From Candidatus Enterococcus courvalinii (lineage in GTDB: Bacteria; Bacillota; Bacilli; Lactobacillales; Enterococcaceae), in assembly GCF_017315945.1 (NCBI RefSeq), contig NZ_JAFLWI010000008.1, forward strand, positions 1-64,000: a stretch of DNA of 64,000 nt. Reading direction: 5' to 3'. Made by a program: the position numbers and the translations under genes. The notes beneath the pieces were generated by a model that had not been told where the DNA came from, did not search any database, and saw nothing but the letters and a program-made list of their open reading frames with translations. Of this stretch, positions 1-64,000 are shown in pieces (position 1 is the stretch's first letter; each line of letters opens with the position of its first letter).

Positions 1-20
1 AGAGTAGGACGTCGCCACGC
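1..20 (+). rRNA. rrf: 5S ribosomal RNA, 3' end (partial)
   Basis: The first 20 bases (agagtaggacgtcgccacgc) match the conserved 3' end of enterococcal 5S rRNA as I recall it. The rest of the rRNA operon lies left of the window. The tRNA cluster begins 10 bases later, as is usual downstream of rRNA operons in enterococci. Confidence 0.88.
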
Positions 21-29
21 TGGTGTTAT

Positions 30-103
30 TCCGGCATAGCTCAGTTGGTAGTAGCGCATGACTGTTAATCATGATGTCGTAGGTTCGAGTCCTACTGCCG
101 GAG
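30..103 (+). tRNA. tRNA-Asn (GTT)
   Basis: Acceptor arms tccggca / tgccgga pair. The anticodon loop ctgttaa places GTT at 64-66, and the T-arm ggttcgagtcc is present. CCA is not encoded. First tRNA after 5S rRNA. Confidence 0.95.
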
Positions 104-143
104 TTCTCATTTTGAGAAAAGAGTAATGAGCTTCTTTCACTCT

Positions 144-232
144 GGAGAGTTGTCCGAGAGGCCGAAGGAGCATGATTGGAAATCATGTAGATGGTGAACG
201 CTGTCTCAAGGGTTCGAATCCCTTACTCTCCG
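144..232 (+). tRNA. tRNA-Ser (GGA)
   Basis: Acceptor ggagagt pairs with actctcc. A long variable arm (class II) is present and the anticodon GGA is at 178-180. No encoded CCA. Confidence 0.95.
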
Positions 233-246
233 TTAGTAATATAACT

Positions 247-318
247 GGCCCGTTGGTCAAGCGGTTAAGACACCGCCCTTTCACGGCGGTAACACGGGTT
301 CGAATCCCGTACGGGTCA
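247..318 (+). tRNA. tRNA-Glu (TTC)
   Basis: Acceptor ggcccgt pairs with acgggtc. The anticodon stem ccgcc/ggcgg holds TTC at 280-282. No encoded CCA. Confidence 0.95.
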
Positions 319-333
319 TAACAATTGAATTTT

Positions 334-406
334 GGAGGTTTAGCTCAGCTGGGAGAGCATCTGCCTTACAAGCAGAGGGTCAGCGGTTCGATCCCGTTAA
401 CCTCCA
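334..406 (+). tRNA. tRNA-Val (TAC)
   Basis: Acceptor ggaggtt pairs with aacctcc. Anticodon TAC at 367-369, with standard D- and T-arms. Confidence 0.95.
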
Positions 407-415
407 TAATGAGTT

Positions 416-488
416 GGTTCCGTGGTGTAGGGGTTAACATGCCTGCCTGTCACGCAGGAGATCGCGGGTTCGATTCCCGTCGGAACCG
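416..488 (+). tRNA. tRNA-Asp (GTC)
   Basis: Acceptor ggttccg pairs with cggaacc. Anticodon GTC at 449-451 in loop ctgtcac. Confidence 0.95.
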
Positions 489-520
489 TCATTATTTATT
501 CGATTGATTTAATTTCATTT

Positions 521-596
521 GGCGCGGTAGCTCAGTTGGTAGAGCAACGGATTGAAGCTCCGTGTGTCGGCAGTTCGATTCTGTCCCGCGCCACCA
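521..596 (+). tRNA. tRNA-Phe (GAA)
   Basis: Acceptor ggcgcgg pairs with ccgcgcc. Anticodon GAA at 554-556. The 3' CCA is encoded (594-596), unlike most neighbours. Confidence 0.95.
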
Positions 597-597
597 T

Positions 598-678
598 GGA
601 GGAGTAGCGAAGTGGCTAAACGCGACGGACTGTAAATCCGTTCCTTAGGGTTCAGTGGTTCGAATCCACTCTCCTCCA
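598..678 (+). tRNA. tRNA-Tyr (GTA)
   Basis: Acceptor ggaggag pairs with ctcctcc. Anticodon GTA at 632-634, with a long class II variable arm. Only one base separates it from the preceding tRNA-Phe. Confidence 0.95.
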
Positions 679-689
679 TTTTTGTTAAT

Positions 690-763
690 AGGGGTATAGT
701 TTAAAGGTAGAACAGCGGTCTCCAAAACCGTTAGTGTGGGTTCAATTCCTGCTACCCCTGCCA
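690..763 (+). tRNA. tRNA-Trp (CCA)
   Basis: Acceptor aggggta pairs with tacccct. Anticodon CCA at 722-724. The 3' CCA is encoded at 761-763. Confidence 0.95.
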
Positions 764-764
764 T

Positions 765-838
765 GGCGGATGTGGCGAAGTGGTTAACGCACCGGATTGT
801 GGCTCCGGCACTCGTGGGTTCGATTCCCATCATTCGCC
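765..838 (+). tRNA. tRNA-His (GTG), copy 1
   Basis: Extra G(-1) at 765 opposite C838, the tRNA-His identity pair. Acceptor gcggatg pairs with cattcgc. Anticodon GTG at 799-801. A second copy lies at 1188-1261. Confidence 0.95.
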
Positions 839-848
839 CTTTTTTTAT

Positions 849-920
849 TGGGGTATAGCCAAGCGGTAAGGCAAGGGACTTTGACTCCCTCATGCGTTGG
901 TTCGAATCCAGCTACCCCAG
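849..920 (+). tRNA. tRNA-Gln (TTG), copy 1
   Basis: Acceptor tggggta pairs with tacccca. Anticodon TTG at 881-883. A repeat copy lies at 1270-1341. Confidence 0.95.
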
Positions 921-954
921 TTCTATAAATTTTATAGATTGATAATCGTATAAT

Positions 955-1025
<71 letters not shown>

Positions 1026-1044
1026 TAGTACAATTTATCGACAT

Positions 1045-1129
1045 GCCGGCGTGGCGGAATTGGCAGACGCGCTGGACTCAAAATCCAGTGCCCGTTAAGG
1101 GCGTGCCGGTTCGACCCCGGCCGCCGGTA
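1045..1129 (+). tRNA. tRNA-Leu (CAA), copy 1
   Basis: Class II tRNA. Acceptor gccggcg pairs with cgccggt (a G-U closing pair). Anticodon CAA at 1079-1081. Variable arm cccgttaaggg. Confidence 0.95.
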
Positions 1130-1132
1130 TTA

Positions 1133-1158
1133 CTAAGGTGTTTTCATCTTAGTTTTTT
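1133..1158 (+). terminator. Rho-independent terminator inside the tRNA cluster
   Basis: Stem ctaaggtg (1133-1140) pairs with catcttag (1145-1152, one G-U) with a TTTT loop and six T. It separates the first 12 tRNAs from the duplicated His-Gln-Leu block, so read-through or a separate promoter would be needed for the last three tRNAs. Confidence 0.65.
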
Positions 1159-1187
1159 ATTGGGTAATTAAATAACATATGTATGAT

Positions 1188-1261
1188 GGCGGGTGTGGCG
1201 AAGTGGTTAACGCACCGGATTGTGGCTCCGGCACTCGTGGGTTCGATTCCCACCATTCGCC
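1188..1261 (+). tRNA. tRNA-His (GTG), copy 2
   Basis: Near-identical to 765-838. It differs at acceptor position 5 (G instead of A, giving a G-U pair) and in the last T-stem base. G(-1) at 1188 pairs with C1261. Anticodon GTG at 1222-1224. Confidence 0.95.
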
Positions 1262-1269
1262 CTTTTTAT

Positions 1270-1341
1270 TGGGGTATAGCCAAGCGGTAAGGCAAGGGAC
1301 TTTGACTCCCTCATGCGTTGGTTCGAATCCAGCTACCCCAG
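1270..1341 (+). tRNA. tRNA-Gln (TTG), copy 2
   Basis: I see no difference from copy 1 at 849-920. Acceptor tggggta pairs with tacccca. Confidence 0.95.
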
Positions 1342-1365
1342 TTGAATTAAATTAAGTTTCACTAT

Positions 1366-1449
1366 GCCGGCGTGGCGGAATTGGCAGACGCGCTGGACTC
1401 AAAATCCAGTGACCGCGAGGTCGTGCCGGTTCGACCCCGGCCGCCGGTA
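1366..1449 (+). tRNA. tRNA-Leu (CAA), copy 2
   Basis: Same body as copy 1 (1045-1129) but with a different variable arm (gaccgcgaggtc instead of cccgttaaggg), so the two copies have diverged only there. Anticodon CAA at 1400-1402. Confidence 0.95.
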
Positions 1450-1456
1450 TCAATGA

Positions 1457-1490
1457 GACACCAACATGTTAAATATGTTGGTGTCTTTTT
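1457..1490 (+). terminator. Terminator of the rRNA/tRNA operon
   Basis: Perfect 11-bp stem gacaccaacat (1457-1467) / atgttggtgtc (1475-1485) followed by five T, directly after the last tRNA. Confidence 0.9.
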
Positions 1491-1523
1491 ATAGAAAATT
1501 TATTTATTATACGTAGTGAAACT

Positions 1524-1563
1524 AAAAAGGATTGATGAGAAAATTCCTGCATCAATCCTTTTT
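1524..1563 (-). terminator. Terminator of the mhqO-mhqD operon
   Basis: Perfect 14-bp stem aaaaaggattgatg (1524-1537) / catcaatccttttt (1550-1563). A/T runs on both sides allow bidirectional use. It ends the leftward operon whose last gene stops at 1575. Confidence 0.85.
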
Positions 1564-1574
1564 GTATTATACGT

Positions 1575-2174
1575 TTATAAATTGTTCAACCATGTTTTAG
1601 CTGATTCTAGCTCTGCCATTCTTAATTCGTGACCTTGGTTGGAAGAATAGACAGAAAAAATGCTACCACTTCTTTCAAATTCATTCACTAGTTCATTAAA
1701 AGATTCTTTCGAAACAATCGGGTCCTGTTGTCCATAAGAAAGCCAGACCTTTTGTTTTTTTCCATCAATTGAATGATTGTTTACACCGAGTGACATAGGG
1801 TGAAAAAAGATTCCCTTCGATAGTCCATGTTCTCTTTCTAGTAATAGGTGGGCAGCAATGTTTGCTCCGTTAGAATAACCAAGTAGTATCCAGTTTTCTA
1901 AAGGAATCTTTTTTTCCGTACTAATTTCTTTAATTTGCTTTAATAAGTTATCTGTTTCTTTTTCTAAACTGTTGAGATCGAATTGGTTGAGAGCATGTCG
2001 CTTAAAGAAGCGATTCATTCCATTTTCTTGGATATTTCCACGAAAGGATAAAATTGTGCTGTCTGGATCAATAAACCTCGCAAGTTCGAGTAAAGAATGT
2101 TCATCTCCACCTGTTCCGTGTAGTAGAATAAATTTTGCTGCATTTTTTGTTCCTTGCTCAAAAATGTAGTCCAT
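1575..2174 (-). CDS. Alpha/beta hydrolase, MhqD-like carboxylesterase
   Basis: A 199-aa carboxylesterase/phospholipase-type alpha/beta hydrolase. Visible: an oxyanion segment HGTGGDEHS near the N-terminus, nucleophile elbow GYSNGA (Ser about residue 100), acid GQQDP and His in QGHEL. I place the start at ATG 2174 rather than GTG 2183, because the AGGTGA ribosome-binding site lies 5 bases before ATG and would overlap the GTG. It follows the dioxygenase gene by about 29 bases in one operon. In Bacillus, MhqD and MhqO are co-regulated and protect against quinones; that role here is inferred from homology and pairing. The substrate is unknown. Confidence 0.85.
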   Translation of the reverse strand: MDYIFEQGTKNAAKFILLHGTGGDEHSLLELARFIDPDSTILSFRGNIQENGMNRFFKRHALNQFDLNSLEKETDNLLKQIKEISTEKKIPLENWILLGYSNGANIAAHLLLEREHGLSKGIFFHPMSLGVNNHSIDGKKQKVWLSYGQQDPIVSKESFNELVNEFERSGSIFSVYSSNQGHELRMAELESAKTWLNNL

Positions 2175-2203
2175 ATTGCTCACCTCGAGTTATTGTTATT
2201 CTG

Positions 2204-3175
2204 TTAACGTTGTATATTCGCATCACTTGTATCAAAAGGACGAACGATTTCTTCGATGACTAGACGTTTTTCTTCAAAAGCGGGTGGTAAAGACAGCTTT
2301 TCTCCTGCATGTTTTTTTTCTTCATCTTCAAAAAAACCAGGACCATCTGTTGCTAATTCAAAAAGTACATGTGAAGAGGCAAAAAAGTATTCAGATTGAA
2401 AGTAAAAACGATCAACAAAACCGGAATCAGGTAATTCCACTTGTTGAATTTGTTGAATCCAATGACGTAAAGCTTGCTTGTCAGTAACTCGAAGTGCAAG
2501 GTGATGGATATTACCAAAACCTTCGATTGCATCGGGTAAATCATTGCGGACCTCAACAATGATAGTTGCACCATTTCCACCTTTACCAACTTCAAATTGA
2601 TGGAAACTTCCTTCTTTAGCAGTTTCATGAAACCCAAGTAATTTCTTGAGAACTTGTTCAATACTTTCTAATTGTCTGACTCGAACAAAAACTGGTCCAA
2701 GACCGATAAGTGCAAATTGAGTAGGGACATTGCTTTTTGTCCAAGGAACGCCAGCAGCGACTCCTTGATTTTGTTGATCTGAAATCAATTGATAGGACTG
2801 GTTATCAAAGTCTTCAAATTCCAAGTATCTTTTACCAAAACGTTCCTTGATATCTGAGTGAGTGATTTTATACATTGATAAACGTTCATGCCAAAAATTT
2901 AGTGCAGAGTCGTTAGGAACACGGAAAGAGACACGAGAAATACTGTTTGTTCCTTTAGAGCCTTTAGATTGATAAGGAAAGTCAAAAAAAGTCATATCTG
3001 TTCCAGGTGCACCATTTTCATCGGTAAAATATAAATGATAAGTTTCGATATCATCTTGATTGACGGTTTTCTTTGCCAGTCGTAATCCCAAAACATCAGT
3101 AAAAAAACGATAAATTTTGGTTGCGTTGGAAGTCATAGCAGTAACGTGATGTATGCCTTTAATCTGTGTATCCAT
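2204..3175 (-). CDS. Ring-cleaving dioxygenase, MhqO-like (glyoxalase fold)
   Basis: A 323-aa protein of the vicinal-oxygen-chelate (glyoxalase/bleomycin-resistance) superfamily with two halves, opening GIHHVTAMT and with a second module around GNIHHLALRV. Histidines in these motifs and a downstream Glu are the expected metal ligands. The start ATG 3175 has a GGAGG site 6 bases upstream; an upstream in-frame ATG at 3196 lies before that site and is rejected. First gene of an operon with the esterase downstream. MhqO-type enzymes are linked to hydroquinone/catechol detoxification in Bacillus; the substrate here is an inference. Confidence 0.85.
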   Translation of the reverse strand: MDTQIKGIHHVTAMTSNATKIYRFFTDVLGLRLAKKTVNQDDIETYHLYFTDENGAPGTDMTFFDFPYQSKGSKGTNSISRVSFRVPNDSALNFWHERLSMYKITHSDIKERFGKRYLEFEDFDNQSYQLISDQQNQGVAAGVPWTKSNVPTQFALIGLGPVFVRVRQLESIEQVLKKLLGFHETAKEGSFHQFEVGKGGNGATIIVEVRNDLPDAIEGFGNIHHLALRVTDKQALRHWIQQIQQVELPDSGFVDRFYFQSEYFFASSHVLFELATDGPGFFEDEEKKHAGEKLSLPPAFEEKRLVIEEIVRPFDTSDANIQR

Positions 3176-3194
3176 AATTGTTCCTCCAAAAAAC

Positions 3195-3252
3195 ACTTAC
3201 GAAAAGTAAGTTAGATTTTTATAAGTATAGTAAGAATCCGCAGATAATGCAA
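3195..3252 (-). promoter_or_regulatory. mhqO promoter with operator-like inverted repeat
   Basis: Reading leftward: -35 TTGCAT (3247-3252), 17-bp spacer, -10 TATACT (3224-3229). Just downstream of the -10 lies the inverted repeat ACTTAC-GAAAA-GTAAGT (3195-3211), placed in the initially transcribed region where a repressor of MarR type could bind. The regulator is not encoded nearby. Confidence 0.7.
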
Positions 3253-3275
3253 TTATTCTGTCCTTTTAACAAAAT

Positions 3276-3306
3276 AAAAAACGGTACCCAGGTTGGGTCC
3301 GTTTTT
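3276..3306 (-). terminator. Terminator of the gntR gene
   Basis: Stem aaaaacgg/ccgttttt extended by accca/tgggt, overlapping the gntR stop codon. A/T runs on both sides suggest bidirectional function. It lies upstream of the mhqO promoter. Confidence 0.8.
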
Positions 3307-4024
3307 AATTTGATTGAACATCTAAAATAGAATAGCTACGTACATCAAAACGATTGCGACTTGTTGAATATTCAATTGGTTGACCATCTTTTAAGTAAAC
3401 GATTTGTTGAACTTCTAAAATAGGATCAATTGTTGAACAATTTAAATATTCTTGATCGAACGCTGTGCTTTTATCTGCAGAAATTGTTCGGTAAGCACCA
3501 GCAAAAAAAATATTTAGAGACTGATGTAAGTAATCATAGATAGAAGATAACAAGTGCTCACGTTTTAAACCGGGAACTAGATGGACAGGCATATAGGTAT
3601 GCTCTAAAATATATGGTTCGTTTTCTAAAATTCGTAATCGTTGAATGTTATAAACAGGTTGTTCGGGTTGAATCATTAAATGCTCTTGTATTTGTTCATT
3701 TGGAAATTCAACGTCGAACTGGATAATTTGACTAGCTAATGACTGCTGACGACGCGCCATTTGATGACTAAGACCTTCGTATTCATTTGCTGGGGAAGTA
3801 TCTTTTTTGAAAAAGGGATGGTTCAAAACTTTTGTTCCAGAACCTCTCTGAGAATAGACAAGCCCTTCCATTGCAAGAATATTGATTGCTTTTTTGATTG
3901 TCATCCGGCTAGCGTCAAATTCTTTTACTAGGTCAGTTTGATTTGGTAAAAAACTATCTGGTGGGTATTTTTTTGAGCGAATACGATCTCTTAATGTGTT
4001 CGCTATATCTTCATATTTTGGCAC
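3305..4024 (-). CDS. GntR-family regulator (HutC subfamily, UTRA domain)
   Basis: A 239-aa repressor. The N-terminal winged helix (about residues 1-70) shows the GntR signature YEDIANTLRDRI ... RMTIKKAINILAMEGLVY. The C-terminal UTRA effector domain (about 90-235) ends in EYSTSRNRFDVRSY. GTG 4024 is chosen as start because an AGAGGTG site lies 6 bases upstream; the alternative GTG 4033 is inside that site. It sits next to a PTS EIIC and a 6-phospho-beta-glucosidase and has its own promoter. It most likely represses those genes through the palindrome at 5472-5501 and responds to a phosphorylated sugar (inferred). Confidence 0.9.
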   Translation of the reverse strand: MPKYEDIANTLRDRIRSKKYPPDSFLPNQTDLVKEFDASRMTIKKAINILAMEGLVYSQRGSGTKVLNHPFFKKDTSPANEYEGLSHQMARRQQSLASQIIQFDVEFPNEQIQEHLMIQPEQPVYNIQRLRILENEPYILEHTYMPVHLVPGLKREHLLSSIYDYLHQSLNIFFAGAYRTISADKSTAFDQEYLNCSTIDPILEVQQIVYLKDGQPIEYSTSRNRFDVRSYSILDVQSN

Positions 4025-4042
4025 AACATTCACCTCTCTTTG

Positions 4043-4071
4043 AGTATAGCGAAAGTTGGAACAACGGACAA
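4043..4071 (-). promoter_or_regulatory. gntR promoter
   Basis: Leftward -35 TTGTCC (4066-4071), 17-bp spacer, -10 TATACT (4043-4048), about 12 bases before the ribosome-binding site. Confidence 0.65.
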
Positions 4072-4095
4072 CTACTAGAAGAGAGAAGTAAAAAG

Positions 4096-4138
4096 AAAAA
4101 GACCAAACTCATTAGAAACAATCCAATGTTTTGGTCTT
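4096..4138 (-). terminator. Terminator of the PTS EIIC gene
   Basis: Leftward stem AAGACCAAA / TTTGGTCTT followed by a T-rich run. It lies between the EIIC stop and the gntR promoter, so gntR is a separate transcription unit. Confidence 0.75.
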
Positions 4139-4149
4139 CTTGTTGCTTT

Positions 4150-5418
4150 TTAAATGTCAGTCACTGGTTGTTTATCTAAAACTTTCAGGAACGGATACCA
4201 AATGAGTCCAACAATAATGAAATCAATCACTTGTAAAAGACCACCTAGCCATGAATTAGTTGCAAGAATACCACTAGCGATAATGGGGACAGTCCATGGC
4301 ACAGAAACACCTGTTGGAGGAGGAACGATCCCAGCCGCCATTACTAAATAGTTTAATGTAGTAACCACAAGTGGTGCAATTACCCATGGTATCAAAATTG
4401 TTGCATTCAAAACAATTGGTAAGCCGAAAATAGCAGGTTCATTGACATTAAAAATACCAGGTGCGAGGGCAAGTCGGCCAACGTCACGGTATTGCTTTTT
4501 CTTTAAGAAAAACGCCATAATCAAAACCACGGCTAACGTCATTCCAGATCCGCCGAGACCAACAGTAAATGTTTCCATGAAAGGTTTTGTGATAATGTGA
4601 GGAAGTTCTTTACCAGCTTGATAGGCTTCCAAGTTATCTAACATTAATGTATTCCAAATTGGATCCATTACAGAATTGACAATAATTTGTCCATGAAGTC
4701 CGAAGAACCATAGAAATTGAACAAAAAATAAAGCAAGTAGGGTTGCAGGTAAGCTACTACCAAGTCCTGTTAACGGTTTTTGGATCACTTCGTAAACAAC
4801 ATCGTGTAAGTTAGTGTTAAATATACCAGTCACAAGTCCATTGATAAATAAGAAGACTGTTAATGTTACAACAGCAGGAATCAAAGCAGCGAAAGATTTC
4901 GTAACTGCAGGTGGCACACCGTCAGGCATTTTGATTTGCCAACCACGTTTTGTAATACGGCAATAGATTTCCGCTGCTAAGAAGGCAGCAATCATTCCAA
5001 TAAACATTCCTTTTGCGCCAAGGCGATCAAGTGTAAGTACACCGGAAACTTCTTCGCCACTAGCTGTAGTCATAACAAATGGGGTCAGAATCAAGAAGCT
5101 AGCAAAAGAAACAGCACCACCAAAAATACCTTCGACGTCATAAGATTTAGATAAATAATAGCCAATACCAAATGTAACAAAGACGGACATGATACTCATT
5201 GTCGCATTCTGTCCATTTCCAAAGAGAGTCGATAGCGTTCCTTTGGTCGCGTCATTGAAAAAAGGAAGATTATTGATCACCACGACTATTGAACCAAACA
5301 TTGTTAATGGAAAAGAAAGCATGAAAGCATCACGTAAAACGGTCAAGTAACGATTTTGCCCCAAAAGATTAGCTAAGGGCATGATTTTTTCGGAAAGTTT
5401 GTCCATAAATCCATTCAT
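4150..5418 (-). CDS. PTS sugar transporter EIIC (cellobiose/lichenan type, Lac family)
   Basis: A 422-aa integral membrane permease of the lactose/cellobiose PTS family. Signatures: N-terminal FMDKLSEKIMP ... NRYLTVLRDAF, about 8-10 hydrophobic helices, and the sugar-site region NEPAIFGLPIVLNATILIPW near residue 330. ATG 5418 is the start, 6 bases after GAGGTG. No EIIA or EIIB is encoded nearby, so it must use subunits made elsewhere. It is divergent from bglA across a shared control region with a cre site and palindrome. It probably imports and phosphorylates a beta-glucoside for the adjacent hydrolase. Confidence 0.93.
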   Translation of the reverse strand: MNGFMDKLSEKIMPLANLLGQNRYLTVLRDAFMLSFPLTMFGSIVVVINNLPFFNDATKGTLSTLFGNGQNATMSIMSVFVTFGIGYYLSKSYDVEGIFGGAVSFASFLILTPFVMTTASGEEVSGVLTLDRLGAKGMFIGMIAAFLAAEIYCRITKRGWQIKMPDGVPPAVTKSFAALIPAVVTLTVFLFINGLVTGIFNTNLHDVVYEVIQKPLTGLGSSLPATLLALFFVQFLWFFGLHGQIIVNSVMDPIWNTLMLDNLEAYQAGKELPHIITKPFMETFTVGLGGSGMTLAVVLIMAFFLKKKQYRDVGRLALAPGIFNVNEPAIFGLPIVLNATILIPWVIAPLVVTTLNYLVMAAGIVPPPTGVSVPWTVPIIASGILATNSWLGGLLQVIDFIIVGLIWYPFLKVLDKQPVTDI

Positions 5419-5439
5419 ATTATTCACCTCTAATTTTTT

Positions 5440-5453
5440 TGCAATCGATTACA
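5440..5453. promoter_or_regulatory. cre site (CcpA binding), EIIC/bglA intergenic
   Basis: TGCAATCGATTACA fits the cre consensus TGWAANCGNTNWCA with one mismatch. It lies 22 bases upstream of the EIIC start, so carbon catabolite repression of at least EIIC is expected. Confidence 0.65.
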
Positions 5454-5471
5454 AACAAAATATAGCACCGA

Positions 5472-5501
5472 TTTATATAAATGTCTAGTCATTTATATAA
5501 A
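5472..5501. promoter_or_regulatory. GntR operator: 12-bp inverted repeat
   Basis: Perfect arms tttatataaatg (5472-5483) and catttatataaa (5490-5501) around the centre TCTAGT. The core TGTCTAGTCA resembles the TGTCTAGACA core of HutC-type GntR operators. It sits between the two divergent genes and ends 5 bases before the bglA -35 box, suiting a shared operator for the adjacent regulator. Confidence 0.7.
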
Positions 5502-5506
5502 AAGTA

Positions 5507-5535
5507 TTGATTTTTGTTTGTCCGTCAGATAAGAT
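5507..5535 (+). promoter_or_regulatory. bglA promoter
   Basis: -35 TTGATT (5507-5512), 17-bp spacer, -10 TAAGAT (5530-5535), immediately right of the palindromic operator. Confidence 0.65.
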
Positions 5536-5568
5536 AGCGTTATCAACTGAAAAGTGAGGATCTTTAAG

Positions 5569-6963
5569 ATGAAAAAATATAATTTTCCAACTAATTTTTG
5601 GTGGGGATCTGCTGCAAGTGGTCCACAAACAGAAGGACGCATTGCTGGAGATGACAAAGGTGAAAATATTTGGGATTATTGGTATGCAAGAGAACCTGAA
5701 AAATTTTTTAATGAGGTTGGACCAGATAAAACATCGCAGGTTTACACAAAATACAAAGAAGACATTCAACTAATGAAAGAAACAGGCCATAATTCATTTA
5801 GGACATCTATTCAATGGAGTCGATTATTTCCAGATGGAACTGGCGCTATCAATCAAACAGCGGTTGCTTTTTATCGAGAATATTTTCAAGAATTACGAGA
5901 AAACGGGATAGCACCATTTGTGAATTTATATCATTTTGATATGCCTATGGCTTTGCAGAAAAAAGGAGGATGGTTGAATCGTCAAACAGTAGATGCATAT
6001 GTGAACTATGCGAAAAGCTGTTTTGAGTTGTTTGGAGATCTTGTCCAAACTTGGTTCACACATAATGAACCGATCGTCCCTGTTGAGGGAGGTTATTTGT
6101 ATCAGTTTCACTTTCCAAATCACATTAGTTTAAAGGAAGCAGTCCAAGTTGGCTATCATGAAAATATTGCGAGTGCTAAGGCAATTCAAGCTTATCATCA
6201 AATGGAACTAGCAGGAGAAATTGGAATAATTTTAAATTTGACACCAAGCTATCCAAGAGATAACGGTAATCCAGAAGATGTTAAAGCAGCAAAAATTGCG
6301 GATGCATTTTTTAATCGTTCCTTTTTGGATCCAGCTGTCAAAGGAGAATTTCCAGAAGATCTAGTTACAATTATTCAAGAATTAAATTTGCTTCCCGAAA
6401 TTATTCCAGGGGATTTAACATTGATAAAAGACAATACCGTTGATTTGCTAGGAATCAATTATTATCAACCACGACGAATCAAAGCAAAAGAATCCACACC
6501 GGATAAGTTATCCTCACCGATGCCAGATGATTTCTTTGACAATTATGAAATGCCAGGTAGAAAAATGAATCCTTATCGTGGTTGGGAAATTTATGAAAAG
6601 GGAATCTACGATATTTTAACGAACACGCGAGAAAACTATGGGAATATCAAATGTTTTATTTCGGAAAATGGTATGGGCGTCGAAGGAGAAGAACGATTTG
6701 TGAATGAGTTTGGCATGATCGAAGATGATTATCGTATCGAATTTGTTAAAAATCATTTGAAATATGTTCATCAAGCAATTGAGGAAGGAACCAATTGTGT
6801 TGGTTATCATATGTGGACGTGCATGGATAATTGGTCTTGGACAAATGCGTATAAGAATCGTTACGGATTCATCTCTGTTGATTTAGAGAAAGAAGGAGCG
6901 CGTACAATTAAGAAATCTGGTCATTGGTTTAAACAAGTAGCTGATGAGCATGGATTTGATTAA
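5569..6963 (+). CDS. bglA: 6-phospho-beta-glucosidase (glycoside hydrolase family 1)
   Basis: A 464-aa GH1 enzyme, normal family length. Motifs: N-terminal FPTNFWWGSAAS, acid/base Glu in WFTHNEP (about residue 170), nucleophile Glu in FISENG (about 370), and aglycone-site region MWTCMDNWSW. ATG 5569 follows GAGGA by 8 bases; an in-frame upstream ATG at 5554 lies before this site. It hydrolyses 6-phospho-beta-glucosides delivered by the PTS, in the cytoplasm. It is divergent from the EIIC gene, with a shared operator. The exact sugar (cellobiose, arbutin, salicin) cannot be told from sequence. Confidence 0.93.
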   Translation: MKKYNFPTNFWWGSAASGPQTEGRIAGDDKGENIWDYWYAREPEKFFNEVGPDKTSQVYTKYKEDIQLMKETGHNSFRTSIQWSRLFPDGTGAINQTAVAFYREYFQELRENGIAPFVNLYHFDMPMALQKKGGWLNRQTVDAYVNYAKSCFELFGDLVQTWFTHNEPIVPVEGGYLYQFHFPNHISLKEAVQVGYHENIASAKAIQAYHQMELAGEIGIILNLTPSYPRDNGNPEDVKAAKIADAFFNRSFLDPAVKGEFPEDLVTIIQELNLLPEIIPGDLTLIKDNTVDLLGINYYQPRRIKAKESTPDKLSSPMPDDFFDNYEMPGRKMNPYRGWEIYEKGIYDILTNTRENYGNIKCFISENGMGVEGEERFVNEFGMIEDDYRIEFVKNHLKYVHQAIEEGTNCVGYHMWTCMDNWSWTNAYKNRYGFISVDLEKEGARTIKKSGHWFKQVADEHGFD

Positions 6964-6991
6964 TTGATTAGATAAGTTATACATGTGAGAG

Positions 6992-7032
6992 ACTGGAGGA
7001 ACTGTCAAAAATTTTCTCCAGTTTTATTTTTT
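6992..7032 (+). terminator. Terminator after bglA
   Basis: Stem actggag (6992-6998) / ctccagt (7016-7022) followed by a T-rich run (ttttattttttg). Confidence 0.7.
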
Positions 7033-7107
7033 GCTGGGGTATTATTTCCCTTCTGAGAATATTCGCAGTAGACTAATACTAGAACGAATGAGAAAGAAGT
7101 GGAAAAT

Positions 7108-8514
7108 ATGCGAAACAAAGTAAAAAGTTCGTGTACAACGATTTTAGTTGGGAAAAAGGCGAGTATCGATGGATCAACGATGATTGCTCGAAATGAAGAT
7201 AGTGAGAAAGCAATTGAACCAAAACGTTTTATTGTTGTTCAACCCGAAGCTCAACCTAAAGTTTATGAATCTAAGATTAGTCACGTATCAATACCTTTAC
7301 CTGATAATCCTTTACGATACACAGCCACACCGAATGCCGATGATTCAATCGGAATTTGGGGCGAAGCGGGAATCAATCAAGTGAATGTGGCGATGACAGC
7401 AACGGAAACCATTACCTCGAATTCACGAATTTTGGGTGTAGATCCATATGTAGAAAATGGAATTGGAGAAGAAGATCTACTAACAATTGTCTTACCTTAT
7501 ATTTCTAGCGCCCGCGAAGGAGTTACACGACTAGGTAAGTTATTAGAAGAATACGGAACTTATGAACCAAATGCTCTCGCGTTTTCAGATAATGATGAAA
7601 TCTGGTACTTTGAAACAATCGGTGGCCATCATTGGGCAGCAATCAAGGTTCCTGATGAAGCGTATGTGATTGCACCAAATCGAATGAATATTGATACTTT
7701 TGAGGTTGATTCAGAAAATACCATGTGCTCTGCAGATTTAGTCGAGTTAATTGAAAACTATCACTTGAATCCTGATCCAGAGGGAGCACTTAATTTGCGT
7801 CACATTTTTGGGAGTGCCACAATCAAAGATCATCATTATAATAATCCACGTGCTTGGTATGGCCAAAAGTATTTCACGCCAGAAATCGTACAAGATCCAA
7901 TGGATGATAATTTGCCGTTCATTTGTTATGCAAATCGAAAAATATCAGTTGAAGAGATCAAATTTGTTTTGAGTTCACATTATCAAGATACTATGTTCGA
8001 TGCGTATGGCACAGGAACAGAGCAACAAAGGAAAAGCTTCCGTCCAATTGGTATCAATCGTAATATCCAATGCCATATTTTACAATTGCGAAATGATGTT
8101 CCTAAATCAATTTCCGGTATTCAATGGCTAGCATTTGGACCGAATACATTTAACGTGTTGGTCCCTTTTTATACCAATGTTGAACAAACACCTGCACGTT
8201 ATTCCGATACGTCGACTAGCTTTGATTTTAATCATCCTTATTGGTTATTCTGCATGGCAGCATTGATTGGTGACTATGACTATGACCGATTTACCGATAT
8301 TTATGCGGACTATGAACAAGAAAGCATGGCTTCTTTTAGAAATAAACAATTGCTAGCTGATGTACAAGCAACAAAGAGTTTTAGCACCGACTATTTAGAA
8401 GAAGTCAATCAACAGCTTGCAGAAGAATGTTATGATCGAACAGTTGCCTTATTAGGTAAAATGCTTGAAAAAGGAGCTACACACATGACTTTGCGTTTTG
8501 ATCTGGGAGATTAA
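7108..8514 (+). CDS. C69 family dipeptidase (PepD-type)
   Basis: A 468-aa N-terminal-nucleophile peptidase. The segment SCTTILVGKKASIDGSTM holds the expected nucleophilic Cys (about residue 9), followed by ARNED. The family removes dipeptides with broad specificity in lactic acid bacteria. Start: ATG 7108 or GTG 7099. The upstream ribosome-binding site is weak in both cases, and I prefer ATG since the protein then begins close to the nucleophile, as in relatives. It stands alone between a terminator and uspA. Confidence 0.88.
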   Translation: MRNKVKSSCTTILVGKKASIDGSTMIARNEDSEKAIEPKRFIVVQPEAQPKVYESKISHVSIPLPDNPLRYTATPNADDSIGIWGEAGINQVNVAMTATETITSNSRILGVDPYVENGIGEEDLLTIVLPYISSAREGVTRLGKLLEEYGTYEPNALAFSDNDEIWYFETIGGHHWAAIKVPDEAYVIAPNRMNIDTFEVDSENTMCSADLVELIENYHLNPDPEGALNLRHIFGSATIKDHHYNNPRAWYGQKYFTPEIVQDPMDDNLPFICYANRKISVEEIKFVLSSHYQDTMFDAYGTGTEQQRKSFRPIGINRNIQCHILQLRNDVPKSISGIQWLAFGPNTFNVLVPFYTNVEQTPARYSDTSTSFDFNHPYWLFCMAALIGDYDYDRFTDIYADYEQESMASFRNKQLLADVQATKSFSTDYLEEVNQQLAEECYDRTVALLGKMLEKGATHMTLRFDLGD

Positions 8515-8581
8515 ATCATGACCACATTGGTTGTCCCCAGAAAAGAACAGTGATAAACTAAAGAAAAGGGAGGCGTTTACA

Positions 8582-9022
8582 ATGACGGACACATATCAAA
8601 ATATTTTAGTTGCAATTGATGGCTCAGAGAAAGCAGAAAAGGCATTTCTTGAGGCAATTGCGATTGCGAAACGAAACCAAGCAACTTTGCACATCTTATA
8701 TGTTAATGAAGTAACAGGAAATTATTTTGGTGATTTTGCGTTTGTAACAACTAATTTACAAGCAGAGCTCGATGAAGTAGCAGAAAATCAAATGAAAGCT
8801 CATCGAAATTTAGCAATTGAAAAAGGGTGGACAGATATTGAAACGTACATCCTCTATGGCTATCCTAAGACACTCATTGCCAATTTCAATGAGTCAAAGG
8901 AACCAATCGACTTGATTATTATGGGATCAACTGGGTTAAATGCAGTGGAACGTGTCTTGGTAGGTTCGACTACCGCATACGTGGTGAACCATGCCTCATG
9001 TAATGTGTTAGTAGTAAAATAA
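8582..9022 (+). CDS. Universal stress protein UspA family
   Basis: A 146-aa single-domain Usp. N-terminal NILVAIDGS and C-terminal GSTGLNAVERVLVGSTT match the ATP-binding G-x2-G-x9-G-S/T motif, so it is the nucleotide-binding subclass. ATG 8582 follows GGGAGG by 8 bases. It lies 67 bases after the dipeptidase gene with no clear terminator between, so co-transcription is possible. Confidence 0.93.
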   Translation: MTDTYQNILVAIDGSEKAEKAFLEAIAIAKRNQATLHILYVNEVTGNYFGDFAFVTTNLQAELDEVAENQMKAHRNLAIEKGWTDIETYILYGYPKTLIANFNESKEPIDLIIMGSTGLNAVERVLVGSTTAYVVNHASCNVLVVK

Positions 9023-9031
9023 AAAGTAAAG

Positions 9032-9116
9032 AAAAAAGCAATCAACAACAATTGACGAAGGTGAGCCAATCAGTGGCTTCACAATAAGATACGTCGATTT
9101 GTTGGATTGCTTTTTT
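9032..9116. terminator. Large compound hairpin, bidirectional terminator (uspA / cls)
   Basis: Outer stem aaaaaagcaatc (9032-9043) / gattgctttttt (9105-9116) continues through aacaa/ttgtt and attgacg/cgtcgat with small bulges. It is capped by gtgagcc (9061-9067) / ggcttcac (9075-9082). The whole gap between two convergent genes folds into one rod of about 85 nt with U-runs on either strand. Confidence 0.75.
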
Positions 9117-9129
9117 TATTTTGTCTTTT

Positions 9130-10581
9130 TTATAAAATTGGTGATAATAGTCGGGAAATTTGTTGTTTGAATAACAGCCAGGTCGACATTTCTTTGACTG
9201 TTTCTGTCGTCATAGTAGAACAGTTTTCTTCATCTTCAAGAAACTTGTTCGAAAGTTGCTCTAAAAATTCATGATCATAAATGACTGCACTAGTTTCAAA
9301 GTTTAGACGATAGCTACGGATATCTTGATTGGCGGAACCAACCATACAGATCTCATCATCCATGATCAATGTTTTTGCGTGTAAAAAGCCAGCTTCATAA
9401 ACTAAAATCTCAATGTTTTCTTTAATCAATTGGCGTGCATAGTATTGTGTAGCACGGTAAATAAATGGATGATCGGGTTTATTTGGAATCATAATCTTGA
9501 CATGGACACCTGAAGCAGAAGCAATTTTTAACGCAGCAATCACACTCTCATCAAGTACCAAATAAGGTGTTTGAATCCAAATTCGTTTTTTTGCTGAAGT
9601 AATTAGTTTGATAAAAGCTAACTTGATTTGTTCACGTTCATTATTTGGACCACTTGAAACTAATTGAATATCAGCACTGCCATGTTGCTCGTTATTTTCG
9701 TCCACTTTCTTAAAAAAATAATCCAAATGATAGCCAACCTTTTTTTCTTCTGAAACAGAAACGTTCCAATCCATTAAAAAACGAAGTTGCAACAATGAAG
9801 TAGCGGCACCGAAAATTCGAATGTGGGTATCGCGCCAGTAACCGAACTTTTTGGTCGTATAGACGTACTGATTGGCAATGTTGAAGCCGCCGGTGTACCC
9901 AATTTTTCCATCAATCACAACGATTTTTCGATGATCATGATAATTTAAACGAAAACGAAGTAATGCTTCTTGAGAAGTTAAAAAGGTTTGCGCTTCTCCG
10001 CCATTAGCAATAAGTTGATTAAAATCTTTTGCTTTTGTACCATGTGAGCCAAATGCATCATACAGTAGGCGAACTTGAACTCCTTGAGCAGCTTTTTTTT
10101 CTAATAAACGTAAAACCTGATTGCCAATCTCGTCAGTTACAAATGCATAATACTCAATATGGATAGAGTGTTGAGCCTCTTCGATATCGTTTAACAAAGA
10201 AGTTAACTTTTCTTGTCCATCAGTTAGTAATGTAAGTTCATTTTTTCGAGTTAAAGGCATCTGATTCAAGGATGAAAAGAAGTCAACGAAGGCTTGTTTT
10301 TCGACTTCATTTGTCTGAGAATCGTAGTGTTCAATGGTATCATCTCGAAAGTTTTGGAAATTTTCCAGTTCCTTCAAATCACTTTGTCGCAAATAGAATT
10401 TTTTCTTGTCTGTTAAACCACGGCCAAAAAATAAATATAGAACAAAACCAACAACGGGTAGCGCAAACAGCACAAGTAACCACGCCCAAATTGCTGCAAC
10501 ATCGCGTGGCTTGATTAAAATAGTTATCAATGCAAAAATAGCATTAATTAAATAAATTGCTGAAACGATAGATCCTACCAA
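9130..10581 (-). CDS. cls: Cardiolipin synthase (phospholipase D superfamily)
   Basis: A 483-aa membrane enzyme that condenses two phosphatidylglycerols into cardiolipin. Two N-terminal hydrophobic segments (about residues 4-21 and 30-52) precede two HKD motifs: HDHRKIVVIDG (about 220) and HAKTLIMDD (about 398). Length matches bacterial Cls. The start is TTG 10581, with AGGAGG 8 bases upstream; no ATG fits. In enterococci, cls changes are linked to daptomycin tolerance, as are mprF-type lipid genes (also in this window). Confidence 0.94.
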   Translation of the reverse strand: MVGSIVSAIYLINAIFALITILIKPRDVAAIWAWLLVLFALPVVGFVLYLFFGRGLTDKKKFYLRQSDLKELENFQNFRDDTIEHYDSQTNEVEKQAFVDFFSSLNQMPLTRKNELTLLTDGQEKLTSLLNDIEEAQHSIHIEYYAFVTDEIGNQVLRLLEKKAAQGVQVRLLYDAFGSHGTKAKDFNQLIANGGEAQTFLTSQEALLRFRLNYHDHRKIVVIDGKIGYTGGFNIANQYVYTTKKFGYWRDTHIRIFGAATSLLQLRFLMDWNVSVSEEKKVGYHLDYFFKKVDENNEQHGSADIQLVSSGPNNEREQIKLAFIKLITSAKKRIWIQTPYLVLDESVIAALKIASASGVHVKIMIPNKPDHPFIYRATQYYARQLIKENIEILVYEAGFLHAKTLIMDDEICMVGSANQDIRSYRLNFETSAVIYDHEFLEQLSNKFLEDEENCSTMTTETVKEMSTWLLFKQQISRLLSPIL

Positions 10582-10705
10582 ATAATTATCCTCCTTTATT
10601 TCAATAGTGATAGTATAACATGAGTCGAAAAATAAACCTATGTGTGACGACTGGTTTCAATCATGGAAAATCCAGCAAATTCGCTGAATAAATGGAATAA
10701 AATAG

Positions 10706-10734
10706 TTGCTTTTTGTCATTTAATACGATAGGAT
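10706..10734 (+). promoter_or_regulatory. Promoter of the riboswitch-controlled ATPase
   Basis: -35 TTGCTT (10706-10711), 17-bp spacer, -10 TAGGAT (10729-10734). Transcription would start about 10741, just ahead of the aptamer. Confidence 0.65.
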
Positions 10735-10755
10735 AATAATACAGTTGAATATCTC

Positions 10756-10849
10756 CTTAGGGGAGTAACCGGCAACAAATTGTTGCGATAATATCAACAG
10801 TAAGTTAACCGATGGTTTTCTGGTATTGTATGAAATGGTGAGACCTAAG
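10756..10849 (+). ncRNA. yybP-ykoY (Mn2+) riboswitch aptamer
   Basis: P1 cttagg (10756-10761) pairs with cctaag (10844-10849). The two conserved family motifs are present: GGGGAGTA right after the 5' P1 strand, and GTGAGACC closing the aptamer. This family binds Mn2+ at the junction of those two loops. The 3' P1 strand is also part of the following terminator, so metal binding should prevent terminator formation and switch on the downstream ATPase. The remaining 10582-10705 stretch holds only the cls 5' region. Confidence 0.88.
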
Positions 10850-10883
10850 ACAAATGTTGATTTGTCTTGGGTCTCTTTTTTTT
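10840..10883 (+). terminator. Riboswitch expression-platform terminator
   Basis: Near-perfect 16-bp stem (10840-10855 / 10860-10875) with a 4-nt loop, followed by eight T. Its 5' arm contains GAGACCTAAG, shared with the aptamer P1, so the two structures exclude each other. Confidence 0.88.
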
Positions 10884-10929
10884 CAGGCAAATGATGCCAG
10901 AAGCAAAAAGATTAAATGGGGGATGAAAT

Positions 10930-13605
10930 TTGGAAAACAAGGAACAAGCACAACGAGTGATTTATCAAGAACCAATTGATTCGTTGATGCAGCAAACAAA
11001 CAGCTCAAATGATGGTTTGAGCACGACGCTTGCAAAAGAAAAACTAGAAAAAGACGGGCTAAATCAACTGAAAGAAGCACCAAAAAAACCGACTTGGAAG
11101 TTATTCTTAGAAACATTCAAAGATGCGATGGTAATTGTGTTACTGATTGTTGCGCTTATTCAAATGATCATGGGAGAATACGTTGAGTTCTTCGTTATTT
11201 TTGCAGTATTGATGCTTAACTCGGTTATCAGCGTGGTACAAGCGAAAAAAGCAGAAGGTTCATTAGAAGCATTAAAAAGTCTTTCGGCACCTGATGCGCG
11301 TGTCATTCGCGATGGCAAAGAAAAAACAGTCCCAGCAAAAGAATTAGTAGTTGGTGATTTAGTATTACTTGAAGCCGGGGACTATGTTCCAGCTGATGGT
11401 CGTTTAATCGAAGCTGGTTCGTTACAAGTAGATGAAGGTATGTTGACAGGTGAGTCGACTGCAGCTGAAAAAGAGGTTGTTGAAATCACAAATACTGTTC
11501 CAATAGGTGATCGTGTAAATATGGTCTTTAGTGGAACGATCGTGACCTATGGCCGCGGGAAATTCTTGGTTACTTCAACTGCAAATAACACTGAAATCGG
11601 ACAAGTGGCTGGACTGTTAGAAAGTACAACAGAACAAACAACACCACTACAACGTGGACTAGACAAATTTAGTAAGAAGTTAAGTTTAGCCATTCTTGCT
11701 TTATCATTATTGATTTTAGGCATCCAATTATTACGTATTTTTCTTGGTGAAGGTACTGGTGATTTAACTGCTGATATTGTCAATGCTGTAATGTTTGCTG
11801 TAGCTGTAGCCGTTGCTGCAATTCCAGAAGCTTTGCAATCAATCGTTACGATCGTATTATCTTTAGGAACAAATAAAATGGCTAAACGTCATGCGATCAT
11901 TCGTAAATTACCAGCAGTAGAAACATTAGGTTCAACAAGCATTATCTGTACGGATAAAACGGGTACTTTGACTCAAAATAAAATGACTGTTGTTGATTAT
12001 TACTTAGCCAATGGTGATTCAGGAGACTTTACGGACAACCCAGAAAAATGGTCTGCTGATGAACGTCGCTTGATTGAAATCTCTGTATTAGCAAACGATG
12101 CGTCAATCAGTGAAGACGGAACAAAACTGGGTGATCCAACTGAGGTTGCTTTTATTGATTTTAGTGAAAAATTAAATCAGCCATATCAAGAAATCCGCTC
12201 AAACTTCCCTCGTGAAGCAGAGTTGCCATTTGATTCAGATCGTAAATTGATGTCAACGGCGCATACGTTTGATAATGAGAAATATTTGTTAGTTAAAGGT
12301 GGACCAGATATCGTCTTTAACCGTAGTAAAAAGGTCTTGTTAAATGGTGAAGTTGTACCAATGACAGATGAATTGATGACAAATTTCCAAAATCAAAACG
12401 AAGCGTTTTCTAATCGTGCTTTACGTGTGTTGGCTTTCGCTTATCGTCCAATCGATAACTTAGACTTAACATTTGATGATGAAAATGATCTGATTTTAGT
12501 CGGGATTTTGGCAATGATTGATCCACCAAGAAAAGAAGTAACACAAGCTGTTGAAGAAGCTCGTAGTGCAGGAATCAAAACAGTGATGATTACTGGGGAC
12601 CACAAAACAACAGCCGTTGCGATTGCAAAAGAAATCGGCATTTTTGAAGAAGGAAACCAAGCATTAACTGGTACAGAACTAGATGCTTTATCAGAAGATG
12701 AATTGATGAATATCTTAGAAAATGTGACTGTTTATGCACGTGTTTCTCCTGAAAATAAAATCCGGATTGTTCGCGCTTGGCAAGCGAAAGGGCATATCTC
12801 TGCGATGACAGGTGATGGTGTCAACGATGCTCCTGCATTGAAACAAGCAGACATTGGGATCGCCATGGGAACTGGGACAGATGTTGCCAAAGATGCAGCG
12901 GCAATGGTCTTAACAGATGATAACTTTGCTTCAATTGTGAGTGCAGTAGAAGTTGGACGTAATGTATTTGATAATATCAAAAAAGCTGTTGCTTATTTAT
13001 TTGCTGGAAACTTAGGTGCTATCATTGCAATCATCTTTGCTTTGGTTGCTGACTGGTCCAATCCATTCACGGCATTACAATTGCTTTTCATCAACTTGGT
13101 AAATGACTCTTTACCTGCAATTGCGCTAGGAACAGAAAAAGCGGAACCTGCAACAATGAGTCGTCCACCGAGAGATCCAAATACAGGAATCTTTACGGGC
13201 AGAACGTTGATTTCAGTAACTTATCGCGGAATCTTGATTGGTGTCGCTGTTATCTTTGCGCAGTGGTTAGGGATGCAACATTCACCTGGATTTGGCGTAG
13301 CAATGTCATTTACAACTTTGATTTGGTGTCGTACGTTGCAAACATTCCCAGCACGTTCAAATACACAAACTGCATTCCAAGCTGGCTTCTTCTCTAATAA
13401 AGTTGTCTTGATTGCGGTAGTTGTATGTAGTGCTTTGTTTAGCTTAACAATGATTCCAGGTCTCAAAGAAGTCTTTTCTATTCCAGCAGCCTTTGGTGTA
13501 TCAGAAGTCTTGATGTGTCTAGGTATTGCAGTTGTAACAATTCTTTTAATGGAAATCACAAAATTGATTATTGTTCATGTCCAAAATGGAAAAGTAACAG
13601 AATAA
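10930..13605 (+). CDS. P-type cation ATPase, P2A type, likely Mn2+/Ca2+ exporter
   Basis: An 891-aa P2-type ATPase. Motifs in order: TGES actuator loop (about residue 178), membrane helix 4 with AAIPEALQSIV, phosphorylation site CTDKTGTLTQ (about 340), nucleotide domain KGGPD, hinge TGDGVNDAPALK (about 630), and six C-terminal helices. Most Ca2+ pumps read PEGLP in helix 4; here it is PEALQ, possibly reflecting ion preference. The start is TTG 10930 after a GGGGGA site; no ATG is in frame. The upstream Mn2+ riboswitch makes Mn2+ export the best-supported role, as for YoaB/MgtA-type pumps of lactic cocci. Confidence 0.88.
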   Translation: MENKEQAQRVIYQEPIDSLMQQTNSSNDGLSTTLAKEKLEKDGLNQLKEAPKKPTWKLFLETFKDAMVIVLLIVALIQMIMGEYVEFFVIFAVLMLNSVISVVQAKKAEGSLEALKSLSAPDARVIRDGKEKTVPAKELVVGDLVLLEAGDYVPADGRLIEAGSLQVDEGMLTGESTAAEKEVVEITNTVPIGDRVNMVFSGTIVTYGRGKFLVTSTANNTEIGQVAGLLESTTEQTTPLQRGLDKFSKKLSLAILALSLLILGIQLLRIFLGEGTGDLTADIVNAVMFAVAVAVAAIPEALQSIVTIVLSLGTNKMAKRHAIIRKLPAVETLGSTSIICTDKTGTLTQNKMTVVDYYLANGDSGDFTDNPEKWSADERRLIEISVLANDASISEDGTKLGDPTEVAFIDFSEKLNQPYQEIRSNFPREAELPFDSDRKLMSTAHTFDNEKYLLVKGGPDIVFNRSKKVLLNGEVVPMTDELMTNFQNQNEAFSNRALRVLAFAYRPIDNLDLTFDDENDLILVGILAMIDPPRKEVTQAVEEARSAGIKTVMITGDHKTTAVAIAKEIGIFEEGNQALTGTELDALSEDELMNILENVTVYARVSPENKIRIVRAWQAKGHISAMTGDGVNDAPALKQADIGIAMGTGTDVAKDAAAMVLTDDNFASIVSAVEVGRNVFDNIKKAVAYLFAGNLGAIIAIIFALVADWSNPFTALQLLFINLVNDSLPAIALGTEKAEPATMSRPPRDPNTGIFTGRTLISVTYRGILIGVAVIFAQWLGMQHSPGFGVAMSFTTLIWCRTLQTFPARSNTQTAFQAGFFSNKVVLIAVVVCSALFSLTMIPGLKEVFSIPAAFGVSEVLMCLGIAVVTILLMEITKLIIVHVQNGKVTE

Positions 13606-13640
13606 GAATTGATTAGTCAAAAGTTAGTAAGGTAAAAAAT

Positions 13641-13679
13641 AAAAAGAAGTGTGCTAAGTGATTAGCATACTTCTTTTTT
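13641..13679 (+). terminator. Terminator after the ATPase gene
   Basis: 17-bp stem (13641-13657 / 13662-13678) with one G-U pair and a GTGA loop, ending in a T-run. Confidence 0.88.
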
Positions 13680-13698
13680 GAAATTAAGGGTGAAAGAA

Positions 13699-14445
13699 AT
13701 GGATGAAATAGCATGGGATGAATTTGCTGAAGAATATTACATTATTCAAGAAGAGTCACAGATTCCAATCGTTACAGATATTGTCGATTACTTATATAAG
13801 GAATCTGTTTTGCCTGCAGCTTCACTAGTAGATGTAGCAGGAGGAGCAGGCCGTTACCTACCTGTACTTGCTGAACAGGTAGACAAGTACGAGCTAAATG
13901 ATTTTTCAGCAGTGATGTTAAAGTATGCGCAACAAAAAGCAAAACATTCTAAAGTGTCGAATGTGGTGTTCAAGAAACAAACGTTTACTGCGTTTTTGAA
14001 TTCAACGGAGCAGTATGAAGTGATTTTTTCAGCGGCGAATCCAGCTTTTACTAAAACAGAACAAGTGGAAAAGTTAATGAAAAAAGCAAAAAAATGGTGC
14101 GTTATGGTACGAGTGATCAAATCAGAAGATGATCTTTTTACAGCAATTGATGACGAGTTAGGCTTAGCAGTAGAAGACCCAAACAGTACACCCACTATCA
14201 GTAATCGGATAGAAGCATTTTTACAGCGTAAGAAAATTTTAGTTAAGAAAAAAGACTTTACGTATCAAATCAAAGAAACGATTTCAAGAGAATTTTTGAC
14301 TGAATACTACGAAGCAGAGATGACAGCTGAATTGAAAGAAAGAATCGAAAAGTTATTTAACAAAAAAAATGAACTTATCAGTACAACGACCGTAACTTAT
14401 CGGTTGTTACTTTGGCAGATAACAGAGGAATCTTCAAAAGCTTAA
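13699..14445 (+). CDS. SAM-dependent methyltransferase, class I
   Basis: A 248-aa protein with a Rossmann SAM-binding motif LVDVAGGAGRY (about residue 38) and an acidic loop near YELNDFS. The rest is not recognisable to a named family. ATG 13699 follows AAGGGTGA by 5 bases; the TTG at 13678 lies in the preceding terminator and is not a plausible start. Single-gene unit between two terminators. Substrate unknown. Confidence 0.75.
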   Translation: MDEIAWDEFAEEYYIIQEESQIPIVTDIVDYLYKESVLPAASLVDVAGGAGRYLPVLAEQVDKYELNDFSAVMLKYAQQKAKHSKVSNVVFKKQTFTAFLNSTEQYEVIFSAANPAFTKTEQVEKLMKKAKKWCVMVRVIKSEDDLFTAIDDELGLAVEDPNSTPTISNRIEAFLQRKKILVKKKDFTYQIKETISREFLTEYYEAEMTAELKERIEKLFNKKNELISTTTVTYRLLLWQITEESSKA

Positions 14446-14522
14446 TAAGAATAGATCGTACGTTTTGCAGTAAGGGTAGAAAGTAAGTTATCTTTTTAAC
14501 GTATATATGTAATTGAAGACAG

Positions 14523-14564
14523 AAAAGCCCCGTACAAATCTTTTTTGATTTGTACGGGGCTTTT
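14523..14564 (-). terminator. Terminator of mvaS (bidirectional)
   Basis: Perfect 18-bp stem 14523-14540 / 14547-14564 with TTTTTT loop. A/T tracts on both flanks; it serves mvaS leftward and the methyltransferase gene rightward. Confidence 0.9.
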
Positions 14565-14569
14565 GATGT

Positions 14570-15730
14570 TTATTCTGCTTCTTTATAATAACGAATATCG
14601 TTTTCTACTTTATAAATTGAAAATGGTACGTTACTGTTGTATTCTGCCTGTTGGCCATGTTCTGGTAGTGTTTCAGTAAAAATTTGTTCATATTCTGCTA
14701 CAGAAACTTGTTGGCGATTATCAAATAAAGCTTGATGGTCTTCTTTGTCTAGGAAATCTTGGTAATTTTCTTCCAAAGTACCAGTGAAGAATTCACTGAC
14801 AGCTCCAGAACCATAACTAAATAGTCCAACGCAATCACCGGCACGTAAAGATGTTGAATTTTCAAGTAAGGAAATCAAACCAAGGTAAAGCGAGCCAGTA
14901 TATAAATTACCAACACGACGACTGTATTGGATACTTTCATCATAACGAGTCAACAAACGTGATTGGTTTTCTTCATCTGTTTCAGTTAGAACACTTTGCA
15001 ATGCTTTTTTTCCCATTTTTGTATAAGGAATGTGGAAGCATAATGCTTGATAGTCTTCCAAGGTCAAACCAGTTTGTTTTTTATGTTGTTGCCAAACTTT
15101 TTGGAAAGATTCGATATAGGTCGCATTTGATAACGGACCATCAACAACAGGAAATTCGCTGTAATCTGGGCGCCAGAAATCATAGATATCTTCCGTTAAA
15201 AAGACACTGTCATCTTCAATTGAAAGAATTCTTGGATTTGCAGTGACCATCATCGCAACAGCTCCAACACCTTGGGTAACTTCTCCGCCAGTTGCTAAAC
15301 CATAACGAGCAATATCACTAGCAATCACTAAAACTTTTCGTTCCGGATGATTGTGGACGTATTCCTTTGCCATATGTAAAGCGGCAGTTCCCCCATAACA
15401 AGCTTCCTTTACTTCGAAAGAACGAGCAAATGGTTGGATTTTTAATAAATGATGAATAATGACTGCACTTGCTTTTGAATGGTCGACGCCGGATTCTGTT
15501 CCGACGATGACCATGTCGATTTGTTCACGGTCTTCGACTGTAACCAATTTACTAGCAGCATTCGCTCCTAAAGTGATGATGTCTTCTGTTGCGCGGTTAA
15601 CCGCCATTTGATCTTGCCCAATACCAATATGATACTTGGCAGGATCATCTCCACGACTTTCAGCTAACTCTGTCATGTCTAAATATAAATTTGGAATAAA
15701 AAAGGAAAGACGATCAATCCCGATTTTCAT
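14570..15730 (-). CDS. mvaS: Hydroxymethylglutaryl-CoA synthase
   Basis: A 386-aa HMG-CoA synthase of the mevalonate pathway, which condenses acetyl-CoA with acetoacetyl-CoA. The start MKIGIDRLSFFIPN is typical. The catalytic Cys lies in EACYGGTAALHMA (about residue 111), the catalytic His in CFHIPYTKMG and the Glu in ESRGDDP. Length matches enterococcal MvaS. Divergent from mvaE, which makes the substrate and uses the product, with 184 bases between them. Confidence 0.96.
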   Translation of the reverse strand: MKIGIDRLSFFIPNLYLDMTELAESRGDDPAKYHIGIGQDQMAVNRATEDIITLGANAASKLVTVEDREQIDMVIVGTESGVDHSKASAVIIHHLLKIQPFARSFEVKEACYGGTAALHMAKEYVHNHPERKVLVIASDIARYGLATGGEVTQGVGAVAMMVTANPRILSIEDDSVFLTEDIYDFWRPDYSEFPVVDGPLSNATYIESFQKVWQQHKKQTGLTLEDYQALCFHIPYTKMGKKALQSVLTETDEENQSRLLTRYDESIQYSRRVGNLYTGSLYLGLISLLENSTSLRAGDCVGLFSYGSGAVSEFFTGTLEENYQDFLDKEDHQALFDNRQQVSVAEYEQIFTETLPEHGQQAEYNSNVPFSIYKVENDIRYYKEAE

Positions 15731-15914
15731 TTCAACACCTCTTCACTCATAATTAAAACTTACTTTAATAAAGTATCATAAAATGTTTAAAAGAAATATA
15801 AAAAAGACAATATTTAAGGATTGTTAAAATTTTTAAGTGGAAAAAATGATCGATAGTGGTGAGCTATTTGTTTTTACTTGAAAGAATGTTATATTTTTGT
15901 AGGAGGTGGCTTAC

Positions 15915-18362
15915 TTGAAAGAAGTCGTAATTATAGATGCTGCAAGAACCCCCATAGGTAAATACCGTGGGAGCTTGAGCCGTTTTTCTGCTGTCGAATT
16001 AGGAACGTTGACTACGAATGAATTATTGAAAAAAACTGGTATCAACAAAGAACAAATTGATCAAGTCATTTTTGGAAATGTTTTACAAGCCGGTAATGGC
16101 CAAAATGTTGCTAGACAAATTTCTATCAATAGTGGGATTCCTACAAGTGTACCTGCAATGACTGTCAATGAAGTATGCGGTTCAGGAATGAAAGCAGTTA
16201 TTTTAGCACGTCAATTGATCCAATTAGGTGAGGCACAAGTCGTTATCGCTGGTGGGACGGAAAGTATGTCCAGAGCACCTTTGCTTCAATCCTATGAATC
16301 TGAAACAAATAGTTATGGTGAACCAATTTCAAGCATGGTCAACGACGGATTAACCGATGCTTTTTCAAATACTCATATGGGATTAACAGCTGAAAATGTT
16401 GCCCAACATTATCACGTTACTAGAAAAGAACAAGATGAATATGCGCTTACTTCACAACTTAAAGCCGCTAAAGCAACAGAAGCTGGAATTTTTTCGGAAG
16501 AAATCATTCCAATCGAACTTGCGGAATCACAATGGCTAGCAAAAGATGAATCTGTTCGCGGAAACAGCACGGTAGAAAAATTAGGAACACTGCGTACTGT
16601 ATTTGCTGAGGATGGCACCGTGACGGCAGGAAATGCTTCACCATTAAACGATGGAGCCTCTGTATTGATCCTGGCTTCAAAAGAATACGCTATCGCGAAT
16701 AATCTTTCTTATTTAGCAACAATCAAAGCAGTAGCAGAAGTTGGCATCGATCCATCAATGATGGGCGTTGCGCCAATTACTGCCATCAATCATTTAATGG
16801 CTAAAACAGATGTTTCTTTAGCAGAGATTGGTTTATTTGAAATCAACGAGGCCTTCGCAGCTTCCTCATTTGTTGTGAATCAGGAACTCCAGTTGGAAAG
16901 TGATAAAGTAAACATTTATGGAGGTAGTATTGCTTTAGGTCATCCAATCGGTGCAAGTGGTGCTCGGATCTTGACGACTTTAGGTTATGGGTTATTAAGA
17001 GAAAAAGAGCGTTACGGAATTGCTTCATTATGTATCGGTGGGGGACTAGGATTAGCGATGCTGCTGGAAGCAAATTTAGAACTAAATGAGGAGCAGTCTT
17101 TGCAAAAAAAAAAATTCTATCAGCTGACACCAATGCAACGCCGGGCTCAATTAGTTGAAGAAGGAGCGTTAACGGAAAACACTGCTGACCTATTTGCTCA
17201 ACAAACATTACCTGAAGAAATAGCGAATCATCTGATTGAAAATCAAATCAGTGAAGTTGAAATTCCTTTAGGAGTCGCACAACATTTTCAAATTAATGGA
17301 ATTAAAAAATGGATTCCAATGGCTACAGAAGAACCTTCAGTGATTGCAGCAGCCAGTAACGGTGCAAAATTATGTGGCGATATCAAAGCAGAAACACCAC
17401 AGCGATTGATGCGTGGACAAATTGTTTTGACTGGTCAATCAGAGTATCAAGAAATCATTCAAGCACTTGAAGAGCGCAACGAAGAATTAATTTTGTGCGC
17501 AAATGAGAGCTATCCCTCCATCGTGAAGCGTGGTGGGGGTGTTCGGAAAATTACAAGTCGCGAGTTTCAAGGTGAAGACCAAGCTTACTTGTCAATTGAT
17601 TTCTTAATTGATGTGAAAGATGCGATGGGTGCCAACATTGTCAATGCTATTTTAGAAGGTGTGGCAACAAAACTTCGGGGATGGTTTCCAGAAAGAGAAA
17701 TTTTATTCAGTATATTAAGTAATTTAGCCACTGAATCTTTGGCGACAGCTCGTTGCATCATTCCCTTTGAACATTTAGCTGCTGATCGTCAAATGGGCGA
17801 GCAAATTGCTAAAAAAATCCAACAAGCGGCAGAATATGCTCAATTAGATCCTTATCGTGCAGCAACGCATAACAAAGGAATCATGAATGGAATTGATGCA
17901 GTTATTTTAGCAACAGGAAACGATACTCGCGCAACAAGCGCAGCTATCCACGCCTATGCTGCTAAAAATGGTCACTACGAAGGTTTGACGCAATGGCGTG
18001 TAACTGAGGATGGTTTGGCTGGAGAAATCACGTTGCCATTAGCTGTTGCAAGTGTTGGTGGTGCATCAAAGGTATTGCCAAAAGCTGCAGCTTCTTTTGA
18101 CCTACTAAAAGTGGATTCTGCAAAAGAACTTGCACAACTAATTGCGGCTGTTGGTTTGGCTCAAAATTTAGCGGCGTTACGTGCTTTAGTGACTGATGGT
18201 ATCCAAAAGGGGCACATGGCACTTCAAGCAAGAACATTAGCGATGACTGTTGGTGCTAAAGGAATTGAAATCGAACAAGTTGCACAAGCGTTAAGAAGTA
18301 AGGAAAAAATGAACCAAGAAATCGCTAAAAATCTTCTGGCAGAGATTCAGCGAACAAAATAA
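15915..18362 (+). CDS. mvaE: Bifunctional acetyl-CoA acetyltransferase / HMG-CoA reductase
   Basis: An 815-aa fusion characteristic of enterococci. Residues 1-390 are a thiolase (NEVCGSGMKAV with the acyl-enzyme Cys, NEAFAAS, GHPIGASGAR, CIGGGLG). Residues about 395-815 are a class II HMG-CoA reductase (MATEEPSVIAAASNGAK, DVKDAMGANIVNA, THNKGIMNGIDAV, GHMALQAR with the catalytic His). It supplies acetoacetyl-CoA to MvaS and reduces HMG-CoA to mevalonate. The start is TTG 15915 with AGGAGG 9 bases upstream; GTG 15906 overlaps that site. It is clearly related to, but distinct from, the E. faecalis protein as I recall it. Confidence 0.96.
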   Translation: MKEVVIIDAARTPIGKYRGSLSRFSAVELGTLTTNELLKKTGINKEQIDQVIFGNVLQAGNGQNVARQISINSGIPTSVPAMTVNEVCGSGMKAVILARQLIQLGEAQVVIAGGTESMSRAPLLQSYESETNSYGEPISSMVNDGLTDAFSNTHMGLTAENVAQHYHVTRKEQDEYALTSQLKAAKATEAGIFSEEIIPIELAESQWLAKDESVRGNSTVEKLGTLRTVFAEDGTVTAGNASPLNDGASVLILASKEYAIANNLSYLATIKAVAEVGIDPSMMGVAPITAINHLMAKTDVSLAEIGLFEINEAFAASSFVVNQELQLESDKVNIYGGSIALGHPIGASGARILTTLGYGLLREKERYGIASLCIGGGLGLAMLLEANLELNEEQSLQKKKFYQLTPMQRRAQLVEEGALTENTADLFAQQTLPEEIANHLIENQISEVEIPLGVAQHFQINGIKKWIPMATEEPSVIAAASNGAKLCGDIKAETPQRLMRGQIVLTGQSEYQEIIQALEERNEELILCANESYPSIVKRGGGVRKITSREFQGEDQAYLSIDFLIDVKDAMGANIVNAILEGVATKLRGWFPEREILFSILSNLATESLATARCIIPFEHLAADRQMGEQIAKKIQQAAEYAQLDPYRAATHNKGIMNGIDAVILATGNDTRATSAAIHAYAAKNGHYEGLTQWRVTEDGLAGEITLPLAVASVGGASKVLPKAAASFDLLKVDSAKELAQLIAAVGLAQNLAALRALVTDGIQKGHMALQARTLAMTVGAKGIEIEQVAQALRSKEKMNQEIAKNLLAEIQRTK

Positions 18363-18395
18363 CAATTAGTTGAGTAAAACGATTCATACAAAACA

Positions 18396-18437
18396 GCAGA
18401 AAAAAACTGGGGGAATCAATTCCCCCAGTTTTTTCTG
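18396..18437 (+). terminator. Terminator after mvaE
   Basis: Long perfect stem built on actgggggaa / ttcccccagt extended by A/T and gcag/ctgc on the outside, with a T-run. Confidence 0.9.
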
Positions 18438-18615
18438 CTTTCTAATCTGTTATCTAATGTAGTAAGAAGAGTTTTACATTACTGTTATATAACCTTTTTA
18501 TAACATCTATTTATTTTCTGGCTTTTCTGTAATGCTTAATTTGTCGCTTTGTTTATTGGATTTGTTGATGATAAAATAATCATGTGACAAAAATAAATAG
18601 GATTGGAGAAAGAAA

Positions 18616-19995
18616 GTGAAAAAGAAAATAGGAGGACTGTTCCTTCTCGGAATCGTTTGTCTCGGGTGTCTAATTCCAGTCATCCAAGTAAGTGCTGAGA
18701 TGAGTGATTTTTATTGGGTAGGTCGAGAGAAAAATCGCTATTGGATGAGTAGTATCAGAGAGGATGCTCGCTTGTCTGAGTTGTCGATTCCAGGAACACA
18801 TGATTCAGCAACAAACGGGATTAGAGATATTGTAGGGATGGGGTATGTGAAGACGCAAAGTATTGACATCACTCGACAGTTGAATAACGGGATTCGTTTT
18901 TTAGATGCGCGGGTGTGTGAAACAAATGGTTCTTTTGCTATGCACCATGATAGTTATTACTTGAATCAAATGTTTGGCGATGTTTTGAACAAAGTAACGA
19001 GCTTCCTGACGAAAAATCCAAGTGAAGTGGTTTATATGCGTTTGAAACAAGAAAATAGTTCAGTGAATGATCAAGTGTTTAATCAAGTTTTAAATGAGCA
19101 GTATCTAAAAAAGAGTTGTTGGAAAAATTTCTTTTATTATGGTGGAAGTAATCCAACTTTGGGTGAAACCAGAGGGAAAATCGTTATTCTACGCAACTTT
19201 TTGGGAAACAATGTTGGAATTCCTTATCCGGATCAATTTGATATTCAAGATTATTGGGAACCTGTAGACCCTGCAGATAAGCGCTGGGCGATTGAGCAAC
19301 AATTGGTAAAATCAGCAAAAAATCAAGGAACAGATCAGATTAACTATATTAACTATTTAAGTGCGACGAATTTCTGGTATCAAATTAAAGGATTTGCACA
19401 AGAAATGAATCCATTTGCCTTAAACTATATTCGCAACAATCAAATAAAGCATGTGGGAATCGTAGTAGCTGATTATCCCAGCAACGAGTTAGTGAATACG
19501 ATCATTGATCTAAATCATCGGCTTATCAAAAATCCAGATGAGCTTGGAAAATATGATGGCTCGATTGTAGCAATCCAAACCTTGTTGGATACAAATAAAG
19601 TTGTCGACTGGTACAAAGACTATGATTTGGGTATTATTTATCCAAATAAAAACGGAAATAATCAAAAATGGCAAATGTGGTATGACGCAAAAGCAAAAGC
19701 TTATCGCATCCATACGTATGATTTTGGTCATTTGGCATTGGTACAGGCAGCGACGCCTTATGATAACCCACGATACAAGGTCGTGATTGATCGCTCAAGT
19801 GAAGAGGATCGAGGGTTATGGCAGCTAATTCCAGTAAGCAAAAGTGGAGATAATAATACTTATTACTTAAAAAATTGTGCAAGCAATCTTTATTTGGATG
19901 TCAAAGAAAACATACATAATCCATCGGGTGACCTGATTACTTTTCCTTATACCGGGAGAACGAATCAACGATTTGTTCTAAACATACTTAGATAA
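18616..19995 (+). CDS. Secreted phosphatidylinositol-specific phospholipase C with lectin-like C-terminus
   Basis: 459 aa. The signal peptide (residues 1 to about 28) has a hydrophobic core and a VSA-E cleavage site. The PI-PLC X domain (about 45-300) shows SIPGTHDSA (first catalytic His), FAMHHDSYY (second His), and VVADYPSN (Asp). Residues about 315-459 are extra compared with the roughly 300-aa Bacillus/Listeria enzymes. They look like a beta-trefoil (ricin-type) fold, with QKWQMWYD, RGLWQLIPV and NQRFVLN at regular spacing. The start is GTG 18616 with GGAGA upstream. It probably cleaves PI or GPI-anchored substrates outside the cell; the tail may bind glycans (inferred). Confidence 0.88.
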   Translation: MKKKIGGLFLLGIVCLGCLIPVIQVSAEMSDFYWVGREKNRYWMSSIREDARLSELSIPGTHDSATNGIRDIVGMGYVKTQSIDITRQLNNGIRFLDARVCETNGSFAMHHDSYYLNQMFGDVLNKVTSFLTKNPSEVVYMRLKQENSSVNDQVFNQVLNEQYLKKSCWKNFFYYGGSNPTLGETRGKIVILRNFLGNNVGIPYPDQFDIQDYWEPVDPADKRWAIEQQLVKSAKNQGTDQINYINYLSATNFWYQIKGFAQEMNPFALNYIRNNQIKHVGIVVADYPSNELVNTIIDLNHRLIKNPDELGKYDGSIVAIQTLLDTNKVVDWYKDYDLGIIYPNKNGNNQKWQMWYDAKAKAYRIHTYDFGHLALVQAATPYDNPRYKVVIDRSSEEDRGLWQLIPVSKSGDNNTYYLKNCASNLYLDVKENIHNPSGDLITFPYTGRTNQRFVLNILR

Positions 19996-20029
19996 ACAAA
20001 GTTGTGGTGCAAAGCAATCAGCTCTGAAA

Positions 20030-20088
20030 AAATAATTCACACCTGGCAAAAATAGGTTTTCATATTTTTAGACAGGTGTGAATTATTT
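20030..20088 (+). terminator. Hairpin after PI-PLC gene
   Basis: Perfect 16-bp stem aaataattcacacctg (20030-20045) / caggtgtgaattattt (20073-20088) around a 27-nt A/T-rich loop. Only a short T-run follows, so termination is likely but not certain. Confidence 0.6.
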
Positions 20089-20121
20089 CGAGGAGTTGCT
20101 TTGGGAACACCGTTTATTCGG

Positions 20122-20159
20122 AAAAAGGGACTGTGACAGTATTGTCACAGTCCCTTTTT
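20122..20159 (-). terminator. Terminator of the 20162-20878 gene
   Basis: Perfect 17-bp stem (20122-20138 / 20143-20159) with GTAT loop and T-run on either strand, adjoining the stop codon of the leftward gene. Confidence 0.88.
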
Positions 20160-20161
20160 GA

Positions 20162-20878
20162 TTAGCGGTTAGCGATTGGCATTGCCGCAAATTGTTCAAT
20201 CAATGGTACAAGCGTTAATTTCACTTTATATTTTCTTTCAAGTGCTTTTTCAACTGTAAATTCATTTTCAGTAGTCATTGAGACCTCAGCTAGTTGACGT
20301 GGTTCATCTGCTGTTTTTTCAAAGATGATTGCAGTGTCTGCCGTTTTTTCGACATAAAATTTTGGGTATTCTGCAACAGCCGCTGTAAACTGATCAAAGG
20401 TCAAGTCAGAAGTAGTTGCTGGTGCTTCTTCAGTGACAGGCTCTACGTTGACTTCTTCAGCCGCAACTGATTTTTCTGTTGTTTCTTCTTTTGCTTCAGT
20501 AACAGGAGCCACTGGCGTTGAAACAACTTCAGCAGTTGGTTCATTATTTTTCATTCGTTGATCGTTCCAATAAGAAACGATTTCGATCAATAGGTTATCA
20601 CGAAAACGTTCGAAGATATCTTTTTCGCCAGAACGAATACGTTTCAACACGCTCGTAAAGTTATCATCAATAGGTACATTGATACGGGTGGATTCATTTG
20701 AATTTCCAGCCAACCCGATTGTTAAGATCTGACGATTTTTTGGATCAAGCATTACTTGTAAAGGTAAGCCGTAACGACGCAAACTTTCTTCTTCTAATGA
20801 ATTGAATAGTTGAGTTCTAATTCCATCTAAAGAGGGACGAAATTGATTTAATAATTTTTGTTTTTGTTTTTTCTTCAT
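20162..20878 (-). CDS. Hypothetical protein with acidic Ala/Glu/Val-rich linker
   Basis: 238 aa, not recognised. Residues 1-110 form a compact, charged N-terminal part with a basic start (KKKQKQKLLNQF). Residues about 115-160 are a low-complexity A/E/V/T/P linker. Residues about 160-238 look like a small alpha/beta domain (TFDQFTAAVAEYPKFYVEK ... FTVEKALERKYKVKL). No signal peptide or membrane segment, so probably cytosolic. ATG 20878 is preceded by GGAGAG. Monocistronic, between its terminator and an AT-rich gap. Confidence 0.7.
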   Translation of the reverse strand: MKKKQKQKLLNQFRPSLDGIRTQLFNSLEEESLRRYGLPLQVMLDPKNRQILTIGLAGNSNESTRINVPIDDNFTSVLKRIRSGEKDIFERFRDNLLIEIVSYWNDQRMKNNEPTAEVVSTPVAPVTEAKEETTEKSVAAEEVNVEPVTEEAPATTSDLTFDQFTAAVAEYPKFYVEKTADTAIIFEKTADEPRQLAEVSMTTENEFTVEKALERKYKVKLTLVPLIEQFAAMPIANR

Positions 20879-21090
20879 ATTTTTGATTTCTCTCCTTCAC
20901 TCATACCTTATCGATTATAAGAAAAATTTTGCCAATTGAAAAGGATTTAAAGGAAAAAACTTACGTAAGTACGCATAATGGTCCAATAATCGTTCATTTT
21001 TGTCGAAAATTTTTGGTTTTTTTAAGTTTAAGTGGAAAAACCAATAAAAAAGTTTTCTTAAAAAATAAGAGAAGAAGAGAAATGGTCAAA

Positions 21091-21128
21091 AAAGAAAGCT
21101 TGGACAATTTTTTGTCCAAGCTTTCTTT
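21091..21128 (-). terminator. Terminator of the aldo/keto reductase operon
   Basis: Perfect 17-bp stem (21091-21107 / 21112-21128) whose right end includes the stop codon of the 21127-21372 gene. Confidence 0.88.
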
Positions 21129-21372
21129 ACTCTTTTGGTAGTACCGCAAAAACGTTTAGTTCTGGCGAGTAAATAATTTCATGATCTTTCCAGTAAGTCA
21201 CCATCAGCGAATGATCCAAGCGTTTTTTGACTTCTTGGATTTTTTGATTATGTGACATATTTCTGGCTGGAAAATGTTGGATTTTATCTGATTCAATCAA
21301 AAAGATAAAATCTGGATGAAATGTTTGAAGAATCTCTGCGGGTAATTCTTCTAATCTTTGGATAGGGTTCAT
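21127..21372 (-). CDS. Small hypothetical protein
   Basis: 81 aa, not recognised. It starts MNPIQRLEELPAEI at ATG 21372 with AGGTGA 4 bases upstream; the longer reading from 21435 overlaps the reductase gene and lacks a ribosome site. No membrane segment. The pattern of short strands (FIFLIESD ... HSLMVTYW ... NVFAVLP) suggests a small alpha/beta fold. It starts 17 bases after the aldo/keto reductase stop, in the same operon. Confidence 0.75.
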   Translation of the reverse strand: MNPIQRLEELPAEILQTFHPDFIFLIESDKIQHFPARNMSHNQKIQEVKKRLDHSLMVTYWKDHEIIYSPELNVFAVLPKE

Positions 21373-21388
21373 ACGTTCACCTACTAAA

Positions 21389-22240
21389 TTAAAATTCAGT
21401 TGTATCAGGATTTTTAGCTTTCCCCACGACGCCATTTAACGAATCGATTTGTGCCATTTCTGTTTCAGTCAATTCAAAGTCAAATAATTCTGTGTTTTCT
21501 TTGATTCGACTTGGTGTGACCGATTTAGGTAAAGGTAAAAAGCCATGTTGTAAAGACCAGCGTAACGAGATCTGTGCAATTGTTTTTCCATGTGCTTCAG
21601 CAATTACTTGCATTTCAGGAACATCAAAGATTTTTCCTGTTCCTAAAGGACTGTAAGCTTCAAGAATCATGTTATGTTTTCGTGCATAGTCAACGACTGC
21701 AGGTTGTAGTTCACCAGGTGCTAAGAAAATTTGATTCACCATTGGCATGATGTTTGCTGTTTTGGCTAAAGCATCTAAATGATGAGGCAAGAAATTACTT
21801 ACACCAATTGCTTTGATTTTTCCTGCTTCGTATAACTCTTCAAAAGCACGCCAAGTTTCAGCATTTGCTTCTTCCCAGTTTTCACGGAAGGTGACTGGAT
21901 TTGGCCAGTGAATAAGAAAAAGATCAAGATAGTCTGTTTGTAGTTTTTCTAAAGACTCTTCAAAAGAAGACATTACTAGATCATAGCTATGATTGGTATT
22001 CCACAATTTTGTTGTTAAGAAAATTTCTTCTCTAGGAATACCACTTTCTTTGATTGCTTGACCAACACTTTCTTCATTTTTATAGCCCTGTGCTGTATCA
22101 ATATGACGGTAACCAGCTGCTAATGCTTCTTTTACGGAGGCAACAGCTACATCGCCATCCGGTGTTTGCCATGTACCAAAACCAACGACTGGGATTTCAT
22201 AACCATTTGCTAAACGATACGTGCTTGTTAAGTTTTCCAT
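21389..22240 (-). CDS. Aldo/keto reductase
   Basis: A 283-aa NADPH-dependent (alpha/beta)8-barrel oxidoreductase. The catalytic tetrad is visible: Asp and Tyr in HIDTAQGY, Lys in LTTKLWN, His in LFLIHWPNP. The coenzyme-site loop PLPKSVTPSRIKEN near residue 245 is typical. ATG 22240 has GGAG 8 bases upstream; GTG 22246 would sit only 2 bases from it. Substrate not predictable (the family includes methylglyoxal and diketo-gluconate reductases). First gene of a two-gene operon. Confidence 0.93.
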   Translation of the reverse strand: MENLTSTYRLANGYEIPVVGFGTWQTPDGDVAVASVKEALAAGYRHIDTAQGYKNEESVGQAIKESGIPREEIFLTTKLWNTNHSYDLVMSSFEESLEKLQTDYLDLFLIHWPNPVTFRENWEEANAETWRAFEELYEAGKIKAIGVSNFLPHHLDALAKTANIMPMVNQIFLAPGELQPAVVDYARKHNMILEAYSPLGTGKIFDVPEMQVIAEAHGKTIAQISLRWSLQHGFLPLPKSVTPSRIKENTELFDFELTETEMAQIDSLNGVVGKAKNPDTTEF

Positions 22241-22415
22241 ATTCACATCTCCATTTCTCTTTTCTTTCTCTAGTTTAGCGCATTTTTTACAAAAAGTAAG
22301 GCATCGTGCTTTGATTTTTCTAGAGAAAAAGGAAAAAAATATGGAGAAAAATCTTTTTGGTGATGCTAGCTTTTTTTTATTTTTTCAGTAAACTAGAAAA
22401 GAAGGGAATGAGCAC

Positions 22416-23420
22416 ATGGATATTTATTTAAAGAAGGCAATCTTGCATATTATTGATCGCGAAACAGGTTCACCTGTTTTTTCACAAAAAGAATTAGACT
22501 TAACGAAGGACTTCATTCGTGATTTTTTACAAAAAAAAATTCAAAAAATTTCTTCTGCGCAAACTAAAACGGGACATTTGGCAGAAGACAGCCAATTTGC
22601 TAAAAGTATCCAACATTTTTCTGAGGATTTTATTGTAGCAAGTGAAGAAATCGTAACGCGCTGGTATGAAATTTATCAAGAAAGTGAAGAAGCACCAAGC
22701 GCTGATGTATTTGTTGTGATGTATGAAGTAGATACAGAACTATATGTAGCATTATTAAAAGTAAACTATCGTGAAGCATATACTCATTTTGTTGATGCAG
22801 ATGAAACGGGGATTGAAAATAAATTGATCTTGAATCGTGCAATTTTAGGCTCTAAATCCCAAAAAGCTGATGAAGCAATTGCAGTCAATCTGCGGGAGTT
22901 ATCTTATGAACTCTTGGAAAAAAAATATGAATTTTCTGGAAAAAAAGAGTGGTATTTCTCAGAAAAAGTAATCGAAAGTGTACCAGCACCTTCGTTGGAA
23001 CAAAATGTCAAAGTAATCCAAAAAGTGGCGAAACAAATAGGTAAGAAATTTGAGACGGAAGAGTTTGATATGGTTGCAGACCTGAAAGAAGCTGTTTACG
23101 ATACCATCGAAGAAAAAGGTCGTCTTGATCACGAAATGATTGCTGAAAAAGTATTCAAAGAAAATATCTCTGCTAAGATGGCTTTTAAAGAAGAGGTACA
23201 AGAGCATGGTTTTGTTCCAGAAGCAATTCCCGTGAAAGAAGTACAAGAAATCTCAGAGAAAAAATTTGGCAAACAAAAATTCAAGTTATCTAATGGAATT
23301 GAATTGATTGTTCCAGTAGACGTTTATCGTAATCCAGATTTGATCGAATTTGTGAACAATCCAGATGGAACGATTTCTGTCATGATCAAGAATGTCGACG
23401 AAGTTTTGAATCGACTATAA
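22416..23420 (+). CDS. Nucleoid-associated protein (YejK/NdpA family)
   Basis: A 334-aa member of the 37-kDa nucleoid-associated family, recognised by the start MDIYLKKAILHIIDRETGSP and the overall pattern with a C-terminal NGIELIVPVDVYRNPDLIEFV. Charged, no membrane segment. The ribosome site is weak (AAGGGAATGAGCAC before ATG). Single-gene unit ended by a strong terminator. Its role in Firmicutes is unclear. Confidence 0.82.
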   Translation: MDIYLKKAILHIIDRETGSPVFSQKELDLTKDFIRDFLQKKIQKISSAQTKTGHLAEDSQFAKSIQHFSEDFIVASEEIVTRWYEIYQESEEAPSADVFVVMYEVDTELYVALLKVNYREAYTHFVDADETGIENKLILNRAILGSKSQKADEAIAVNLRELSYELLEKKYEFSGKKEWYFSEKVIESVPAPSLEQNVKVIQKVAKQIGKKFETEEFDMVADLKEAVYDTIEEKGRLDHEMIAEKVFKENISAKMAFKEEVQEHGFVPEAIPVKEVQEISEKKFGKQKFKLSNGIELIVPVDVYRNPDLIEFVNNPDGTISVMIKNVDEVLNRL

Positions 23421-23448
23421 GGAAAGTTAGATCGATCCACGATAGCGG

Positions 23449-23490
23449 AAATAAAAAGCAGTTCAGATATATCTGAACTGCTTTTTATTT
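23449..23490. terminator. Bidirectional terminator (nucleoid protein / YxeA-like gene)
   Basis: Perfect 20-bp stem 23449-23468 / 23471-23490 with flanking A and T runs, between convergent genes. Confidence 0.9.
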
Positions 23491-23505
23491 CAAGACCATG
23501 AGACG

Positions 23506-23859
23506 TTACTCCATTTTTTCTAAAGCTTCTTTAGGAATATCAGTTTCTTTGACTTCTTCCCAACTCATGACGCCTTTACGTGGATTGACCTTAAGTTTTA
23601 AATAAGCATTTAGTTTTAAAGGACGTTCTCGCGCTTCATTTAAAGTAACTCGTTTGGCTTCTCCGTTTTTATTGTAAGCATTTTGTTTATACGTATAGGT
23701 GGTATAAGATTCTCCGTTATCAGAGAGTTCAGTATGCTTTTCCCCATTTGTAGTAATTTCAGTATAGTAAGTTTCGCCACCATAAAAATAATTATAAGCG
23801 AACATACTTCCACCAATAAAGACAGCGAGTAGGGCAACTAGTCCAATTATTTTTTTCAT
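23506..23859 (-). CDS. YxeA-family (DUF1093) small exported protein
   Basis: 117 aa with an N-terminal hydrophobic helix (residues about 4-22) acting as signal or anchor, then a small beta-rich domain (ETYYTEITTNGEKH ... LKLNAYLKLKV) and a closing segment VKETDIPKEALEKM. This matches the YxeA family of Gram-positive bacteria, which has no established function. ATG 23859 follows GAGGTG by 6 bases; GTG 23868 is inside that site. Confidence 0.82.
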   Translation of the reverse strand: MKKIIGLVALLAVFIGGSMFAYNYFYGGETYYTEITTNGEKHTELSDNGESYTTYTYKQNAYNKNGEAKRVTLNEARERPLKLNAYLKLKVNPRKGVMSWEEVKETDIPKEALEKME

Positions 23860-23994
23860 ATTTTTCACCTCTGTTCTCTATTATTCCTGAAAAATTATGA
23901 TTCGTCTATTGAATCTTCTCAAACTAGTTTTATTTATAAAAAAGTATACAAAAAAGGGCATTGGAAAAGTGAATGTGAAGGAAAGTGTTCGTAG

Positions 23995-24022
23995 TTGACT
24001 TTGACCAATTTTGACGTATAAT
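23995..24022 (+). promoter_or_regulatory. tuf promoter
   Basis: -35 TTGACT (23995-24000), 16-bp spacer, -10 TATAAT (24017-24022), one of the best promoter matches in the window, as expected for a highly expressed gene. The leader is about 120 nt. Confidence 0.85.
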
Positions 24023-24063
24023 AATCATTGTTCCAACCTTACAAAAAGTAAGGAGGACATATT

Positions 24064-24101
24064 CGTTTTTATTTTATAAAAAAAGGACTATAATAAAAAC
24101 G
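24064..24101 (+). other. Leader hairpin in tuf 5' UTR
   Basis: cgtttttatt (24064-24073) pairs with aataaaaacg (24092-24101). It lies between the promoter and the tuf ribosome site (GGAGG before 24151). An unused strong Shine-Dalgarno (TAAGGAGGA, about 24049-24057) precedes it with no good start codon. Function unknown. Confidence 0.45.
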
Positions 24102-24150
24102 TGAGAGCTGAAAGTTCAGTGATCTATATTATTTAGGAGGTTTGTAAATT

Positions 24151-25338
24151 ATGGCAAAAGAACATTATGACAGAAGTAAACCACACGTTAACATTGGTAC
24201 CATTGGACACGTCGATCATGGTAAAACCACTTTAACTGCTGCAATCACAACAGTATTAGGGAAAAAAGGCCTAGCAAATCCTCAAGACTATGCAAGTATC
24301 GATGCAGCTCCTGAAGAACGTGAACGTGGAATTACAATTAATACAGCACACGTAGAGTATGAAACAGACAAACGTCACTACGCACATATTGATGCACCAG
24401 GACATGCGGATTACGTTAAAAATATGATTACCGGTGCAGCTCAAATGGATGGTGCAATCTTAGTAGTATCTGCTACTGATGGCCCAATGCCTCAAACTCG
24501 TGAACACATTTTGTTATCCCGTCAAGTTGGCGTTAAATATCTAATCGTTTTCTTAAACAAAACAGATTTAGTTGACGATGAAGAATTAATCGACTTAGTT
24601 GAAATGGAAGTTCGTGAACTATTAAGTGAATATGGATTCCCAGGCGATGATACACCTGTAATCAAAGGTTCAGCTTTGAAAGCTTTACAAGGTGATCCAG
24701 ATGCTGAAGCTGCAATCATGGAATTGATGGATACAGTTGACGAATATATTCCAACTCCAGAACGTGATACTGAAAAACCATTATTATTACCAGTGGAAGA
24801 TGTCTTCTCTATTACTGGTCGTGGTACGGTTGCATCAGGTCGTATCGACCGCGGTGCCGTTCGCGTTGGTGATGAAATTGAAATCGTTGGTATCAAACCA
24901 GAAACTCAAAAAGCAGTTGTTACAGGTGTTGAAATGTTCCGTAAAACACTTGATTATGGTGAAGCAGGAGATAACGTAGGTGTATTACTACGTGGGATCC
25001 AACGTGAAGATATCGAACGTGGACAAGTAATTGCTAAACCAGGTTCAATCACACCACATACAAAATTCAAGGCAGAAGTTTATGTATTAACAAAAGAAGA
25101 AGGCGGACGTCACACACCATTCTTCAATAACTACCGCCCACAATTCTACTTCCGTACAACGGACGTAACAGGTACAATCGTATTGCCAGAAGGTACAGAA
25201 ATGGTTATGCCTGGCGATAACGTAACAATCGACGTAGAATTGATTCATCCAGTCGCAATTGAAAATGGTACGACATTCTCAATTCGTGAAGGTGGACGTA
25301 CTGTTGGTTCAGGTATCGTTACTGAAATCGAAGCATAA
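24151..25338 (+). CDS. tuf: Elongation factor Tu, streptococcal-type second copy
   Basis: A 395-aa EF-Tu that delivers aminoacyl-tRNA to the ribosome. GTP motifs: GHVDHGKT (residues 19-26), DAPGH (about 80) and NKTD (about 135). It stands alone with its own promoter and terminator and is not next to fusA or ribosomal genes, so it is not the str-operon tuf. Residues such as [23 protein letters not shown] and [10 protein letters not shown] agree with streptococcal/lactococcal EF-Tu. The usual enterococcal TufA reads YDQIDNAPEE, NTSHIEYET and HVDCPGH (from memory). Several enterococci are known to carry such a second gene (tufB), attributed to horizontal transfer. Confidence 0.95.
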
Positions 25339-25368
25339 AAACCTTCAGAAAACAATTTGATTACAACT

Positions 25369-25405
25369 AAAAAGGATTCCAGAAATGATTTCTGGAATCC
25401 TTTTT
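25369..25405. terminator. Bidirectional terminator (tuf / mprF)
   Basis: 17-bp stem 25369-25385 / 25389-25405 with A and T runs, between convergent genes. Confidence 0.9.
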
Positions 25406-25408
25406 TTG

Positions 25409-28003
25409 CTATTTTTTAAACCATTTTTTAAATCCTTTTTGTAAAGGGCTCATTTTCCCATTTTTTTCAACAGGGGCATTGTCGATAATCAGTAACGCAA
25501 TCATGACATACGCAATCCAACTGTCTCGAGAATAAAGCGTATATCGAGGGGTCCAATGTGTTGCATATTTTTCTTTGTATTCACGCAATCCGTGGAAAGA
25601 ATAAAAATGGGAACCAAATTCATAAACCAAGTAAGCAATTCGTTCTTGAAGAAAACTTTTTCTCGACGTGCCCACATTCGAAAGAGGAGCCATTCCTAAG
25701 TTGAACCATTGAACCCCCTGTTCTTTCATATGATTGAACAAGTGGATGAATAAGAAATCCATGCTACCAGAAGGCGCCTTTTTTGGATCATAACGCATCA
25801 AATCGATTGTTCCAACTTTGTTATCCGTATAAGTTGGCATAATATTCGCAAAGGCAACGATTTCTTGTTCCGAATTTCGGACAACAGCAATAGGTCCACG
25901 TTGGAGATAATCTTCAGCAAAAAATCCTAGCGAAAACCCTTTTTCTTTGCGACTACCAAGCCAGTTATCGGAAATTTGTTTAAATGTTTGCATTTGTTCC
26001 GCTGAAAATGGAGGAGAGAGGACTTCAAATGTGTAGCCATCCCGTTCGATTCTGTTAATGACTGCCCGAGTTCCCTTCATTTTTTTCCCAGAAGTAGTGA
26101 ATTCAGGTAGCTCAACGTACGCTTCTTCTCCCATTTTGATAAAATCATAGCCTACGTCATGGAGAATCATTACAAGTTCTTCACTTGACTCATAAAAAAC
26201 AGGTAAGTAGCCAAGACGATCTGCTTCTGTGATAAATGCTTCAATTGCTTTTGGAAAGTCTTCTTTTTTCCCAGAAGGATCCCCCATAACAACACATTTA
26301 TTATTATGGGAAGCAAACTGCAATAACACAGTTGGCTCACCATTTGATTCGTAAGTGAACATCCGTTTATCTTTCAAGAAAATCAGTTGACTATCGGAAT
26401 TTCCTCCATAATTAGCCAACACAGCTGTTGCTTTTTCTTCATCAAAAACTTCACCAACTAATTTCTTTTTCCCTTGTAAGAAATGAACAAAGAGGATCAT
26501 GATTAAACTAACGGTAACAATTGCTAAGAAACCAGAGAGCCAAATTTTTTCAGATGGAAATAAAAAGAATGAAATAAAGTGATGCTTCCGATGTGGAAAT
26601 GTTGGCAGGTTATAGACGCCAATTACTAGATATAAAATAGTCAAAGTGCCAATTATCAAGCCGTCGACGGTTAACCATTCCCAAGAATAAACTAGTTGTT
26701 CTCGAAAGAGTTCATTTTTTGAAGCAATGATGATTACTAATAATAAGGTCAAGAAAATTGATCCAGTTAAGGTGAAATCGCCAAGGATAACGTACATTAA
26801 TGCAAGACCTACAATGATAATTGTTGGTAAATAGGCACGAGTGACTCGTGCAGCAATTCCGCGTCCCATAATTAATAGTAAGAAACCTAAAATAATGCTT
26901 GGAAATTGCACGATAAAGTGGAACTTAAGTGGGTTCAATGTGTGCAGCCAATGAAACTCCGAAAAGGCTTGTGGAATTGTAGCTGATAAGACGAGCATGA
27001 TTCCAGAAAAATAAAGTAAAACAACAACAATTTTGTGCGCAATTTCTGTCGCCAATTGTCTAGGGATACCAGAATATCGCTGATTGAAAGAGGCACCAAT
27101 ATTTTTGAAGAAAAAGACGATACCTAATAAAAATGGAATAAAGTAATAAAAAATCCGAAAGAGTAAAATCCAGACCACTACAATTTCACGAGGAATCCCG
27201 ATTGCTGATAACCCGAGAATCATCATTACGTCAAAACTTCCAATCTCACCGGGGATCATCGACACGATCCCAATCACAGATGCCGCAATAAATAAAGGAA
27301 TTGTCTGCCATAAATCAATCGGAATCTCCATTAAAAAACCGACCGAAAGAAAACTGAGCAGCACACCTGTCCATTCTAAAATAGAAACAAGAAGTAGTTG
27401 CCCACGCAATTTCCAAGTCAAACCACCCAAGTATCCTTCTTTTTTTAAGGTAGTGACTAACAAGACAACCGGGAAATAGAGCCCACCACCAATTAACCAA
27501 ATCCAATATTGTTTGATGAAGGGAGTAACAGGGGTAAAAAGCACCAGCAAAAATGACAACAAACTATAGATAGAGAGTCCTGCCATCAAAAATAAGAAAA
27601 TTTTCGAGAGGGCCTGCATGACTTTTTTTCCATCTTTTTTCTGCCCATAAAGTTCTGAACGAAGACCGATACTTACAAAACCACCAAAGCCTGCTACATT
27701 GTTAATCGTATTGATCAACCAACTAGTTTCGAGTAAATAGCTCCACGATAATTTTTGACCTAATAAACGATTTAAGATTACATCATAACCAATCATTGGT
27801 GCGACACAAAGTAACCCAATGATGAACATCAAAAATGTTTTCCAAATCGGAATATTGGAGAAAGTTTGAGCTAGCTGATCGACAGACAAAGTTTTACCGA
27901 TTGATAAGAGTTCTCCAAAAATAATCACAACAACAGAAATTAAAAAAATTGTTTTAAATAGTCCTAAATGATTCTTAAACCATTGAAGGGCTGTTTTTAA
28001 CAC
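25409..28003 (-). CDS. mprF: Phosphatidylglycerol lysyltransferase/flippase MprF
   Basis: 864 aa. The N-terminal two-thirds is a multi-helix membrane flippase domain (about 14 helices). The C-terminal about 330 residues are a cytosolic GNAT-like aminoacyl-PG synthase domain (DUF2156; FASHNNKCVVMGDPSGK, GSMDFLFIHLFNHMKEQG, WFNLGMAPLSNVG). It adds lysine (or other amino acids) to phosphatidylglycerol, lowering surface negative charge and giving resistance to cationic peptides. The start is GTG 28003, with AGGTGA 5 bases upstream; GTG 28012 lies within that site. It begins 12 bases after the hydrolase gene, so the pair is translationally close-coupled. Confidence 0.95.
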   Translation of the reverse strand: MLKTALQWFKNHLGLFKTIFLISVVVIIFGELLSIGKTLSVDQLAQTFSNIPIWKTFLMFIIGLLCVAPMIGYDVILNRLLGQKLSWSYLLETSWLINTINNVAGFGGFVSIGLRSELYGQKKDGKKVMQALSKIFLFLMAGLSIYSLLSFLLVLFTPVTPFIKQYWIWLIGGGLYFPVVLLVTTLKKEGYLGGLTWKLRGQLLLVSILEWTGVLLSFLSVGFLMEIPIDLWQTIPLFIAASVIGIVSMIPGEIGSFDVMMILGLSAIGIPREIVVVWILLFRIFYYFIPFLLGIVFFFKNIGASFNQRYSGIPRQLATEIAHKIVVVLLYFSGIMLVLSATIPQAFSEFHWLHTLNPLKFHFIVQFPSIILGFLLLIMGRGIAARVTRAYLPTIIIVGLALMYVILGDFTLTGSIFLTLLLVIIIASKNELFREQLVYSWEWLTVDGLIIGTLTILYLVIGVYNLPTFPHRKHHFISFFLFPSEKIWLSGFLAIVTVSLIMILFVHFLQGKKKLVGEVFDEEKATAVLANYGGNSDSQLIFLKDKRMFTYESNGEPTVLLQFASHNNKCVVMGDPSGKKEDFPKAIEAFITEADRLGYLPVFYESSEELVMILHDVGYDFIKMGEEAYVELPEFTTSGKKMKGTRAVINRIERDGYTFEVLSPPFSAEQMQTFKQISDNWLGSRKEKGFSLGFFAEDYLQRGPIAVVRNSEQEIVAFANIMPTYTDNKVGTIDLMRYDPKKAPSGSMDFLFIHLFNHMKEQGVQWFNLGMAPLSNVGTSRKSFLQERIAYLVYEFGSHFYSFHGLREYKEKYATHWTPRYTLYSRDSWIAYVMIALLIIDNAPVEKNGKMSPLQKGFKKWFKK

Positions 28004-28015
28004 ATAAATCACCTA

Positions 28016-28732
28016 CTATTCTTCTAAAAAATTGAGTACTTCTTGATTGAATCGTTGTGGATCCTGGCGTGCTAATTGATGGCCACTTCCTTTTACAAGT
28101 ACAAAGGAAGCATTAGGCAAAGTTTTTGCTAAGAAAAGCGAGTGCTTAAGCTTAATCACATCTTTTTTCCCAACTAAAATCAATGTCGGACAAATAATTT
28201 TGCTTAATTGTGTTTCAGTCAAACCAACATTATGTAACAGTAAAGAAATCACTGCTAATTTTTTTCGTAATTTTGGCCAAAACAAGGAAGCAATCCAAAT
28301 TATGCCATAGTGAAGATAGCTACCAACCAATGGAAGTAGGCGGACACCCTGAACTAAGGTATTTCCGGAATTTAAAATCAAACGATGAACATTTTTTGGA
28401 TACGTACTTGCGAAAACCAAAGCTAAATTAGCACCATCGCTAAATCCTAAAATATCCACTTGTCGAATATTTTCCAAAGCTAAAATCATCGCTAAGTCTT
28501 CTGCCATTAAATTGAAGCTCAAATTAGCTGATTCGTTGGTTGAATGTCCTTGACCACGACTATCAATTAAATAAACTGTGAAATGTTGTTCAAAGAGTGG
28601 AACTTGTTGTGAAAAAAAAGTTCCATTACCTCCATTACCGTGAAGTAAAAAAAGAGGGAATCCACTACCACTTTTTTCATAATAGATTTGACTGCCGTCT
28701 GCCATTTTTGCATATTTCTTTTCTTTTTTCAC
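28016..28732 (-). CDS. Alpha/beta hydrolase, operon partner of mprF
   Basis: A 238-aa alpha/beta-hydrolase-fold protein. Oxyanion HGNGGNG, nucleophile GFSDGAN (Ser about 97), acid in VGKKDVIK, and catalytic His in GSGHQLA. No signal peptide. The start is GTG 28732 with AGGTGA 5 bases upstream. Directly upstream of mprF in one transcription unit. A lipid- or aminoacyl-ester-directed role is suggested only by this context. Confidence 0.88.
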   Translation of the reverse strand: MKKEKKYAKMADGSQIYYEKSGSGFPLFLLHGNGGNGTFFSQQVPLFEQHFTVYLIDSRGQGHSTNESANLSFNLMAEDLAMILALENIRQVDILGFSDGANLALVFASTYPKNVHRLILNSGNTLVQGVRLLPLVGSYLHYGIIWIASLFWPKLRKKLAVISLLLHNVGLTETQLSKIICPTLILVGKKDVIKLKHSLFLAKTLPNASFVLVKGSGHQLARQDPQRFNQEVLNFLEE

Positions 28733-28751
28733 ATTATCACCTACTGTTTAA

Positions 28752-28781
28752 AGTATAACGATTTTTTCTGTTTTTAGACAA
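28752..28781 (-). promoter_or_regulatory. Promoter of the hydrolase-mprF operon
   Basis: Leftward -35 TTGTCT (28776-28781), 18-bp spacer, -10 TATACT (28752-28757). Confidence 0.6.
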
Positions 28782-28941
28782 TTGTTTTTCTTGAAACTTA
28801 TCGATCAATTTTGTAAGTTGACAAATTTTTATGGAAAAATTTCATTTTTTATTAAGTAATTTACAGAAAACAAATAAGAAATGGCGAATCTTGAAAAGAA
28901 ATAGTAAGATAAAAAAAGATGTCTAAATAACTAGGTGATGT

Positions 28942-29577
28942 ATGATGAAGAAAAAAAGATTTTCAATAGGGAAAGCTTTCTTTTTTACGATACTACTCGT
29001 GCTCGTTGGAGGCGCAATCTTTTTTGCTAATCGGACGTACCAATCTGTAAAAAAAGTAGAAGCTTATCAAACAGAAATAACAGAAGCTACACAAAAATAC
29101 CAAATGGAAAATGACGAAACGTTAATCAAAGCGATTATTTTGACGGAATCAAAAGGTTCTGGGAAAGATTTGATGCAGAGTTCTGAAAGTGCGCATGGTG
29201 AAGCGAACGTGATTGATAGTCAGCAAGAAAGTATCAATCAAGGTGTGAGCTATCTGGCAGAAATGATCGCGGAAGCTAAAAAACAGGGATGTGATTTAGC
29301 AACCGCTATCCAAGCGTATAATTTTGGCAAGGATTATATTGCGTACGTAAAAGAAAACGGTGGTGAAAATACGGTTGAATTAGCTGAAAAATATTCTAAA
29401 ACAATTTTGAGTCCATTGTTAGGAAATGAAGAACAGACACAATATCGCTATTGGCGAGTCCAATCTGTTTTGTACAATGGTGGCTATCTTTATCATAATG
29501 GAGGAAATATGTTCTATGCAGATATTGTGATGATGAATGAAAAAATAATCCAAGCGTACGAAAAGATAGTTAATTAA
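28942..29577 (+). CDS. Membrane-anchored lysozyme-like muralytic protein
   Basis: 211 aa. One N-terminal membrane helix (residues about 11-30) follows a basic start, then a lysozyme-like domain of the type found at the N-terminus of CwlT-like proteins. The expected catalytic Glu lies in IKAIILTESKGSG (about residue 70), followed by DLMQSSES, AIQAYNFGKDYI and the C-terminal NMFYADIVM. Faces outward as an anchored muramidase/transglycosylase (inferred). ATG 28942 follows AGGTGA. Monocistronic. Confidence 0.85.
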   Translation: MMKKKRFSIGKAFFFTILLVLVGGAIFFANRTYQSVKKVEAYQTEITEATQKYQMENDETLIKAIILTESKGSGKDLMQSSESAHGEANVIDSQQESINQGVSYLAEMIAEAKKQGCDLATAIQAYNFGKDYIAYVKENGGENTVELAEKYSKTILSPLLGNEEQTQYRYWRVQSVLYNGGYLYHNGGNMFYADIVMMNEKIIQAYEKIVN

Positions 29578-29666
29578 GTAAAGATGAAAGCATTATCTGT
29601 CTGAATTTTTATTTAGACAAATTTGAGAAACAGACTTTATTTTTTTAGTGGAGAATCTGTTTAAAC

Positions 29667-29708
29667 CTTAAAAACAAGTTGTTTTTAAGTCAGGAAACCG
29701 CTAGACTT
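29667..29708 (+). promoter_or_regulatory. Structured leader with two overlapping hairpins
   Basis: Perfect hairpin cttaaaaac (29667-29675) / gtttttaag (29681-29689). Its last three bases also start an alternative stem aagtc (29687-29691) / gactt (29704-29708). The two share bases and could be mutually exclusive. It lies 34 bases before the ATPase start. No known riboswitch class is recognised. Confidence 0.4.
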
Positions 29709-29741
29709 AAAGACGTGATTATTTTTGAAAGTTGGCGAAAA

Positions 29742-32069
29742 ATGGAAAATAAAAAAATGATGGGTCTAACACAGGAAGAAGTTAGGCAAAAGCTGGCTTT
29801 AGGTCAGCAAAATGACTATCAAGAAGATGCTTCAAAAACAACTAGACAAATTTTCAGCGATAACATTCTGACATTATTCAATTTTCTGAACTTTGGGATT
29901 GGAGTCTGCCTACTTATGGTTGGTGCTTACTCCAATATGGCTTATATCGCAATCATTGTCATGAATATCGTTATCGGAATCTATCAAGAGATTCATGCAA
30001 GAAATCTTGTTAGAAAGTTGTCGATTGTTTCTCAATCTGAAGTAACGGTTGTACGAGAGGGAAAAGAGCAAGCGATTTCGACAAAAGAGCTTGTGCTGGA
30101 TGATTTAGTGAAAATTGGTGCAGGAGAACAGATTCCTGCAGATTTGGAAGTGCTGAGTGGCCGAGCAGAAGCAAATGAGGCTTTATTGACGGGCGAATCA
30201 GATCTAATCGTTAAGGAAGCTGGAGCAGAATTACTTTCTGGTAGTTTCTTAACAAGTGGTTCAGTCTTTGCAAAAGTGATTCGGGTTGGGGCAGACAACT
30301 ATGCAGTTCGTTTAACGAGCGAAGCTAAAAAACATAAAAAAATTCAATCTGAATTAGTTGACTCAATCAGAAAAGTATCAAAGTTTACCAGTTTTGTCAT
30401 TATTCCATTAGGGATTATTTTATTCTTACAAGCATTATTCATTAGAGATGCGTCAATCAAATTATCAGTTGTTGCTTCAGCTGCTGCGTTACTAGGAATG
30501 TTGCCAAAAGGATTGGTTTTATTAATCAGTATTGCTTTGACAACTGGAGTTACAAAGTTAGCAAAAAAACGGATACTTGTTCAAGACATGTACGCAATTG
30601 AAACATTAGCTCATGTCGACACACTTTGTTTGGATAAAACAGGAACAATCACGGAAGGAAAAATGAGTATCCAACATGTAGAAGCATTAGATAAACGTTA
30701 CGAAAAAGCAATTCCAGAAATTATTGGGACTTATTTAGCAGAAAGTAATGATAATAATGTGACGATGCAAGCGTTACGTAATTATTTTGCTATTTCCAAT
30801 CGCTATCAGGTAGAAGACGTCTTAGCATTTTCTTCTGATCGAAAATGGGGGGCAATGGAATTCCCTGAATTAGGTGTAGTGTACGTTGGGGCACCAGAAC
30901 GATTAGTTCCACAAAGTCAGTTGCCAGAACGATTAATGTCTGCACAAGCAAATGGTTATCGTGTCTTGATGTTAGGTGTTGCACCTAATCAGAAATTATC
31001 TGAGGATAAACCAACTGGCATTGAGCCCATTGCTTTATTTGAAATTGACGACCCTATTCGGAAAAATGCACCAGAAACATTGACCTACTTACATGAAGAA
31101 GGGGTGGATCTAAAAGTTATCTCTGGTGATAATCCTTTTACTGTTTCTAATATTGCGCGACGTGCGGGCCTACCTAACTACGATGCATATATTGATCTTT
31201 CAGATTTAATGAACGAGGAAGATGTTCGACAAGCCGCACATGACTATACAGTTTTTGGTCGAGTAAGTCCTCAGCAAAAGAAAACTCTTGTCAATGAGTT
31301 AAAAGAAAGTGGCCGAACAGTTGCGATGACAGGTGATGGCGTAAATGATGTATTAGCACTTCGTGAAGCTGATTGTAGTATTGCAATGGCAGAAGGAGAT
31401 GGGGCAACTCGTCAGATTGCTAACTTGGTTTTACTTGATTCAGATTTCACCACATTGCCAGAAGTTTTGTTTGAAGGCCGCCGAGTGGTTAACAATGTGA
31501 CTAAAGTTTCGGGAATTTTCTTTATCAAAACAATTTATTCTTTTATTTTGTCTATCTTATGTGCGATTACAGCAGTGGGATTCCCCTTCATTCCAATTCA
31601 AATCACACTAATTGATTTAGCTATCGAAGGGTATCCGTCATTCTTCTTATCTTTTGAGCAAGATAAACGAAAAGTGAATTATCGCTACTTGCCAACAGCG
31701 CTTATCAATGCGTTACCAAATGCAATTTTAGTTGTTTTAAATGTTGTGACGGTTTATCTGTTGGGACAACGATTGGATTGGTCAAGTGGCGAAACGACAA
31801 CATTGATGTATTATTTATTGATCGGAATTAGTTGTTTAGCTGTAATTAAAGCATGTTATCCTTTCAATCCATTACGAATTTTCTTAGCTGTAACGACGAT
31901 TGTTGGAATCTATGTGGCAGCGATGCTTTTCCATGGCATTTTAGAAGTAAACTTAGGCGTGGGAAATCAACTTGGTTTATTCGTCGGGTTCATGGTAATA
32001 AATATTGTTCTTCGTCTAGCGTATTGGCGTGCTAATATTCAAGAAAAGCTTTTGAATAAGTTTGCTTAA
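29742..32069 (+). CDS. P-type cation ATPase, CtpE-like
   Basis: 775 aa. Motifs in order: TGESD actuator loop (about 165), helix-4 region MLPKGLVLLISIAL, phosphorylation site CLDKTGTITEG (about 300), hinge AMTGDGVNDVLALREAD (about 530), then C-terminal helices. Smaller than the 10930-13605 pump and closer to the mycobacterial CtpE type (which reads PEGLVLL; here PKGLVLL). The ion is uncertain (Ca2+ or Mg2+). The start is unclear: ATG 29742 lacks a good ribosome site; ATG 29757 is the alternative. Confidence 0.85.
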   Translation: MENKKMMGLTQEEVRQKLALGQQNDYQEDASKTTRQIFSDNILTLFNFLNFGIGVCLLMVGAYSNMAYIAIIVMNIVIGIYQEIHARNLVRKLSIVSQSEVTVVREGKEQAISTKELVLDDLVKIGAGEQIPADLEVLSGRAEANEALLTGESDLIVKEAGAELLSGSFLTSGSVFAKVIRVGADNYAVRLTSEAKKHKKIQSELVDSIRKVSKFTSFVIIPLGIILFLQALFIRDASIKLSVVASAAALLGMLPKGLVLLISIALTTGVTKLAKKRILVQDMYAIETLAHVDTLCLDKTGTITEGKMSIQHVEALDKRYEKAIPEIIGTYLAESNDNNVTMQALRNYFAISNRYQVEDVLAFSSDRKWGAMEFPELGVVYVGAPERLVPQSQLPERLMSAQANGYRVLMLGVAPNQKLSEDKPTGIEPIALFEIDDPIRKNAPETLTYLHEEGVDLKVISGDNPFTVSNIARRAGLPNYDAYIDLSDLMNEEDVRQAAHDYTVFGRVSPQQKKTLVNELKESGRTVAMTGDGVNDVLALREADCSIAMAEGDGATRQIANLVLLDSDFTTLPEVLFEGRRVVNNVTKVSGIFFIKTIYSFILSILCAITAVGFPFIPIQITLIDLAIEGYPSFFLSFEQDKRKVNYRYLPTALINALPNAILVVLNVVTVYLLGQRLDWSSGETTTLMYYLLIGISCLAVIKACYPFNPLRIFLAVTTIVGIYVAAMLFHGILEVNLGVGNQLGLFVGFMVINIVLRLAYWRANIQEKLLNKFA

Positions 32070-32099
32070 ATGATTCATTAACTTGTTAGAACGTTATAC

Positions 32100-32127
32100 T
32101 TGAAAAAGAACAGGAATATGATACAAT
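32100..32127 (+). promoter_or_regulatory. dnaG-rpoD operon promoter
   Basis: -35 TTGAAA (32100-32105), 16-bp spacer, -10 TACAAT (32122-32127). Confidence 0.65.
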
Positions 32128-32151
32128 CAAACATGTATAATTGTGTCCTTT

Positions 32152-32186
32152 AAAATCGCGCTGATTTCGGTTGGTGCGATTTTTTA
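32152..32186 (+). terminator. Attenuator-like terminator in dnaG leader
   Basis: Stem aaaatcgcgc (32152-32161) / gtgcgatttt (32174-32183) followed by T residues, about 25 nt after the predicted start of transcription and before the dnaG ribosome site. Either it terminates a short upstream RNA or it attenuates dnaG-rpoD expression. Confidence 0.6.
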
Positions 32187-32250
32187 CCGGTTATTCTCCT
32201 GATAGATTTACTCGATTTTTATGGAGTATACAAATGAGGGGGTGGAAACA

Positions 32251-34089
32251 ATGGTTCAGCGAATTCCTCAGGAAGTGATTGAAAATATTCGGAGTCAAAC
32301 GAATATTGTTGAGGTGATTGGACAATATGTTCAATTAAAGAAATCTGGGAAAAATTATTTAGGACTTTGTCCCTTTCACGAAGAAAAAACACCTTCGTTT
32401 TCCGTAGCGGAAGATAAACAGATTTTTCATTGTTTTGGTTGTGGAAAGGGTGGAAACGTCTTTACTTTTCTTCAAGAACTTGAAGGATTGACTTTTCCAG
32501 AATCAGTTGTAAAGGTCGCAGAATTTGAACAAATTCCCTTAGCAGATCAATGGAAACAACAAACGTATGTTGCTAATGAAACAGATTCAGCTACTAGCAA
32601 ACTACTTGCGGCACACGAAAAAGCTGTAGAAGTTTATCACCATATGTTGTTACACACGAAAGCCGGACAGCCTGCACTTGATTATTTACTGAAGCGTGGT
32701 TTAACAATGGAACTGATTGAAACGTTTAAGATTGGTTTCGCACCAAATGAACGTTCCTTTTTAGTTCAAGTGTTCAATAATGAATCTTTATCGAGTGATG
32801 TTTTTGAACGTTCAGGATTGTTTATCAAGCATGATGATGGTAATTTTTCTGATCGATTTTATCAACGCATTATGTTTCCAATCAATAATCCACAAGGTCG
32901 AACGATTGGTTTTTCTGGTCGATGGTTAGCACCAGAGAAAGGGCAAGAAAAAGATCAACCTAAGTATTTAAATAGTCCAGAAACAGAACTATTTAATAAG
33001 CGCCAAGTTTTGTTTAACTTGGATAAAGCAAGAAGTGACATCCGAAAAAGTAGTGAAATACTACTGTTTGAAGGATTCATGGATGTGATTGCAGCCTGGC
33101 AAGCTGGAATCAAGAATGGCTTGGCTTCAATGGGAACTAGTTTGACTGCTCAACAAATCCAGCAAATGGAGCGTTTAACAAAAGAGCTTGTGTTCTGTTA
33201 TGATGGTGACCAGGCAGGGTTTGAGGCTACCAATCGTGGAATCGAACTTCTGCGTGAAAATAGTCGATTACAGTTATCTATCGTGGTTGTACCAGAAAAA
33301 CTGGATCCTGATGAATATTTACGAAAATATGGTGAAGCATCCTTTCAGGAATTGATTCAACATGGTCGTGAAACAGTCTTTACATTCAAAACACGTTATC
33401 TGAAACAAAATAAGAATTTAGATAATGAAAAAGATAAATTAGATTATCTGCAAGAAGTGTTGATTGAATTAAGTAAAGTAGTCTCGCCAATTGAGCAAGA
33501 TATGTATTTATCACAGCTGACAAATGAATTTCAAGTTAGTCGCGAAACGATTCAAAAACAATTACGTGAGTTGAAGCGAGCCAACCGGCAAGAACAGCAA
33601 CGGACTGCCGAACCAAACATACCAATGGTCAAGCAGGAGTTACCGCAACAAAAACAACCGCTGACACAAGTTGAAAAAGCGGAGCAAATGTTGTTGTATC
33701 GTGTGTTCAAAGAAATCTCTGTTCGGAATCTATTAAAAGAACAAGAATTTCAATTTATTCATGATGAGTATGCAGAAATCTATTTTTTGTTCGATGCTTA
33801 TTTATCACAATATGAAGAGTTTAACCTTGCAGATTTTTTAAACTTTTTGCAAGATGAAAAAATTAGGCGTTTAGTGGTTGAGATTGCTTATTTGCGAGTG
33901 GCTGAAGAAAGCTCTACGCGAGAAATTCAAGATTTACTGGCTGTTATCAGTAAATCTGGCTTAGCTGATAAAATAATCGAAAAAAAACAATTGCAGCAGG
34001 AAGCCAGGCGTACAGGTAATAAACAGTTAGAATTAGAATTGACAATCGAGATCATTAATTTAACGAGACAGTTAAAACAAGCCAAATAG
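32251..34089 (+). CDS. dnaG: DNA primase
   Basis: A 612-aa primase that makes RNA primers at the replication fork. The N-terminal CHC2 zinc finger is CPFHEEKTPSF ... CFGCGKGG (about residues 40-65). The TOPRIM core shows LFEGFMDVIA (about 265) and FCYDGDQAG (about 310). The C-terminal DnaB-interacting region is more variable. ATG 32251 follows GAGGGGGTGG; an in-frame ATG at 32221 lies before this site. Upstream of rpoD in the classical macromolecular-synthesis operon. Confidence 0.96.
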   Translation: MVQRIPQEVIENIRSQTNIVEVIGQYVQLKKSGKNYLGLCPFHEEKTPSFSVAEDKQIFHCFGCGKGGNVFTFLQELEGLTFPESVVKVAEFEQIPLADQWKQQTYVANETDSATSKLLAAHEKAVEVYHHMLLHTKAGQPALDYLLKRGLTMELIETFKIGFAPNERSFLVQVFNNESLSSDVFERSGLFIKHDDGNFSDRFYQRIMFPINNPQGRTIGFSGRWLAPEKGQEKDQPKYLNSPETELFNKRQVLFNLDKARSDIRKSSEILLFEGFMDVIAAWQAGIKNGLASMGTSLTAQQIQQMERLTKELVFCYDGDQAGFEATNRGIELLRENSRLQLSIVVVPEKLDPDEYLRKYGEASFQELIQHGRETVFTFKTRYLKQNKNLDNEKDKLDYLQEVLIELSKVVSPIEQDMYLSQLTNEFQVSRETIQKQLRELKRANRQEQQRTAEPNIPMVKQELPQQKQPLTQVEKAEQMLLYRVFKEISVRNLLKEQEFQFIHDEYAEIYFLFDAYLSQYEEFNLADFLNFLQDEKIRRLVVEIAYLRVAEESSTREIQDLLAVISKSGLADKIIEKKQLQQEARRTGNKQLELELTIEIINLTRQLKQAK

Positions 34090-34112
34090 CTACTTGAAGG
34101 GGGCCTTCTTTT

Positions 34113-35222
34113 ATGGCAAATGTAACAGATAAGAAAAAATATGAAGCAGCAGTAACAGCTTTCATCAAAGAACACAAACCTAAAAGACAAGTTGTTTATG
34201 ACGATTTATCAAACAAGCTTGCTACACCATTCACATTGAATGCTGAGGAAATGGACAAATTGATCCAAAAAGTGGAGGATGCTGGAATCAGTGTTGTTGA
34301 CGAAAATGGTGAGCCATCCATCCACAGTCTAAAAAGTGGTGAGAAAAAAGCTGAAAAAGCAAAAACAGAAGATCTATCTGCACCAACTGGTGTAAAAATC
34401 AATGATCCAGTTCGTATGTATTTAAAAGAAATCGGCCGAGTTTCCCTTTTAACAGCTGAAGAAGAAGTAGCACTTGCCTTAAAAATCGAAGAAGGCGACC
34501 AAGAAGCCAAACAACGTTTAGCTGAAGCAAACTTACGTTTAGTTGTAAGTATTGCGAAACGCTATGTGGGTCGTGGTATGCAGTTCTTAGATTTGATCCA
34601 AGAAGGAAATATGGGCTTAATGAAAGCCGTTGAAAAGTTTGATTACCGTAAAGGATTCAAATTCTCAACTTATGCAACTTGGTGGATTCGTCAAGCAATC
34701 ACACGTGCGATTGCTGACCAAGCGCGTACGATACGTATTCCAGTTCATATGGTCGAAACAATTAATAAATTGATTCGTATCCAACGTCAACTACTTCAAG
34801 ATTTAGGTAGAGAACCAACGCCTGAAGAAATTGGAGCAGAAATGGACCTACCTACAGAAAAGGTACGCGAAATCTTAAAAATTGCTCAAGAACCTGTTTC
34901 ATTGGAAACGCCAATTGGTGAAGAGGATGATTCACATCTTGGAGATTTTATTGAAGACCAAGAAGCTACAAGTCCTGCTGAACATGCGGCTTATGAATTG
35001 TTAAAAGAACAATTAGAAGATGTATTGGATACACTGACAGATCGGGAAGAAAACGTGTTGCGTTTACGTTTCGGTTTAGATGATGGTCGAACAAGAACTT
35101 TAGAAGAAGTAGGGAAAGTTTTCGGCGTAACACGTGAGCGGATTCGTCAGATTGAAGCAAAAGCCCTAAGAAAATTACGTCATCCTTCACGTTCAAAACA
35201 ATTAAAAGATTTCTTAGAATAA
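34113..35222 (+). CDS. rpoD: RNA polymerase sigma factor RpoD (sigma-70/SigA)
   Basis: 369 aa. Region 1.1 at the N-terminus, region 1.2 [17 protein letters not shown], region 2 ([37 protein letters not shown]), region 3, and region 4 helix-turn-helix ([20 protein letters not shown]). Primary sigma factor. ATG 34113 follows AAGGGGG. It lies 23 bases after dnaG, co-transcribed. Confidence 0.97.
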
Positions 35223-35227
35223 AAAAT

Positions 35228-35272
35228 AAAAAGCTGGCACAAAACGAACCAATGTTTTGTGCCAGCTTTTTT
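35228..35272 (+). terminator. Terminator after rpoD
   Basis: 18-bp perfect stem 35228-35245 / 35254-35271 and T-run. The remaining 35273-35492 gap is AT-rich without a clear promoter. Confidence 0.9.
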
Positions 35273-35492
35273 AGTTGCTCAAATAAAAAATTTTCACACA
35301 ATATTTATTTTCTAAAACTTGTGCCAGAGTTTAAAAAAGATTTTTCAATACACAAAAACTTTTTAATTCTTATTTTTAACGTTCGATTTACTTATTTGTT
35401 AGAAAATCGTAAAGATAAACTATTGGCTGATAGGTCAGAATGTGATAGATTAAATGTTAGCGTTAAACTTAGTTAAAGGAGCCGATCACTAA

Positions 35493-37706
35493 GTGAAAAA
35501 AAAATGTCCAAAATGTGGATCGAAAAAGATTAAGGGCCAAAAAGTTTGTCCAGATTGTGGCTTTAGCCTTGAAGAAAATGATCAGCACATTCAAAATAAA
35601 CGAGATGTTGTCGAATCAAAAGACCAATCTCTTGAACAACTTCCTGAAGAGAACAACCAACCGGATTTTCCAGATACAGAGTTAAATGACCCGATTGAAT
35701 GGGCAGAACTAAAAGATTTACCACTTGAATCCGTTATGGAATTGTTTGATGCTTCGGAAAAGCCAGAAGCAGCAACGGAAAAAGAAACTGCGGATGAAAG
35801 AATGGAAGAAAAGAAAGAGAAAGCTGTCAAGCCTATGAAAAAAAATCGAGATAAGCAACCAAAGGATCAAAATGAAATCAACACTGAAAAAGGACTTTCA
35901 GTTGATGAAGTGGTTGAAAAAGAAAAACAAGAACGTATTACACAACTAAAAGAAAATGTTAAAAAAGAAGATGATCAATCAATTCTTGCAGCTTATATCC
36001 AAGCACATCGTGAAGACGTGGATGAAGAACAATCAAAAGAATTGATGCAAATGATCCATGAAAAGATTGCTGCTGATCAGACACCTGAGATTGCAGAAGG
36101 TGCAACCAACATCAAAGAAGAAAAAAGCACTGACACAGAAGCTGTCGTATCTGACTCTGTTAAAAGTGATGACGAAAAAGAGAAAAAAATAGAACGTCCA
36201 GAAGATTTGGCCACGAAAGAGAAAACTGTTGAGTCAGTTGTTGAAGAGCAGGAATCTAAAGTTGACGAAGCGGAAAAAACAGTAGAAGAACCAGTAACTG
36301 TTTCTCAGAAACAATCAGCAAAGGATGAATCTTTAAAGATTGCTAAAGAGGGTTCAAATGAGAATTTAAAAAAAGCTTCAAAAAAAGAAAAAGTGAATTC
36401 TCCCAAACGGGATGCTATCGTGAATCAACCAGCGGAAGCGGAAGAGCCGGCTGAACAAATGACTAAAAAGCCTGCTGTAACATCTGTTAAAGCAGATCAA
36501 AAAACTAGAAAAGAACCAGCAACGATAACTCCAAATCCAGAACAACCAACTGAAAAATCCAAAAGAGTTAAAAAAGGACCTTACCTACTGTTAGCTGCAG
36601 TTATTCTATTAGGTGTTGGCGGTTGGGCATATTATGACAATCAACAAAAAGTCGAAGCTGAACGAATTGCTGAGGTAGCCAGACAAGAAAAGCAAGTCTC
36701 TGAAATCAAAAAGGAACTAGCTAGTTTTTACGTTGGTGATACAAATGAGTTCATTCGTACAGACCACTTGAATCAAGATTTGTCGAAAATCAAACAAGAG
36801 TTAAACGAAGTGGATTCTACAAAAGATTATCAAGAATTAAATGAAACGTATAATGATATTCAGGCAAAGATAATCAATATCAAAAAAATAAATGATTTAT
36901 TTATTGATCCAGTAATTGAAGAAGATCATTTAGCTGAAAAACCAGTGCTAAGAAGTACTGATAAAATCGAAGCAATTGAAACAGATGATTCAGATTTTGG
37001 GAAACTTATTCAAAAAGCACAACAAGAGGCGCAGAAACAACTCGAACAAATTGAAACAGCCAAAGAAAAGACAAAAGTTGTTTTTCAAGATGAAAAAGTC
37101 GTTGATTCAGCTACACGTGATCAATACAAAGTAGCGAAAGAAGCTGTTGATAAAATTGCAAACAAAGAACTTGCCGATCCTTTCAAGCAACAATTAACAA
37201 AAGTAGATCATCAATTAGCGGAGAAAGAAAAAGAAGCAGCTGAGAAAAAAGCCGCAGAAGAAAAAGCAAAACAAGAAGCAGAGCAAAAAGCAAAAGCAGA
37301 ACAAGTTGCTGCGGCTCAAGCAGCCCAAGCAGAAAAAGCAGCTCAGGAAGCTGCGAAAGCGAACGCAGCTTCTAGTACCACGACTGTGGGTTCAGGATCG
37401 ACAGCGAATCAACCAATCATGGGAACGAATGCAAGTGATGTGGCAGATAGTTCTAATGCTGCGTGGAACTGGGCGTCAGGAGTGAGAGAAAGCGTCATTG
37501 CTACTTGTATTCAACGAGGCTATATTGTTGAAGGCGGTTATAAGTTGGAAAAAGCACAAATCAGAAATGGCGAAGGCTATTACAATCTGTATGCAACTTC
37601 AACTAAATCGTCTCTAATGAACGGGATTGGGGAAAGTGCTTTACCATTTTATATCGTGACAATCAACTGTAAAACAGGTTGGTTTGGTGGAAATGGAAGT
37701 AACTAA
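35493..37706 (+). CDS. mapZ: Mid-cell-anchored division-site protein MapZ, with zinc ribbon
   Basis: 737 aa. N-terminal zinc ribbon (Cys 5, 8, 19, 22), then a long acidic/basic low-complexity cytoplasmic region. One membrane helix (about residues 360-382), a coiled extracellular stalk, an A/E/K-rich helical linker (about 585-630), and a C-terminal peptidoglycan-binding domain. That domain (SNAAWNWASGVRESVIATC ... GYYNLYATS ... NCKTGWFGGNG) matches pneumococcal MapZ (SNNSAWDFADGV ... GYYNLY ... NCKTGYFVGNG, from memory). MapZ marks the division site and positions FtsZ. The start is GTG 35493, with AAAGGAG 11 bases upstream. The pneumococcal protein has no such zinc ribbon. Confidence 0.9.
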   Translation: MKKKCPKCGSKKIKGQKVCPDCGFSLEENDQHIQNKRDVVESKDQSLEQLPEENNQPDFPDTELNDPIEWAELKDLPLESVMELFDASEKPEAATEKETADERMEEKKEKAVKPMKKNRDKQPKDQNEINTEKGLSVDEVVEKEKQERITQLKENVKKEDDQSILAAYIQAHREDVDEEQSKELMQMIHEKIAADQTPEIAEGATNIKEEKSTDTEAVVSDSVKSDDEKEKKIERPEDLATKEKTVESVVEEQESKVDEAEKTVEEPVTVSQKQSAKDESLKIAKEGSNENLKKASKKEKVNSPKRDAIVNQPAEAEEPAEQMTKKPAVTSVKADQKTRKEPATITPNPEQPTEKSKRVKKGPYLLLAAVILLGVGGWAYYDNQQKVEAERIAEVARQEKQVSEIKKELASFYVGDTNEFIRTDHLNQDLSKIKQELNEVDSTKDYQELNETYNDIQAKIINIKKINDLFIDPVIEEDHLAEKPVLRSTDKIEAIETDDSDFGKLIQKAQQEAQKQLEQIETAKEKTKVVFQDEKVVDSATRDQYKVAKEAVDKIANKELADPFKQQLTKVDHQLAEKEKEAAEKKAAEEKAKQEAEQKAKAEQVAAAQAAQAEKAAQEAAKANAASSTTTVGSGSTANQPIMGTNASDVADSSNAAWNWASGVRESVIATCIQRGYIVEGGYKLEKAQIRNGEGYYNLYATSTKSSLMNGIGESALPFYIVTINCKTGWFGGNGSN

Positions 37707-37734
37707 AAAATTTACTAATTAAATAAATGAATGG

Positions 37735-37774
37735 CTTAGGCGAATCAAGATAGATAATCGCCTAAGTTTTTTTT
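37735..37774 (+). terminator. Terminator after mapZ
   Basis: Stem cttaggcga (37735-37743) / tcgcctaag (37758-37766) followed by eight T. Confidence 0.88.
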
Positions 37775-37876
37775 ATGCTGTACTGCCTGGAACATTGTTC
37801 TTGATGAAAGCTGTATGTTATGATAGCAGAGAAAAGTGATGGGAAAACATAGCCTTTCAATTAAAAGGAGATCGAA

Positions 37877-38740
37877 ATGAATAATTTATTAGCAAATATA
37901 TTTACAGGAATTATTATTGATGAAAATGAAAAAAATTATTTTGTCCAAAAAAATGGGCAAACTTTTGGTTTAAGTAAATCGGAAGGCGAGCATCAAATTG
38001 GTGAAGCGGTTGAAGGATTTGGGTATCAAAATCAAAAACATGAAAATCGTTTAACAACGTTGATTCCCAAAAGTCGTATTGGTCATTATGCCTTTGGAAC
38101 AGTAACCGCAACTAGAAGAGATCTAGGTGCTTTTGTTGATATTGGCTTGCCAGATAAAGATTTTGTTGTTTCTTTAGATGAATTACCAACAATGACAGAA
38201 TTGTGGCCTAAAAAAGGAGATCGATTAATGATTGCCTTGAAGGTGGATGCAAAAGATCGTATTTGGGGTGAGATTGCGGACGAAAAAATCTTTAAATCAT
38301 TGAGTAAGCATGGAAATGAAGAACTAAAAAATAAAGATGTTTCGGGAACGACTTATCGTTTGAAATTAGCAGGAACATATGTCTTGACCGATGATTTTTA
38401 TGTGGCGTTTATTCATCCATCTGAACGTTACCAAGAGCCACGCTTAGGTGAGCATGTGAGTGGGCGTGTTGTTGGTGTTCGGCCAGATGGTGTTTTAAAC
38501 ATCTCTCTGAAACCACGCGCCCATGAAGCAATCAGTGATGATGCACAAATGATTTTGACGATTTTAGAACGTTCAGTAGAAAAACAATTACAATTTACGG
38601 ACAAATCAGAGCCAGAAGATATTATGAAAACTTTTGGAATCAGTAAAGGCGCTTTCAAACGTGCAATGGGAAATCTGATGAAGCAAGGATTGATCAAACA
38701 AGAAGACGGTGTTACAAAATTAATCGAAAAATCTAATTGA
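37877..38740 (+). CDS. cvfB: S1 RNA-binding domain protein, CvfB family
   Basis: 287 aa with tandem S1-like OB folds (clearest at about residues 65-135, FGTVTATRRDLGAFVDIGL, and 195-225, GRVVGVRPDGVLNISLKPR) and a C-terminal winged-helix (KTFGISKGAFKRAMGNLMKQGLI). This is the CvfB architecture; in staphylococci CvfB affects virulence and RNA turnover. ATG 37877 follows AAAAGGAG. Its role in this organism is not known. Confidence 0.9.
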   Translation: MNNLLANIFTGIIIDENEKNYFVQKNGQTFGLSKSEGEHQIGEAVEGFGYQNQKHENRLTTLIPKSRIGHYAFGTVTATRRDLGAFVDIGLPDKDFVVSLDELPTMTELWPKKGDRLMIALKVDAKDRIWGEIADEKIFKSLSKHGNEELKNKDVSGTTYRLKLAGTYVLTDDFYVAFIHPSERYQEPRLGEHVSGRVVGVRPDGVLNISLKPRAHEAISDDAQMILTILERSVEKQLQFTDKSEPEDIMKTFGISKGAFKRAMGNLMKQGLIKQEDGVTKLIEKSN

Positions 38741-38747
38741 GAATACC

Positions 38748-38776
38748 TTGCATGTTTTTCTTAACTAGCTTATAAT
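38748..38776 (+). promoter_or_regulatory. fur promoter
   Basis: -35 TTGCAT (38748-38753), 17-bp spacer, -10 TATAAT (38771-38776). The -10 box is inside the first PerR box, ideal for repression. Confidence 0.75.
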
Positions 38777-38784
38777 TATTATAA
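38770..38784. promoter_or_regulatory. PerR box 1 upstream of fur
   Basis: TTATAATTATTATAA matches the Bacillus Per box consensus TTATAATNATTATAA at every position and covers the fur -10 box. Confidence 0.8.
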
Positions 38785-38811
38785 TTTAACAGAGTATTAT
38801 CATTTGCTTAT

Positions 38812-38826
38812 TTATAATTATTATAA
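38812..38826. promoter_or_regulatory. PerR box 2 upstream of fur
   Basis: Second exact copy of TTATAATTATTATAA, starting 42 bp after the first (four helical turns), so dimers could bind on the same face of the DNA. Confidence 0.8.
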
Positions 38827-38840
38827 ATTGTTGGAGTTGA

Positions 38841-38852
38841 ATGGATGAATGA
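38841..38852 (+). other. Possible three-codon leader ORF coupled to fur
   Basis: GGAG lies at ideal distance from ATG 38841, which opens ATG GAT GAA TGA. Its stop overlaps the fur ATG (38849) as ATGA. The fur start itself is 13 bases from that GGAG, so coupling through this mini-ORF may deliver ribosomes. Confidence 0.35.
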
Positions 38853-39307
38853 ATGCTATATTGGCAATGAAGAAAACGAAACAACAATTACATGAATCGG
38901 GTTTTAAATTGACTCCGCAGCGAGAGGCGACACTGCTTGTGCTCTTAGAAAATGAAAAAGAGCATCTGTCTGCCGAAGAAATCTTCTTTTTAGTTAAGAA
39001 AAAAAGTCCAGAAATTGGTCTTGCAACGGTTTACCGCACGTTAGAAATTTTGACTGATTTAAAAATTGTCGATAAAGTGAGCTTTAATGACGGATTAGCT
39101 CGTTATGATTTACGAAAGGATGGTGCGAAACATTTTCACCATCATTTGCTATGCCTTAATTGCGGTGCTATTGAGGAAGTCGAAGAAGACCTTTTGGGAG
39201 AAGTCGAACAAGTTGTTGAAAAAAGATATCATTTTTTAGTGAAAGATCATCGTTTGACCTTTCATGGAATTTGTCATGATTGTCAAGAAAACGAAAAGAG
39301 AAAGTAG
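38849..39307 (+). CDS. fur: Ferric uptake regulator Fur
   Basis: A 152-aa Fur-family repressor. It matches Bacillus Fur rather than PerR or Zur along its length: KKQLHxSxxKLTPQRE, HLSAEE, KKSPEIGLATVYRTLE, RYDLRKxGAxHFHHHL, KDHRLTFHGIC. The HHHL site and two Cys pairs (CLNC, CHDC) provide metal and structural zinc ligands. It represses iron-uptake genes when Fe2+ is plentiful. Transcription is probably PerR-controlled (two Per boxes). ATG 38849 is favoured; ATG 38867 is an alternative. Confidence 0.93.
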   Translation: MNAILAMKKTKQQLHESGFKLTPQREATLLVLLENEKEHLSAEEIFFLVKKKSPEIGLATVYRTLEILTDLKIVDKVSFNDGLARYDLRKDGAKHFHHHLLCLNCGAIEEVEEDLLGEVEQVVEKRYHFLVKDHRLTFHGICHDCQENEKRK

Positions 39308-39336
39308 CCCGTCTGTTGAAAGACGGCTTTTTCTTT
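39307..39336 (+). terminator. Terminator after fur
   Basis: Short stem ccgtct (39309-39314) / agacgg (39321-39326), extended by gc pairs, with a T-run. It overlaps the fur stop codon. Confidence 0.75.
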
Positions 39337-39412
39337 GTGCAGATAACGTAAATGGACTATCGAAATAAAGGTGTATCTGATATGATAGAGAAAGCATGAG
39401 GTGGGTTATAGT

Positions 39413-40300
39413 ATGAAAGAAGAACTAAGTGAGTACCTTCATTATTTGAATATTGAACGTGGACTCTCTGCCAATACGCGTAAAAGTTATGAACGCGATT
39501 TGGAACAATATTTGCATTTTATGGAAGAAAAGAAGATTACCTCTTGGCAAATGGTCGATCGTTATTTAGTTATTCAGTATTTAGAAAAATTACATGAAGA
39601 ACAAAAAGCGACTGCAACAATTACCCGAATGATATCTAGTTTAAGAAGATTTCATCAGTTTTTGCGACAAGAACGCTATACAGACCATGATCCTATGCAA
39701 CATATTGATACACCAAAAAAAGCACAAAAATTGCCAAGTACATTGACGCTTAAAGAAGTCGAAACATTGATTGAGACCCCGGATACTTCAAAAACATTAG
39801 GAATTAGAGATCGGGCAATTTTGGAAGTAATGTATGCAACTGGCATGCGTGTTAGTGAATTGATCAATCTAAAACTTGGGGACCTTCATCTTTCTCTCGG
39901 TTTATTGCAAACAATTGGTAAGGGAGATAAGGAACGGATCATCCCTTTAGGAGATTATGCAATCCAATGGCTAGAACGTTATTTGGATGAGGCACGTCCT
40001 TTGTTGGTGAAAGATACTTCTGAACTACATGTATTTGTAAACAATCATGGAAAAGGACTTTCTCGACAAGGAATCTGGAAGAACTTAAAGCAATTAGTAC
40101 AGCAAGCAGGTATTCGTAAAGATGTTACACCACATACTTTACGTCATAGTTTTGCTACGCATTTGTTGGAAAATGGAGCAGACTTACGGACTGTACAAGA
40201 ATTATTGGGACATGCAGACATCTCAACAACACAAATCTATACACATATCACGAAAAAAAGAATGACAGATGTTTACAAGCAGCATTTTCCAAGGGCTTAA
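39413..40300 (+). CDS. xerD: Tyrosine recombinase XerD
   Basis: 295 aa. N-terminal SAM-like core-binding domain (EYLHYLNIERGLSANTRKSYERDL). Catalytic domain with Arg in ATGMRVSELI, Lys in GKGDKERIIP, HTLRHSFATHLL, GHADISTTQIY and Tyr in YTHI, ending in HFPRA as in XerD. It resolves chromosome dimers at dif with XerC. ATG 39413 follows GAGGTGGG; GTG 39401 overlaps it. The neighbours (ribT-scpA-scpB-rluB) are the standard Firmicute housekeeping set, so this is not a phage integrase. Confidence 0.95.
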   Translation: MKEELSEYLHYLNIERGLSANTRKSYERDLEQYLHFMEEKKITSWQMVDRYLVIQYLEKLHEEQKATATITRMISSLRRFHQFLRQERYTDHDPMQHIDTPKKAQKLPSTLTLKEVETLIETPDTSKTLGIRDRAILEVMYATGMRVSELINLKLGDLHLSLGLLQTIGKGDKERIIPLGDYAIQWLERYLDEARPLLVKDTSELHVFVNNHGKGLSRQGIWKNLKQLVQQAGIRKDVTPHTLRHSFATHLLENGADLRTVQELLGHADISTTQIYTHITKKRMTDVYKQHFPRA

Positions 40301-40318
40301 TTAGAGGAAGGTGAAACA

Positions 40319-40669
40319 ATGTTAACACATTACCGAAAAGAGAACCGAAAAATTGCAATGGGCTTGTTAAGCTTCCATAAAAAATTATCGGATCAAGCAG
40401 ATTTGCTAAAAGAAATCGATGTTTATGAAGCAGAAAATGAGTATGAATTATTTTTCTTCACCCCAGAAGACTCGACGAACATCCAAGGAATCATCGGTAT
40501 TGAATGGATAGGTAAGGATCAATTGATCATTCATGATATTTCGTTGAATCCTTCTTATCGCGGAGAGAATATGGGCTTTCTGATGCTGAATGAGCTTCAG
40601 GAAAAATACCCCGAAGTGACCTTTTTAGCGACCGAAGTGACGAAACCTTACCTATCTAAATGGCAATGA
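40319..40669 (+). CDS. ribT: RibT-like GNAT-fold protein
   Basis: A 116-aa RibT family protein with GNAT acetyltransferase-like core (LIIHDISLNPSYRGENMG, LMLNELQEKYP). In Bacillus subtilis ribT closes the riboflavin operon upstream of scpA; the same linkage to scpA is kept here without the rib genes. The acetyl-acceptor is unknown. It lies 18 bases after xerD with a GAGGAAGG site. Confidence 0.85.
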   Translation: MLTHYRKENRKIAMGLLSFHKKLSDQADLLKEIDVYEAENEYELFFFTPEDSTNIQGIIGIEWIGKDQLIIHDISLNPSYRGENMGFLMLNELQEKYPEVTFLATEVTKPYLSKWQ

Positions 40670-40695
40670 AGCATAACTAAGAAAGAGTGAAACAT

Positions 40696-41457
40696 TTGAC
40701 TGAAATCAATATTAAACTAGATATTTTTGAAGGACCACTGGATTTATTGCTTCATTTGATTCAGCAAATGGAAATTGATATTTACGATATTCCAATTGCG
40801 ACGATTACGGAGCAGTACATGAACTATATTCATACGATGAAAACAATGGAGCTAGCTTTAGCTGGAGAATATTTGGTAATGGCAGCCACACTGATGGCAA
40901 TCAAGAGTAAAACATTACTGCCCGTCCAGGAGCTAGCGATTGAAGATGATCTGATATGGGAAGAAGATCCACGTGACGAATTGGTTACACAACTTTTAGA
41001 GTATCGAAAATATAAGTATGCAGCGGAAAAGTTGGTTGAAAAAGCTGAAGAACGCAGTTTGTATTATTCGAAAGAACCAACTATGGTAGAAGACTTGGCA
41101 GAAAAAGAATTGCCTCTCAAACGAGGGCAAGTAAAAAAAGTCGATTTATTTCGAGCAATGCAGGCTATTTTGGAACGGAAACAATTTTCACAAAAAGTGG
41201 AAAAAACGATTGCCCCAGATGATACGACAATCGAAGAACGTATGAGTTTTATTAAGGAAAAGTTAGTGAACAGTCAATCAGGCTGTACATTTGAGTCATT
41301 TTTTGAAGCACCAACAAAAGCAGAAGTTGTGACGACCTTCATGGCGTTACTTGAACTGATGAAAAACGGGCAGATTTTTGCTGAACAGGCAGAAAATTAT
41401 GATTCAATCATGCTTTATCCAGTAGTAGGAGATACAACGAATGACAAAATTAAGTGA
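40696..41457 (+). CDS. scpA: Segregation and condensation protein ScpA (kleisin)
   Basis: A 253-aa kleisin of the Smc-ScpAB condensin. Signature KLDIFEGPLDLLLHLI(Q)QMEIDIYDIPIA at the N-terminus (Smc-neck contact), a helical middle that binds ScpB, and a C-terminal winged-helix. TTG 40696 is preferred as start because the protein then begins as in Bacillus ScpA; GTG 40687 is the alternative. It overlaps scpB by 17 bases. Confidence 0.94.
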   Translation: MTEINIKLDIFEGPLDLLLHLIQQMEIDIYDIPIATITEQYMNYIHTMKTMELALAGEYLVMAATLMAIKSKTLLPVQELAIEDDLIWEEDPRDELVTQLLEYRKYKYAAEKLVEKAEERSLYYSKEPTMVEDLAEKELPLKRGQVKKVDLFRAMQAILERKQFSQKVEKTIAPDDTTIEERMSFIKEKLVNSQSGCTFESFFEAPTKAEVVTTFMALLELMKNGQIFAEQAENYDSIMLYPVVGDTTNDKIK

Positions 41458-42016
41458 GTTAGAAGCTATCCTTTTCGTTGCCGGTGAAGCAGGAATTGGC
41501 AGTGACGAGTTAAGTTATTTATTGAATATTGACAAACAAGAATTATCTGAATTGCTTGTGGCCTTAGAAAAAAAATATCAAGCGACTCTTGATTCAGCGT
41601 TACACATTTTTGAAACTGAGGACCATTTCGTTTTAACAACTAAAAAAGAATTAGCACCACTCTTAAAAAAATATGCACAGGGTTCATCAAATACGTTATC
41701 ACAAGCAGCAGTAGAAACATTAGCAATTATTGCTTATAAACAACCAATTACACGTACAGAAATCGAACAAATCAGAGGTGTCCAAGCTTCTGGTCCCGTT
41801 CAGCGATTGGTTGCTCATAAATTAATTGAAGAAAAAGGGCGCGTGGAAGGACCAGGCCGTCCAATTTTGTATGGAACGACAGGCTATTTTCTTGATTATT
41901 TTGGGTTAAAAGACTTAACAGAGTTGCCAGATACACAAGAACTAGAAAACGCGTTAAAAGATGATGCATCATTGGATTTATTTTTTGATGGAGTGAGCGA
42001 AGGAGAACAAAAGTAA
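41441..42016 (+). CDS. scpB: Segregation and condensation protein ScpB
   Basis: 191 aa with two winged-helix domains (LSELEAILFVAGEAGIG ... AVETLAIIAYKQPITRTEIEQIRG ... GRPILYGTT). Partner of ScpA in chromosome condensation. The ATG lies inside the scpA coding end, suggesting translational coupling. Its stop TAA shares a base with the rluB ATG (TAATG). Confidence 0.95.
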   Translation: MTKLSELEAILFVAGEAGIGSDELSYLLNIDKQELSELLVALEKKYQATLDSALHIFETEDHFVLTTKKELAPLLKKYAQGSSNTLSQAAVETLAIIAYKQPITRTEIEQIRGVQASGPVQRLVAHKLIEEKGRVEGPGRPILYGTTGYFLDYFGLKDLTELPDTQELENALKDDASLDLFFDGVSEGEQK

Positions 42017-42732
42017 TGGAAAGATTACAAAAAGTAATTGCACATGCCGGAATTACTTCTCGAAGAAAAGCAGAAGAATTTATTTTGGCTGGTCGTGTAA
42101 AAGTCAACGGCACAGTTGTAAGAGAATTAGGTGTAAAAGTTGGCAAACACGATGTTGTCGAAGTAGACGAAGTACCTATTTATCAAGAAGAATATGGTTA
42201 TTATTTACTTTATAAGCCAAAAGGAGTTATTTCTGCAGTATCAGATGATAAAAATCGAAAAGTCGTTACTGATTTACTGCCGATGGTAAAAGAACGAATT
42301 TATCCTGTAGGACGTCTGGATTATGATACATCTGGTATTTTACTATTAACAAATGATGGCGAATTTGCACAACGCTTGACACATCCAAAACATGAGGTTG
42401 ATAAAGTATATGTTGCAAAAGTAAAAGGGATTGCTACAAAATCAGGGTTATCTCCTTTAACGAAAGGGATCAAATTAGAAGGCCGAAGAACGGCACCTGC
42501 TAAAGTTCAAATCTTATCAGTGGATCCTAAAACGAACCATAGTATTGTTGAGTTAACAATTCATGAAGGGCGCAATCACCAAGTAAAAAATATGTTACAG
42601 GCAATTGGCTTACCTGTGCAAAAACTAAAACGAGAAAGATATGGCGATTTGACTCTTCAAGGGTTACGTCCAGGAGAATATCGTGAGCTAAACAAAAAAG
42701 AAATTAGTACGTTACTCAATCACTCAAAATGA
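42016..42732 (+). CDS. rluB: Ribosomal large-subunit pseudouridine synthase B (RluB)
   Basis: 238 aa. N-terminal S4 RNA-binding domain (MERLQKVIAHAGITSRRKAEE). RsuA/RluB catalytic domain with the Asp in VGRLDYDTSGILLLTNDG and the closing HEGRNHQVKNML. It modifies 23S rRNA. Last gene of the xerD-rluB run, overlapping scpB by one base. Confidence 0.94.
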   Translation: MERLQKVIAHAGITSRRKAEEFILAGRVKVNGTVVRELGVKVGKHDVVEVDEVPIYQEEYGYYLLYKPKGVISAVSDDKNRKVVTDLLPMVKERIYPVGRLDYDTSGILLLTNDGEFAQRLTHPKHEVDKVYVAKVKGIATKSGLSPLTKGIKLEGRRTAPAKVQILSVDPKTNHSIVELTIHEGRNHQVKNMLQAIGLPVQKLKRERYGDLTLQGLRPGEYRELNKKEISTLLNHSK

Positions 42733-42759
42733 TAGCTTACTTTTTGTAAGAGATAAATG

Positions 42760-42787
42760 TTGCATTTTTTTCAAGGCTATGTATAAT
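42760..42787 (+). promoter_or_regulatory. ribU promoter
   Basis: -35 TTGCAT (42760-42765), 16-bp spacer, -10 TATAAT (42782-42787). It lies ahead of the FMN aptamer. Confidence 0.8.
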
Positions 42788-42819
42788 GTAAGTGTAAACA
42801 AAATAATATAAAAGGTTCG

Positions 42820-42935
42820 TCTTCAGGGGCAGGGTGCAATTCCCGACCGGTGGTTATAGTCCACGACCTATTTCTTTAGGAAATAGCTGAATCGGTGAAA
42901 TTCCGATACCGACAGTAAAGTCTGGATAAAGAAGA
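42820..42935 (+). ncRNA. FMN riboswitch (RFN element)
   Basis: Conserved RFN segments in order: tcttcaGGGGCAGGGtg, CAATTCCCGACCGGTGGT, AGTCCACGAC, GAATCGGTGAAATTCCGATACCGAC split by loops, AGTAAAGTCTGGAT and the closing gaaga. It senses flavin mononucleotide and controls the downstream riboflavin transporter. Confidence 0.96.
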
Positions 42936-42972
42936 TAGAGCTTATTTGACTAATCATTTATCAGATAACTCT

Positions 42973-43007
42973 AACTCTATTTTCCCTGTGAAAGTAGAGT
43001 TTTTTTG
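42973..43007 (+). terminator. FMN riboswitch terminator
   Basis: Stem aactctatttt (42973-42983) / aaagtagagtt (42991-43001), one G-U, followed by seven T. FMN binding is expected to favour it and shut off ribU. Confidence 0.85.
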
Positions 43008-43064
43008 TTTGAAAAAATTAGTTGGATAGTTCGCTGAAGAGGAGTCCTAACAGGAGGATTTCAA

Positions 43065-43670
43065 ATGAAGAACACACGGGTACAAAAAATGGTCATGGTA
43101 GCGATGTTCGCTGCAATTGGATTGGTCTTGCAATTTATTGCTTTTCCAATTATGCCGGCATTTAGTTTTTTAAAAATTGATTTCAGTGATATACCTGTCT
43201 TGATCAGCATGTTTTTATTCGGTCCAGTAGCTGGTGTAGCCACGGCTTTCTTACGCTCATTGTTACATCTGGTGACAACAGGATTTTCACCAGACAATCT
43301 AGTGGGGGATGTTGCAAGTTTCTTGGCAACGACCATTTTCACATTACCGATTTTCTACTTCTTCAAAAAAAATAAAAAACATGCAAATAGAAATAAAATT
43401 TTCGGTGTTGTTTCCGGAACTTTAGCAATGACGCTTTTTATGAGTGTCGCAAACTATTTTGTTATTACACCCTTATATCTGATGTTCTTCGGATTGAACG
43501 CAAATCAAATGCTAGGTATGCCACTGGTTAATTATGTATTGATTGGGATTGTTCCATTTAACTTGATCAAAGGATTTATCGTTAGTGCCGCGTTCTTAGT
43601 TTTACACGCTAAGTTATTGCCTTGGTTAAGCCGTAAACAACATGCCTTAGAACAAAGACATACGATTTAA
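43065..43670 (+). CDS. ribU: Riboflavin ECF transporter S component RibU
   Basis: A 201-aa integral membrane protein with about six helices, the substrate-binding subunit of an energy-coupling-factor importer. The start MKNTRVQKMVMVAMFAAIG and DFSDIPVLISMFLFGP are typical; FSDIP is a RibU hallmark. It needs the shared EcfA/A'/T module encoded elsewhere. ATG 43065 follows AGGAGG. FMN-riboswitch control confirms riboflavin as substrate. Confidence 0.95.
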   Translation: MKNTRVQKMVMVAMFAAIGLVLQFIAFPIMPAFSFLKIDFSDIPVLISMFLFGPVAGVATAFLRSLLHLVTTGFSPDNLVGDVASFLATTIFTLPIFYFFKKNKKHANRNKIFGVVSGTLAMTLFMSVANYFVITPLYLMFFGLNANQMLGMPLVNYVLIGIVPFNLIKGFIVSAAFLVLHAKLLPWLSRKQHALEQRHTI

Positions 43671-43682
43671 AAATGAATATTC

Positions 43683-43716
43683 AAAAGGACCAGTAATTTT
43701 TTGGTCCTTTTTTTTT
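43683..43716 (+). terminator. Terminator after ribU
   Basis: Stem aaaaggacca (43683-43692) / tggtcctttt (43702-43711) with T-run. Confidence 0.88.
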
Positions 43717-43852
43717 GAAAAAAAATGCAATAAAACCGCAAATGTAAACGTTTTATTAGTTGTTACTGAGTATTTTATTTTTTTATGTATAAACATGAAT
43801 TTGTAATAAATGAATGTGAAATTCTTCTCTTTTTGAATGACGAATAGGCTTG

Positions 43853-43880
43853 TTTACAAAACAAAGAGACAGGCTACAAT
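43853..43880 (+). promoter_or_regulatory. Promoter in the 391-bp gap before the YfcC-type carrier
   Basis: -35 TTTACA (43853-43858), 16-bp spacer, -10 TACAAT (43875-43880). It would give a leader of about 175 nt. That leader holds a strong Shine-Dalgarno AAAGGAGG (43906-43913) with no start codon at usable distance and no long ORF. A weak cre-like TGTAAACGTTTTAT (43743-43756) lies upstream. Otherwise 43717-44061 is featureless AT-rich DNA. Confidence 0.5.
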
Positions 43881-44061
43881 TACTTTGAAAGAAGTATCTT
43901 AGATGAAAGGAGGCAACGATTCGTCACTATTAATGGATTTATGAACAAAAAGTATCATTTATTCGAGATATTATTTTTGTTCTGCCACTCTTTTTGATAA
44001 AATAACGATAGAACCAATATTACTTGATTCTAAAAAATGAAAAAGGGAAAGGAAGAAGAAA

Positions 44062-45582
44062 ATGGAACAAAAAAAGAAAAAATTTCAGATGCCGTCAGCG
44101 TATACGGTCTTATTCATTATCATTGCAATTATCGCTGTCCTTACTTGGTTCATTCCAGCTGGTCACTATAGTGTAGATGATGCAGGCAATATCATCGCTG
44201 GATCGTATCAACGAGTAAAACAAAATCCACAAGGTCTTTGGGATATTTTTATGGCACCAATCAATGGGATGTTGGGGGTTGAAGCAGGTGAGCTAACAAG
44301 TGCGACGCCAGCAGCTATTCCGATTTCATTCTTTATCTTGATCGTGGGTGGATTTTTAGGAATTATCAATAAAACGGGTGCATTAGATGCTGGAATCGCT
44401 TCTGTCGTTAAGAAATTTAAAGGCAAAGAAAAAATGTTGATTCCTGTTTTAATGATTTTATTCGCTTTAGGTGGTTCAACTTACGGAATGGCCGAAGAAA
44501 CAATTCCTTTTTATGCGTTACTAATTCCAGTTATGATGGCTGTTGGTTTTGATACTGTAGTAGCCGTTGCAATCGTTTTAGTTGGTTCACAAGTAGGTTG
44601 TTTGGCTTCGACAGTTAATCCGTTTGCCACTGGGGTAGCCTCACAAGCTGTTGGTATCTCTATGGGTGAGGGAATTGGCTTACGTTTCTTAATGTTTGTG
44701 ATCTTATTAGGTATTTCAATCGTTTATGTTTATCGTTATGCTTCAAAAATCGAAAAAGATCCAACCAAGTCTTTGGTTTATAACCAACGACAAGAAGACA
44801 TGAAACACTTCGATATCGAATCGATTGGCCGTCAAGAAACCATTACAAGCAAACAAAAATCTGTTAACATCTTATTCTTTATTACTTTTGGCATCATGAT
44901 CATCAGCTTGATTCCTTGGACAACGTTGAATGAAAACTTTACTATTTTTGAATCATTAACAAACTGGTTAACAGGTCTTCCTGTAATTGGTACAGTATTA
45001 GGGATTGACATGTTACCACTTGGTGACTGGTACTTCCCAGAAATCACTATGTTATTCCTAGTTATGGCAATCGTTGTTGCATTCACATACGGCATGAAGG
45101 AATCTGAATTCATTTCAGAATTCTTAGCTGGTGCATCAGACTTGATTGGTGTAGCAATCGTTGTTGCTGTTGCTCGTGGTATTCAAGTTGTTATGAACAA
45201 TGGGTTGATTACAGATACTATTTTACACTGGGGAGAACAAGGATTGAGCACATTATCTTCAAGCGTGTTCATCATTATCACGTTCATCTTCTATATTCCA
45301 ATGTCATTCTTGATTCCATCAACTTCCGGTTTAGCTGCGGCTACAATGGGAATCATGGGTCCTATGGGTGAGTTTGCTGGCGTAGGTAAAGACTTAGTTA
45401 TCACTGCTTATCAATCTGCTTCTGGATTGGTCAACTTGATTACTCCAACTTCTGCTATTGTTATGGGGGCGGTTGCGATCGCTCGTTTTGACATCTCAGT
45501 TTGGTGGAAATTTACCGGTAAGCTGATTGCTATTTTATTTGTAGCTATCTGTGTGATTCTCGGCGTTGCAGCAATGATTTAG
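44062..45582 (+). CDS. YfcC-family carrier (C4-dicarboxylate/amino-acid or peptide uptake)
   Basis: A 506-aa integral membrane protein with about 12 helices. The start (MPSAYTVLFIIIAIIAVLTWFIPAGHY) and ALGGSTYGMAEETIPFYALLIP are typical of the YfcC/DcuC-like superfamily. The pattern SQVGCLASTVNPFATG is a likely substrate-site re-entrant loop and is mirrored by the C-terminal SFLIPSTSGLAAATMGIMGP. Followed by pepV, so uptake of dipeptides or amino acids is suggested (inferred). ATG 44062 follows GGGAAAGGAAG. Confidence 0.85.
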   Translation: MEQKKKKFQMPSAYTVLFIIIAIIAVLTWFIPAGHYSVDDAGNIIAGSYQRVKQNPQGLWDIFMAPINGMLGVEAGELTSATPAAIPISFFILIVGGFLGIINKTGALDAGIASVVKKFKGKEKMLIPVLMILFALGGSTYGMAEETIPFYALLIPVMMAVGFDTVVAVAIVLVGSQVGCLASTVNPFATGVASQAVGISMGEGIGLRFLMFVILLGISIVYVYRYASKIEKDPTKSLVYNQRQEDMKHFDIESIGRQETITSKQKSVNILFFITFGIMIISLIPWTTLNENFTIFESLTNWLTGLPVIGTVLGIDMLPLGDWYFPEITMLFLVMAIVVAFTYGMKESEFISEFLAGASDLIGVAIVVAVARGIQVVMNNGLITDTILHWGEQGLSTLSSSVFIIITFIFYIPMSFLIPSTSGLAAATMGIMGPMGEFAGVGKDLVITAYQSASGLVNLITPTSAIVMGAVAIARFDISVWWKFTGKLIAILFVAICVILGVAAMI

Positions 45583-45657
45583 TTTTGCCTAGACAAAATG
45601 AGCGGAAACATCTATCATTGAATAATAAAGTAAACAAAGCTAACTGAGTTGGCTTTA

Positions 45658-45690
45658 AGAAGACTCGGTAGGCAAACTATCGGGTCTTTT
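45658..45690 (+). terminator. Imperfect hairpin before pepV
   Basis: The segment around aagactcggtag pairs with ctatcgggtctttt, followed by a T-rich stretch, 20 bases before the pepV ribosome site. It could partly terminate transcription between the carrier gene and pepV. Confidence 0.5.
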
Positions 45691-45712
45691 ATCTTATTAG
45701 GAGGTAAGCGTA

Positions 45713-47053
45713 ATGAAACAATTTGTTACAAAAGAACATCATGAACAAGCATTACAATCACTTAATGAACTAATCAGAATCCCTTCTGTATTAGATGAAG
45801 AGGATACTGGGAAAGGACATCCTTTCGGGACAAAAGTTGTTGAAGCATTAGATAAGGTTTTAGCAATCAGTGAAGAGTTAGGATTCCGTACATTCAAAGA
45901 CCCAGAAGGCTATTATGGTTATTCAGAAGTTGGTTCTGGTGATGAATTGTTTGGTATTTTGTGTCACATGGATGTTGTTCCTGCGGGGGATGAAAAAAAT
46001 TGGGATACAAAACCGTTTGATCCAACTGTAAAAGATGGTTGGTTGATTGGACGTGGATCACAAGATGATAAAGGACCATCGATCGCAGCAATGTATGCTG
46101 TCAAATCATTGATGGATGCTGGTATTGAGTTTAAAACACGAATTCGTTTTATTTTTGGGACAGATGAAGAAAACTTATGGCGCTGTTTAGATAAATACAA
46201 TGAAAAAGAAGAAGGAATCACACAAGGTTTTGCACCAGATGCTGAATTCCCATTGATTTACGCTGAAAAAGGATTACTACAAGCCTATCTAACAGGTCCT
46301 GGTACTACTGATTTTTCTGTGAAAGCAGGTGGTGCATTAAACGTGGTTCCTGATGCTGCTCCATATTCTGGTGAAAAATTAGAAGAAGTGAAAGAAGCAT
46401 TAAACAAACTTGGTTTTGATTTTGAAGATCATGGAGATTCAATTATTGTTCTTGGAAAAAGTATTCATGCGAAAGATGCACCGGAAGGCGTGAATGCTAT
46501 TTCACGTTTGTCTATGGCTTTAGCTGAAGTCTTCGATTTTGCACCAATTGATTTCTTAGGAAAATTGGTGAAAGAAAATGCAACTGGTGAACATGTTGTT
46601 GGAAAAACGAAAGATGAACAATCTGGCGAATTAACAATGAACTTTGCTAGCTTAGAAATCACACCAGAACAAACAAAAATTGGCGTGGACATGCGTATTC
46701 CCGTAACATTCAAAAAAGATGATCTGGTAGCAAAATTAACTGAAACAGCGAAGAAATATGAATTAACTTATGAAGATTTTGACTTCTTAGATTCGTTATA
46801 CGTGCCACTAGATAGTGAGTTAGTAAAAAATCTTTTGCAAACTTACCGTGACATTACTGGTGACATGACTGAACCATTTGTATCAGGTGGCGCAACTTTT
46901 GCTCGTACAATGAATCAATGTGTGGCATTTGGAGCGATGTTCCCAGATACACCAGATTTCATGCACCAAGCAAATGAACGTTGGGAATTAAGCAGCATGT
47001 ATAAAGCAATGGAAATTTATGCTGAAGCTGTTTATCGATTGTGTGCAAAATAA
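45713..47053 (+). CDS. pepV: Dipeptidase PepV (M20 metallopeptidase)
   Basis: A 446-aa di-zinc dipeptidase with broad specificity. Metal and catalytic motifs: CHMDVVPAGD (about residue 86), GRGSQDDKGP (about 118), FGTDEEN (about 153), PDAEFP (about 176) and a C-terminal His in FMHQANERWE. Lid domain with Asn/His ligands in between. ATG 45713 follows AGGAGG. It hydrolyses imported dipeptides in the cytosol, probably with the upstream carrier. Confidence 0.94.
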   Translation: MKQFVTKEHHEQALQSLNELIRIPSVLDEEDTGKGHPFGTKVVEALDKVLAISEELGFRTFKDPEGYYGYSEVGSGDELFGILCHMDVVPAGDEKNWDTKPFDPTVKDGWLIGRGSQDDKGPSIAAMYAVKSLMDAGIEFKTRIRFIFGTDEENLWRCLDKYNEKEEGITQGFAPDAEFPLIYAEKGLLQAYLTGPGTTDFSVKAGGALNVVPDAAPYSGEKLEEVKEALNKLGFDFEDHGDSIIVLGKSIHAKDAPEGVNAISRLSMALAEVFDFAPIDFLGKLVKENATGEHVVGKTKDEQSGELTMNFASLEITPEQTKIGVDMRIPVTFKKDDLVAKLTETAKKYELTYEDFDFLDSLYVPLDSELVKNLLQTYRDITGDMTEPFVSGGATFARTMNQCVAFGAMFPDTPDFMHQANERWELSSMYKAMEIYAEAVYRLCAK

Positions 47054-47122
47054 GTAGCTTGTGAGTAATCTTATAGAAACATCTTAATTCTATGAGAGGA
47101 AATTTTTGTACAATGTTTAATC

Positions 47123-47158
47123 AAAGAGGTGTGACGATGCTGTCACATCTCTTTTTTT
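47123..47158 (+). terminator. Terminator after pepV
   Basis: 13-bp stem aaagaggtgtgac (47123-47135) / gtcacatctcttt (47142-47154) with one G-U and a T-run. Confidence 0.88.
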
Positions 47159-47240
47159 GAAGCAATTAAGAAATTTCTTTCGTCATTTTTTTGAAATACA
47201 CGTATAATAAACTAAAAGATGATTGAAGGAGGATGGAAGC

Positions 47241-47981
47241 TTGAAAAAATTAGGGAAAATATTCTTAGGCATGCTGATTGTTTTAAGTTTGATTGGTATT
47301 GGAAGCTATTATTATTTAAAAGAAAATACTTATGAACCAAACCAAACAGCATTAACAACCAGTAAAAAAGCAATTGATAACAAGGAGTATCTTTTATTTG
47401 AAAGTCCAAAAAAGAAGCTTGCAAAACAACACCCAATCATTATTTTTTATCCAGGTGCTTTAGTTGAGCCAGCGAGTTACAGCGTTTGGGCAAGCAAACT
47501 TTCTGAAACTGGCTATGACGTGGCAATCGTCAAGATGCCACTTAATCTAGCGATACTAGATAAAAATCGCGCAGAAAAAGTGATTGAAGATTTTCCAGAT
47601 CGTACCTTTGTTTTTGGCGGTCATTCGCTTGGTGGAGTAATGAGTAGTCGGTATGCTTCTCAAAATGTGACAGATAAGAATAAAGGTATCTTTTTCTTAG
47701 CAAGTTATCCTGACAAAAATGGGACATTATCTCAGTCAAAAATCCCGGTACTTTCAATTACTGCATCAAAAGATCAAGTATTAAATCATGAAGCATATGA
47801 AGATGCTAAACAATATTTGCCTACGCAAACAAAGTACGTGGTGATTAATGGCGGAAACCATAGTGGGTTTGGTTCGTATGGGGAACAGAAAAAGGATGGA
47901 CAAGCCGAAATTACGAATGAGGATCAGCAAATTGTTCTTGTGAATACGATTGAAAATTGGTTAAAGCAAAATGGTTGGTAG
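47241..47981 (+). CDS. Membrane-anchored alpha/beta hydrolase
   Basis: 246 aa. A single N-terminal hydrophobic helix (about residues 8-23), then an alpha/beta-hydrolase domain. IIIFYPGALVEPASY holds the oxyanion region, GGHSLGG the Ser nucleophile (about residue 136), TASKDQV the Asp and GGNHSGFG the His. The fold is of dienelactone-hydrolase type and probably extracellular. The start TTG 47241 lies 7 bases after GGAGG; no ATG fits. Substrate unknown. Confidence 0.85.
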   Translation: MKKLGKIFLGMLIVLSLIGIGSYYYLKENTYEPNQTALTTSKKAIDNKEYLLFESPKKKLAKQHPIIIFYPGALVEPASYSVWASKLSETGYDVAIVKMPLNLAILDKNRAEKVIEDFPDRTFVFGGHSLGGVMSSRYASQNVTDKNKGIFFLASYPDKNGTLSQSKIPVLSITASKDQVLNHEAYEDAKQYLPTQTKYVVINGGNHSGFGSYGEQKKDGQAEITNEDQQIVLVNTIENWLKQNGW

Positions 47982-48009
47982 TTTGTTACTTTTGACCACT
48001 AGTAAATAA

Positions 48010-48090
48010 AAACGTGAGCCTAGCGAAACAGTTTAAAAAAGTAGCAATTGAGCTAACTTTTTTGAGAAGTTTCTGACTGGACTCACGTTT
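48010..48090. terminator. Large compound hairpin (hydrolase / ferredoxin)
   Basis: Outer stem aaacgtgag (48010-48018) / ctcacgttt (48082-48090), with an inner imperfect stem aaaaaagtagc / gctaactttttt. It spans about 80 nt between convergent genes, similar in layout to the element at 9032-9116. Confidence 0.6.
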
Positions 48091-48094
48091 ATTT

Positions 48095-48113
48095 TGAGCA
48101 AAATTTTTGCTCA
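48095..48113 (-). terminator. Possible terminator of the ferredoxin gene
   Basis: Stem tgagcaaaa / ttttgctca (48095-48113), downstream of the leftward ferredoxin gene. In that direction an AT-rich but not pure T stretch follows. Confidence 0.45.
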
Positions 48114-48176
48114 TTCTATCTTGATAGACAAATCTTTCTATAAAATTCATAATTGATTTGTCGAAGGAATGATAAA

Positions 48177-48398
48177 TTATGTTTGTTCTTCCAATAGTAT
48201 TGCTCGAACGGGACACTTCTGATAGGCTTTCTTTACATGCTCAGTTTCTGCTTCGGTGACGAATTGTTGATGTGCTTCTGGTTCTTGTGCAAAGAGCACG
48301 ATTCCTTCTTCATCGTAATCAAAAATATCAGGAGCCTCAATTTGACAAAGGCCGCAAGCGATACAACGTTCGGGTACAAGTTTACATAATAATGACAT
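48177..48398 (-). CDS. fer: Ferredoxin, 4Fe-4S
   Basis: 73 aa. A single [4Fe-4S] set: CIACGLCQ near residue 12 and a distal Cys in YQKCPVRAI. ATG 48398 follows AGGATGG; the longer reading from 48470 runs into the divergent ypbB gene. Low-potential electron carrier. In Bacillus fer is likewise next to ypbB and recQ/recS. Confidence 0.92.
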   Translation of the reverse strand: MSLLCKLVPERCIACGLCQIEAPDIFDYDEEGIVLFAQEPEAHQQFVTEAETEHVKKAYQKCPVRAILLEEQT

Positions 48399-48429
48399 TT
48401 TTAACCATCCTAACTTAAGGAGAATTGCT

Positions 48430-49464
48430 ATGCTTTTATTTATTCTATCTTTATTTCCCTCAAGAAACAAGTTGAGGATCAGTTCTTTTTATCAATTATT
48501 GACAGGCAAAAAAACAACCTCCGTATTGATTTTTGGGTTTTTAAATGAATTGTTGCCGGCCCACAACAGTTTACCAGAACTAACTCAGAAAACCTATCAA
48601 GAACGATTAACTGAGTTAGAAAAATCCGGTTTGATTCAGATTGAAGAAAATGAAGTTTTCTTGACATCTAAAGGGAGAGAACGCCAAAAAAAATTGAATG
48701 TCTTGTATCCAGATTTACATTTTGAGCGCTATGGTAGAAATTGGGAAGAGGCCTGGCGATTGGTAAAATTCGCTATTCAAGTCGTTTCTCATTTAAATGC
48801 GCATCAGTCAGAGTATTTACCAACAGAAACTAGCCCATTTTATACCACTAGAATCAAATCGTGGCTAGCTCATAGTGGCCGTTCAAAAGAACAGTTAGCT
48901 GATACTTTTTATCATGAATTATCGACTTGTTTAGGTAAGTTAACAAAGGAACAAGCTAATTTATTAGCCAATCAGTTTTCTGGGTATGAACAAATCGGGT
49001 TACTGCCCTATCAACTAATTGAGCCAAGTGAAGATGAAACGACAGTCTATTTGCAACAGGCACAAGCTGTTCACGCTTTTTTCAACCAATTGCAACAGTT
49101 TCCAGATTTTTTATTCAGTCAGTTGTTGTTACCTATTTTAGAACAAAATTACAATCAAAGTATGCTAATCACGCGACAACTTTTTCTGCAAGGGTATTCT
49201 CTCTCTGAAATCATGGTACGCCGTCATTTGAAAAAAGGGACAATAACGGATCATTTAGTTGAATGGGCATTGTTCTTAGACGATTTTCCATTTGACCAGC
49301 TGATTTCGAAAGAGACGAACCAATTATTAGCTAGTCAAACAACACCTGTCCAAACTTGGCGTTATCAAGAGGTAAACAAAATGGGTACACTTGATTATGG
49401 TGAATTTCGTTTTTACCAAATACGAGCTTTAAAAGGAGGCCGAAAAGATGAATTTAACAGCTGA
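48430..49464 (+). CDS. YpbB-like helix-turn-helix protein
   Basis: 344 aa. An N-terminal helical region (SFYQLLTGKKTTSVLIFGFLNELL), and a C-terminal helix-turn-helix (about 255-290, QGYSLSEIMVRRHLKKGTITDHLVEW), the type found in YpbB and at the ends of some RecQ helicases. ATG 48430 follows AAGGAGA. It overlaps recQ by 17 bases, so the two probably act together in DNA repair (inferred). Confidence 0.82.
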   Translation: MLLFILSLFPSRNKLRISSFYQLLTGKKTTSVLIFGFLNELLPAHNSLPELTQKTYQERLTELEKSGLIQIEENEVFLTSKGRERQKKLNVLYPDLHFERYGRNWEEAWRLVKFAIQVVSHLNAHQSEYLPTETSPFYTTRIKSWLAHSGRSKEQLADTFYHELSTCLGKLTKEQANLLANQFSGYEQIGLLPYQLIEPSEDETTVYLQQAQAVHAFFNQLQQFPDFLFSQLLLPILEQNYNQSMLITRQLFLQGYSLSEIMVRRHLKKGTITDHLVEWALFLDDFPFDQLISKETNQLLASQTTPVQTWRYQEVNKMGTLDYGEFRFYQIRALKGGRKDEFNS

Positions 49465-50857
49465 GTTAAAACGTTATTTTGGCTTTTCAACTTTTCGCCC
49501 AGGTCAAGAGGAAATTATTCAAACATTGCTGAACAAAGACGATGTATTAGCTGTTCTGCCAACGGGTAATGGGAAAAGTTTATGTTACCAGTTAACAGGT
49601 TATCTATCCGAAGGGTTGGTCGTTGTGGTTTCACCATTGCTATCACTAATGGAAGATCAAGTTATGCAGTTGCAAAAAATGGGCGAAAAAAGAGTTGTGG
49701 CCTTTAATAGTTTACTGACCTTTTCAGAACGCAAATATGTTATGGATCATTTATCTCAATATAAATTTTTATTCTTAAGTCCGGAAATGTTATTGCAATC
49801 AGAAATGTTAACTCAATTAAAAAAGCAAAAAATCGGACTTTTCGTTGTTGATGAGGCACATTGTGTTTCACAATGGGGCATCGATTTTCGCCCGGAATAT
49901 CAACGTTTGGGCGAAGTAAGAACACAATTGGCAATTCCAGTGACCTTGGCGCTTACAGCTACAGCAACAAGTGCAGTCCAACGAGATATAGAAACGGTTT
50001 TATTTACGAATAAACCTAAAATCGTTAAGCATTCAGTGAATCGAGAAAACATAGCTCTATTTGTCAGGGAAACGACTCAAAAGACGGAAGAGTTAGAGTC
50101 GATTATGAAAGAAATCAATGGTGCGACCATCATTTACTGTGCAACGAAAAAAGAGGTGGAACGTTTATATACAGAATTGCGTGGTCGATTCTCTATTGGC
50201 TACTATCATGGTGGTCTAGATGCGAGCCAAAGACGCCAATTACAGCAACAATTTTCTCAAAATCAATTGCAATTTTTAATTGCAACAAACGCATTTGGCA
50301 TGGGAGTAGACAAAGCAGATATTCGTTATGTTATCCATTATGATTTGCCAGATAGTTTGGAAAATTATGTGCAAGAAATCGGACGAGCTGGTCGTGATCA
50401 AAAGCCAAGTACAGCCATTTTGTTGTACCAAACGGGAGATGAAGCGATACATCATTTTTTTAATCAATTAGCGAAAGAGCAACGTCAAGGATTTGAAGTT
50501 TATTTAGCACATCAGCAAGAGCTAGAACGACCCTCTGATGAACTTCAACAAAAATGGTTAGAAATTGTCAAAACAACAAATCAACCAGATCGATGGATGG
50601 AAAAATTAAAGCTTCAAGAAAAAGAGAAACAGTTTCGTTTGTACCAAATGTTACGATATATCCATGCAACTACCTGTCGCAGAGAATTTATTTTGAACTA
50701 TTTTGGCGAAAAATTGACAGCGAAACCAAAAAATTGTTGTGATTTTGACGAAGCAGCATGGTTTCTTTCAGCGGAAACAAAAGTAAGAACAAGTCATTTT
50801 GAGAATAACTGGGAAGAGATTTTACTAAATTTATTTAAAAAAAACGTAGAGGGATAA
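49448..50857 (+). CDS. recQ: RecQ-family DNA helicase (short form)
   Basis: A 469-aa superfamily-2 helicase. Motif 0 and I: FGFSTFRPGQEEII, LPTGNGKSLCYQ. II: VVDEAHCVSQWGIDFRPEY. III: ALTATAT. VI: QEIGRAGRDQ. A short zinc-binding tail (CRREFILNYFGE ... NCCDFD) is present, but there is no full RQC/HRDC region, as in Bacillus RecS. The preceding gene's HTH may supply the missing part. ATG 49448 follows AAAGGAGG inside ypbB. Confidence 0.93.
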   Translation: MNLTAELKRYFGFSTFRPGQEEIIQTLLNKDDVLAVLPTGNGKSLCYQLTGYLSEGLVVVVSPLLSLMEDQVMQLQKMGEKRVVAFNSLLTFSERKYVMDHLSQYKFLFLSPEMLLQSEMLTQLKKQKIGLFVVDEAHCVSQWGIDFRPEYQRLGEVRTQLAIPVTLALTATATSAVQRDIETVLFTNKPKIVKHSVNRENIALFVRETTQKTEELESIMKEINGATIIYCATKKEVERLYTELRGRFSIGYYHGGLDASQRRQLQQQFSQNQLQFLIATNAFGMGVDKADIRYVIHYDLPDSLENYVQEIGRAGRDQKPSTAILLYQTGDEAIHHFFNQLAKEQRQGFEVYLAHQQELERPSDELQQKWLEIVKTTNQPDRWMEKLKLQEKEKQFRLYQMLRYIHATTCRREFILNYFGEKLTAKPKNCCDFDEAAWFLSAETKVRTSHFENNWEEILLNLFKKNVEG

Positions 50858-50923
50858 TTTTTTTCGGCATGGCCCATTTTCCTATGGTATAATACTCACG
50901 AAAGAATTTAGGAGGTAGCAAAG

Positions 50924-51541
50924 GTGAGCAGAAAAGATAGACATCAATCATCAGAAAATAACGAAACACAAGAACCATGGGAGCAACCGATTTATGATAC
51001 TGAAGATGAAAATTCTTCAAGAAGCTCTCAAAGACAGCAAAAGAAAGGAAACACTGTTTTCTTATCACTCTTTTTGTTTTTATTAGTACTTTGTATCGCA
51101 ATCCCGGCAGGAGCTTACTTCTGGATTAGAAATGGTTCAAGTAATAACGCAGCAAGTTCGTCTTCAACATCGACAACTTCATCAATCGTTGAAAGTTCAA
51201 CCATGAGTTCAAAAGAAGAGTCAACAACCGTTTCTTCAACTGCTGAAACAGTTCAAAGCTCTGAAACTGTAGAATCAAGTATCGCTGAACCAGAGACTTC
51301 AAGTTCAGTTGCACCAGTTATACCACCAGCTTCAAGTGAAACAGTCCCACAAGAAACAGAAACAACACCTTCTTCATCAACAGAAGCAGCGGCTGGTTCA
51401 ACGACAGTTGTTCAAGCAGGTGAAGGACCAAAACAAGTAGCTGAACGTGCTGGAATCACGATTGATCAATTATTCCAATTAAATGGAATGGATCCAAATA
51501 ATTATATGTTATATCCTGGACAAGAATTACGAGTGAAATAA
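50924..51541 (+). CDS. Membrane-anchored LysM-domain protein
   Basis: 205 aa. A charged cytoplasmic N-terminus (about 1-43), one membrane helix (about 45-68), a long Ser/Thr/Glu-rich extracellular stalk (about 70-155), and one C-terminal LysM domain (QVAERAGITIDQLFQLNG ... YPGQELRVK) that binds peptidoglycan. Resembles YpbE, encoded at the same place after recS in Bacillus. The start is GTG 50924 with AGGAGG 9 bases upstream. Confidence 0.9.
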   Translation: MSRKDRHQSSENNETQEPWEQPIYDTEDENSSRSSQRQQKKGNTVFLSLFLFLLVLCIAIPAGAYFWIRNGSSNNAASSSSTSTTSSIVESSTMSSKEESTTVSSTAETVQSSETVESSIAEPETSSSVAPVIPPASSETVPQETETTPSSSTEAAAGSTTVVQAGEGPKQVAERAGITIDQLFQLNGMDPNNYMLYPGQELRVK

Positions 51542-51545
51542 TGTG

Positions 51546-51569
51546 AGCCGCATTTTGCGGCTTTTTTTT
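51546..51569 (+). terminator. Terminator before cmk
   Basis: Stem agccgca (51546-51552) / tgcggct (51556-51562) and eight T, right after the LysM gene stop. The cmk ribosome site follows immediately, so cmk needs read-through or a promoter not seen here. Confidence 0.85.
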
Positions 51570-51582
51570 GAGGAGCGTTTTT

Positions 51583-52260
51583 ATGACAAAGATTAGTATT
51601 GCAATTGATGGGCCGGCTTCTTCTGGCAAAAGTACTGTAGCAAAAATTTTAGCAAAAGATTTTCAATATATTTACACCGACACAGGAGCTATGTACCGAG
51701 CAGTGACGTATTTGGCAATCAAGCATCAAATTCCTTTTGCTGACGAAGCTGGATTAGTTACTTTGATTAAAGAAAATCCGATTTCTTTCCAACAACAAGC
51801 AGATGGTCAGCATGTGTTTGTTTCAGGACAAGATGTGACAGCTGAAATTCGACAACCAAATGTGACAAAAGCTGTTTCAGAAGTTTCTGCACACGGAAAA
51901 GTCCGAGAAGAGCTTGTTGCTATTCAACAACAAATTGGTGAAGATGGTGGCGTGGTAATGGATGGGCGTGATATTGGCACAGCCGTTCTACCCCATGCAG
52001 AAATCAAAATCTTTTTAGTAGCAAGTGTTTCTGAACGAGCACAACGCCGTTATAAAGAAAATCAAGAAAAAGGAATCCCAACTGACTTAGAAACCCTAAC
52101 AAAAGAAATTCAAGAGCGTGATCATTATGATTCCACACGTGAAATTTCTCCGTTGAAACAAGCAGAAGATGCAGTACGAATTGATACAACGGGAAAATCT
52201 ATTTTAGAGGTGGTAGCAATGATTAAAGAAGTTGTTTCCGAAAAAGGCTATCAATTATAA
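51583..52260 (+). CDS. cmk: Cytidylate kinase
   Basis: A 225-aa (d)CMP kinase. P-loop [11 protein letters not shown] (about residues 6-16), [21 protein letters not shown] and the lid [16 protein letters not shown] 51583 follows GAGGAG; ATG 51568 is not preceded by a site. Upstream of rpsA as in most Firmicutes. Confidence 0.96.
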
Positions 52261-52408
52261 GTATTGGTTGGAAAAAACGATGAAATGAGCGGAAAGTCGA
52301 GAATTTTCAAATAAACCGGGCGAAATCGCTTTATTTTTTTTTAAGAATCAATTAAACTTAAATTAGTACCGTACTTACGGCATAATGTTGGTTAGGAGGA
52401 CAAGTGTT

Positions 52409-53641
52409 ATGACAGAATTTGATCAAAATCAAGCAGATAGCAATCAGTCAATGGAAGATGCAATGAAGAGCGTTCAAGAAGTTAGTGTTGGCGATGTAGT
52501 TAAAGGTGAAGTTTTAGCTATTGAAGACAAACAAGTAATTGTTGGAATTGAAGGTGCTGGCGTTGAAGGTGTCGTTCCAGCAAAAGAATTATCGACATTA
52601 CCTGTAGATGACATTGATGAGCTTGTTCATGTCGGCGATCTTTTAGACTTAGTTGTTATTAGTACAATTGGTAAAGATAAAGAAAACGGAAGTTATTTAT
52701 TATCAAAACGCCGTTTAGATGCAAAAAAAGTTTGGGAAGATATCGAGAAAGATTTCCAAGCTGGTAAAATTATCGAAGCACCAGTAACAAACGTAGTTAA
52801 AGGTGGCTTAGTTGTTGATGTTGGCGTACGTGGATTTGTACCTGCATCAATGGTTGAAGATCACTTTGTAGCTGATTTTTCAGATTATAAAGGTCAAACG
52901 TTGAGCTTCAAGATTATTGAAATCGAACCATCAGAAAATCGCTTGATTCTTTCTCATAAAGCAGTGGTTGAATCTGAAAAAGAAGAAAAGAAAAAAGAAG
53001 TGTTAACTGCTATTCATGAAGGTGATGTCATTGAAGGACGTGTTGCACGTTTGACTGACTTTGGTGCCTTTGTTGACTTAGGCGGAATTGACGGACTTGT
53101 TCACGTTTCAGAAATTTCTCATGGTCACGTAGCAAAACCAAGTGATGCATTAGCTGTTGGGGATGAAGTAAACGTAAAAGTTTTATCAATCAACCCTGAA
53201 CAAGAACGTGTATCACTATCAATCAAAGATACATTGCCTGGACCTTGGACAGACATTGAAGCAAAAGCACCAGTTGGAGCTGTTTTAGAAGGCACAGTTA
53301 AACGACTAACAAGTTTTGGCGCTTTCGTAGAAGTTTTCCCTGGGGTAGAAGGTCTTGTTCATATTTCTCAAATTTCACATAAACATATTGCGACACCTCA
53401 TGAAGTACTTCAAGAAGGTCAAACAGTTGATGTGAAAGTGTTAGAGGTTAATCCAGATGAACATCGGATTGCTTTAAGTATCAAAGCCTTGGAAGAAAAA
53501 CCTGCTTCTGAAGAAGAACCAAAAAATATTGAATCCTATGAATTGCCAGAAGAAAATACTGGATTCACAATGGGTGATATTTTAGGCGATGCGTTAAAAG
53601 AAGAAGTGGAAGAAACAACAGGCGACGAATCAGATAAATAA
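52409..53641 (+). CDS. rpsA: 30S ribosomal protein S1
   Basis: 410 aa with four S1 RNA-binding repeats, clearest as GDVVKGEVLAIEDKQVIVG, APVTNVVKGGLVVDVGVRGFVPAS, GDVIEGRVARLTDFGAFVDL and GTVKRLTSFGAFVEVFPGVEGLVH, with an acidic C-terminus. This is the shorter Gram-positive form of S1. ATG 52409 follows AGGAGG; 52385 is rejected as lying before the site. 148 bases after cmk. Confidence 0.94.
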   Translation: MTEFDQNQADSNQSMEDAMKSVQEVSVGDVVKGEVLAIEDKQVIVGIEGAGVEGVVPAKELSTLPVDDIDELVHVGDLLDLVVISTIGKDKENGSYLLSKRRLDAKKVWEDIEKDFQAGKIIEAPVTNVVKGGLVVDVGVRGFVPASMVEDHFVADFSDYKGQTLSFKIIEIEPSENRLILSHKAVVESEKEEKKKEVLTAIHEGDVIEGRVARLTDFGAFVDLGGIDGLVHVSEISHGHVAKPSDALAVGDEVNVKVLSINPEQERVSLSIKDTLPGPWTDIEAKAPVGAVLEGTVKRLTSFGAFVEVFPGVEGLVHISQISHKHIATPHEVLQEGQTVDVKVLEVNPDEHRIALSIKALEEKPASEEEPKNIESYELPEENTGFTMGDILGDALKEEVEETTGDESDK

Positions 53642-53660
53642 TTAAGTAACGTCAGTTTAT

Positions 53661-53706
53661 GACTGGGACGAAAGTGAAAGCTTTTGTCTTGGTCTTATTT
53701 TTTTCG
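53661..53706 (+). terminator. Terminator after rpsA
   Basis: Stem gactgggacgaaag / cttttgtcttggtc with several G-U pairs and a T-rich run. Confidence 0.75.
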
Positions 53707-53829
53707 TTATTGATTACAGATAATCAAGAAAAATGTAAAATAGTTGGAGGAATTGAATAACTAAGCTTGAAAGTTTGGGGTTCATTCGTTAAACTAAGTA
53801 GGATTGGAAACTTGTGAGGAGGAAAAAAT

Positions 53830-55140
53830 ATGGCAAATCCAACAATTGCAATCGTTGGCCGTCCGAACGTCGGTAAGTCTACGATTTTTAACCGCATCGC
53901 TGGCGAGCGTATCTCGATTGTCGAAGATACTCCAGGAGTGACTCGTGATCGTATTTACGCAAAAGGCGAATGGTTAGGTCGTGAATTCAGCGTGATCGAT
54001 ACAGGCGGGATTGATTTAGGTGACGAACCATTTATGGAACAAATCAAGCATCAAGCAGAAATCGCGATTGATGAAGCAGATGTAATTATTTGTGTAGTTA
54101 GTGGACGAGAAGGTATCACTGATGCGGATGAAATGGTTGCAAAGATTTTATATCGTAGTAATAAACCTGTTATCTTAGCAGTTAACAAAGTAGATAATCC
54201 TGAAATGCGTAATGATATTTATGAATTTTACGCATTAGGACTAGGTGATCCATACCCTGTTTCTGGAAGTCATGGTCTGGGAATCGGTGATATTTTAGAT
54301 GAGGCAGTCAAATATTTTGCCACTGATACGGAAGAAGAAGACGATGATACAATCAAATTTAGTTTAATTGGTCGTCCAAACGTCGGCAAATCTTCTTTAA
54401 TCAATGCAATTTTAGGTGAAGATCGCGTAATTGTTTCAGACATTGAAGGAACAACTCGTGATGCAATTGACAACCATTTTGTATCGGAAAGTGGTCAAAA
54501 ATTCTTGATGATCGATACAGCGGGGATGAGAAAACGTGGGAAAGTGTACGAAAATACTGAAAAATACAGTGTTATGCGTGCTATGCGTGCCATTGATCGT
54601 TCAGATATCGTTTTGATGGTCTTAAATGCCGAAGAAGGAATCCGTGAACAAGATAAACGTGTTGCGGGGTATGCACACGAAGCAGGTCGCGGAGTCATCA
54701 TCGTGGTGAATAAATGGGACTTAGTGAAGAAAGAAACGAATACCATGCGTGATTTTGAACAAGAAATCCGTGATGAATTCCGTTATCTTGACTATGCACC
54801 GATTGTTTTCGTTTCTGCAGTGACAAAACAACGTTTGAATCGTCTGCCAGAAATGATTGAAGATGTTAGCATGAATCAAAATCTACGCGTTTCATCCGCA
54901 GTGTTGAACGACATCATCATGGACGCTGTAGCAATCAATCCAACGCCAACAGACAAAGGCAAACGCTTGAAGATTTTTTATGCAACACAAGTGGCTGTTA
55001 AGCCGCCAACCTTTGTGGTATTTGTTAATGAAGAAGAATTAATGCATTTTTCTTACGAACGATTTTTAGAAAATCAAATTCGTAAGGCATTTACTTTTGA
55101 AGGAACTTCGATTCGAATCATTCCAAGAAGAAGAAAATAG
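53830..55140 (+). CDS. der: Ribosome-assembly GTPase Der (EngA)
   Basis: 436 aa with two tandem GTPase domains, each with GRPNVGKS (about residues 10 and 182), and a C-terminal KH-like domain. Further motifs: [38 protein letters not shown]. Required for 50S subunit maturation. ATG 53830 follows GAGGAGG. Confidence 0.97.
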
Positions 55141-55280
55141 GCATTTTACCATAGTCATTCTTTTTTTTCAAAGGATAAAGGTACTTTCTTTTATTACGTT
55201 TTAATGACCAAAAAAAGCACGTTAAAATCAGTAAAAACCTTGCCATTAAGCGGTTTATATGATATCGTGATAACAGAATA

Positions 55281-55309
55281 TTGAAGTAAGTCAATATTTC
55301 TATTAAACT
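55281..55309 (+). promoter_or_regulatory. hup promoter (candidate)
   Basis: -35 TTGAAG (55281-55286), 17-bp spacer, -10 TAAACT (55304-55309). Confidence 0.5.
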
Positions 55310-55383
55310 TTCTGGACCACTCAGATTGTTTAATTGGTTGATGTTTTACATCATATCTCTTGTTGAGGAGGTGAATCTAATCC

Positions 55384-55659
55384 ATGGCAAACAAAGCAGA
55401 ATTAATCGAAAAAGTTGCTTCAGCTACTGATTTAACTAAAAAAGACGCAACTGCAGCTGTAGACGCTGTATTTTCAACTATTCAAGATGCTTTAGCTAAC
55501 GGCGAAAAAGTTCAATTAATCGGTTTTGGTAACTTCGAAGTTCGCGAACGCGCAGCTCGCAAAGGTCGTAATCCACAAACTGGTGAAGAAATCGAAATCC
55601 CAGCTAGCAAAGTACCTGCATTCAAACCAGGTAAAGCATTGAAAGACGCAGTTAAATAA
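55384..55659 (+). CDS. hup: DNA-binding protein HU
   Basis: A 91-aa [22 protein letters not shown], core [19 protein letters not shown] and arm [19 protein letters not shown]. Bends and packages DNA as a dimer. ATG 55384 follows GAGGAGGTGA. It is the last housekeeping gene before the tail-only phage locus. Confidence 0.97.
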
Positions 55660-55717
55660 TTGTGTAATAAAAAGCGCTTGTAGCCTTAAGGCTACAAGCG
55701 CTTTTTATTACACAATT
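55658..55717. terminator. Perfect 60-nt palindrome, bidirectional terminator after hup
   Basis: 55658-55687 is the exact reverse complement of 55688-55717 (30 bp, no loop other than the turn). It starts within the hup stop codon. The core gcttgtagcc / ggctacaagc carries A-tracts and T-tracts outside it, so it works on both strands. It separates hup from the leftward immA-like gene and the tail locus. Confidence 0.9.
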
Positions 55718-55791
55718 ACATTATTGATTAGTAAAAATAAAGAGTCACAAAAAATATTCAATTAATGTAATGTGTCTCCGAAACGTATTTT

Positions 55792-56136
55792 TTATTTCAG
55801 ATGACACTCCCAACCTAACCCCAAATTAAATTCTTCTAGCACACTTGTGTAATTGAATTGCCCATCATTTTCTTGAATCAAATAATTGATCATCGAAGTA
55901 TTCGCTTCGTTTTCCATTTTTGAGTGGAAGACAGGATTGCTATATAATGCATTGAATTCTGAATGGTTTAGTGCATGATAAAGTTCATGAAGAATCACTT
56001 GTTTTTGCTTTTCTTCTGATTGATTTTGATTGATGACCATTAGATTCAAGTCATCAAAATAATAGCCTCTTTTTTCTAATTCCATCACGACTAGCTCAAT
56101 TCCATGACTAGCGAGTAGCTCCTTTACTTTTTCCAT
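55792..56136 (-). CDS. ImmA/IrrE-like metalloprotease
   Basis: 114 aa with the zinc-protease motif HELYHALNH (about residues 50-58) of the ImmA/IrrE (DUF955) family. In ICEBs1 and phages such proteases cleave the neighbouring repressor after DNA damage and so trigger expression. ATG 56136 follows GGAGT. It begins 13 bases after the repressor stop, as one operon. A role as anti-repressor here is inferred. Confidence 0.85.
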   Translation of the reverse strand: MEKVKELLASHGIELVVMELEKRGYYFDDLNLMVINQNQSEEKQKQVILHELYHALNHSEFNALYSNPVFHSKMENEANTSMINYLIQENDGQFNYTSVLEEFNLGLGWECHLK

Positions 56137-56148
56137 AAAAAAGACTCC

Positions 56149-56484
56149 TTACTTACTCATTCGCCCTTCTAAAAATGCACGAATGGCCTCTCTGTCATTG
56201 TCCGTCATCGGTTTTCCATCAAAGCTTTTCACATTGTCTAAGATTTTATTGAGATCCTCAGGTATCGTTTGTTTGGTGCCCAAAGAAGGTGTATCTGTTC
56301 GTCCAAGTAAATAATCTGTTGAAACGTGAAAGTATTCTGCGACTTTTTCAAGAGTTTCCGCTTTTGGACTACTTGTCCGCCACTGATAAATCACATTTTT
56401 TGACAGCCCAATATCTTCTGCAAGCTTATTTAAGCTGATTCCTTGTTTTTTTGAAAGATCCGAAACTCTTTCGTATAAACTCAT
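56149..56484 (-). CDS. XRE-family (cI-like) repressor
   Basis: 111 aa. N-terminal helix-turn-helix (LSKKQGISLNKLAEDIGLSKNVIYQWRTSS, about 9-40) and a 'VAEYFHVSTDYLLGRTD' segment typical of phage-type XRE repressors, then a short C-terminal tail. No self-cleavage (S24) domain, so inactivation probably depends on the partner protease. ATG 56484 follows AAGGAG. Likely binds the AT-rich operator region at 56485-56744. Confidence 0.88.
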   Translation of the reverse strand: MSLYERVSDLSKKQGISLNKLAEDIGLSKNVIYQWRTSSPKAETLEKVAEYFHVSTDYLLGRTDTPSLGTKQTIPEDLNKILDNVKSFDGKPMTDNDREAIRAFLEGRMSK

Positions 56485-56520
56485 TATAAAAACTCCTTTT
56501 TATATTTTTTTATAAAAATA

Positions 56521-56601
56521 TTGAAAATTATAAAGTAATGGGATAGTATTATTTATAGATTATACATACAAAAACAAAGTGAACAAGAAGTGTTGTTTTT
56601 G
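56521..56601. promoter_or_regulatory. Divergent control region: opposing promoters and inverted repeat
   Basis: Leftward repressor promoter: -35 TTGTTC (56581-56586), 16-bp spacer, -10 TATAAT (56559-56564). Rightward candidate: -35 TTGAAA (56521-56526), 17-bp spacer, -10 TAGTAT (56544-56549). The inverted repeat CAAAAACAA (56569-56577) / TTGTTTTTG (56593-56601) covers the leftward promoter and could be the operator. The rest of 56485-56744 is AT-rich. Confidence 0.5.
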
Positions 56602-56744
56602 TTACTTTTATTTTATAAAACTTTATGATTGAAGTCAATGTAAGTTTAGATTATTCAGTTAATTATATTTTTTTATGAAGATAGTAAGAGAATGATGTCA
56701 ACAAAATATTTTACCTATATAAAATTAGTTAGGAGTGGAGCATT

Positions 56745-57152
56745 TTGCGAAAATCAACATTTAATTATATTAAGGATATTTTATCCGATTATTATCAAAC
56801 AGATGCGTATATTAAACAAAGAGAAGAAGAATTACGCCATCCATTTATAGAAGCCGATTTAAATAACTCTATTCGTGGACAAGGAAACCATAGCATAGCG
56901 ACTGAAAGGATGGCCATCACCATTGCAATGGATCGTCGACTTTGGAATTTAGAAAGAAACCGTGATGTAGTGAAAGATTGTTTGGTGCGCGCGGATGAAA
57001 ATACGAGAGAAATCATCGAAAAACTCTATTTACAAAAAAATGCAACAGTCAATTTATTGGGAATGAGTCAGCGTTTGTTTATTAGTAAGAGTAAGGCTTA
57101 CGAACTAAGAAATGAATTTTTTGAAGCTGTTGCAGATGAGCTAGGTTTGTAA
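56745..57152 (+). CDS. ArpU-family phage late-gene transcription activator
   Basis: A 135-aa ArpU-type protein, with the family pattern of a helical N-terminus and a C-terminal sigma-like helix-turn-helix (NATVNLLGMSQRLFISKSKAYELRNEFFEAVADEL). In Gram-positive phages ArpU proteins switch on late (structural/lysis) genes. The start is TTG 56745 with GGAG about 9 bases upstream. Directly followed, after 254 bp, by the tail genes, its probable target. Confidence 0.85.
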   Translation: MRKSTFNYIKDILSDYYQTDAYIKQREEELRHPFIEADLNNSIRGQGNHSIATERMAITIAMDRRLWNLERNRDVVKDCLVRADENTREIIEKLYLQKNATVNLLGMSQRLFISKSKAYELRNEFFEAVADELGL

Positions 57153-57272
57153 CTCTGGAAAAACTCAGGAATTTTTTTCGTAGTCAACAGGCTAAAATAA
57201 TATCATCAAGAAAATCAACATTTCAGAATGAACTAACTTGCTTCTTTAAAAATGAAGAAAACTAAATTAGAA

Positions 57273-57301
57273 TTGAAAAATTTTCTTGAAGTTATTACAA
57301 G
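57273..57301 (+). promoter_or_regulatory. Candidate late promoter of the tail operon
   Basis: -35 TTGAAA (57273-57278), 17-bp spacer, weak -10 TACAAG (57296-57301), in the 254-bp gap between arpU-like and major tail genes. A weak -10 would suit an activator-dependent promoter. Confidence 0.4.
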
Positions 57302-57406
57302 GTGGTGGTTTCTACTTAGATCAACGTTTTTTGTTTCAAAAAATCTTCAAATAAGATAGTCAAAAACAGCTCTATTTTGTTTGAACCAAAAACAGGAGGA
57401 AGAAAA

Positions 57407-57910
57407 ATGGAAGCATTAAAAGGAATCGATGTTATTTTGCTTTATCGTTTATTAAGTAAATCAAGTGAAGGGCCCGCATGGAAAATGGCGTTTCAAACAG
57501 AACATGAAAATGGCTTAACTCGTGAGTCAGAAGCAACTGTGACTAAGGATGGAAATGTTCATACTTTGAGTCCCGTTGAATATGATTTCTCTGCAACTTC
57601 GATTGTTGCCAAAGGAGATACACATGTTGACGAGATGAAAAAAGCATTGTTGGACGGCGAAATTGTTGAAATTTGGGAAATCAACAAAGCCGAAAATGGA
57701 GTTGGTGAAGACGCAGATAAATATAAAGCAACCTATTATCAAGCTTATGTTTCAGAATTTACACCCAATGCGACAGCAGAAGACAATGTGGAACTAAGCT
57801 TAGCTTTTGCTGTTAACGGTGTTGGTCAAGAAGGATATGCAACGTTATCAGAAGACCAAGCTAAAGTGATTCAGTATACATTCAAGGACACTGTTTCAGA
57901 AACAGTTTAA
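57407..57910 (+). CDS. Phage major tail (tube) protein, TP901-1 type
   Basis: A 167-aa tail tube subunit of the TP901-1 major-tail family. Pattern MEALKGIDVILLYRLL at the N-terminus, EATVTKDGNVHTLSPVEYDFSA, KKALLDGEIVEIWEIN, and YKATYYQAYVSEFTPNA. It polymerises around the tape measure to form the tube. ATG 57407 has AGGAGG 7 bases upstream. First structural gene, with a hairpin after it that may set its excess over later proteins. Confidence 0.9.
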   Translation: MEALKGIDVILLYRLLSKSSEGPAWKMAFQTEHENGLTRESEATVTKDGNVHTLSPVEYDFSATSIVAKGDTHVDEMKKALLDGEIVEIWEINKAENGVGEDADKYKATYYQAYVSEFTPNATAEDNVELSLAFAVNGVGQEGYATLSEDQAKVIQYTFKDTVSETV

Positions 57911-57917
57911 ACCAATG

Positions 57918-57956
57918 ATGGATTGTGTAGTTTTATGACGAACACAATCCATTTTT
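57918..57956 (+). terminator. Intra-operon terminator after the major tail gene
   Basis: Perfect 11-bp stem atggattgtgt (57918-57928) / acacaatccat (57942-57952), followed by five T. Partial termination here would make far more major tail mRNA than downstream mRNA. Confidence 0.75.
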
Positions 57957-57998
57957 ATCAAAAATAATTGATTTTCAGGATTAAAAAGGAGAGAAAAA

Positions 57999-58346
57999 AT
58001 GAATTTAGTGATTAAAGAAAAGGACTACCAATTTGTATTTGGTTATGGCTTTATCAAGGAAATGAATCGTCGTTATTCGGTAACAGAAAATGGCTTAACT
58101 TTGAAAATGGGGCTAGAAAGTATTTTATCGAATTTCTTTAATAAAGATGTTGAAACGTTAGTTGAGATGTTAAAGGTTGCAAACAGTACAGAGACACCAA
58201 AAGTAAGTGAAGATGACTTAGCCAATTATATTGTGGAAAATGGGGCTGAGGTATTGTTTGAAGAACTCTTGGAAGAACTAAAAAAGTCGGAATTTACGAA
58301 GAACAAGACCCTACAGTTGTTAGAACGCATTCAAGCAAACCAATAA
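57999..58346 (+). CDS. Tail assembly chaperone (gpG-like)
   Basis: 115 aa. N-terminal MNLVIKEKDYQFVFGYGFIKEMNR is typical of Gram-positive phage tail chaperones that bind the tape measure protein. ATG 57999 follows AAAGGAG. A canonical slippery site near its end (58280-58286) allows extension into the next frame to make the GT form. Confidence 0.85.
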   Translation: MNLVIKEKDYQFVFGYGFIKEMNRRYSVTENGLTLKMGLESILSNFFNKDVETLVEMLKVANSTETPKVSEDDLANYIVENGAEVLFEELLEELKKSEFTKNKTLQLLERIQANQ

Positions 58347-58684
58347 ATTTCACTGAGGTATACCAGCAAATGCAGCTGAACTGTTTGCGTTATTTAGAAA
58401 TGAACGATTTTCTTGAAATTGATCGAATGACGATTTCTGAATATCAGTTACGGCAAAAAGCATATCAGCTAAGACAACTGGATCAGGAATATTTTCTACA
58501 TCTTTCAGCATGGAAAAACTATGAAGTTCAAGCACAGAGTAAAAAAGGAAAAAAACAAGTACCGGTTTATCCAACGTTTCAGTCATTCTTTGATTACGAA
58601 AAACTACAAGAAAAAATTGTTGGCTATTTACCACAAGGTGAAAATCAAGAATTCTTGGATCTGGTCAAAAAAGCAAATACTTAA
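57999..58684 (+). CDS. Tail assembly chaperone frameshift product (gpGT-like)
   Basis: A -1 shift at A AAA AAG (58280-58286) joins residues 1-96 of the G protein to a 132-aa T extension, giving about 228 aa. The -1 frame has no stop from 58262 to 58684, and its conceptual sequence across the junction runs smoothly (VGIYEEQDPTVV ... INFTEVYQQMQLN). An in-frame ATG at 58370 could start a free T protein but has no Shine-Dalgarno. In lambda-like tails the G/GT ratio is set by this shift and is needed for assembly. Confidence 0.8.
58280..58286 (+). other. -1 ribosomal frameshift slippery site
   Basis: Heptamer A AAA AAG in register with the G frame (codons CTA AAA AAG), the classic X XXY YYZ bacterial slip sequence, 60 bases before the zero-frame stop. 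I did not find a strong downstream pseudoknot by eye. Confidence 0.8.
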
Positions 58685-58699
58685 GAAAGGAGGGTATTT

Positions 58700-60325
58700 A
58701 TGGGAGACTATACAGCGGAAAGTATTCTTGCAGCTTTTAGTGAAGGGGCTGTGGGAGTAATGAATACAGGCATTGAGAAGGCAAGCAAAGCAATCAAATC
58801 AATGACAAGTAATCTTTCTGGTTTTGACTCACTTAATTCAGTTATTAACACAGTCACTGATTCATTAAAGGAAACAGTCAAGCAATTTGAACAGCTTACT
58901 AGTAAAGCTTCAACAATGAATCTAGCTGGTTCCTCTTCAAAGGAAGTAGAAAGTTTTCAAGACTTGATTGGAAAAATTTCTGAGGTGACGAGTGCTGTTG
59001 ATAATGGGATACAAGGGGCTGGTTTTGGTGAAACGATGGCGGGTTTTGATGATGTTTTAACCACCTATTCTACAGTTGTTGGAATCCAGGATAAGATTGC
59101 TGGTTTAGGTACTGCATATCAAGCTTGGACAAAGGCTACGGAAGGTGCAACGATTGCACAGAAATTATTAACGACTGCAATGAATGCGAACTGGATAGCA
59201 ATTATTATCACTGCTGTCGTGACTTTAGTTTCAACATTGATCTATTTATGGAATACCAACGAAACCTTTCGTCAAGCAATCATTACTGCTTGGACAGCAA
59301 TCCAGTCATTTCTGGAGCCAGTCATCACAACGATTACGACTTTTGTTCAGACCATGTTTACGATGCTTTTAACTTGGTGGCAAACAAATCAGGAGACAAT
59401 TATGAATGTTGTCAGTACGGTGTGGACAAGTATTCAAAATGTTTTTACTATTGTTTTGGCTGCAATTCAACTAGTTGTTCAAGTTGTTTTGAGTCAAATT
59501 CAAGCATATTGGACTGCATGGAGTACGGTGGTACAAGTAATCGTTCAAACAGCATGGACAATTATCTCCAATGTATTCAAAACAGTGTTATCTGTCATTT
59601 TGTCAGTAGTTAGCGGTGTCTTTAATCAAATTCAAAACACAATTAACTTTATTATGGGCTTCATTTCGGGCATTATCCAAACGGTATTAGCGTTGATCAA
59701 AGGAGATTGGGATGGCGTATTAGCGGGAATTCAGTCAATTGTCAGTACTTTTGGTGATTTTGTAACATCTTCTTTTTCAACCTTTATGGCGACAGCAAAA
59801 GAGATTGTCAATGGCATTATTGAGGGAATTCGAGATTTGTTTAGTTCATTGTCAGAAATCAATCTTTTAGAAGCAGGAAAAGCGATTATTGATGGCTTTA
59901 TCAATGGCTTAAAAGCAGCCTGGGAAGCAGGAAAAGAATTTGTTAGTGGCATTGCAGATTGGATCATTAAACATAAGGGGCCAGTTAGTTATGATAGTAA
60001 AATTTTGATTCCTGCAGGGCAAGCAATGATGTCAGGACTAAATCAAGGCTTAACAAATGGCTTTTACACTGTTCAAAAAAACATTGGGACAATGGCAGAC
60101 CGTTTAACCGATGGGTTTCAACCAGTTCGCGACTTAGATTTAGAAGCGACATTAACTCGAGCAAATGGTCAGATGAATACGCAAGTTGAACATCGGATAA
60201 ATTCTACAGATTCCACAAAGCCAGCAGTATTTACGATTACATTAGGCAAACAAAATTTTAGAGCTTTCGTGGATGATATCTCACAAGCTTTAGGTGAAGG
60301 GACAGAATTGAATTTAGAATTTTAG
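58700..60325 (+). CDS. Phage tape measure protein
   Basis: 541 aa. A helical N-terminus, several long hydrophobic, Trp/Val/Ile-rich repeats in the middle (about 165-345, e.g. WTSIQNVFTIVLAAIQL, VVSGVFNQIQNTINFIMGFI), and a C-terminal segment (GPVSYDSKILIPAGQAMMSGL) common to siphophage tape measures. Sets tail length. By the rule of thumb of about 1.5 angstrom per residue, the tail would be near 80 nm, short for a siphophage. ATG 58700 follows AAGGAGG. Confidence 0.93.
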   Translation: MGDYTAESILAAFSEGAVGVMNTGIEKASKAIKSMTSNLSGFDSLNSVINTVTDSLKETVKQFEQLTSKASTMNLAGSSSKEVESFQDLIGKISEVTSAVDNGIQGAGFGETMAGFDDVLTTYSTVVGIQDKIAGLGTAYQAWTKATEGATIAQKLLTTAMNANWIAIIITAVVTLVSTLIYLWNTNETFRQAIITAWTAIQSFLEPVITTITTFVQTMFTMLLTWWQTNQETIMNVVSTVWTSIQNVFTIVLAAIQLVVQVVLSQIQAYWTAWSTVVQVIVQTAWTIISNVFKTVLSVILSVVSGVFNQIQNTINFIMGFISGIIQTVLALIKGDWDGVLAGIQSIVSTFGDFVTSSFSTFMATAKEIVNGIIEGIRDLFSSLSEINLLEAGKAIIDGFINGLKAAWEAGKEFVSGIADWIIKHKGPVSYDSKILIPAGQAMMSGLNQGLTNGFYTVQKNIGTMADRLTDGFQPVRDLDLEATLTRANGQMNTQVEHRINSTDSTKPAVFTITLGKQNFRAFVDDISQALGEGTELNLEF

Positions 60326-60334
60326 GAGGGAACA

Positions 60335-61123
60335 ATGGAAGAATGGAAGAACAAATTATATTCATTTAAAGACACTGTGATGAGTTGGCAGATGTTCGAA
60401 CAATTTCTGCCAACTTCTGCTATGAGCTACGATGGAGTTTATTTGGAAGAGCTGATTGATGGGTATCAGACACTGAAGGTTGAGGGGAGGGAAATGCTTT
60501 CGACAGAAATCGAACAACAAGCCATTCAAGTGGGGGCAATTGTTATGAACCAGACACTACCAGTACGAGAATTAAAAATCACGTATAAACTTGAGGATCG
60601 TAATCCAGAAACCTTGCAATTTAAGTTTAAAACTTTGTTGAATCACTTGTATCGTTCAAAGGATGTTGAAATTCGTTTTTATGATGAGCTAGATTACCAT
60701 TATTATGGCCGCTATGCCTCTGCTGAAACAGTCAGTGGAGAATCTAATTCTGTTATTTCCAGTTTTACGATTCTTTGTGTTGATCCATTAAAGTATACGA
60801 AAGAATTTATGACAGACGGCTATGTCGGCGTACCAACTTTTTTCCCGGTGACACCTCGTAAAATCGAAGCTGTATTGTCAAGTAATCAATCAATTAAAAT
60901 CACTAATGGAAAACAAACGATTAGCATCAGTGATGCACCAATTCAAATCGGTGATAAGATTGTTTTTCATTTTGCTGAGCAACGTGTACTAGTAAATGGA
61001 GCAGATTGGACACCGATAATTGATCTAGACAGTGATTTTGAAAATTTTTGTTTGGAACAGGGGCAAGAGATAAAAAGCAGTAATGGGACACTAAAAATTT
61101 ATTATAAGGGGGCGACTATTTGA
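60335..61123 (+). CDS. Distal tail protein (Dit-like)
   Basis: A 262-aa protein of the phage distal-tail family (KLYSFKDTVMSWQMFEQFLPTS; EGREMLSTEIEQQAIQVG; RELKITYKLEDRNPETL). Hexamers of such proteins form the hub joining tube and tip. ATG 60335 follows AGGAGGG, 9 bases after the tape measure stop. Its TGA overlaps the start of the next gene by 4 bases. Confidence 0.88.
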   Translation: MEEWKNKLYSFKDTVMSWQMFEQFLPTSAMSYDGVYLEELIDGYQTLKVEGREMLSTEIEQQAIQVGAIVMNQTLPVRELKITYKLEDRNPETLQFKFKTLLNHLYRSKDVEIRFYDELDYHYYGRYASAETVSGESNSVISSFTILCVDPLKYTKEFMTDGYVGVPTFFPVTPRKIEAVLSSNQSIKITNGKQTISISDAPIQIGDKIVFHFAEQRVLVNGADWTPIIDLDSDFENFCLEQGQEIKSSNGTLKIYYKGATI

Positions 61124-64000
61124 ATTCATCGGTTTATTTTTTTGATAACTTTCAGCATTTGATCAAACGAAAAGATGCGAAGAATTTAATTGAAGTTTCT
61201 CAAGAAAAAGAAATTACTGCGGAGAAAAAAGAATTATTGAACGACGTACTTTATGTTACAACGAAATTCGATGAGACCATTACAAGCGCGCAATTCATGG
61301 CGGTTCGTGAAAGCGAATCGTCTTTTTCATTGTATCGAATCACGAAAATTAGTGATCCAAACGAAACACTTGAATTTACTGGGATTGGCTTTGCGTCTGA
61401 TGAACTAGACTCGTATATCATCAATCAGATAGTAGCAAATAAGCAATCCATTGATTCTTTACTTAATGAGCTATTGGCTTTTACTAATGGTAATTGGCGA
61501 GTGGGCTACGTCGAACCAGGGCTATCCAAGATTACAACAACTTTTGATTATGTATCTGTACGAGAAGCACTAAAACAATTGCAAACTTTTGGAATGGAGT
61601 TTTTGTTTTGTTGCACACTAGATTCTGATGGGATCAAAGATAAGTGGATCGAAGTATATCTGCAGATCGGCACAATTTCTAATAAGCGATTTACTTATGG
61701 CAGTAAGGCATTAACTGTTATCAAAGAAGTCGATCAAAGTGCCATTTATACTTCAATCATCGGGCGTGGAAAAGGTGAAAATGTTGGAAGTGGTCAAGGA
61801 AAAAGGCTAGATTTTACCAATATTGAATGGAAAAAATCCAAGGGAGATCCACTTGATAAACCAAAAGGACAACCTTTTCTTGAAAACGTTGAAGCAACGC
61901 AAAAGTACGGCGTTCCACAAAAAAATGGAAAGATGTACAAACGAGAAAAAGTTGTTGTTTTTGATGATATTGATGACCCACAAGAATTGTTACAGAATAC
62001 CTATCTGACTTTACTAGATTCAGCTAGACCGTTAGCTCAATTTCAAGCAGAAGTAACGGAGGGTGACGTCATAGGAAATACTGTAACTATTCACAGATAT
62101 GACAAAGGATATCATTATGCCACACGGATTTATAAAACAAAAATCAATCGTTTAACCGGAAAAGCAACTGTCGAATTAGGTGATAATCTAACAAAAGATA
62201 CAAGAAAACAGTCAGCAAAAGTTGCAACTAATTTGTCTGAATTGGAATCAACCAAAATGACTTTTTATCAATCAACTGAAATTGGAAAATATCAAGATGA
62301 TATTATGCGTGGTGCTGGTGAAAATGGTGGTTCTGTTTATCAGGTGAATGGAATTGAAGCAGGTGTTAGCAATAGTCGGGAAGTATATGAAACGGTCTAT
62401 ATGGATGGGGAAAATATTCCTAACTCGAAGTATTTTATGATTGAAAATAATTCTGGAATTTCATTTAAGCAATGTAAGCAAGGTCAATGGAAAACAATCA
62501 AAGATGTTCATAATGGTCCGTCAACGACTGCATGGTCCTTAGATGGTCAATTCAATGCAAATTTTATTCGTACAGGTATTTTGAACGGGGTACTTGTGGA
62601 AGGCGTTATGTTGAAATCGGCTCATCGAAATATGACTTACCAAGCTGTTTTAGATAGAGGATCATTAGAATTTCAATACTACAAAGAAACACCAGAAGAT
62701 TTAAATTATACGAATGAAAATTGGCAAAACGCAGTTGAGGGAGAAGTTGTAGGTAGAATCGAAGGAACTTTGGGAGCAGCTGGTAAACCAAATGGATTTG
62801 CAGTCATCCAGTATCCAGGACAGATTTTTTCCATTAATTCTGCTTATGAAAATGGTAGTACGGGAGCTGTTTTCCAGATTCCTAAAGAATCTAGTGGTGA
62901 AAAGCGGAAGTACAAGCTTTTGGGAGAAGGTACGTTTAGCAATGGAAAAATTATTTTTGAAGACGATGTGACATTTGAGGGAAAGGTACAAGTCAATGGA
63001 CGACTGGATGCGAAAGAACTCTATATCAATGGTGTAAAAATTGACACAAATGGTGGCGGAAGTTCTGGTGGAAATAACGGAAGCTGGAATGGACAATATC
63101 CATCAGAAGTCACTTCTGATCGTGACAAACGTTATTGGCAGATTTGGGCAATGGCTATTAGCGCTGGGTTTACGAAGCAAGCTGCTGCTGCACTATTGGG
63201 TAATGCACAAGGTGAATCAGATGCCAACCCAGTTGCAGATGAAGGCAACGGTGTACCAGGCTATGGTTATGGTGTATGGCAATGGACAGATAATACAGGT
63301 GTGAATAGTGGGCGTGTGTATATGATTAATCTCATGACACAAGCAGGAGTCACAGAAGATCCAGACACAATCACAGCACAGTTTAAGTTGTTAATGTGGC
63401 ATTCATTAAATGGGCAATGGATTGCAACTAGCGCTTATCCACTCACATGGACACAATTTATGAATTTAACTGATATCAATACAGCCGCACAAGCATTTGT
63501 GACCAATTTTGAAAGACCACGCGATCCACATCCGGAAAGAAGTGTATGGGCGCAAGAATGGTATGACAAATTCGTAAATTTGGATATTCCAAAAAATGAA
63601 GGATACACCAAACCTATCGCGAGTCCAATCACCGTTACAAGTGAAATGGGATGGCGCATTTCGCCAATCACTGGACAACAAGAGTTTCATAATGGAATTG
63701 ATTTGGTGAATGGAAATCCGAACACCCCGATTTTTGCAGCAGGCGATGGTGAAGTCATCACTGCGGGGGCAGAATATTTTGATTGGTACGGGAATTACAC
63801 GGTTATAAAACATACGGATGGAATGTTTACTGGATACGCACATCAAAGTCGAGTAGATGTCTCTAAAGGGCAAACAGTGGTTGCTGGTCAGCAAATTGGC
63901 TTGATGGGAACGACTGGACCATCCACAGGTGAGCATCTGCATTTCCAATTTATGGATGAGTTTTACCCATCATCGAGTAATCATTTTCATAATCCAAGAA
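61120..64000 (+). CDS. Tail-tip protein (Tal) with tail-lysozyme and M23 peptidase domains, partial
   Basis: At least 960 aa, open to the window end. The start is TTG 61120 with AAGGGGG 8 bases upstream, overlapping the Dit stop. Residues about 1-370: phage tail endopeptidase/hub domain. About 370-640: beta-rich spacer, then a GGGSSGGNNGS hinge (near 647). About 670-825: phage tail lysozyme-like domain (WQIWAMAISAGFTKQAAAALLGNAQGESDANP, split as WQIWAMAISAGF and LLGNAQGESD, the Glu being the likely catalyst). About 840-960: M23 metallopeptidase (HNGID and HLHF zinc motifs). Such tips degrade peptidoglycan locally. Confidence 0.88.
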   Translation, partial: MNSSVYFFDNFQHLIKRKDAKNLIEVSQEKEITAEKKELLNDVLYVTTKFDETITSAQFMAVRESESSFSLYRITKISDPNETLEFTGIGFASDELDSYIINQIVANKQSIDSLLNELLAFTNGNWRVGYVEPGLSKITTTFDYVSVREALKQLQTFGMEFLFCCTLDSDGIKDKWIEVYLQIGTISNKRFTYGSKALTVIKEVDQSAIYTSIIGRGKGENVGSGQGKRLDFTNIEWKKSKGDPLDKPKGQPFLENVEATQKYGVPQKNGKMYKREKVVVFDDIDDPQELLQNTYLTLLDSARPLAQFQAEVTEGDVIGNTVTIHRYDKGYHYATRIYKTKINRLTGKATVELGDNLTKDTRKQSAKVATNLSELESTKMTFYQSTEIGKYQDDIMRGAGENGGSVYQVNGIEAGVSNSREVYETVYMDGENIPNSKYFMIENNSGISFKQCKQGQWKTIKDVHNGPSTTAWSLDGQFNANFIRTGILNGVLVEGVMLKSAHRNMTYQAVLDRGSLEFQYYKETPEDLNYTNENWQNAVEGEVVGRIEGTLGAAGKPNGFAVIQYPGQIFSINSAYENGSTGAVFQIPKESSGEKRKYKLLGEGTFSNGKIIFEDDVTFEGKVQVNGRLDAKELYINGVKIDTNGGGSSGGNNGSWNGQYPSEVTSDRDKRYWQIWAMAISAGFTKQAAAALLGNAQGESDANPVADEGNGVPGYGYGVWQWTDNTGVNSGRVYMINLMTQAGVTEDPDTITAQFKLLMWHSLNGQWIATSAYPLTWTQFMNLTDINTAAQAFVTNFERPRDPHPERSVWAQEWYDKFVNLDIPKNEGYTKPIASPITVTSEMGWRISPITGQQEFHNGIDLVNGNPNTPIFAAGDGEVITAGAEYFDWYGNYTVIKHTDGMFTGYAHQSRVDVSKGQTVVAGQQIGLMGTTGPSTGEHLHFQFMDEFYPSSSNHFHNPR

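What the first reader, a model, noticed from the sequence alone, without database searches (positions are those of the whole stretch)
55792..64000. Tail-only phage locus: candidate non-contractile tailocin of an Enterococcus
Seen: repressor plus ImmA-like protease, ArpU activator, then directly major tail protein, G/GT chaperones, tape measure, Dit and Tal. There is no integrase, replication, terminase, portal or capsid gene between control and tail genes. Known: F-type tailocins such as Listeria monocin are domesticated siphophage tails with this content, used to kill related bacteria. Inference: this locus makes a killing particle, induced when the repressor is cleared. Intact genes, good ribosome sites, an in-frame slippery site and a stoichiometry hairpin argue against simple decay.
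Basis: partly seen in the sequence, partly recalled or inferred. Interest (0 to 1): 0.9.

Follow-up and report, generated by a model that had tools for sequence, protein, structure and literature searches.

The report
Headless phage-tail weapon of an Enterococcus
A relative of Enterococcus thailandicus keeps, at a fixed place beside a housekeeping gene, an intact set of genes for a phage tail without a head, with its own switch and cell-bursting genes; related strains share the tail body but carry different tips, as expected of a particle used to kill neighbouring bacteria.

Summary
Confirmed and extended. At hup, window 55792-64000 continuing to about 71220 on the same contig, lies a complete element: repressor, ImmA-like protease, RinA/ArpU-type activator, tail tube, G/GT chaperones with a -1 slippery site, short tape measure, Dit, Tal (lysozyme + M23), two BppU fibres ending in a metallophosphoesterase and a GDPD, holin, amidase, lysozyme. 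No integrase, terminase, portal, capsid, connector or tail-terminator gene was found. E. thailandicus DSM 21767 has it at the same site; tail-body dN/dS is 0.010-0.073 (flanking AroB-like gene 0.070). Another strain matches DSM 21767 at 99.5% DNA identity over 7.9 kb, then the two differ from inside Tal onward. Of 80 IMG/VR loci with a related tail tube, 79 carry at least the gpU-like gene upstream; the exception is this element. Against: close relative G010 kept regulators and lysis genes but lost the tail, and 12 of 15 same-genus genomes lack the element. Best reading: an F-type (non-contractile) tailocin with exchangeable tips. Particle and killing are untested. By-product: 17 genomes of another genus carry a smaller headless-tail operon in which no lysis gene was found.

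The parts
55384..55659 (+). hup (HU protein), chromosomal left neighbour of the element
   Evidence: Pfam Bac_DNA_binding 1.4e-38; der, hup and the AroB-like gene lie together in 15 of 15 same-genus genomes
55792..56136 (-). ImmA-like metalloprotease, 114 aa, presumed to destroy the repressor
   Evidence: Peptidase_M78 6.2e-10, PHROG 87 4.8e-20
56149..56484 (-). phage-type repressor, 111 aa
   Evidence: HTH_3 1.1e-8, PHROG 8 1.7e-25
56745..57152 (+). RinA/ArpU-type late activator, 135 aa, TTG start
   Evidence: TIGR01636 RinA 1.1e-49; PHROG 36 2.5e-20
57153..57406 (+). conserved leader before the tail operon, presumed late promoter; most of it kept even in G010, which lost the tail genes
   Evidence: alignment A2, blastn window vs G010; promoter function not tested
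57407..57910 (+). tail tube (major tail) protein, 167 aa
   Evidence: TIGR02126 3.8e-30, PHROG 238 3.5e-58, PDB 9m7c Gp11 2.3e-63; dN/dS 0.013
57911..57998 (+). hairpin between tail tube and chaperone genes, presumed to lower downstream expression
   Evidence: RNA fold -19.1 kcal/mol, hairpins also predicted in relatives
57999..58346 (+). tail assembly chaperone gpG, 115 aa
   Evidence: Phage_TAC_12 1.1e-20; dN/dS 0.010
58280..58286 (+). -1 slippery heptamer A AAA AAG for the gpG-T fusion
   Evidence: frame check of window and 6 relatives: window, E. thailandicus, L071 and L077 have this heptamer, B1578 and TP901-1 another, G069 none found
58370..58684 (+). T part of the tail assembly chaperone, 104 aa as separate ORF
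   Evidence: PHROG 441 positions 127-235, 4.1e-40
58700..60325 (+). short tape measure protein, 541 aa
   Evidence: PHROG 58 3e-74; 541 aa also in E. thailandicus and L092; 940 aa in phage B1578, 937 aa in TP901-1
60335..61123 (+). Dit, distal tail protein, 262 aa
   Evidence: SPP1_Dit, Sipho_tail; PDB 9m8o Gp15 7.7e-69 and 4v96 ORF46 2e-59
61120..64000 (+). Tal, 965 aa, ends at contig position 64017: Prophage_tail + Phage_lysozyme2 + Peptidase_M23. Further right on the same contig (beyond the window): BppU-metallophosphoesterase fibre 64030-66156, BppU-GDPD fibre 66164-68875, holin 68949-69350, Amidase_2 endolysin 69350-70324, Phage_lysozyme2 lysin 70330-71220
   Evidence: Tal matches PDB 9m7n Gp16 1.2e-206

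Best explanation
The locus encodes an F-type (non-contractile) tailocin derived from a TP901-1-like enterococcal prophage. Shown by sequence: the gene set of a siphophage tail with wall-cutting tip and enzyme-bearing fibres, its own repressor/protease/activator set and lysis cassette; no head, connector or tail-terminator gene found; a chromosomal site shared by two species; purifying selection on the tail body; different tip cassettes on a nearly identical body. Inferred: stress clears the repressor through the ImmA-like protease; the RinA/ArpU-type protein switches on the tail operon; a tail of roughly 70-80 nm set by the 541-aa tape measure assembles; holin and endolysins burst the producer; the particle binds wall polymers of related bacteria, its phosphodiesterases cut teichoic-acid-like polymers, Tal cuts peptidoglycan, and the membrane is breached. 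Producer kin are spared by lacking the receptor.
For: Gene content and boundaries. Same site and intact tail operon in E. thailandicus DSM 21767. dN/dS window vs E. thailandicus: tail tube 0.013, gpG 0.010, gpT 0.050, tape measure 0.073, Dit 0.036, activator 0.030, protease 0.064, repressor 0.069, holin 0.066; flanking AroB-like gene 0.070 and lipoprotein-like gene 0.136; dS of tube to Dit 0.25-0.60 against 0.32 and 0.50 for those flanks, so the locus has diverged with its chromosome. Sharp break inside Tal between two strains after 7936 bp at 99.5% identity, followed by different Tal ends and fibres. 79 of 80 IMG/VR loci with a related tail tube (80 kept of 93 found) have at least the gpU-like gene upstream; the exception is this element. 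In the Dit tree the window group lies in a fork supported 100/99 with B1578-like phages and the E. mundtii prophage; the tail-tube tree agrees more weakly (88/77).
Against: No particle, induction or killing has been shown. G010, the closest relative examined at the site (der 99.5% identical), has no tail gene there while keeping immA, repressor, activator, holin and amidase. 12 of 15 same-genus genomes lack the element. The tail-terminator (gpU-like) gene is missing, so how tube growth stops is unexplained. dN/dS is higher for Tal (0.29, over a stretch that includes the exchanged end), the GDPD fibre (0.105) and the amidase (0.130). No LexA-like box of the patterns tried was found between repressor and tail-tube gene. 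No immunity gene was recognised.
Confidence: 0.78

Rival explanations
1. A decaying prophage remnant that happens to have lost head, replication and integrase genes and is on its way out; intact reading frames only mean that the loss is recent.
For: The same site in G010 has lost the whole tail block. Prophage programs found no intact prophage in one E. thailandicus genome, three incomplete and one questionable in another report (passages of PMC5341189 and PMC4956438).
Against: Two species share the headless state at the same site, so the losses most simply predate their split, yet tail genes stay intact with dN/dS 0.010-0.073 from tube to Dit. What is missing is one functional block (head, packaging, connectors, terminator, integrase, replication) while tail, switch and lysis genes remain. 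Tips differ on a nearly identical body.
Confidence: 0.1
2. A domesticated tail kept for a use other than killing rivals, for example programmed lysis that releases DNA or enzymes, or wall remodelling, with the tail as a helper.
For: G010 keeps open frames for the switch plus holin and amidase without tail, as a lysis-only unit would; fibres carry phosphodiesterases rather than plain binding domains.
Against: In the window strain and E. thailandicus the tail body is under strong constraint and the tip varies, which fits a target-specific weapon better. BppU-GDPD tail proteins also occur in an enterococcal phage (phage 9183, passages of PMC10194240).
Confidence: 0.08
3. A tail store for satellites or tailless capsids that borrow tails from the chromosome.
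For: Tail set without head. That some phage satellites borrow helper tails is recalled, not from a call.
Against: The four genes directly before the tail tube in the nearest phage (head completion, adaptor, tail completion, gpU-like) have no match here, so the tail lacks its known docking parts; no match in the genome to two portal and two terminase families.
Confidence: 0.03

Closest known systems
Listeria monocin (ftb cluster, F-type tailocin)
   Same: Headless siphophage-type tail gene cluster ending in a holin-lysin cassette; a single monocin region in all strains examined (review PMC7076858, passages read).
   Different: Monocin has 18 genes and rather weak homology to phage A118 (same passages); this locus is TP901-1-type, nested with enterococcal prophages, and its fibres carry GDPD and metallophosphoesterase domains. 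Monocin sequences were not compared here.
Enterococcus phage vB_ElaS_B1578 (PQ283533) and related enterococcal prophages; TP901-1
   Same: Tail tube 81%, Dit 66% identical to B1578; the order tube, chaperones, tape measure, Dit, Tal, fibres, holin, amidase is the same.
   Different: B1578 has terminase, portal, capsid and connector/terminator genes and a 940-aa tape measure; here none of those was found and the tape measure has 541 aa.
E. faecalis core prophage element pp2 (V583 ef1276-ef1293)
   Same: Tabled with repressor, tail and lysis functions but no integrase, portal, head or packaging; no excision detected, called a remnant (passages of PMC3675006; column order read from the flattened table).
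   Different: The table also gives it a replication function. Its sequence was not compared here. L182 may be of that kind, not proven.
F-pyocin and rhizoviticin (F-type tailocins of Gram-negatives)
   Same: Same principle, a non-contractile headless tail used as a weapon (passages of PMC10811719).
   Different: Gram-negative producers and targets, other phage ancestors (recalled in part). Sequences not compared here.

Membership tests
F-type (non-contractile) tailocin | non-contractile tail gene set incl. tube, chaperones, tape measure, hub, tip | tested here: met
F-type (non-contractile) tailocin | no capsid, portal, terminase genes in the element | tested here: met
   genome negative for PF05133, PF04466, PF04860, PF03354; other head families not sought genome-wide
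F-type (non-contractile) tailocin | no sheath or contractile baseplate | tested here: met
   no such family named among the Pfam/PHROG rows shown for the element's genes
F-type (non-contractile) tailocin | own regulation and lysis cassette | tested here: met
   repressor, ImmA-like, RinA/ArpU-type, holin, two endolysins
F-type (non-contractile) tailocin | fixed site, vertical descent, intact under selection | tested here: met
   shared with E. thailandicus at hup, dN/dS 0.010-0.073 from tube to Dit; but tail lost in G010
F-type (non-contractile) tailocin | variable receptor-binding/tip module on conserved body | tested here: met
F-type (non-contractile) tailocin | headless tails seen after induction | not testable with these tools
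   needs electron microscopy
F-type (non-contractile) tailocin | kills related bacteria without replicating | not testable with these tools
   needs killing assay
Listeria monocin lineage | common descent with the ftb cluster | not tested
   monocin sequence not fetched; the trees hold no monocin row
functional temperate prophage (TP901-1-like) | integrase, terminase, portal, capsid | tested here: not met
   none found between hup and the AroB-like gene
E. faecalis pp2 element | same genes as ef1276-ef1293 | not tested
   only literature passages seen

The most novel reading that the evidence does not exclude
Enterococcaceae have repeatedly turned TP901-1-type tails into headless machines: the hup tailocin of the E. 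thailandicus group, a complete tailocin in G069, an L182-like element, and, in 17 genomes of genus g13, a minimal tail operon next to rplU in which neither a phage-type regulator nor a lysis gene was found. The last would be a phage-tail particle made and perhaps used without a lysis program of its own, held for the age of a genus.
Probability: 0.5. Interest if true: 0.78.

Novelty: new member of a known kind. Interest (0 to 1): 0.62.

Why it matters
F-type tailocins are described as rare, with F-pyocin, monocin and rhizoviticin named (passages of PMC10811719). No description of one in Enterococcus turned up in nine searches of the open library (listings seen, 20 of 57 rows and 15 of 54; subscription papers and preprints are not held). 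If it kills, it gives enterococci a protein weapon whose tips carry phosphodiesterases and peptidoglycan cutters, a natural series of different tips on a nearly unchanged body, and a close relative (G010) without the tail as a ready comparison. It also shows that 'incomplete prophage' calls can hide intact headless-tail loci.

Tried and rejected
Head genes elsewhere: two portal and two terminase families were sought in the genome, none found; other head families were not sought. LexA-like boxes in the control region: the patterns tried gave no match in window, E. thailandicus or G010, so SOS control stays inference. That all headless loci are one lineage is not supported: in the Dit tree (35 rows) the window group, G069 and g13 lie apart with phages between; in the tail-tube tree (36 rows) G069 and the G095 prophage fall in one weakly supported fork with the window group and B1578 (88/77). 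The group test that gives 'one tailocin clade' ignores the phages lying between. That the locus is common in the genus was rejected (3 of 15 genomes hold any of it). PHROG names 'minor head protein' for Tal and fibres were rejected as misnomers. The small gene before the tail tube in g13 (L071) and L182 has a weak PHROG match to a head scaffolding family (3.1e-6 and 4.5e-7); I take it for a coiled-coil resemblance, but it is a result against 'no head gene' there. Structure prediction was not used. ArpU is kept only as a loose label; NCBIfam says RinA. Two papers with tailocin and Enterococcus terms were opened: neither passage set describes an enterococcal tailocin (PMC5609240, PMC12944560).

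Weak points of the counts: dN/dS uses an experimental Biopython routine (NG86) on pairwise alignments. The g13 head and lysis negatives rest on BLAST with B1578 and window genes plus reading of L071, L073, L076 and L072; in 2 of 17 g13 loci rplU was not reached in the stretch fetched, in L070 the BppU gene lies in two frames, and L085 shows no small coiled-coil gene. In one search, 33 of 105 genomes matched the Dit profile: 20 were fetched, three (G000, G007, G012) were read in other calls, and 10 (mostly weaker or other Dit types, incl. G020 and G085) were not examined.
Full report
What is there. The window is positions 1-64000 of a 163,178-base contig. Between hup (55384-55659) and an AroB-like gene (from 72754; label by eye, no Pfam match) lies one phage-derived element. 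Leftward genes: ImmA-like protease and repressor. Rightward: RinA/ArpU-type activator, a 254-base leader, tail tube, gpG, gpT, tape measure, Dit, Tal, two fibres, holin, amidase, lysozyme. All are open frames. The element ends at about 71220; two minus-strand genes that look like lipoproteins and chromosomal genes follow. No integrase, replication, terminase, portal, capsid, connector or tail-terminator gene was found by family scans of the listed genes or by BLAST with the head and connector genes of phage B1578. Tal ends with a Phage_lysozyme2 and an M23 domain; the fibres begin with BppU and end with a calcineurin-like phosphoesterase and a GDPD. Read by eye, the metal and catalytic motifs of M23, GDPD and phosphoesterase look present (sequence; motifs recalled). 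Solved relatives: tube, Dit and Tal match Gp11, Gp15 and Gp16 of entries 9m7c, 9m8o and 9m7n, Dit also ORF46 and the first fibre ORF48 in 4v96; the second fibre matches GDPD enzymes.

Not chance, not debris. The chaperone pair keeps a -1 slippery heptamer, A AAA AAG, with the T frame open behind it, here, in E. thailandicus and in the two g13 loci checked; B1578 and TP901-1 have another heptamer and none was found in G069. Window against E. thailandicus DSM 21767, dN/dS is 0.010-0.073 from tube to Dit. Flanking genes give 0.070 (AroB-like) and 0.136 (lipoprotein-like). Synonymous divergence from tube to Dit (0.25-0.60) spans that of those flanks (0.32, 0.50); hup itself is almost unchanged (0.016). 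So the headless locus most likely sat at this site before the two species parted and has been kept since. Tal (0.29 including the exchanged end), GDPD fibre (0.105) and amidase (0.130) are less constrained.

Distribution. In 15 of 15 same-genus genomes, der, hup and the AroB-like gene are found together. The window genome and E. thailandicus (G012, named through) have the element; no match to the second lysin was seen in E. thailandicus. G010 has immA, repressor, activator, holin and amidase without any tail gene; its sequence follows the window's into the leader before the tail tube and resumes at the holin. The other 12 showed none of these genes there (BLAST, E up to 1e-3); two of them hold a membrane-protein-like gene instead. 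E. mundtii (G007) has a prophage with related tail, capsid (Phage_cap_E), scaffold and connector genes elsewhere.

Tip exchange. IMG/VR record L092 is another strain with this element. Its DNA is 99.5% identical to DSM 21767 over 7936 bases, from left of the protease gene to Tal residue about 636, then similarity stops. DSM 21767 continues with a lysozyme and a CHAP domain, a different BppU-phosphoesterase fibre, a 251-aa fibre and a BppU-GDPD fibre. L092 continues with a Tal end like the window's (Tal 91% to the window), a BppU fibre of 376 aa without phosphoesterase match, a 700-codon fibre frame and a separate GDPD gene. Window against DSM 21767 breaks at the same place in Tal. A nearly unchanged body with different tips in what looks like one species is the strongest sign of use against varying targets.

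Against phages. Of 80 IMG/VR loci kept (of 93 found) by the search for the window's tail tube, 79 have at least the gpU-like gene upstream, most also portal, scaffold and adaptor genes; the one without is L092. Nearest phages are enterococcal ones such as B1578, with a 940-aa tape measure. In the Dit tree the window group shares a fork (100/99) with B1578-like phages and the E. mundtii prophage; in the tube tree the corresponding fork is weak (88/77), lacks the E. mundtii row and also holds G069 and a G095 prophage. So it is most likely a captured tail of that kind.

How it likely works. Switch: repressor with ImmA-like protease, then RinA/ArpU-type activator on the conserved leader (inferred from families). 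Body: tube length by the 541-aa tape measure; scaling to TP901-1's 937 aa and its tail of about 118 nm (recalled) gives about 70 nm. Release: holin and two endolysins. Attack: fibres bind and cut wall polymers, Tal opens peptidoglycan, the membrane is breached (inferred from known tailocins; passages). Missing terminator and connectors mean no head can be joined in the known way; how the tube end is capped is open.

Known or new. It works like monocin as described and fits every F-type tailocin feature testable here; particle and killing are untested. By sequence it is TP901-1-type. No comparison with monocin sequence was made. Nine library searches listed no paper on an Enterococcus tailocin (listings, not all rows); two papers with the terms were checked in passages. 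E. thailandicus genome papers report no intact prophage, or incomplete and questionable ones, or one of 19.7 kb (passages). E. faecalis pp2 is tabled with repressor, replication, tail and lysis but no head, portal or packaging and called a remnant (passages); it may deserve the same second look.

A wider pattern. The Dit profile matched 33 of 105 family genomes. Of 20 fetched, 17 belong to genus g13. These 17 carry tube, gpG, gpT, tape measure (666-923 aa), Dit, Tal, BppU (in two frames in L070) and three small fibres, with a small coiled-coil-like gene before the tube in 16, beside an RpiR-type gene (17 of 17) and rplU-ysxB-rpmA (15 of 17 reached). No BLAST match to head, connector, repressor, activator or lysis genes of B1578 or the window lies in the operon; one repressor-like match in L076 lies in an adjoining insertion. 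The small gene has a weak PHROG match to a head scaffold family. In L071, the one scanned, Tal has Phage_lysozyme2 and a CHAP match just under its cut-off. The last fibre (38-85% to L071) and tape measure (51-87%) vary most. In L072 and L073 a MarR-like and two ABC-transporter-like genes (by eye) lie between fibres and rplU, no lysis gene. Eight short IMG/VR records are this operon; a ninth, L182, has repressor, ImmA-like, two RinA/ArpU-like genes, tail and a Phage_holin_4_1 gene, with no head gene seen except the same weak scaffold match. G069 has a complete tailocin-like locus with its own regulators, holin and two lysins, tube 70% and Dit 52% to the window. The other two of the 20, G019 and G095, carry connector or head genes; G095's Dit match holds a stop.

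Verdict.

Noticed in passing
L069-L085 (17 genomes of genus g13), e.g. L071:4519-13610: Minimal headless-tail operon between an RpiR-type gene and rplU; no phage regulator, holin or endolysin found by BLAST with the genes used; body conserved, last fibre and tape measure variable. How it is released is unknown.
   Followed up: partly
L068:2757-16704 (G069): Complete tailocin-like locus in another genus of the family: repressor, protease-like gene, activator, tail with 550-aa tape measure, collagen-like fibre, holin, two lysins, no head gene found.
   Followed up: partly
L182 (IMG/VR, 13.4 kb) and L184: Headless tail element with repressor, ImmA-like gene, two RinA/ArpU-like genes and holin; may be of the E. 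faecalis pp2 kind (guess, not tested).
   Followed up: partly
L054:2114-5201 (G010): Same hup site keeps immA, repressor, activator, leader, holin and amidase, all open, but no tail gene: a possible lysis-only unit or a recent deletion. Its leader carries a near-perfect inverted repeat where the window has only a partial one.
   Followed up: partly
phage records PQ554527 and PQ283533: The record named Acinetobacter phage D2SVT gives the same identity, E-value and score as Enterococcus phage B1578 in two searches; its host label may be wrong.
   Followed up: no
L060:16129-17880, L061:14783-16525: Two relatives without the element carry a large membrane-protein-like gene between hup and the AroB-like gene; L061 also a small integrase-like fragment (both by eye). 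The site may accept insertions repeatedly.
   Followed up: no
window 766-1451: tRNA cluster with His, Gln and Leu genes present twice in the same order, a Cys gene between Gln and Leu in the first set.
   Followed up: no
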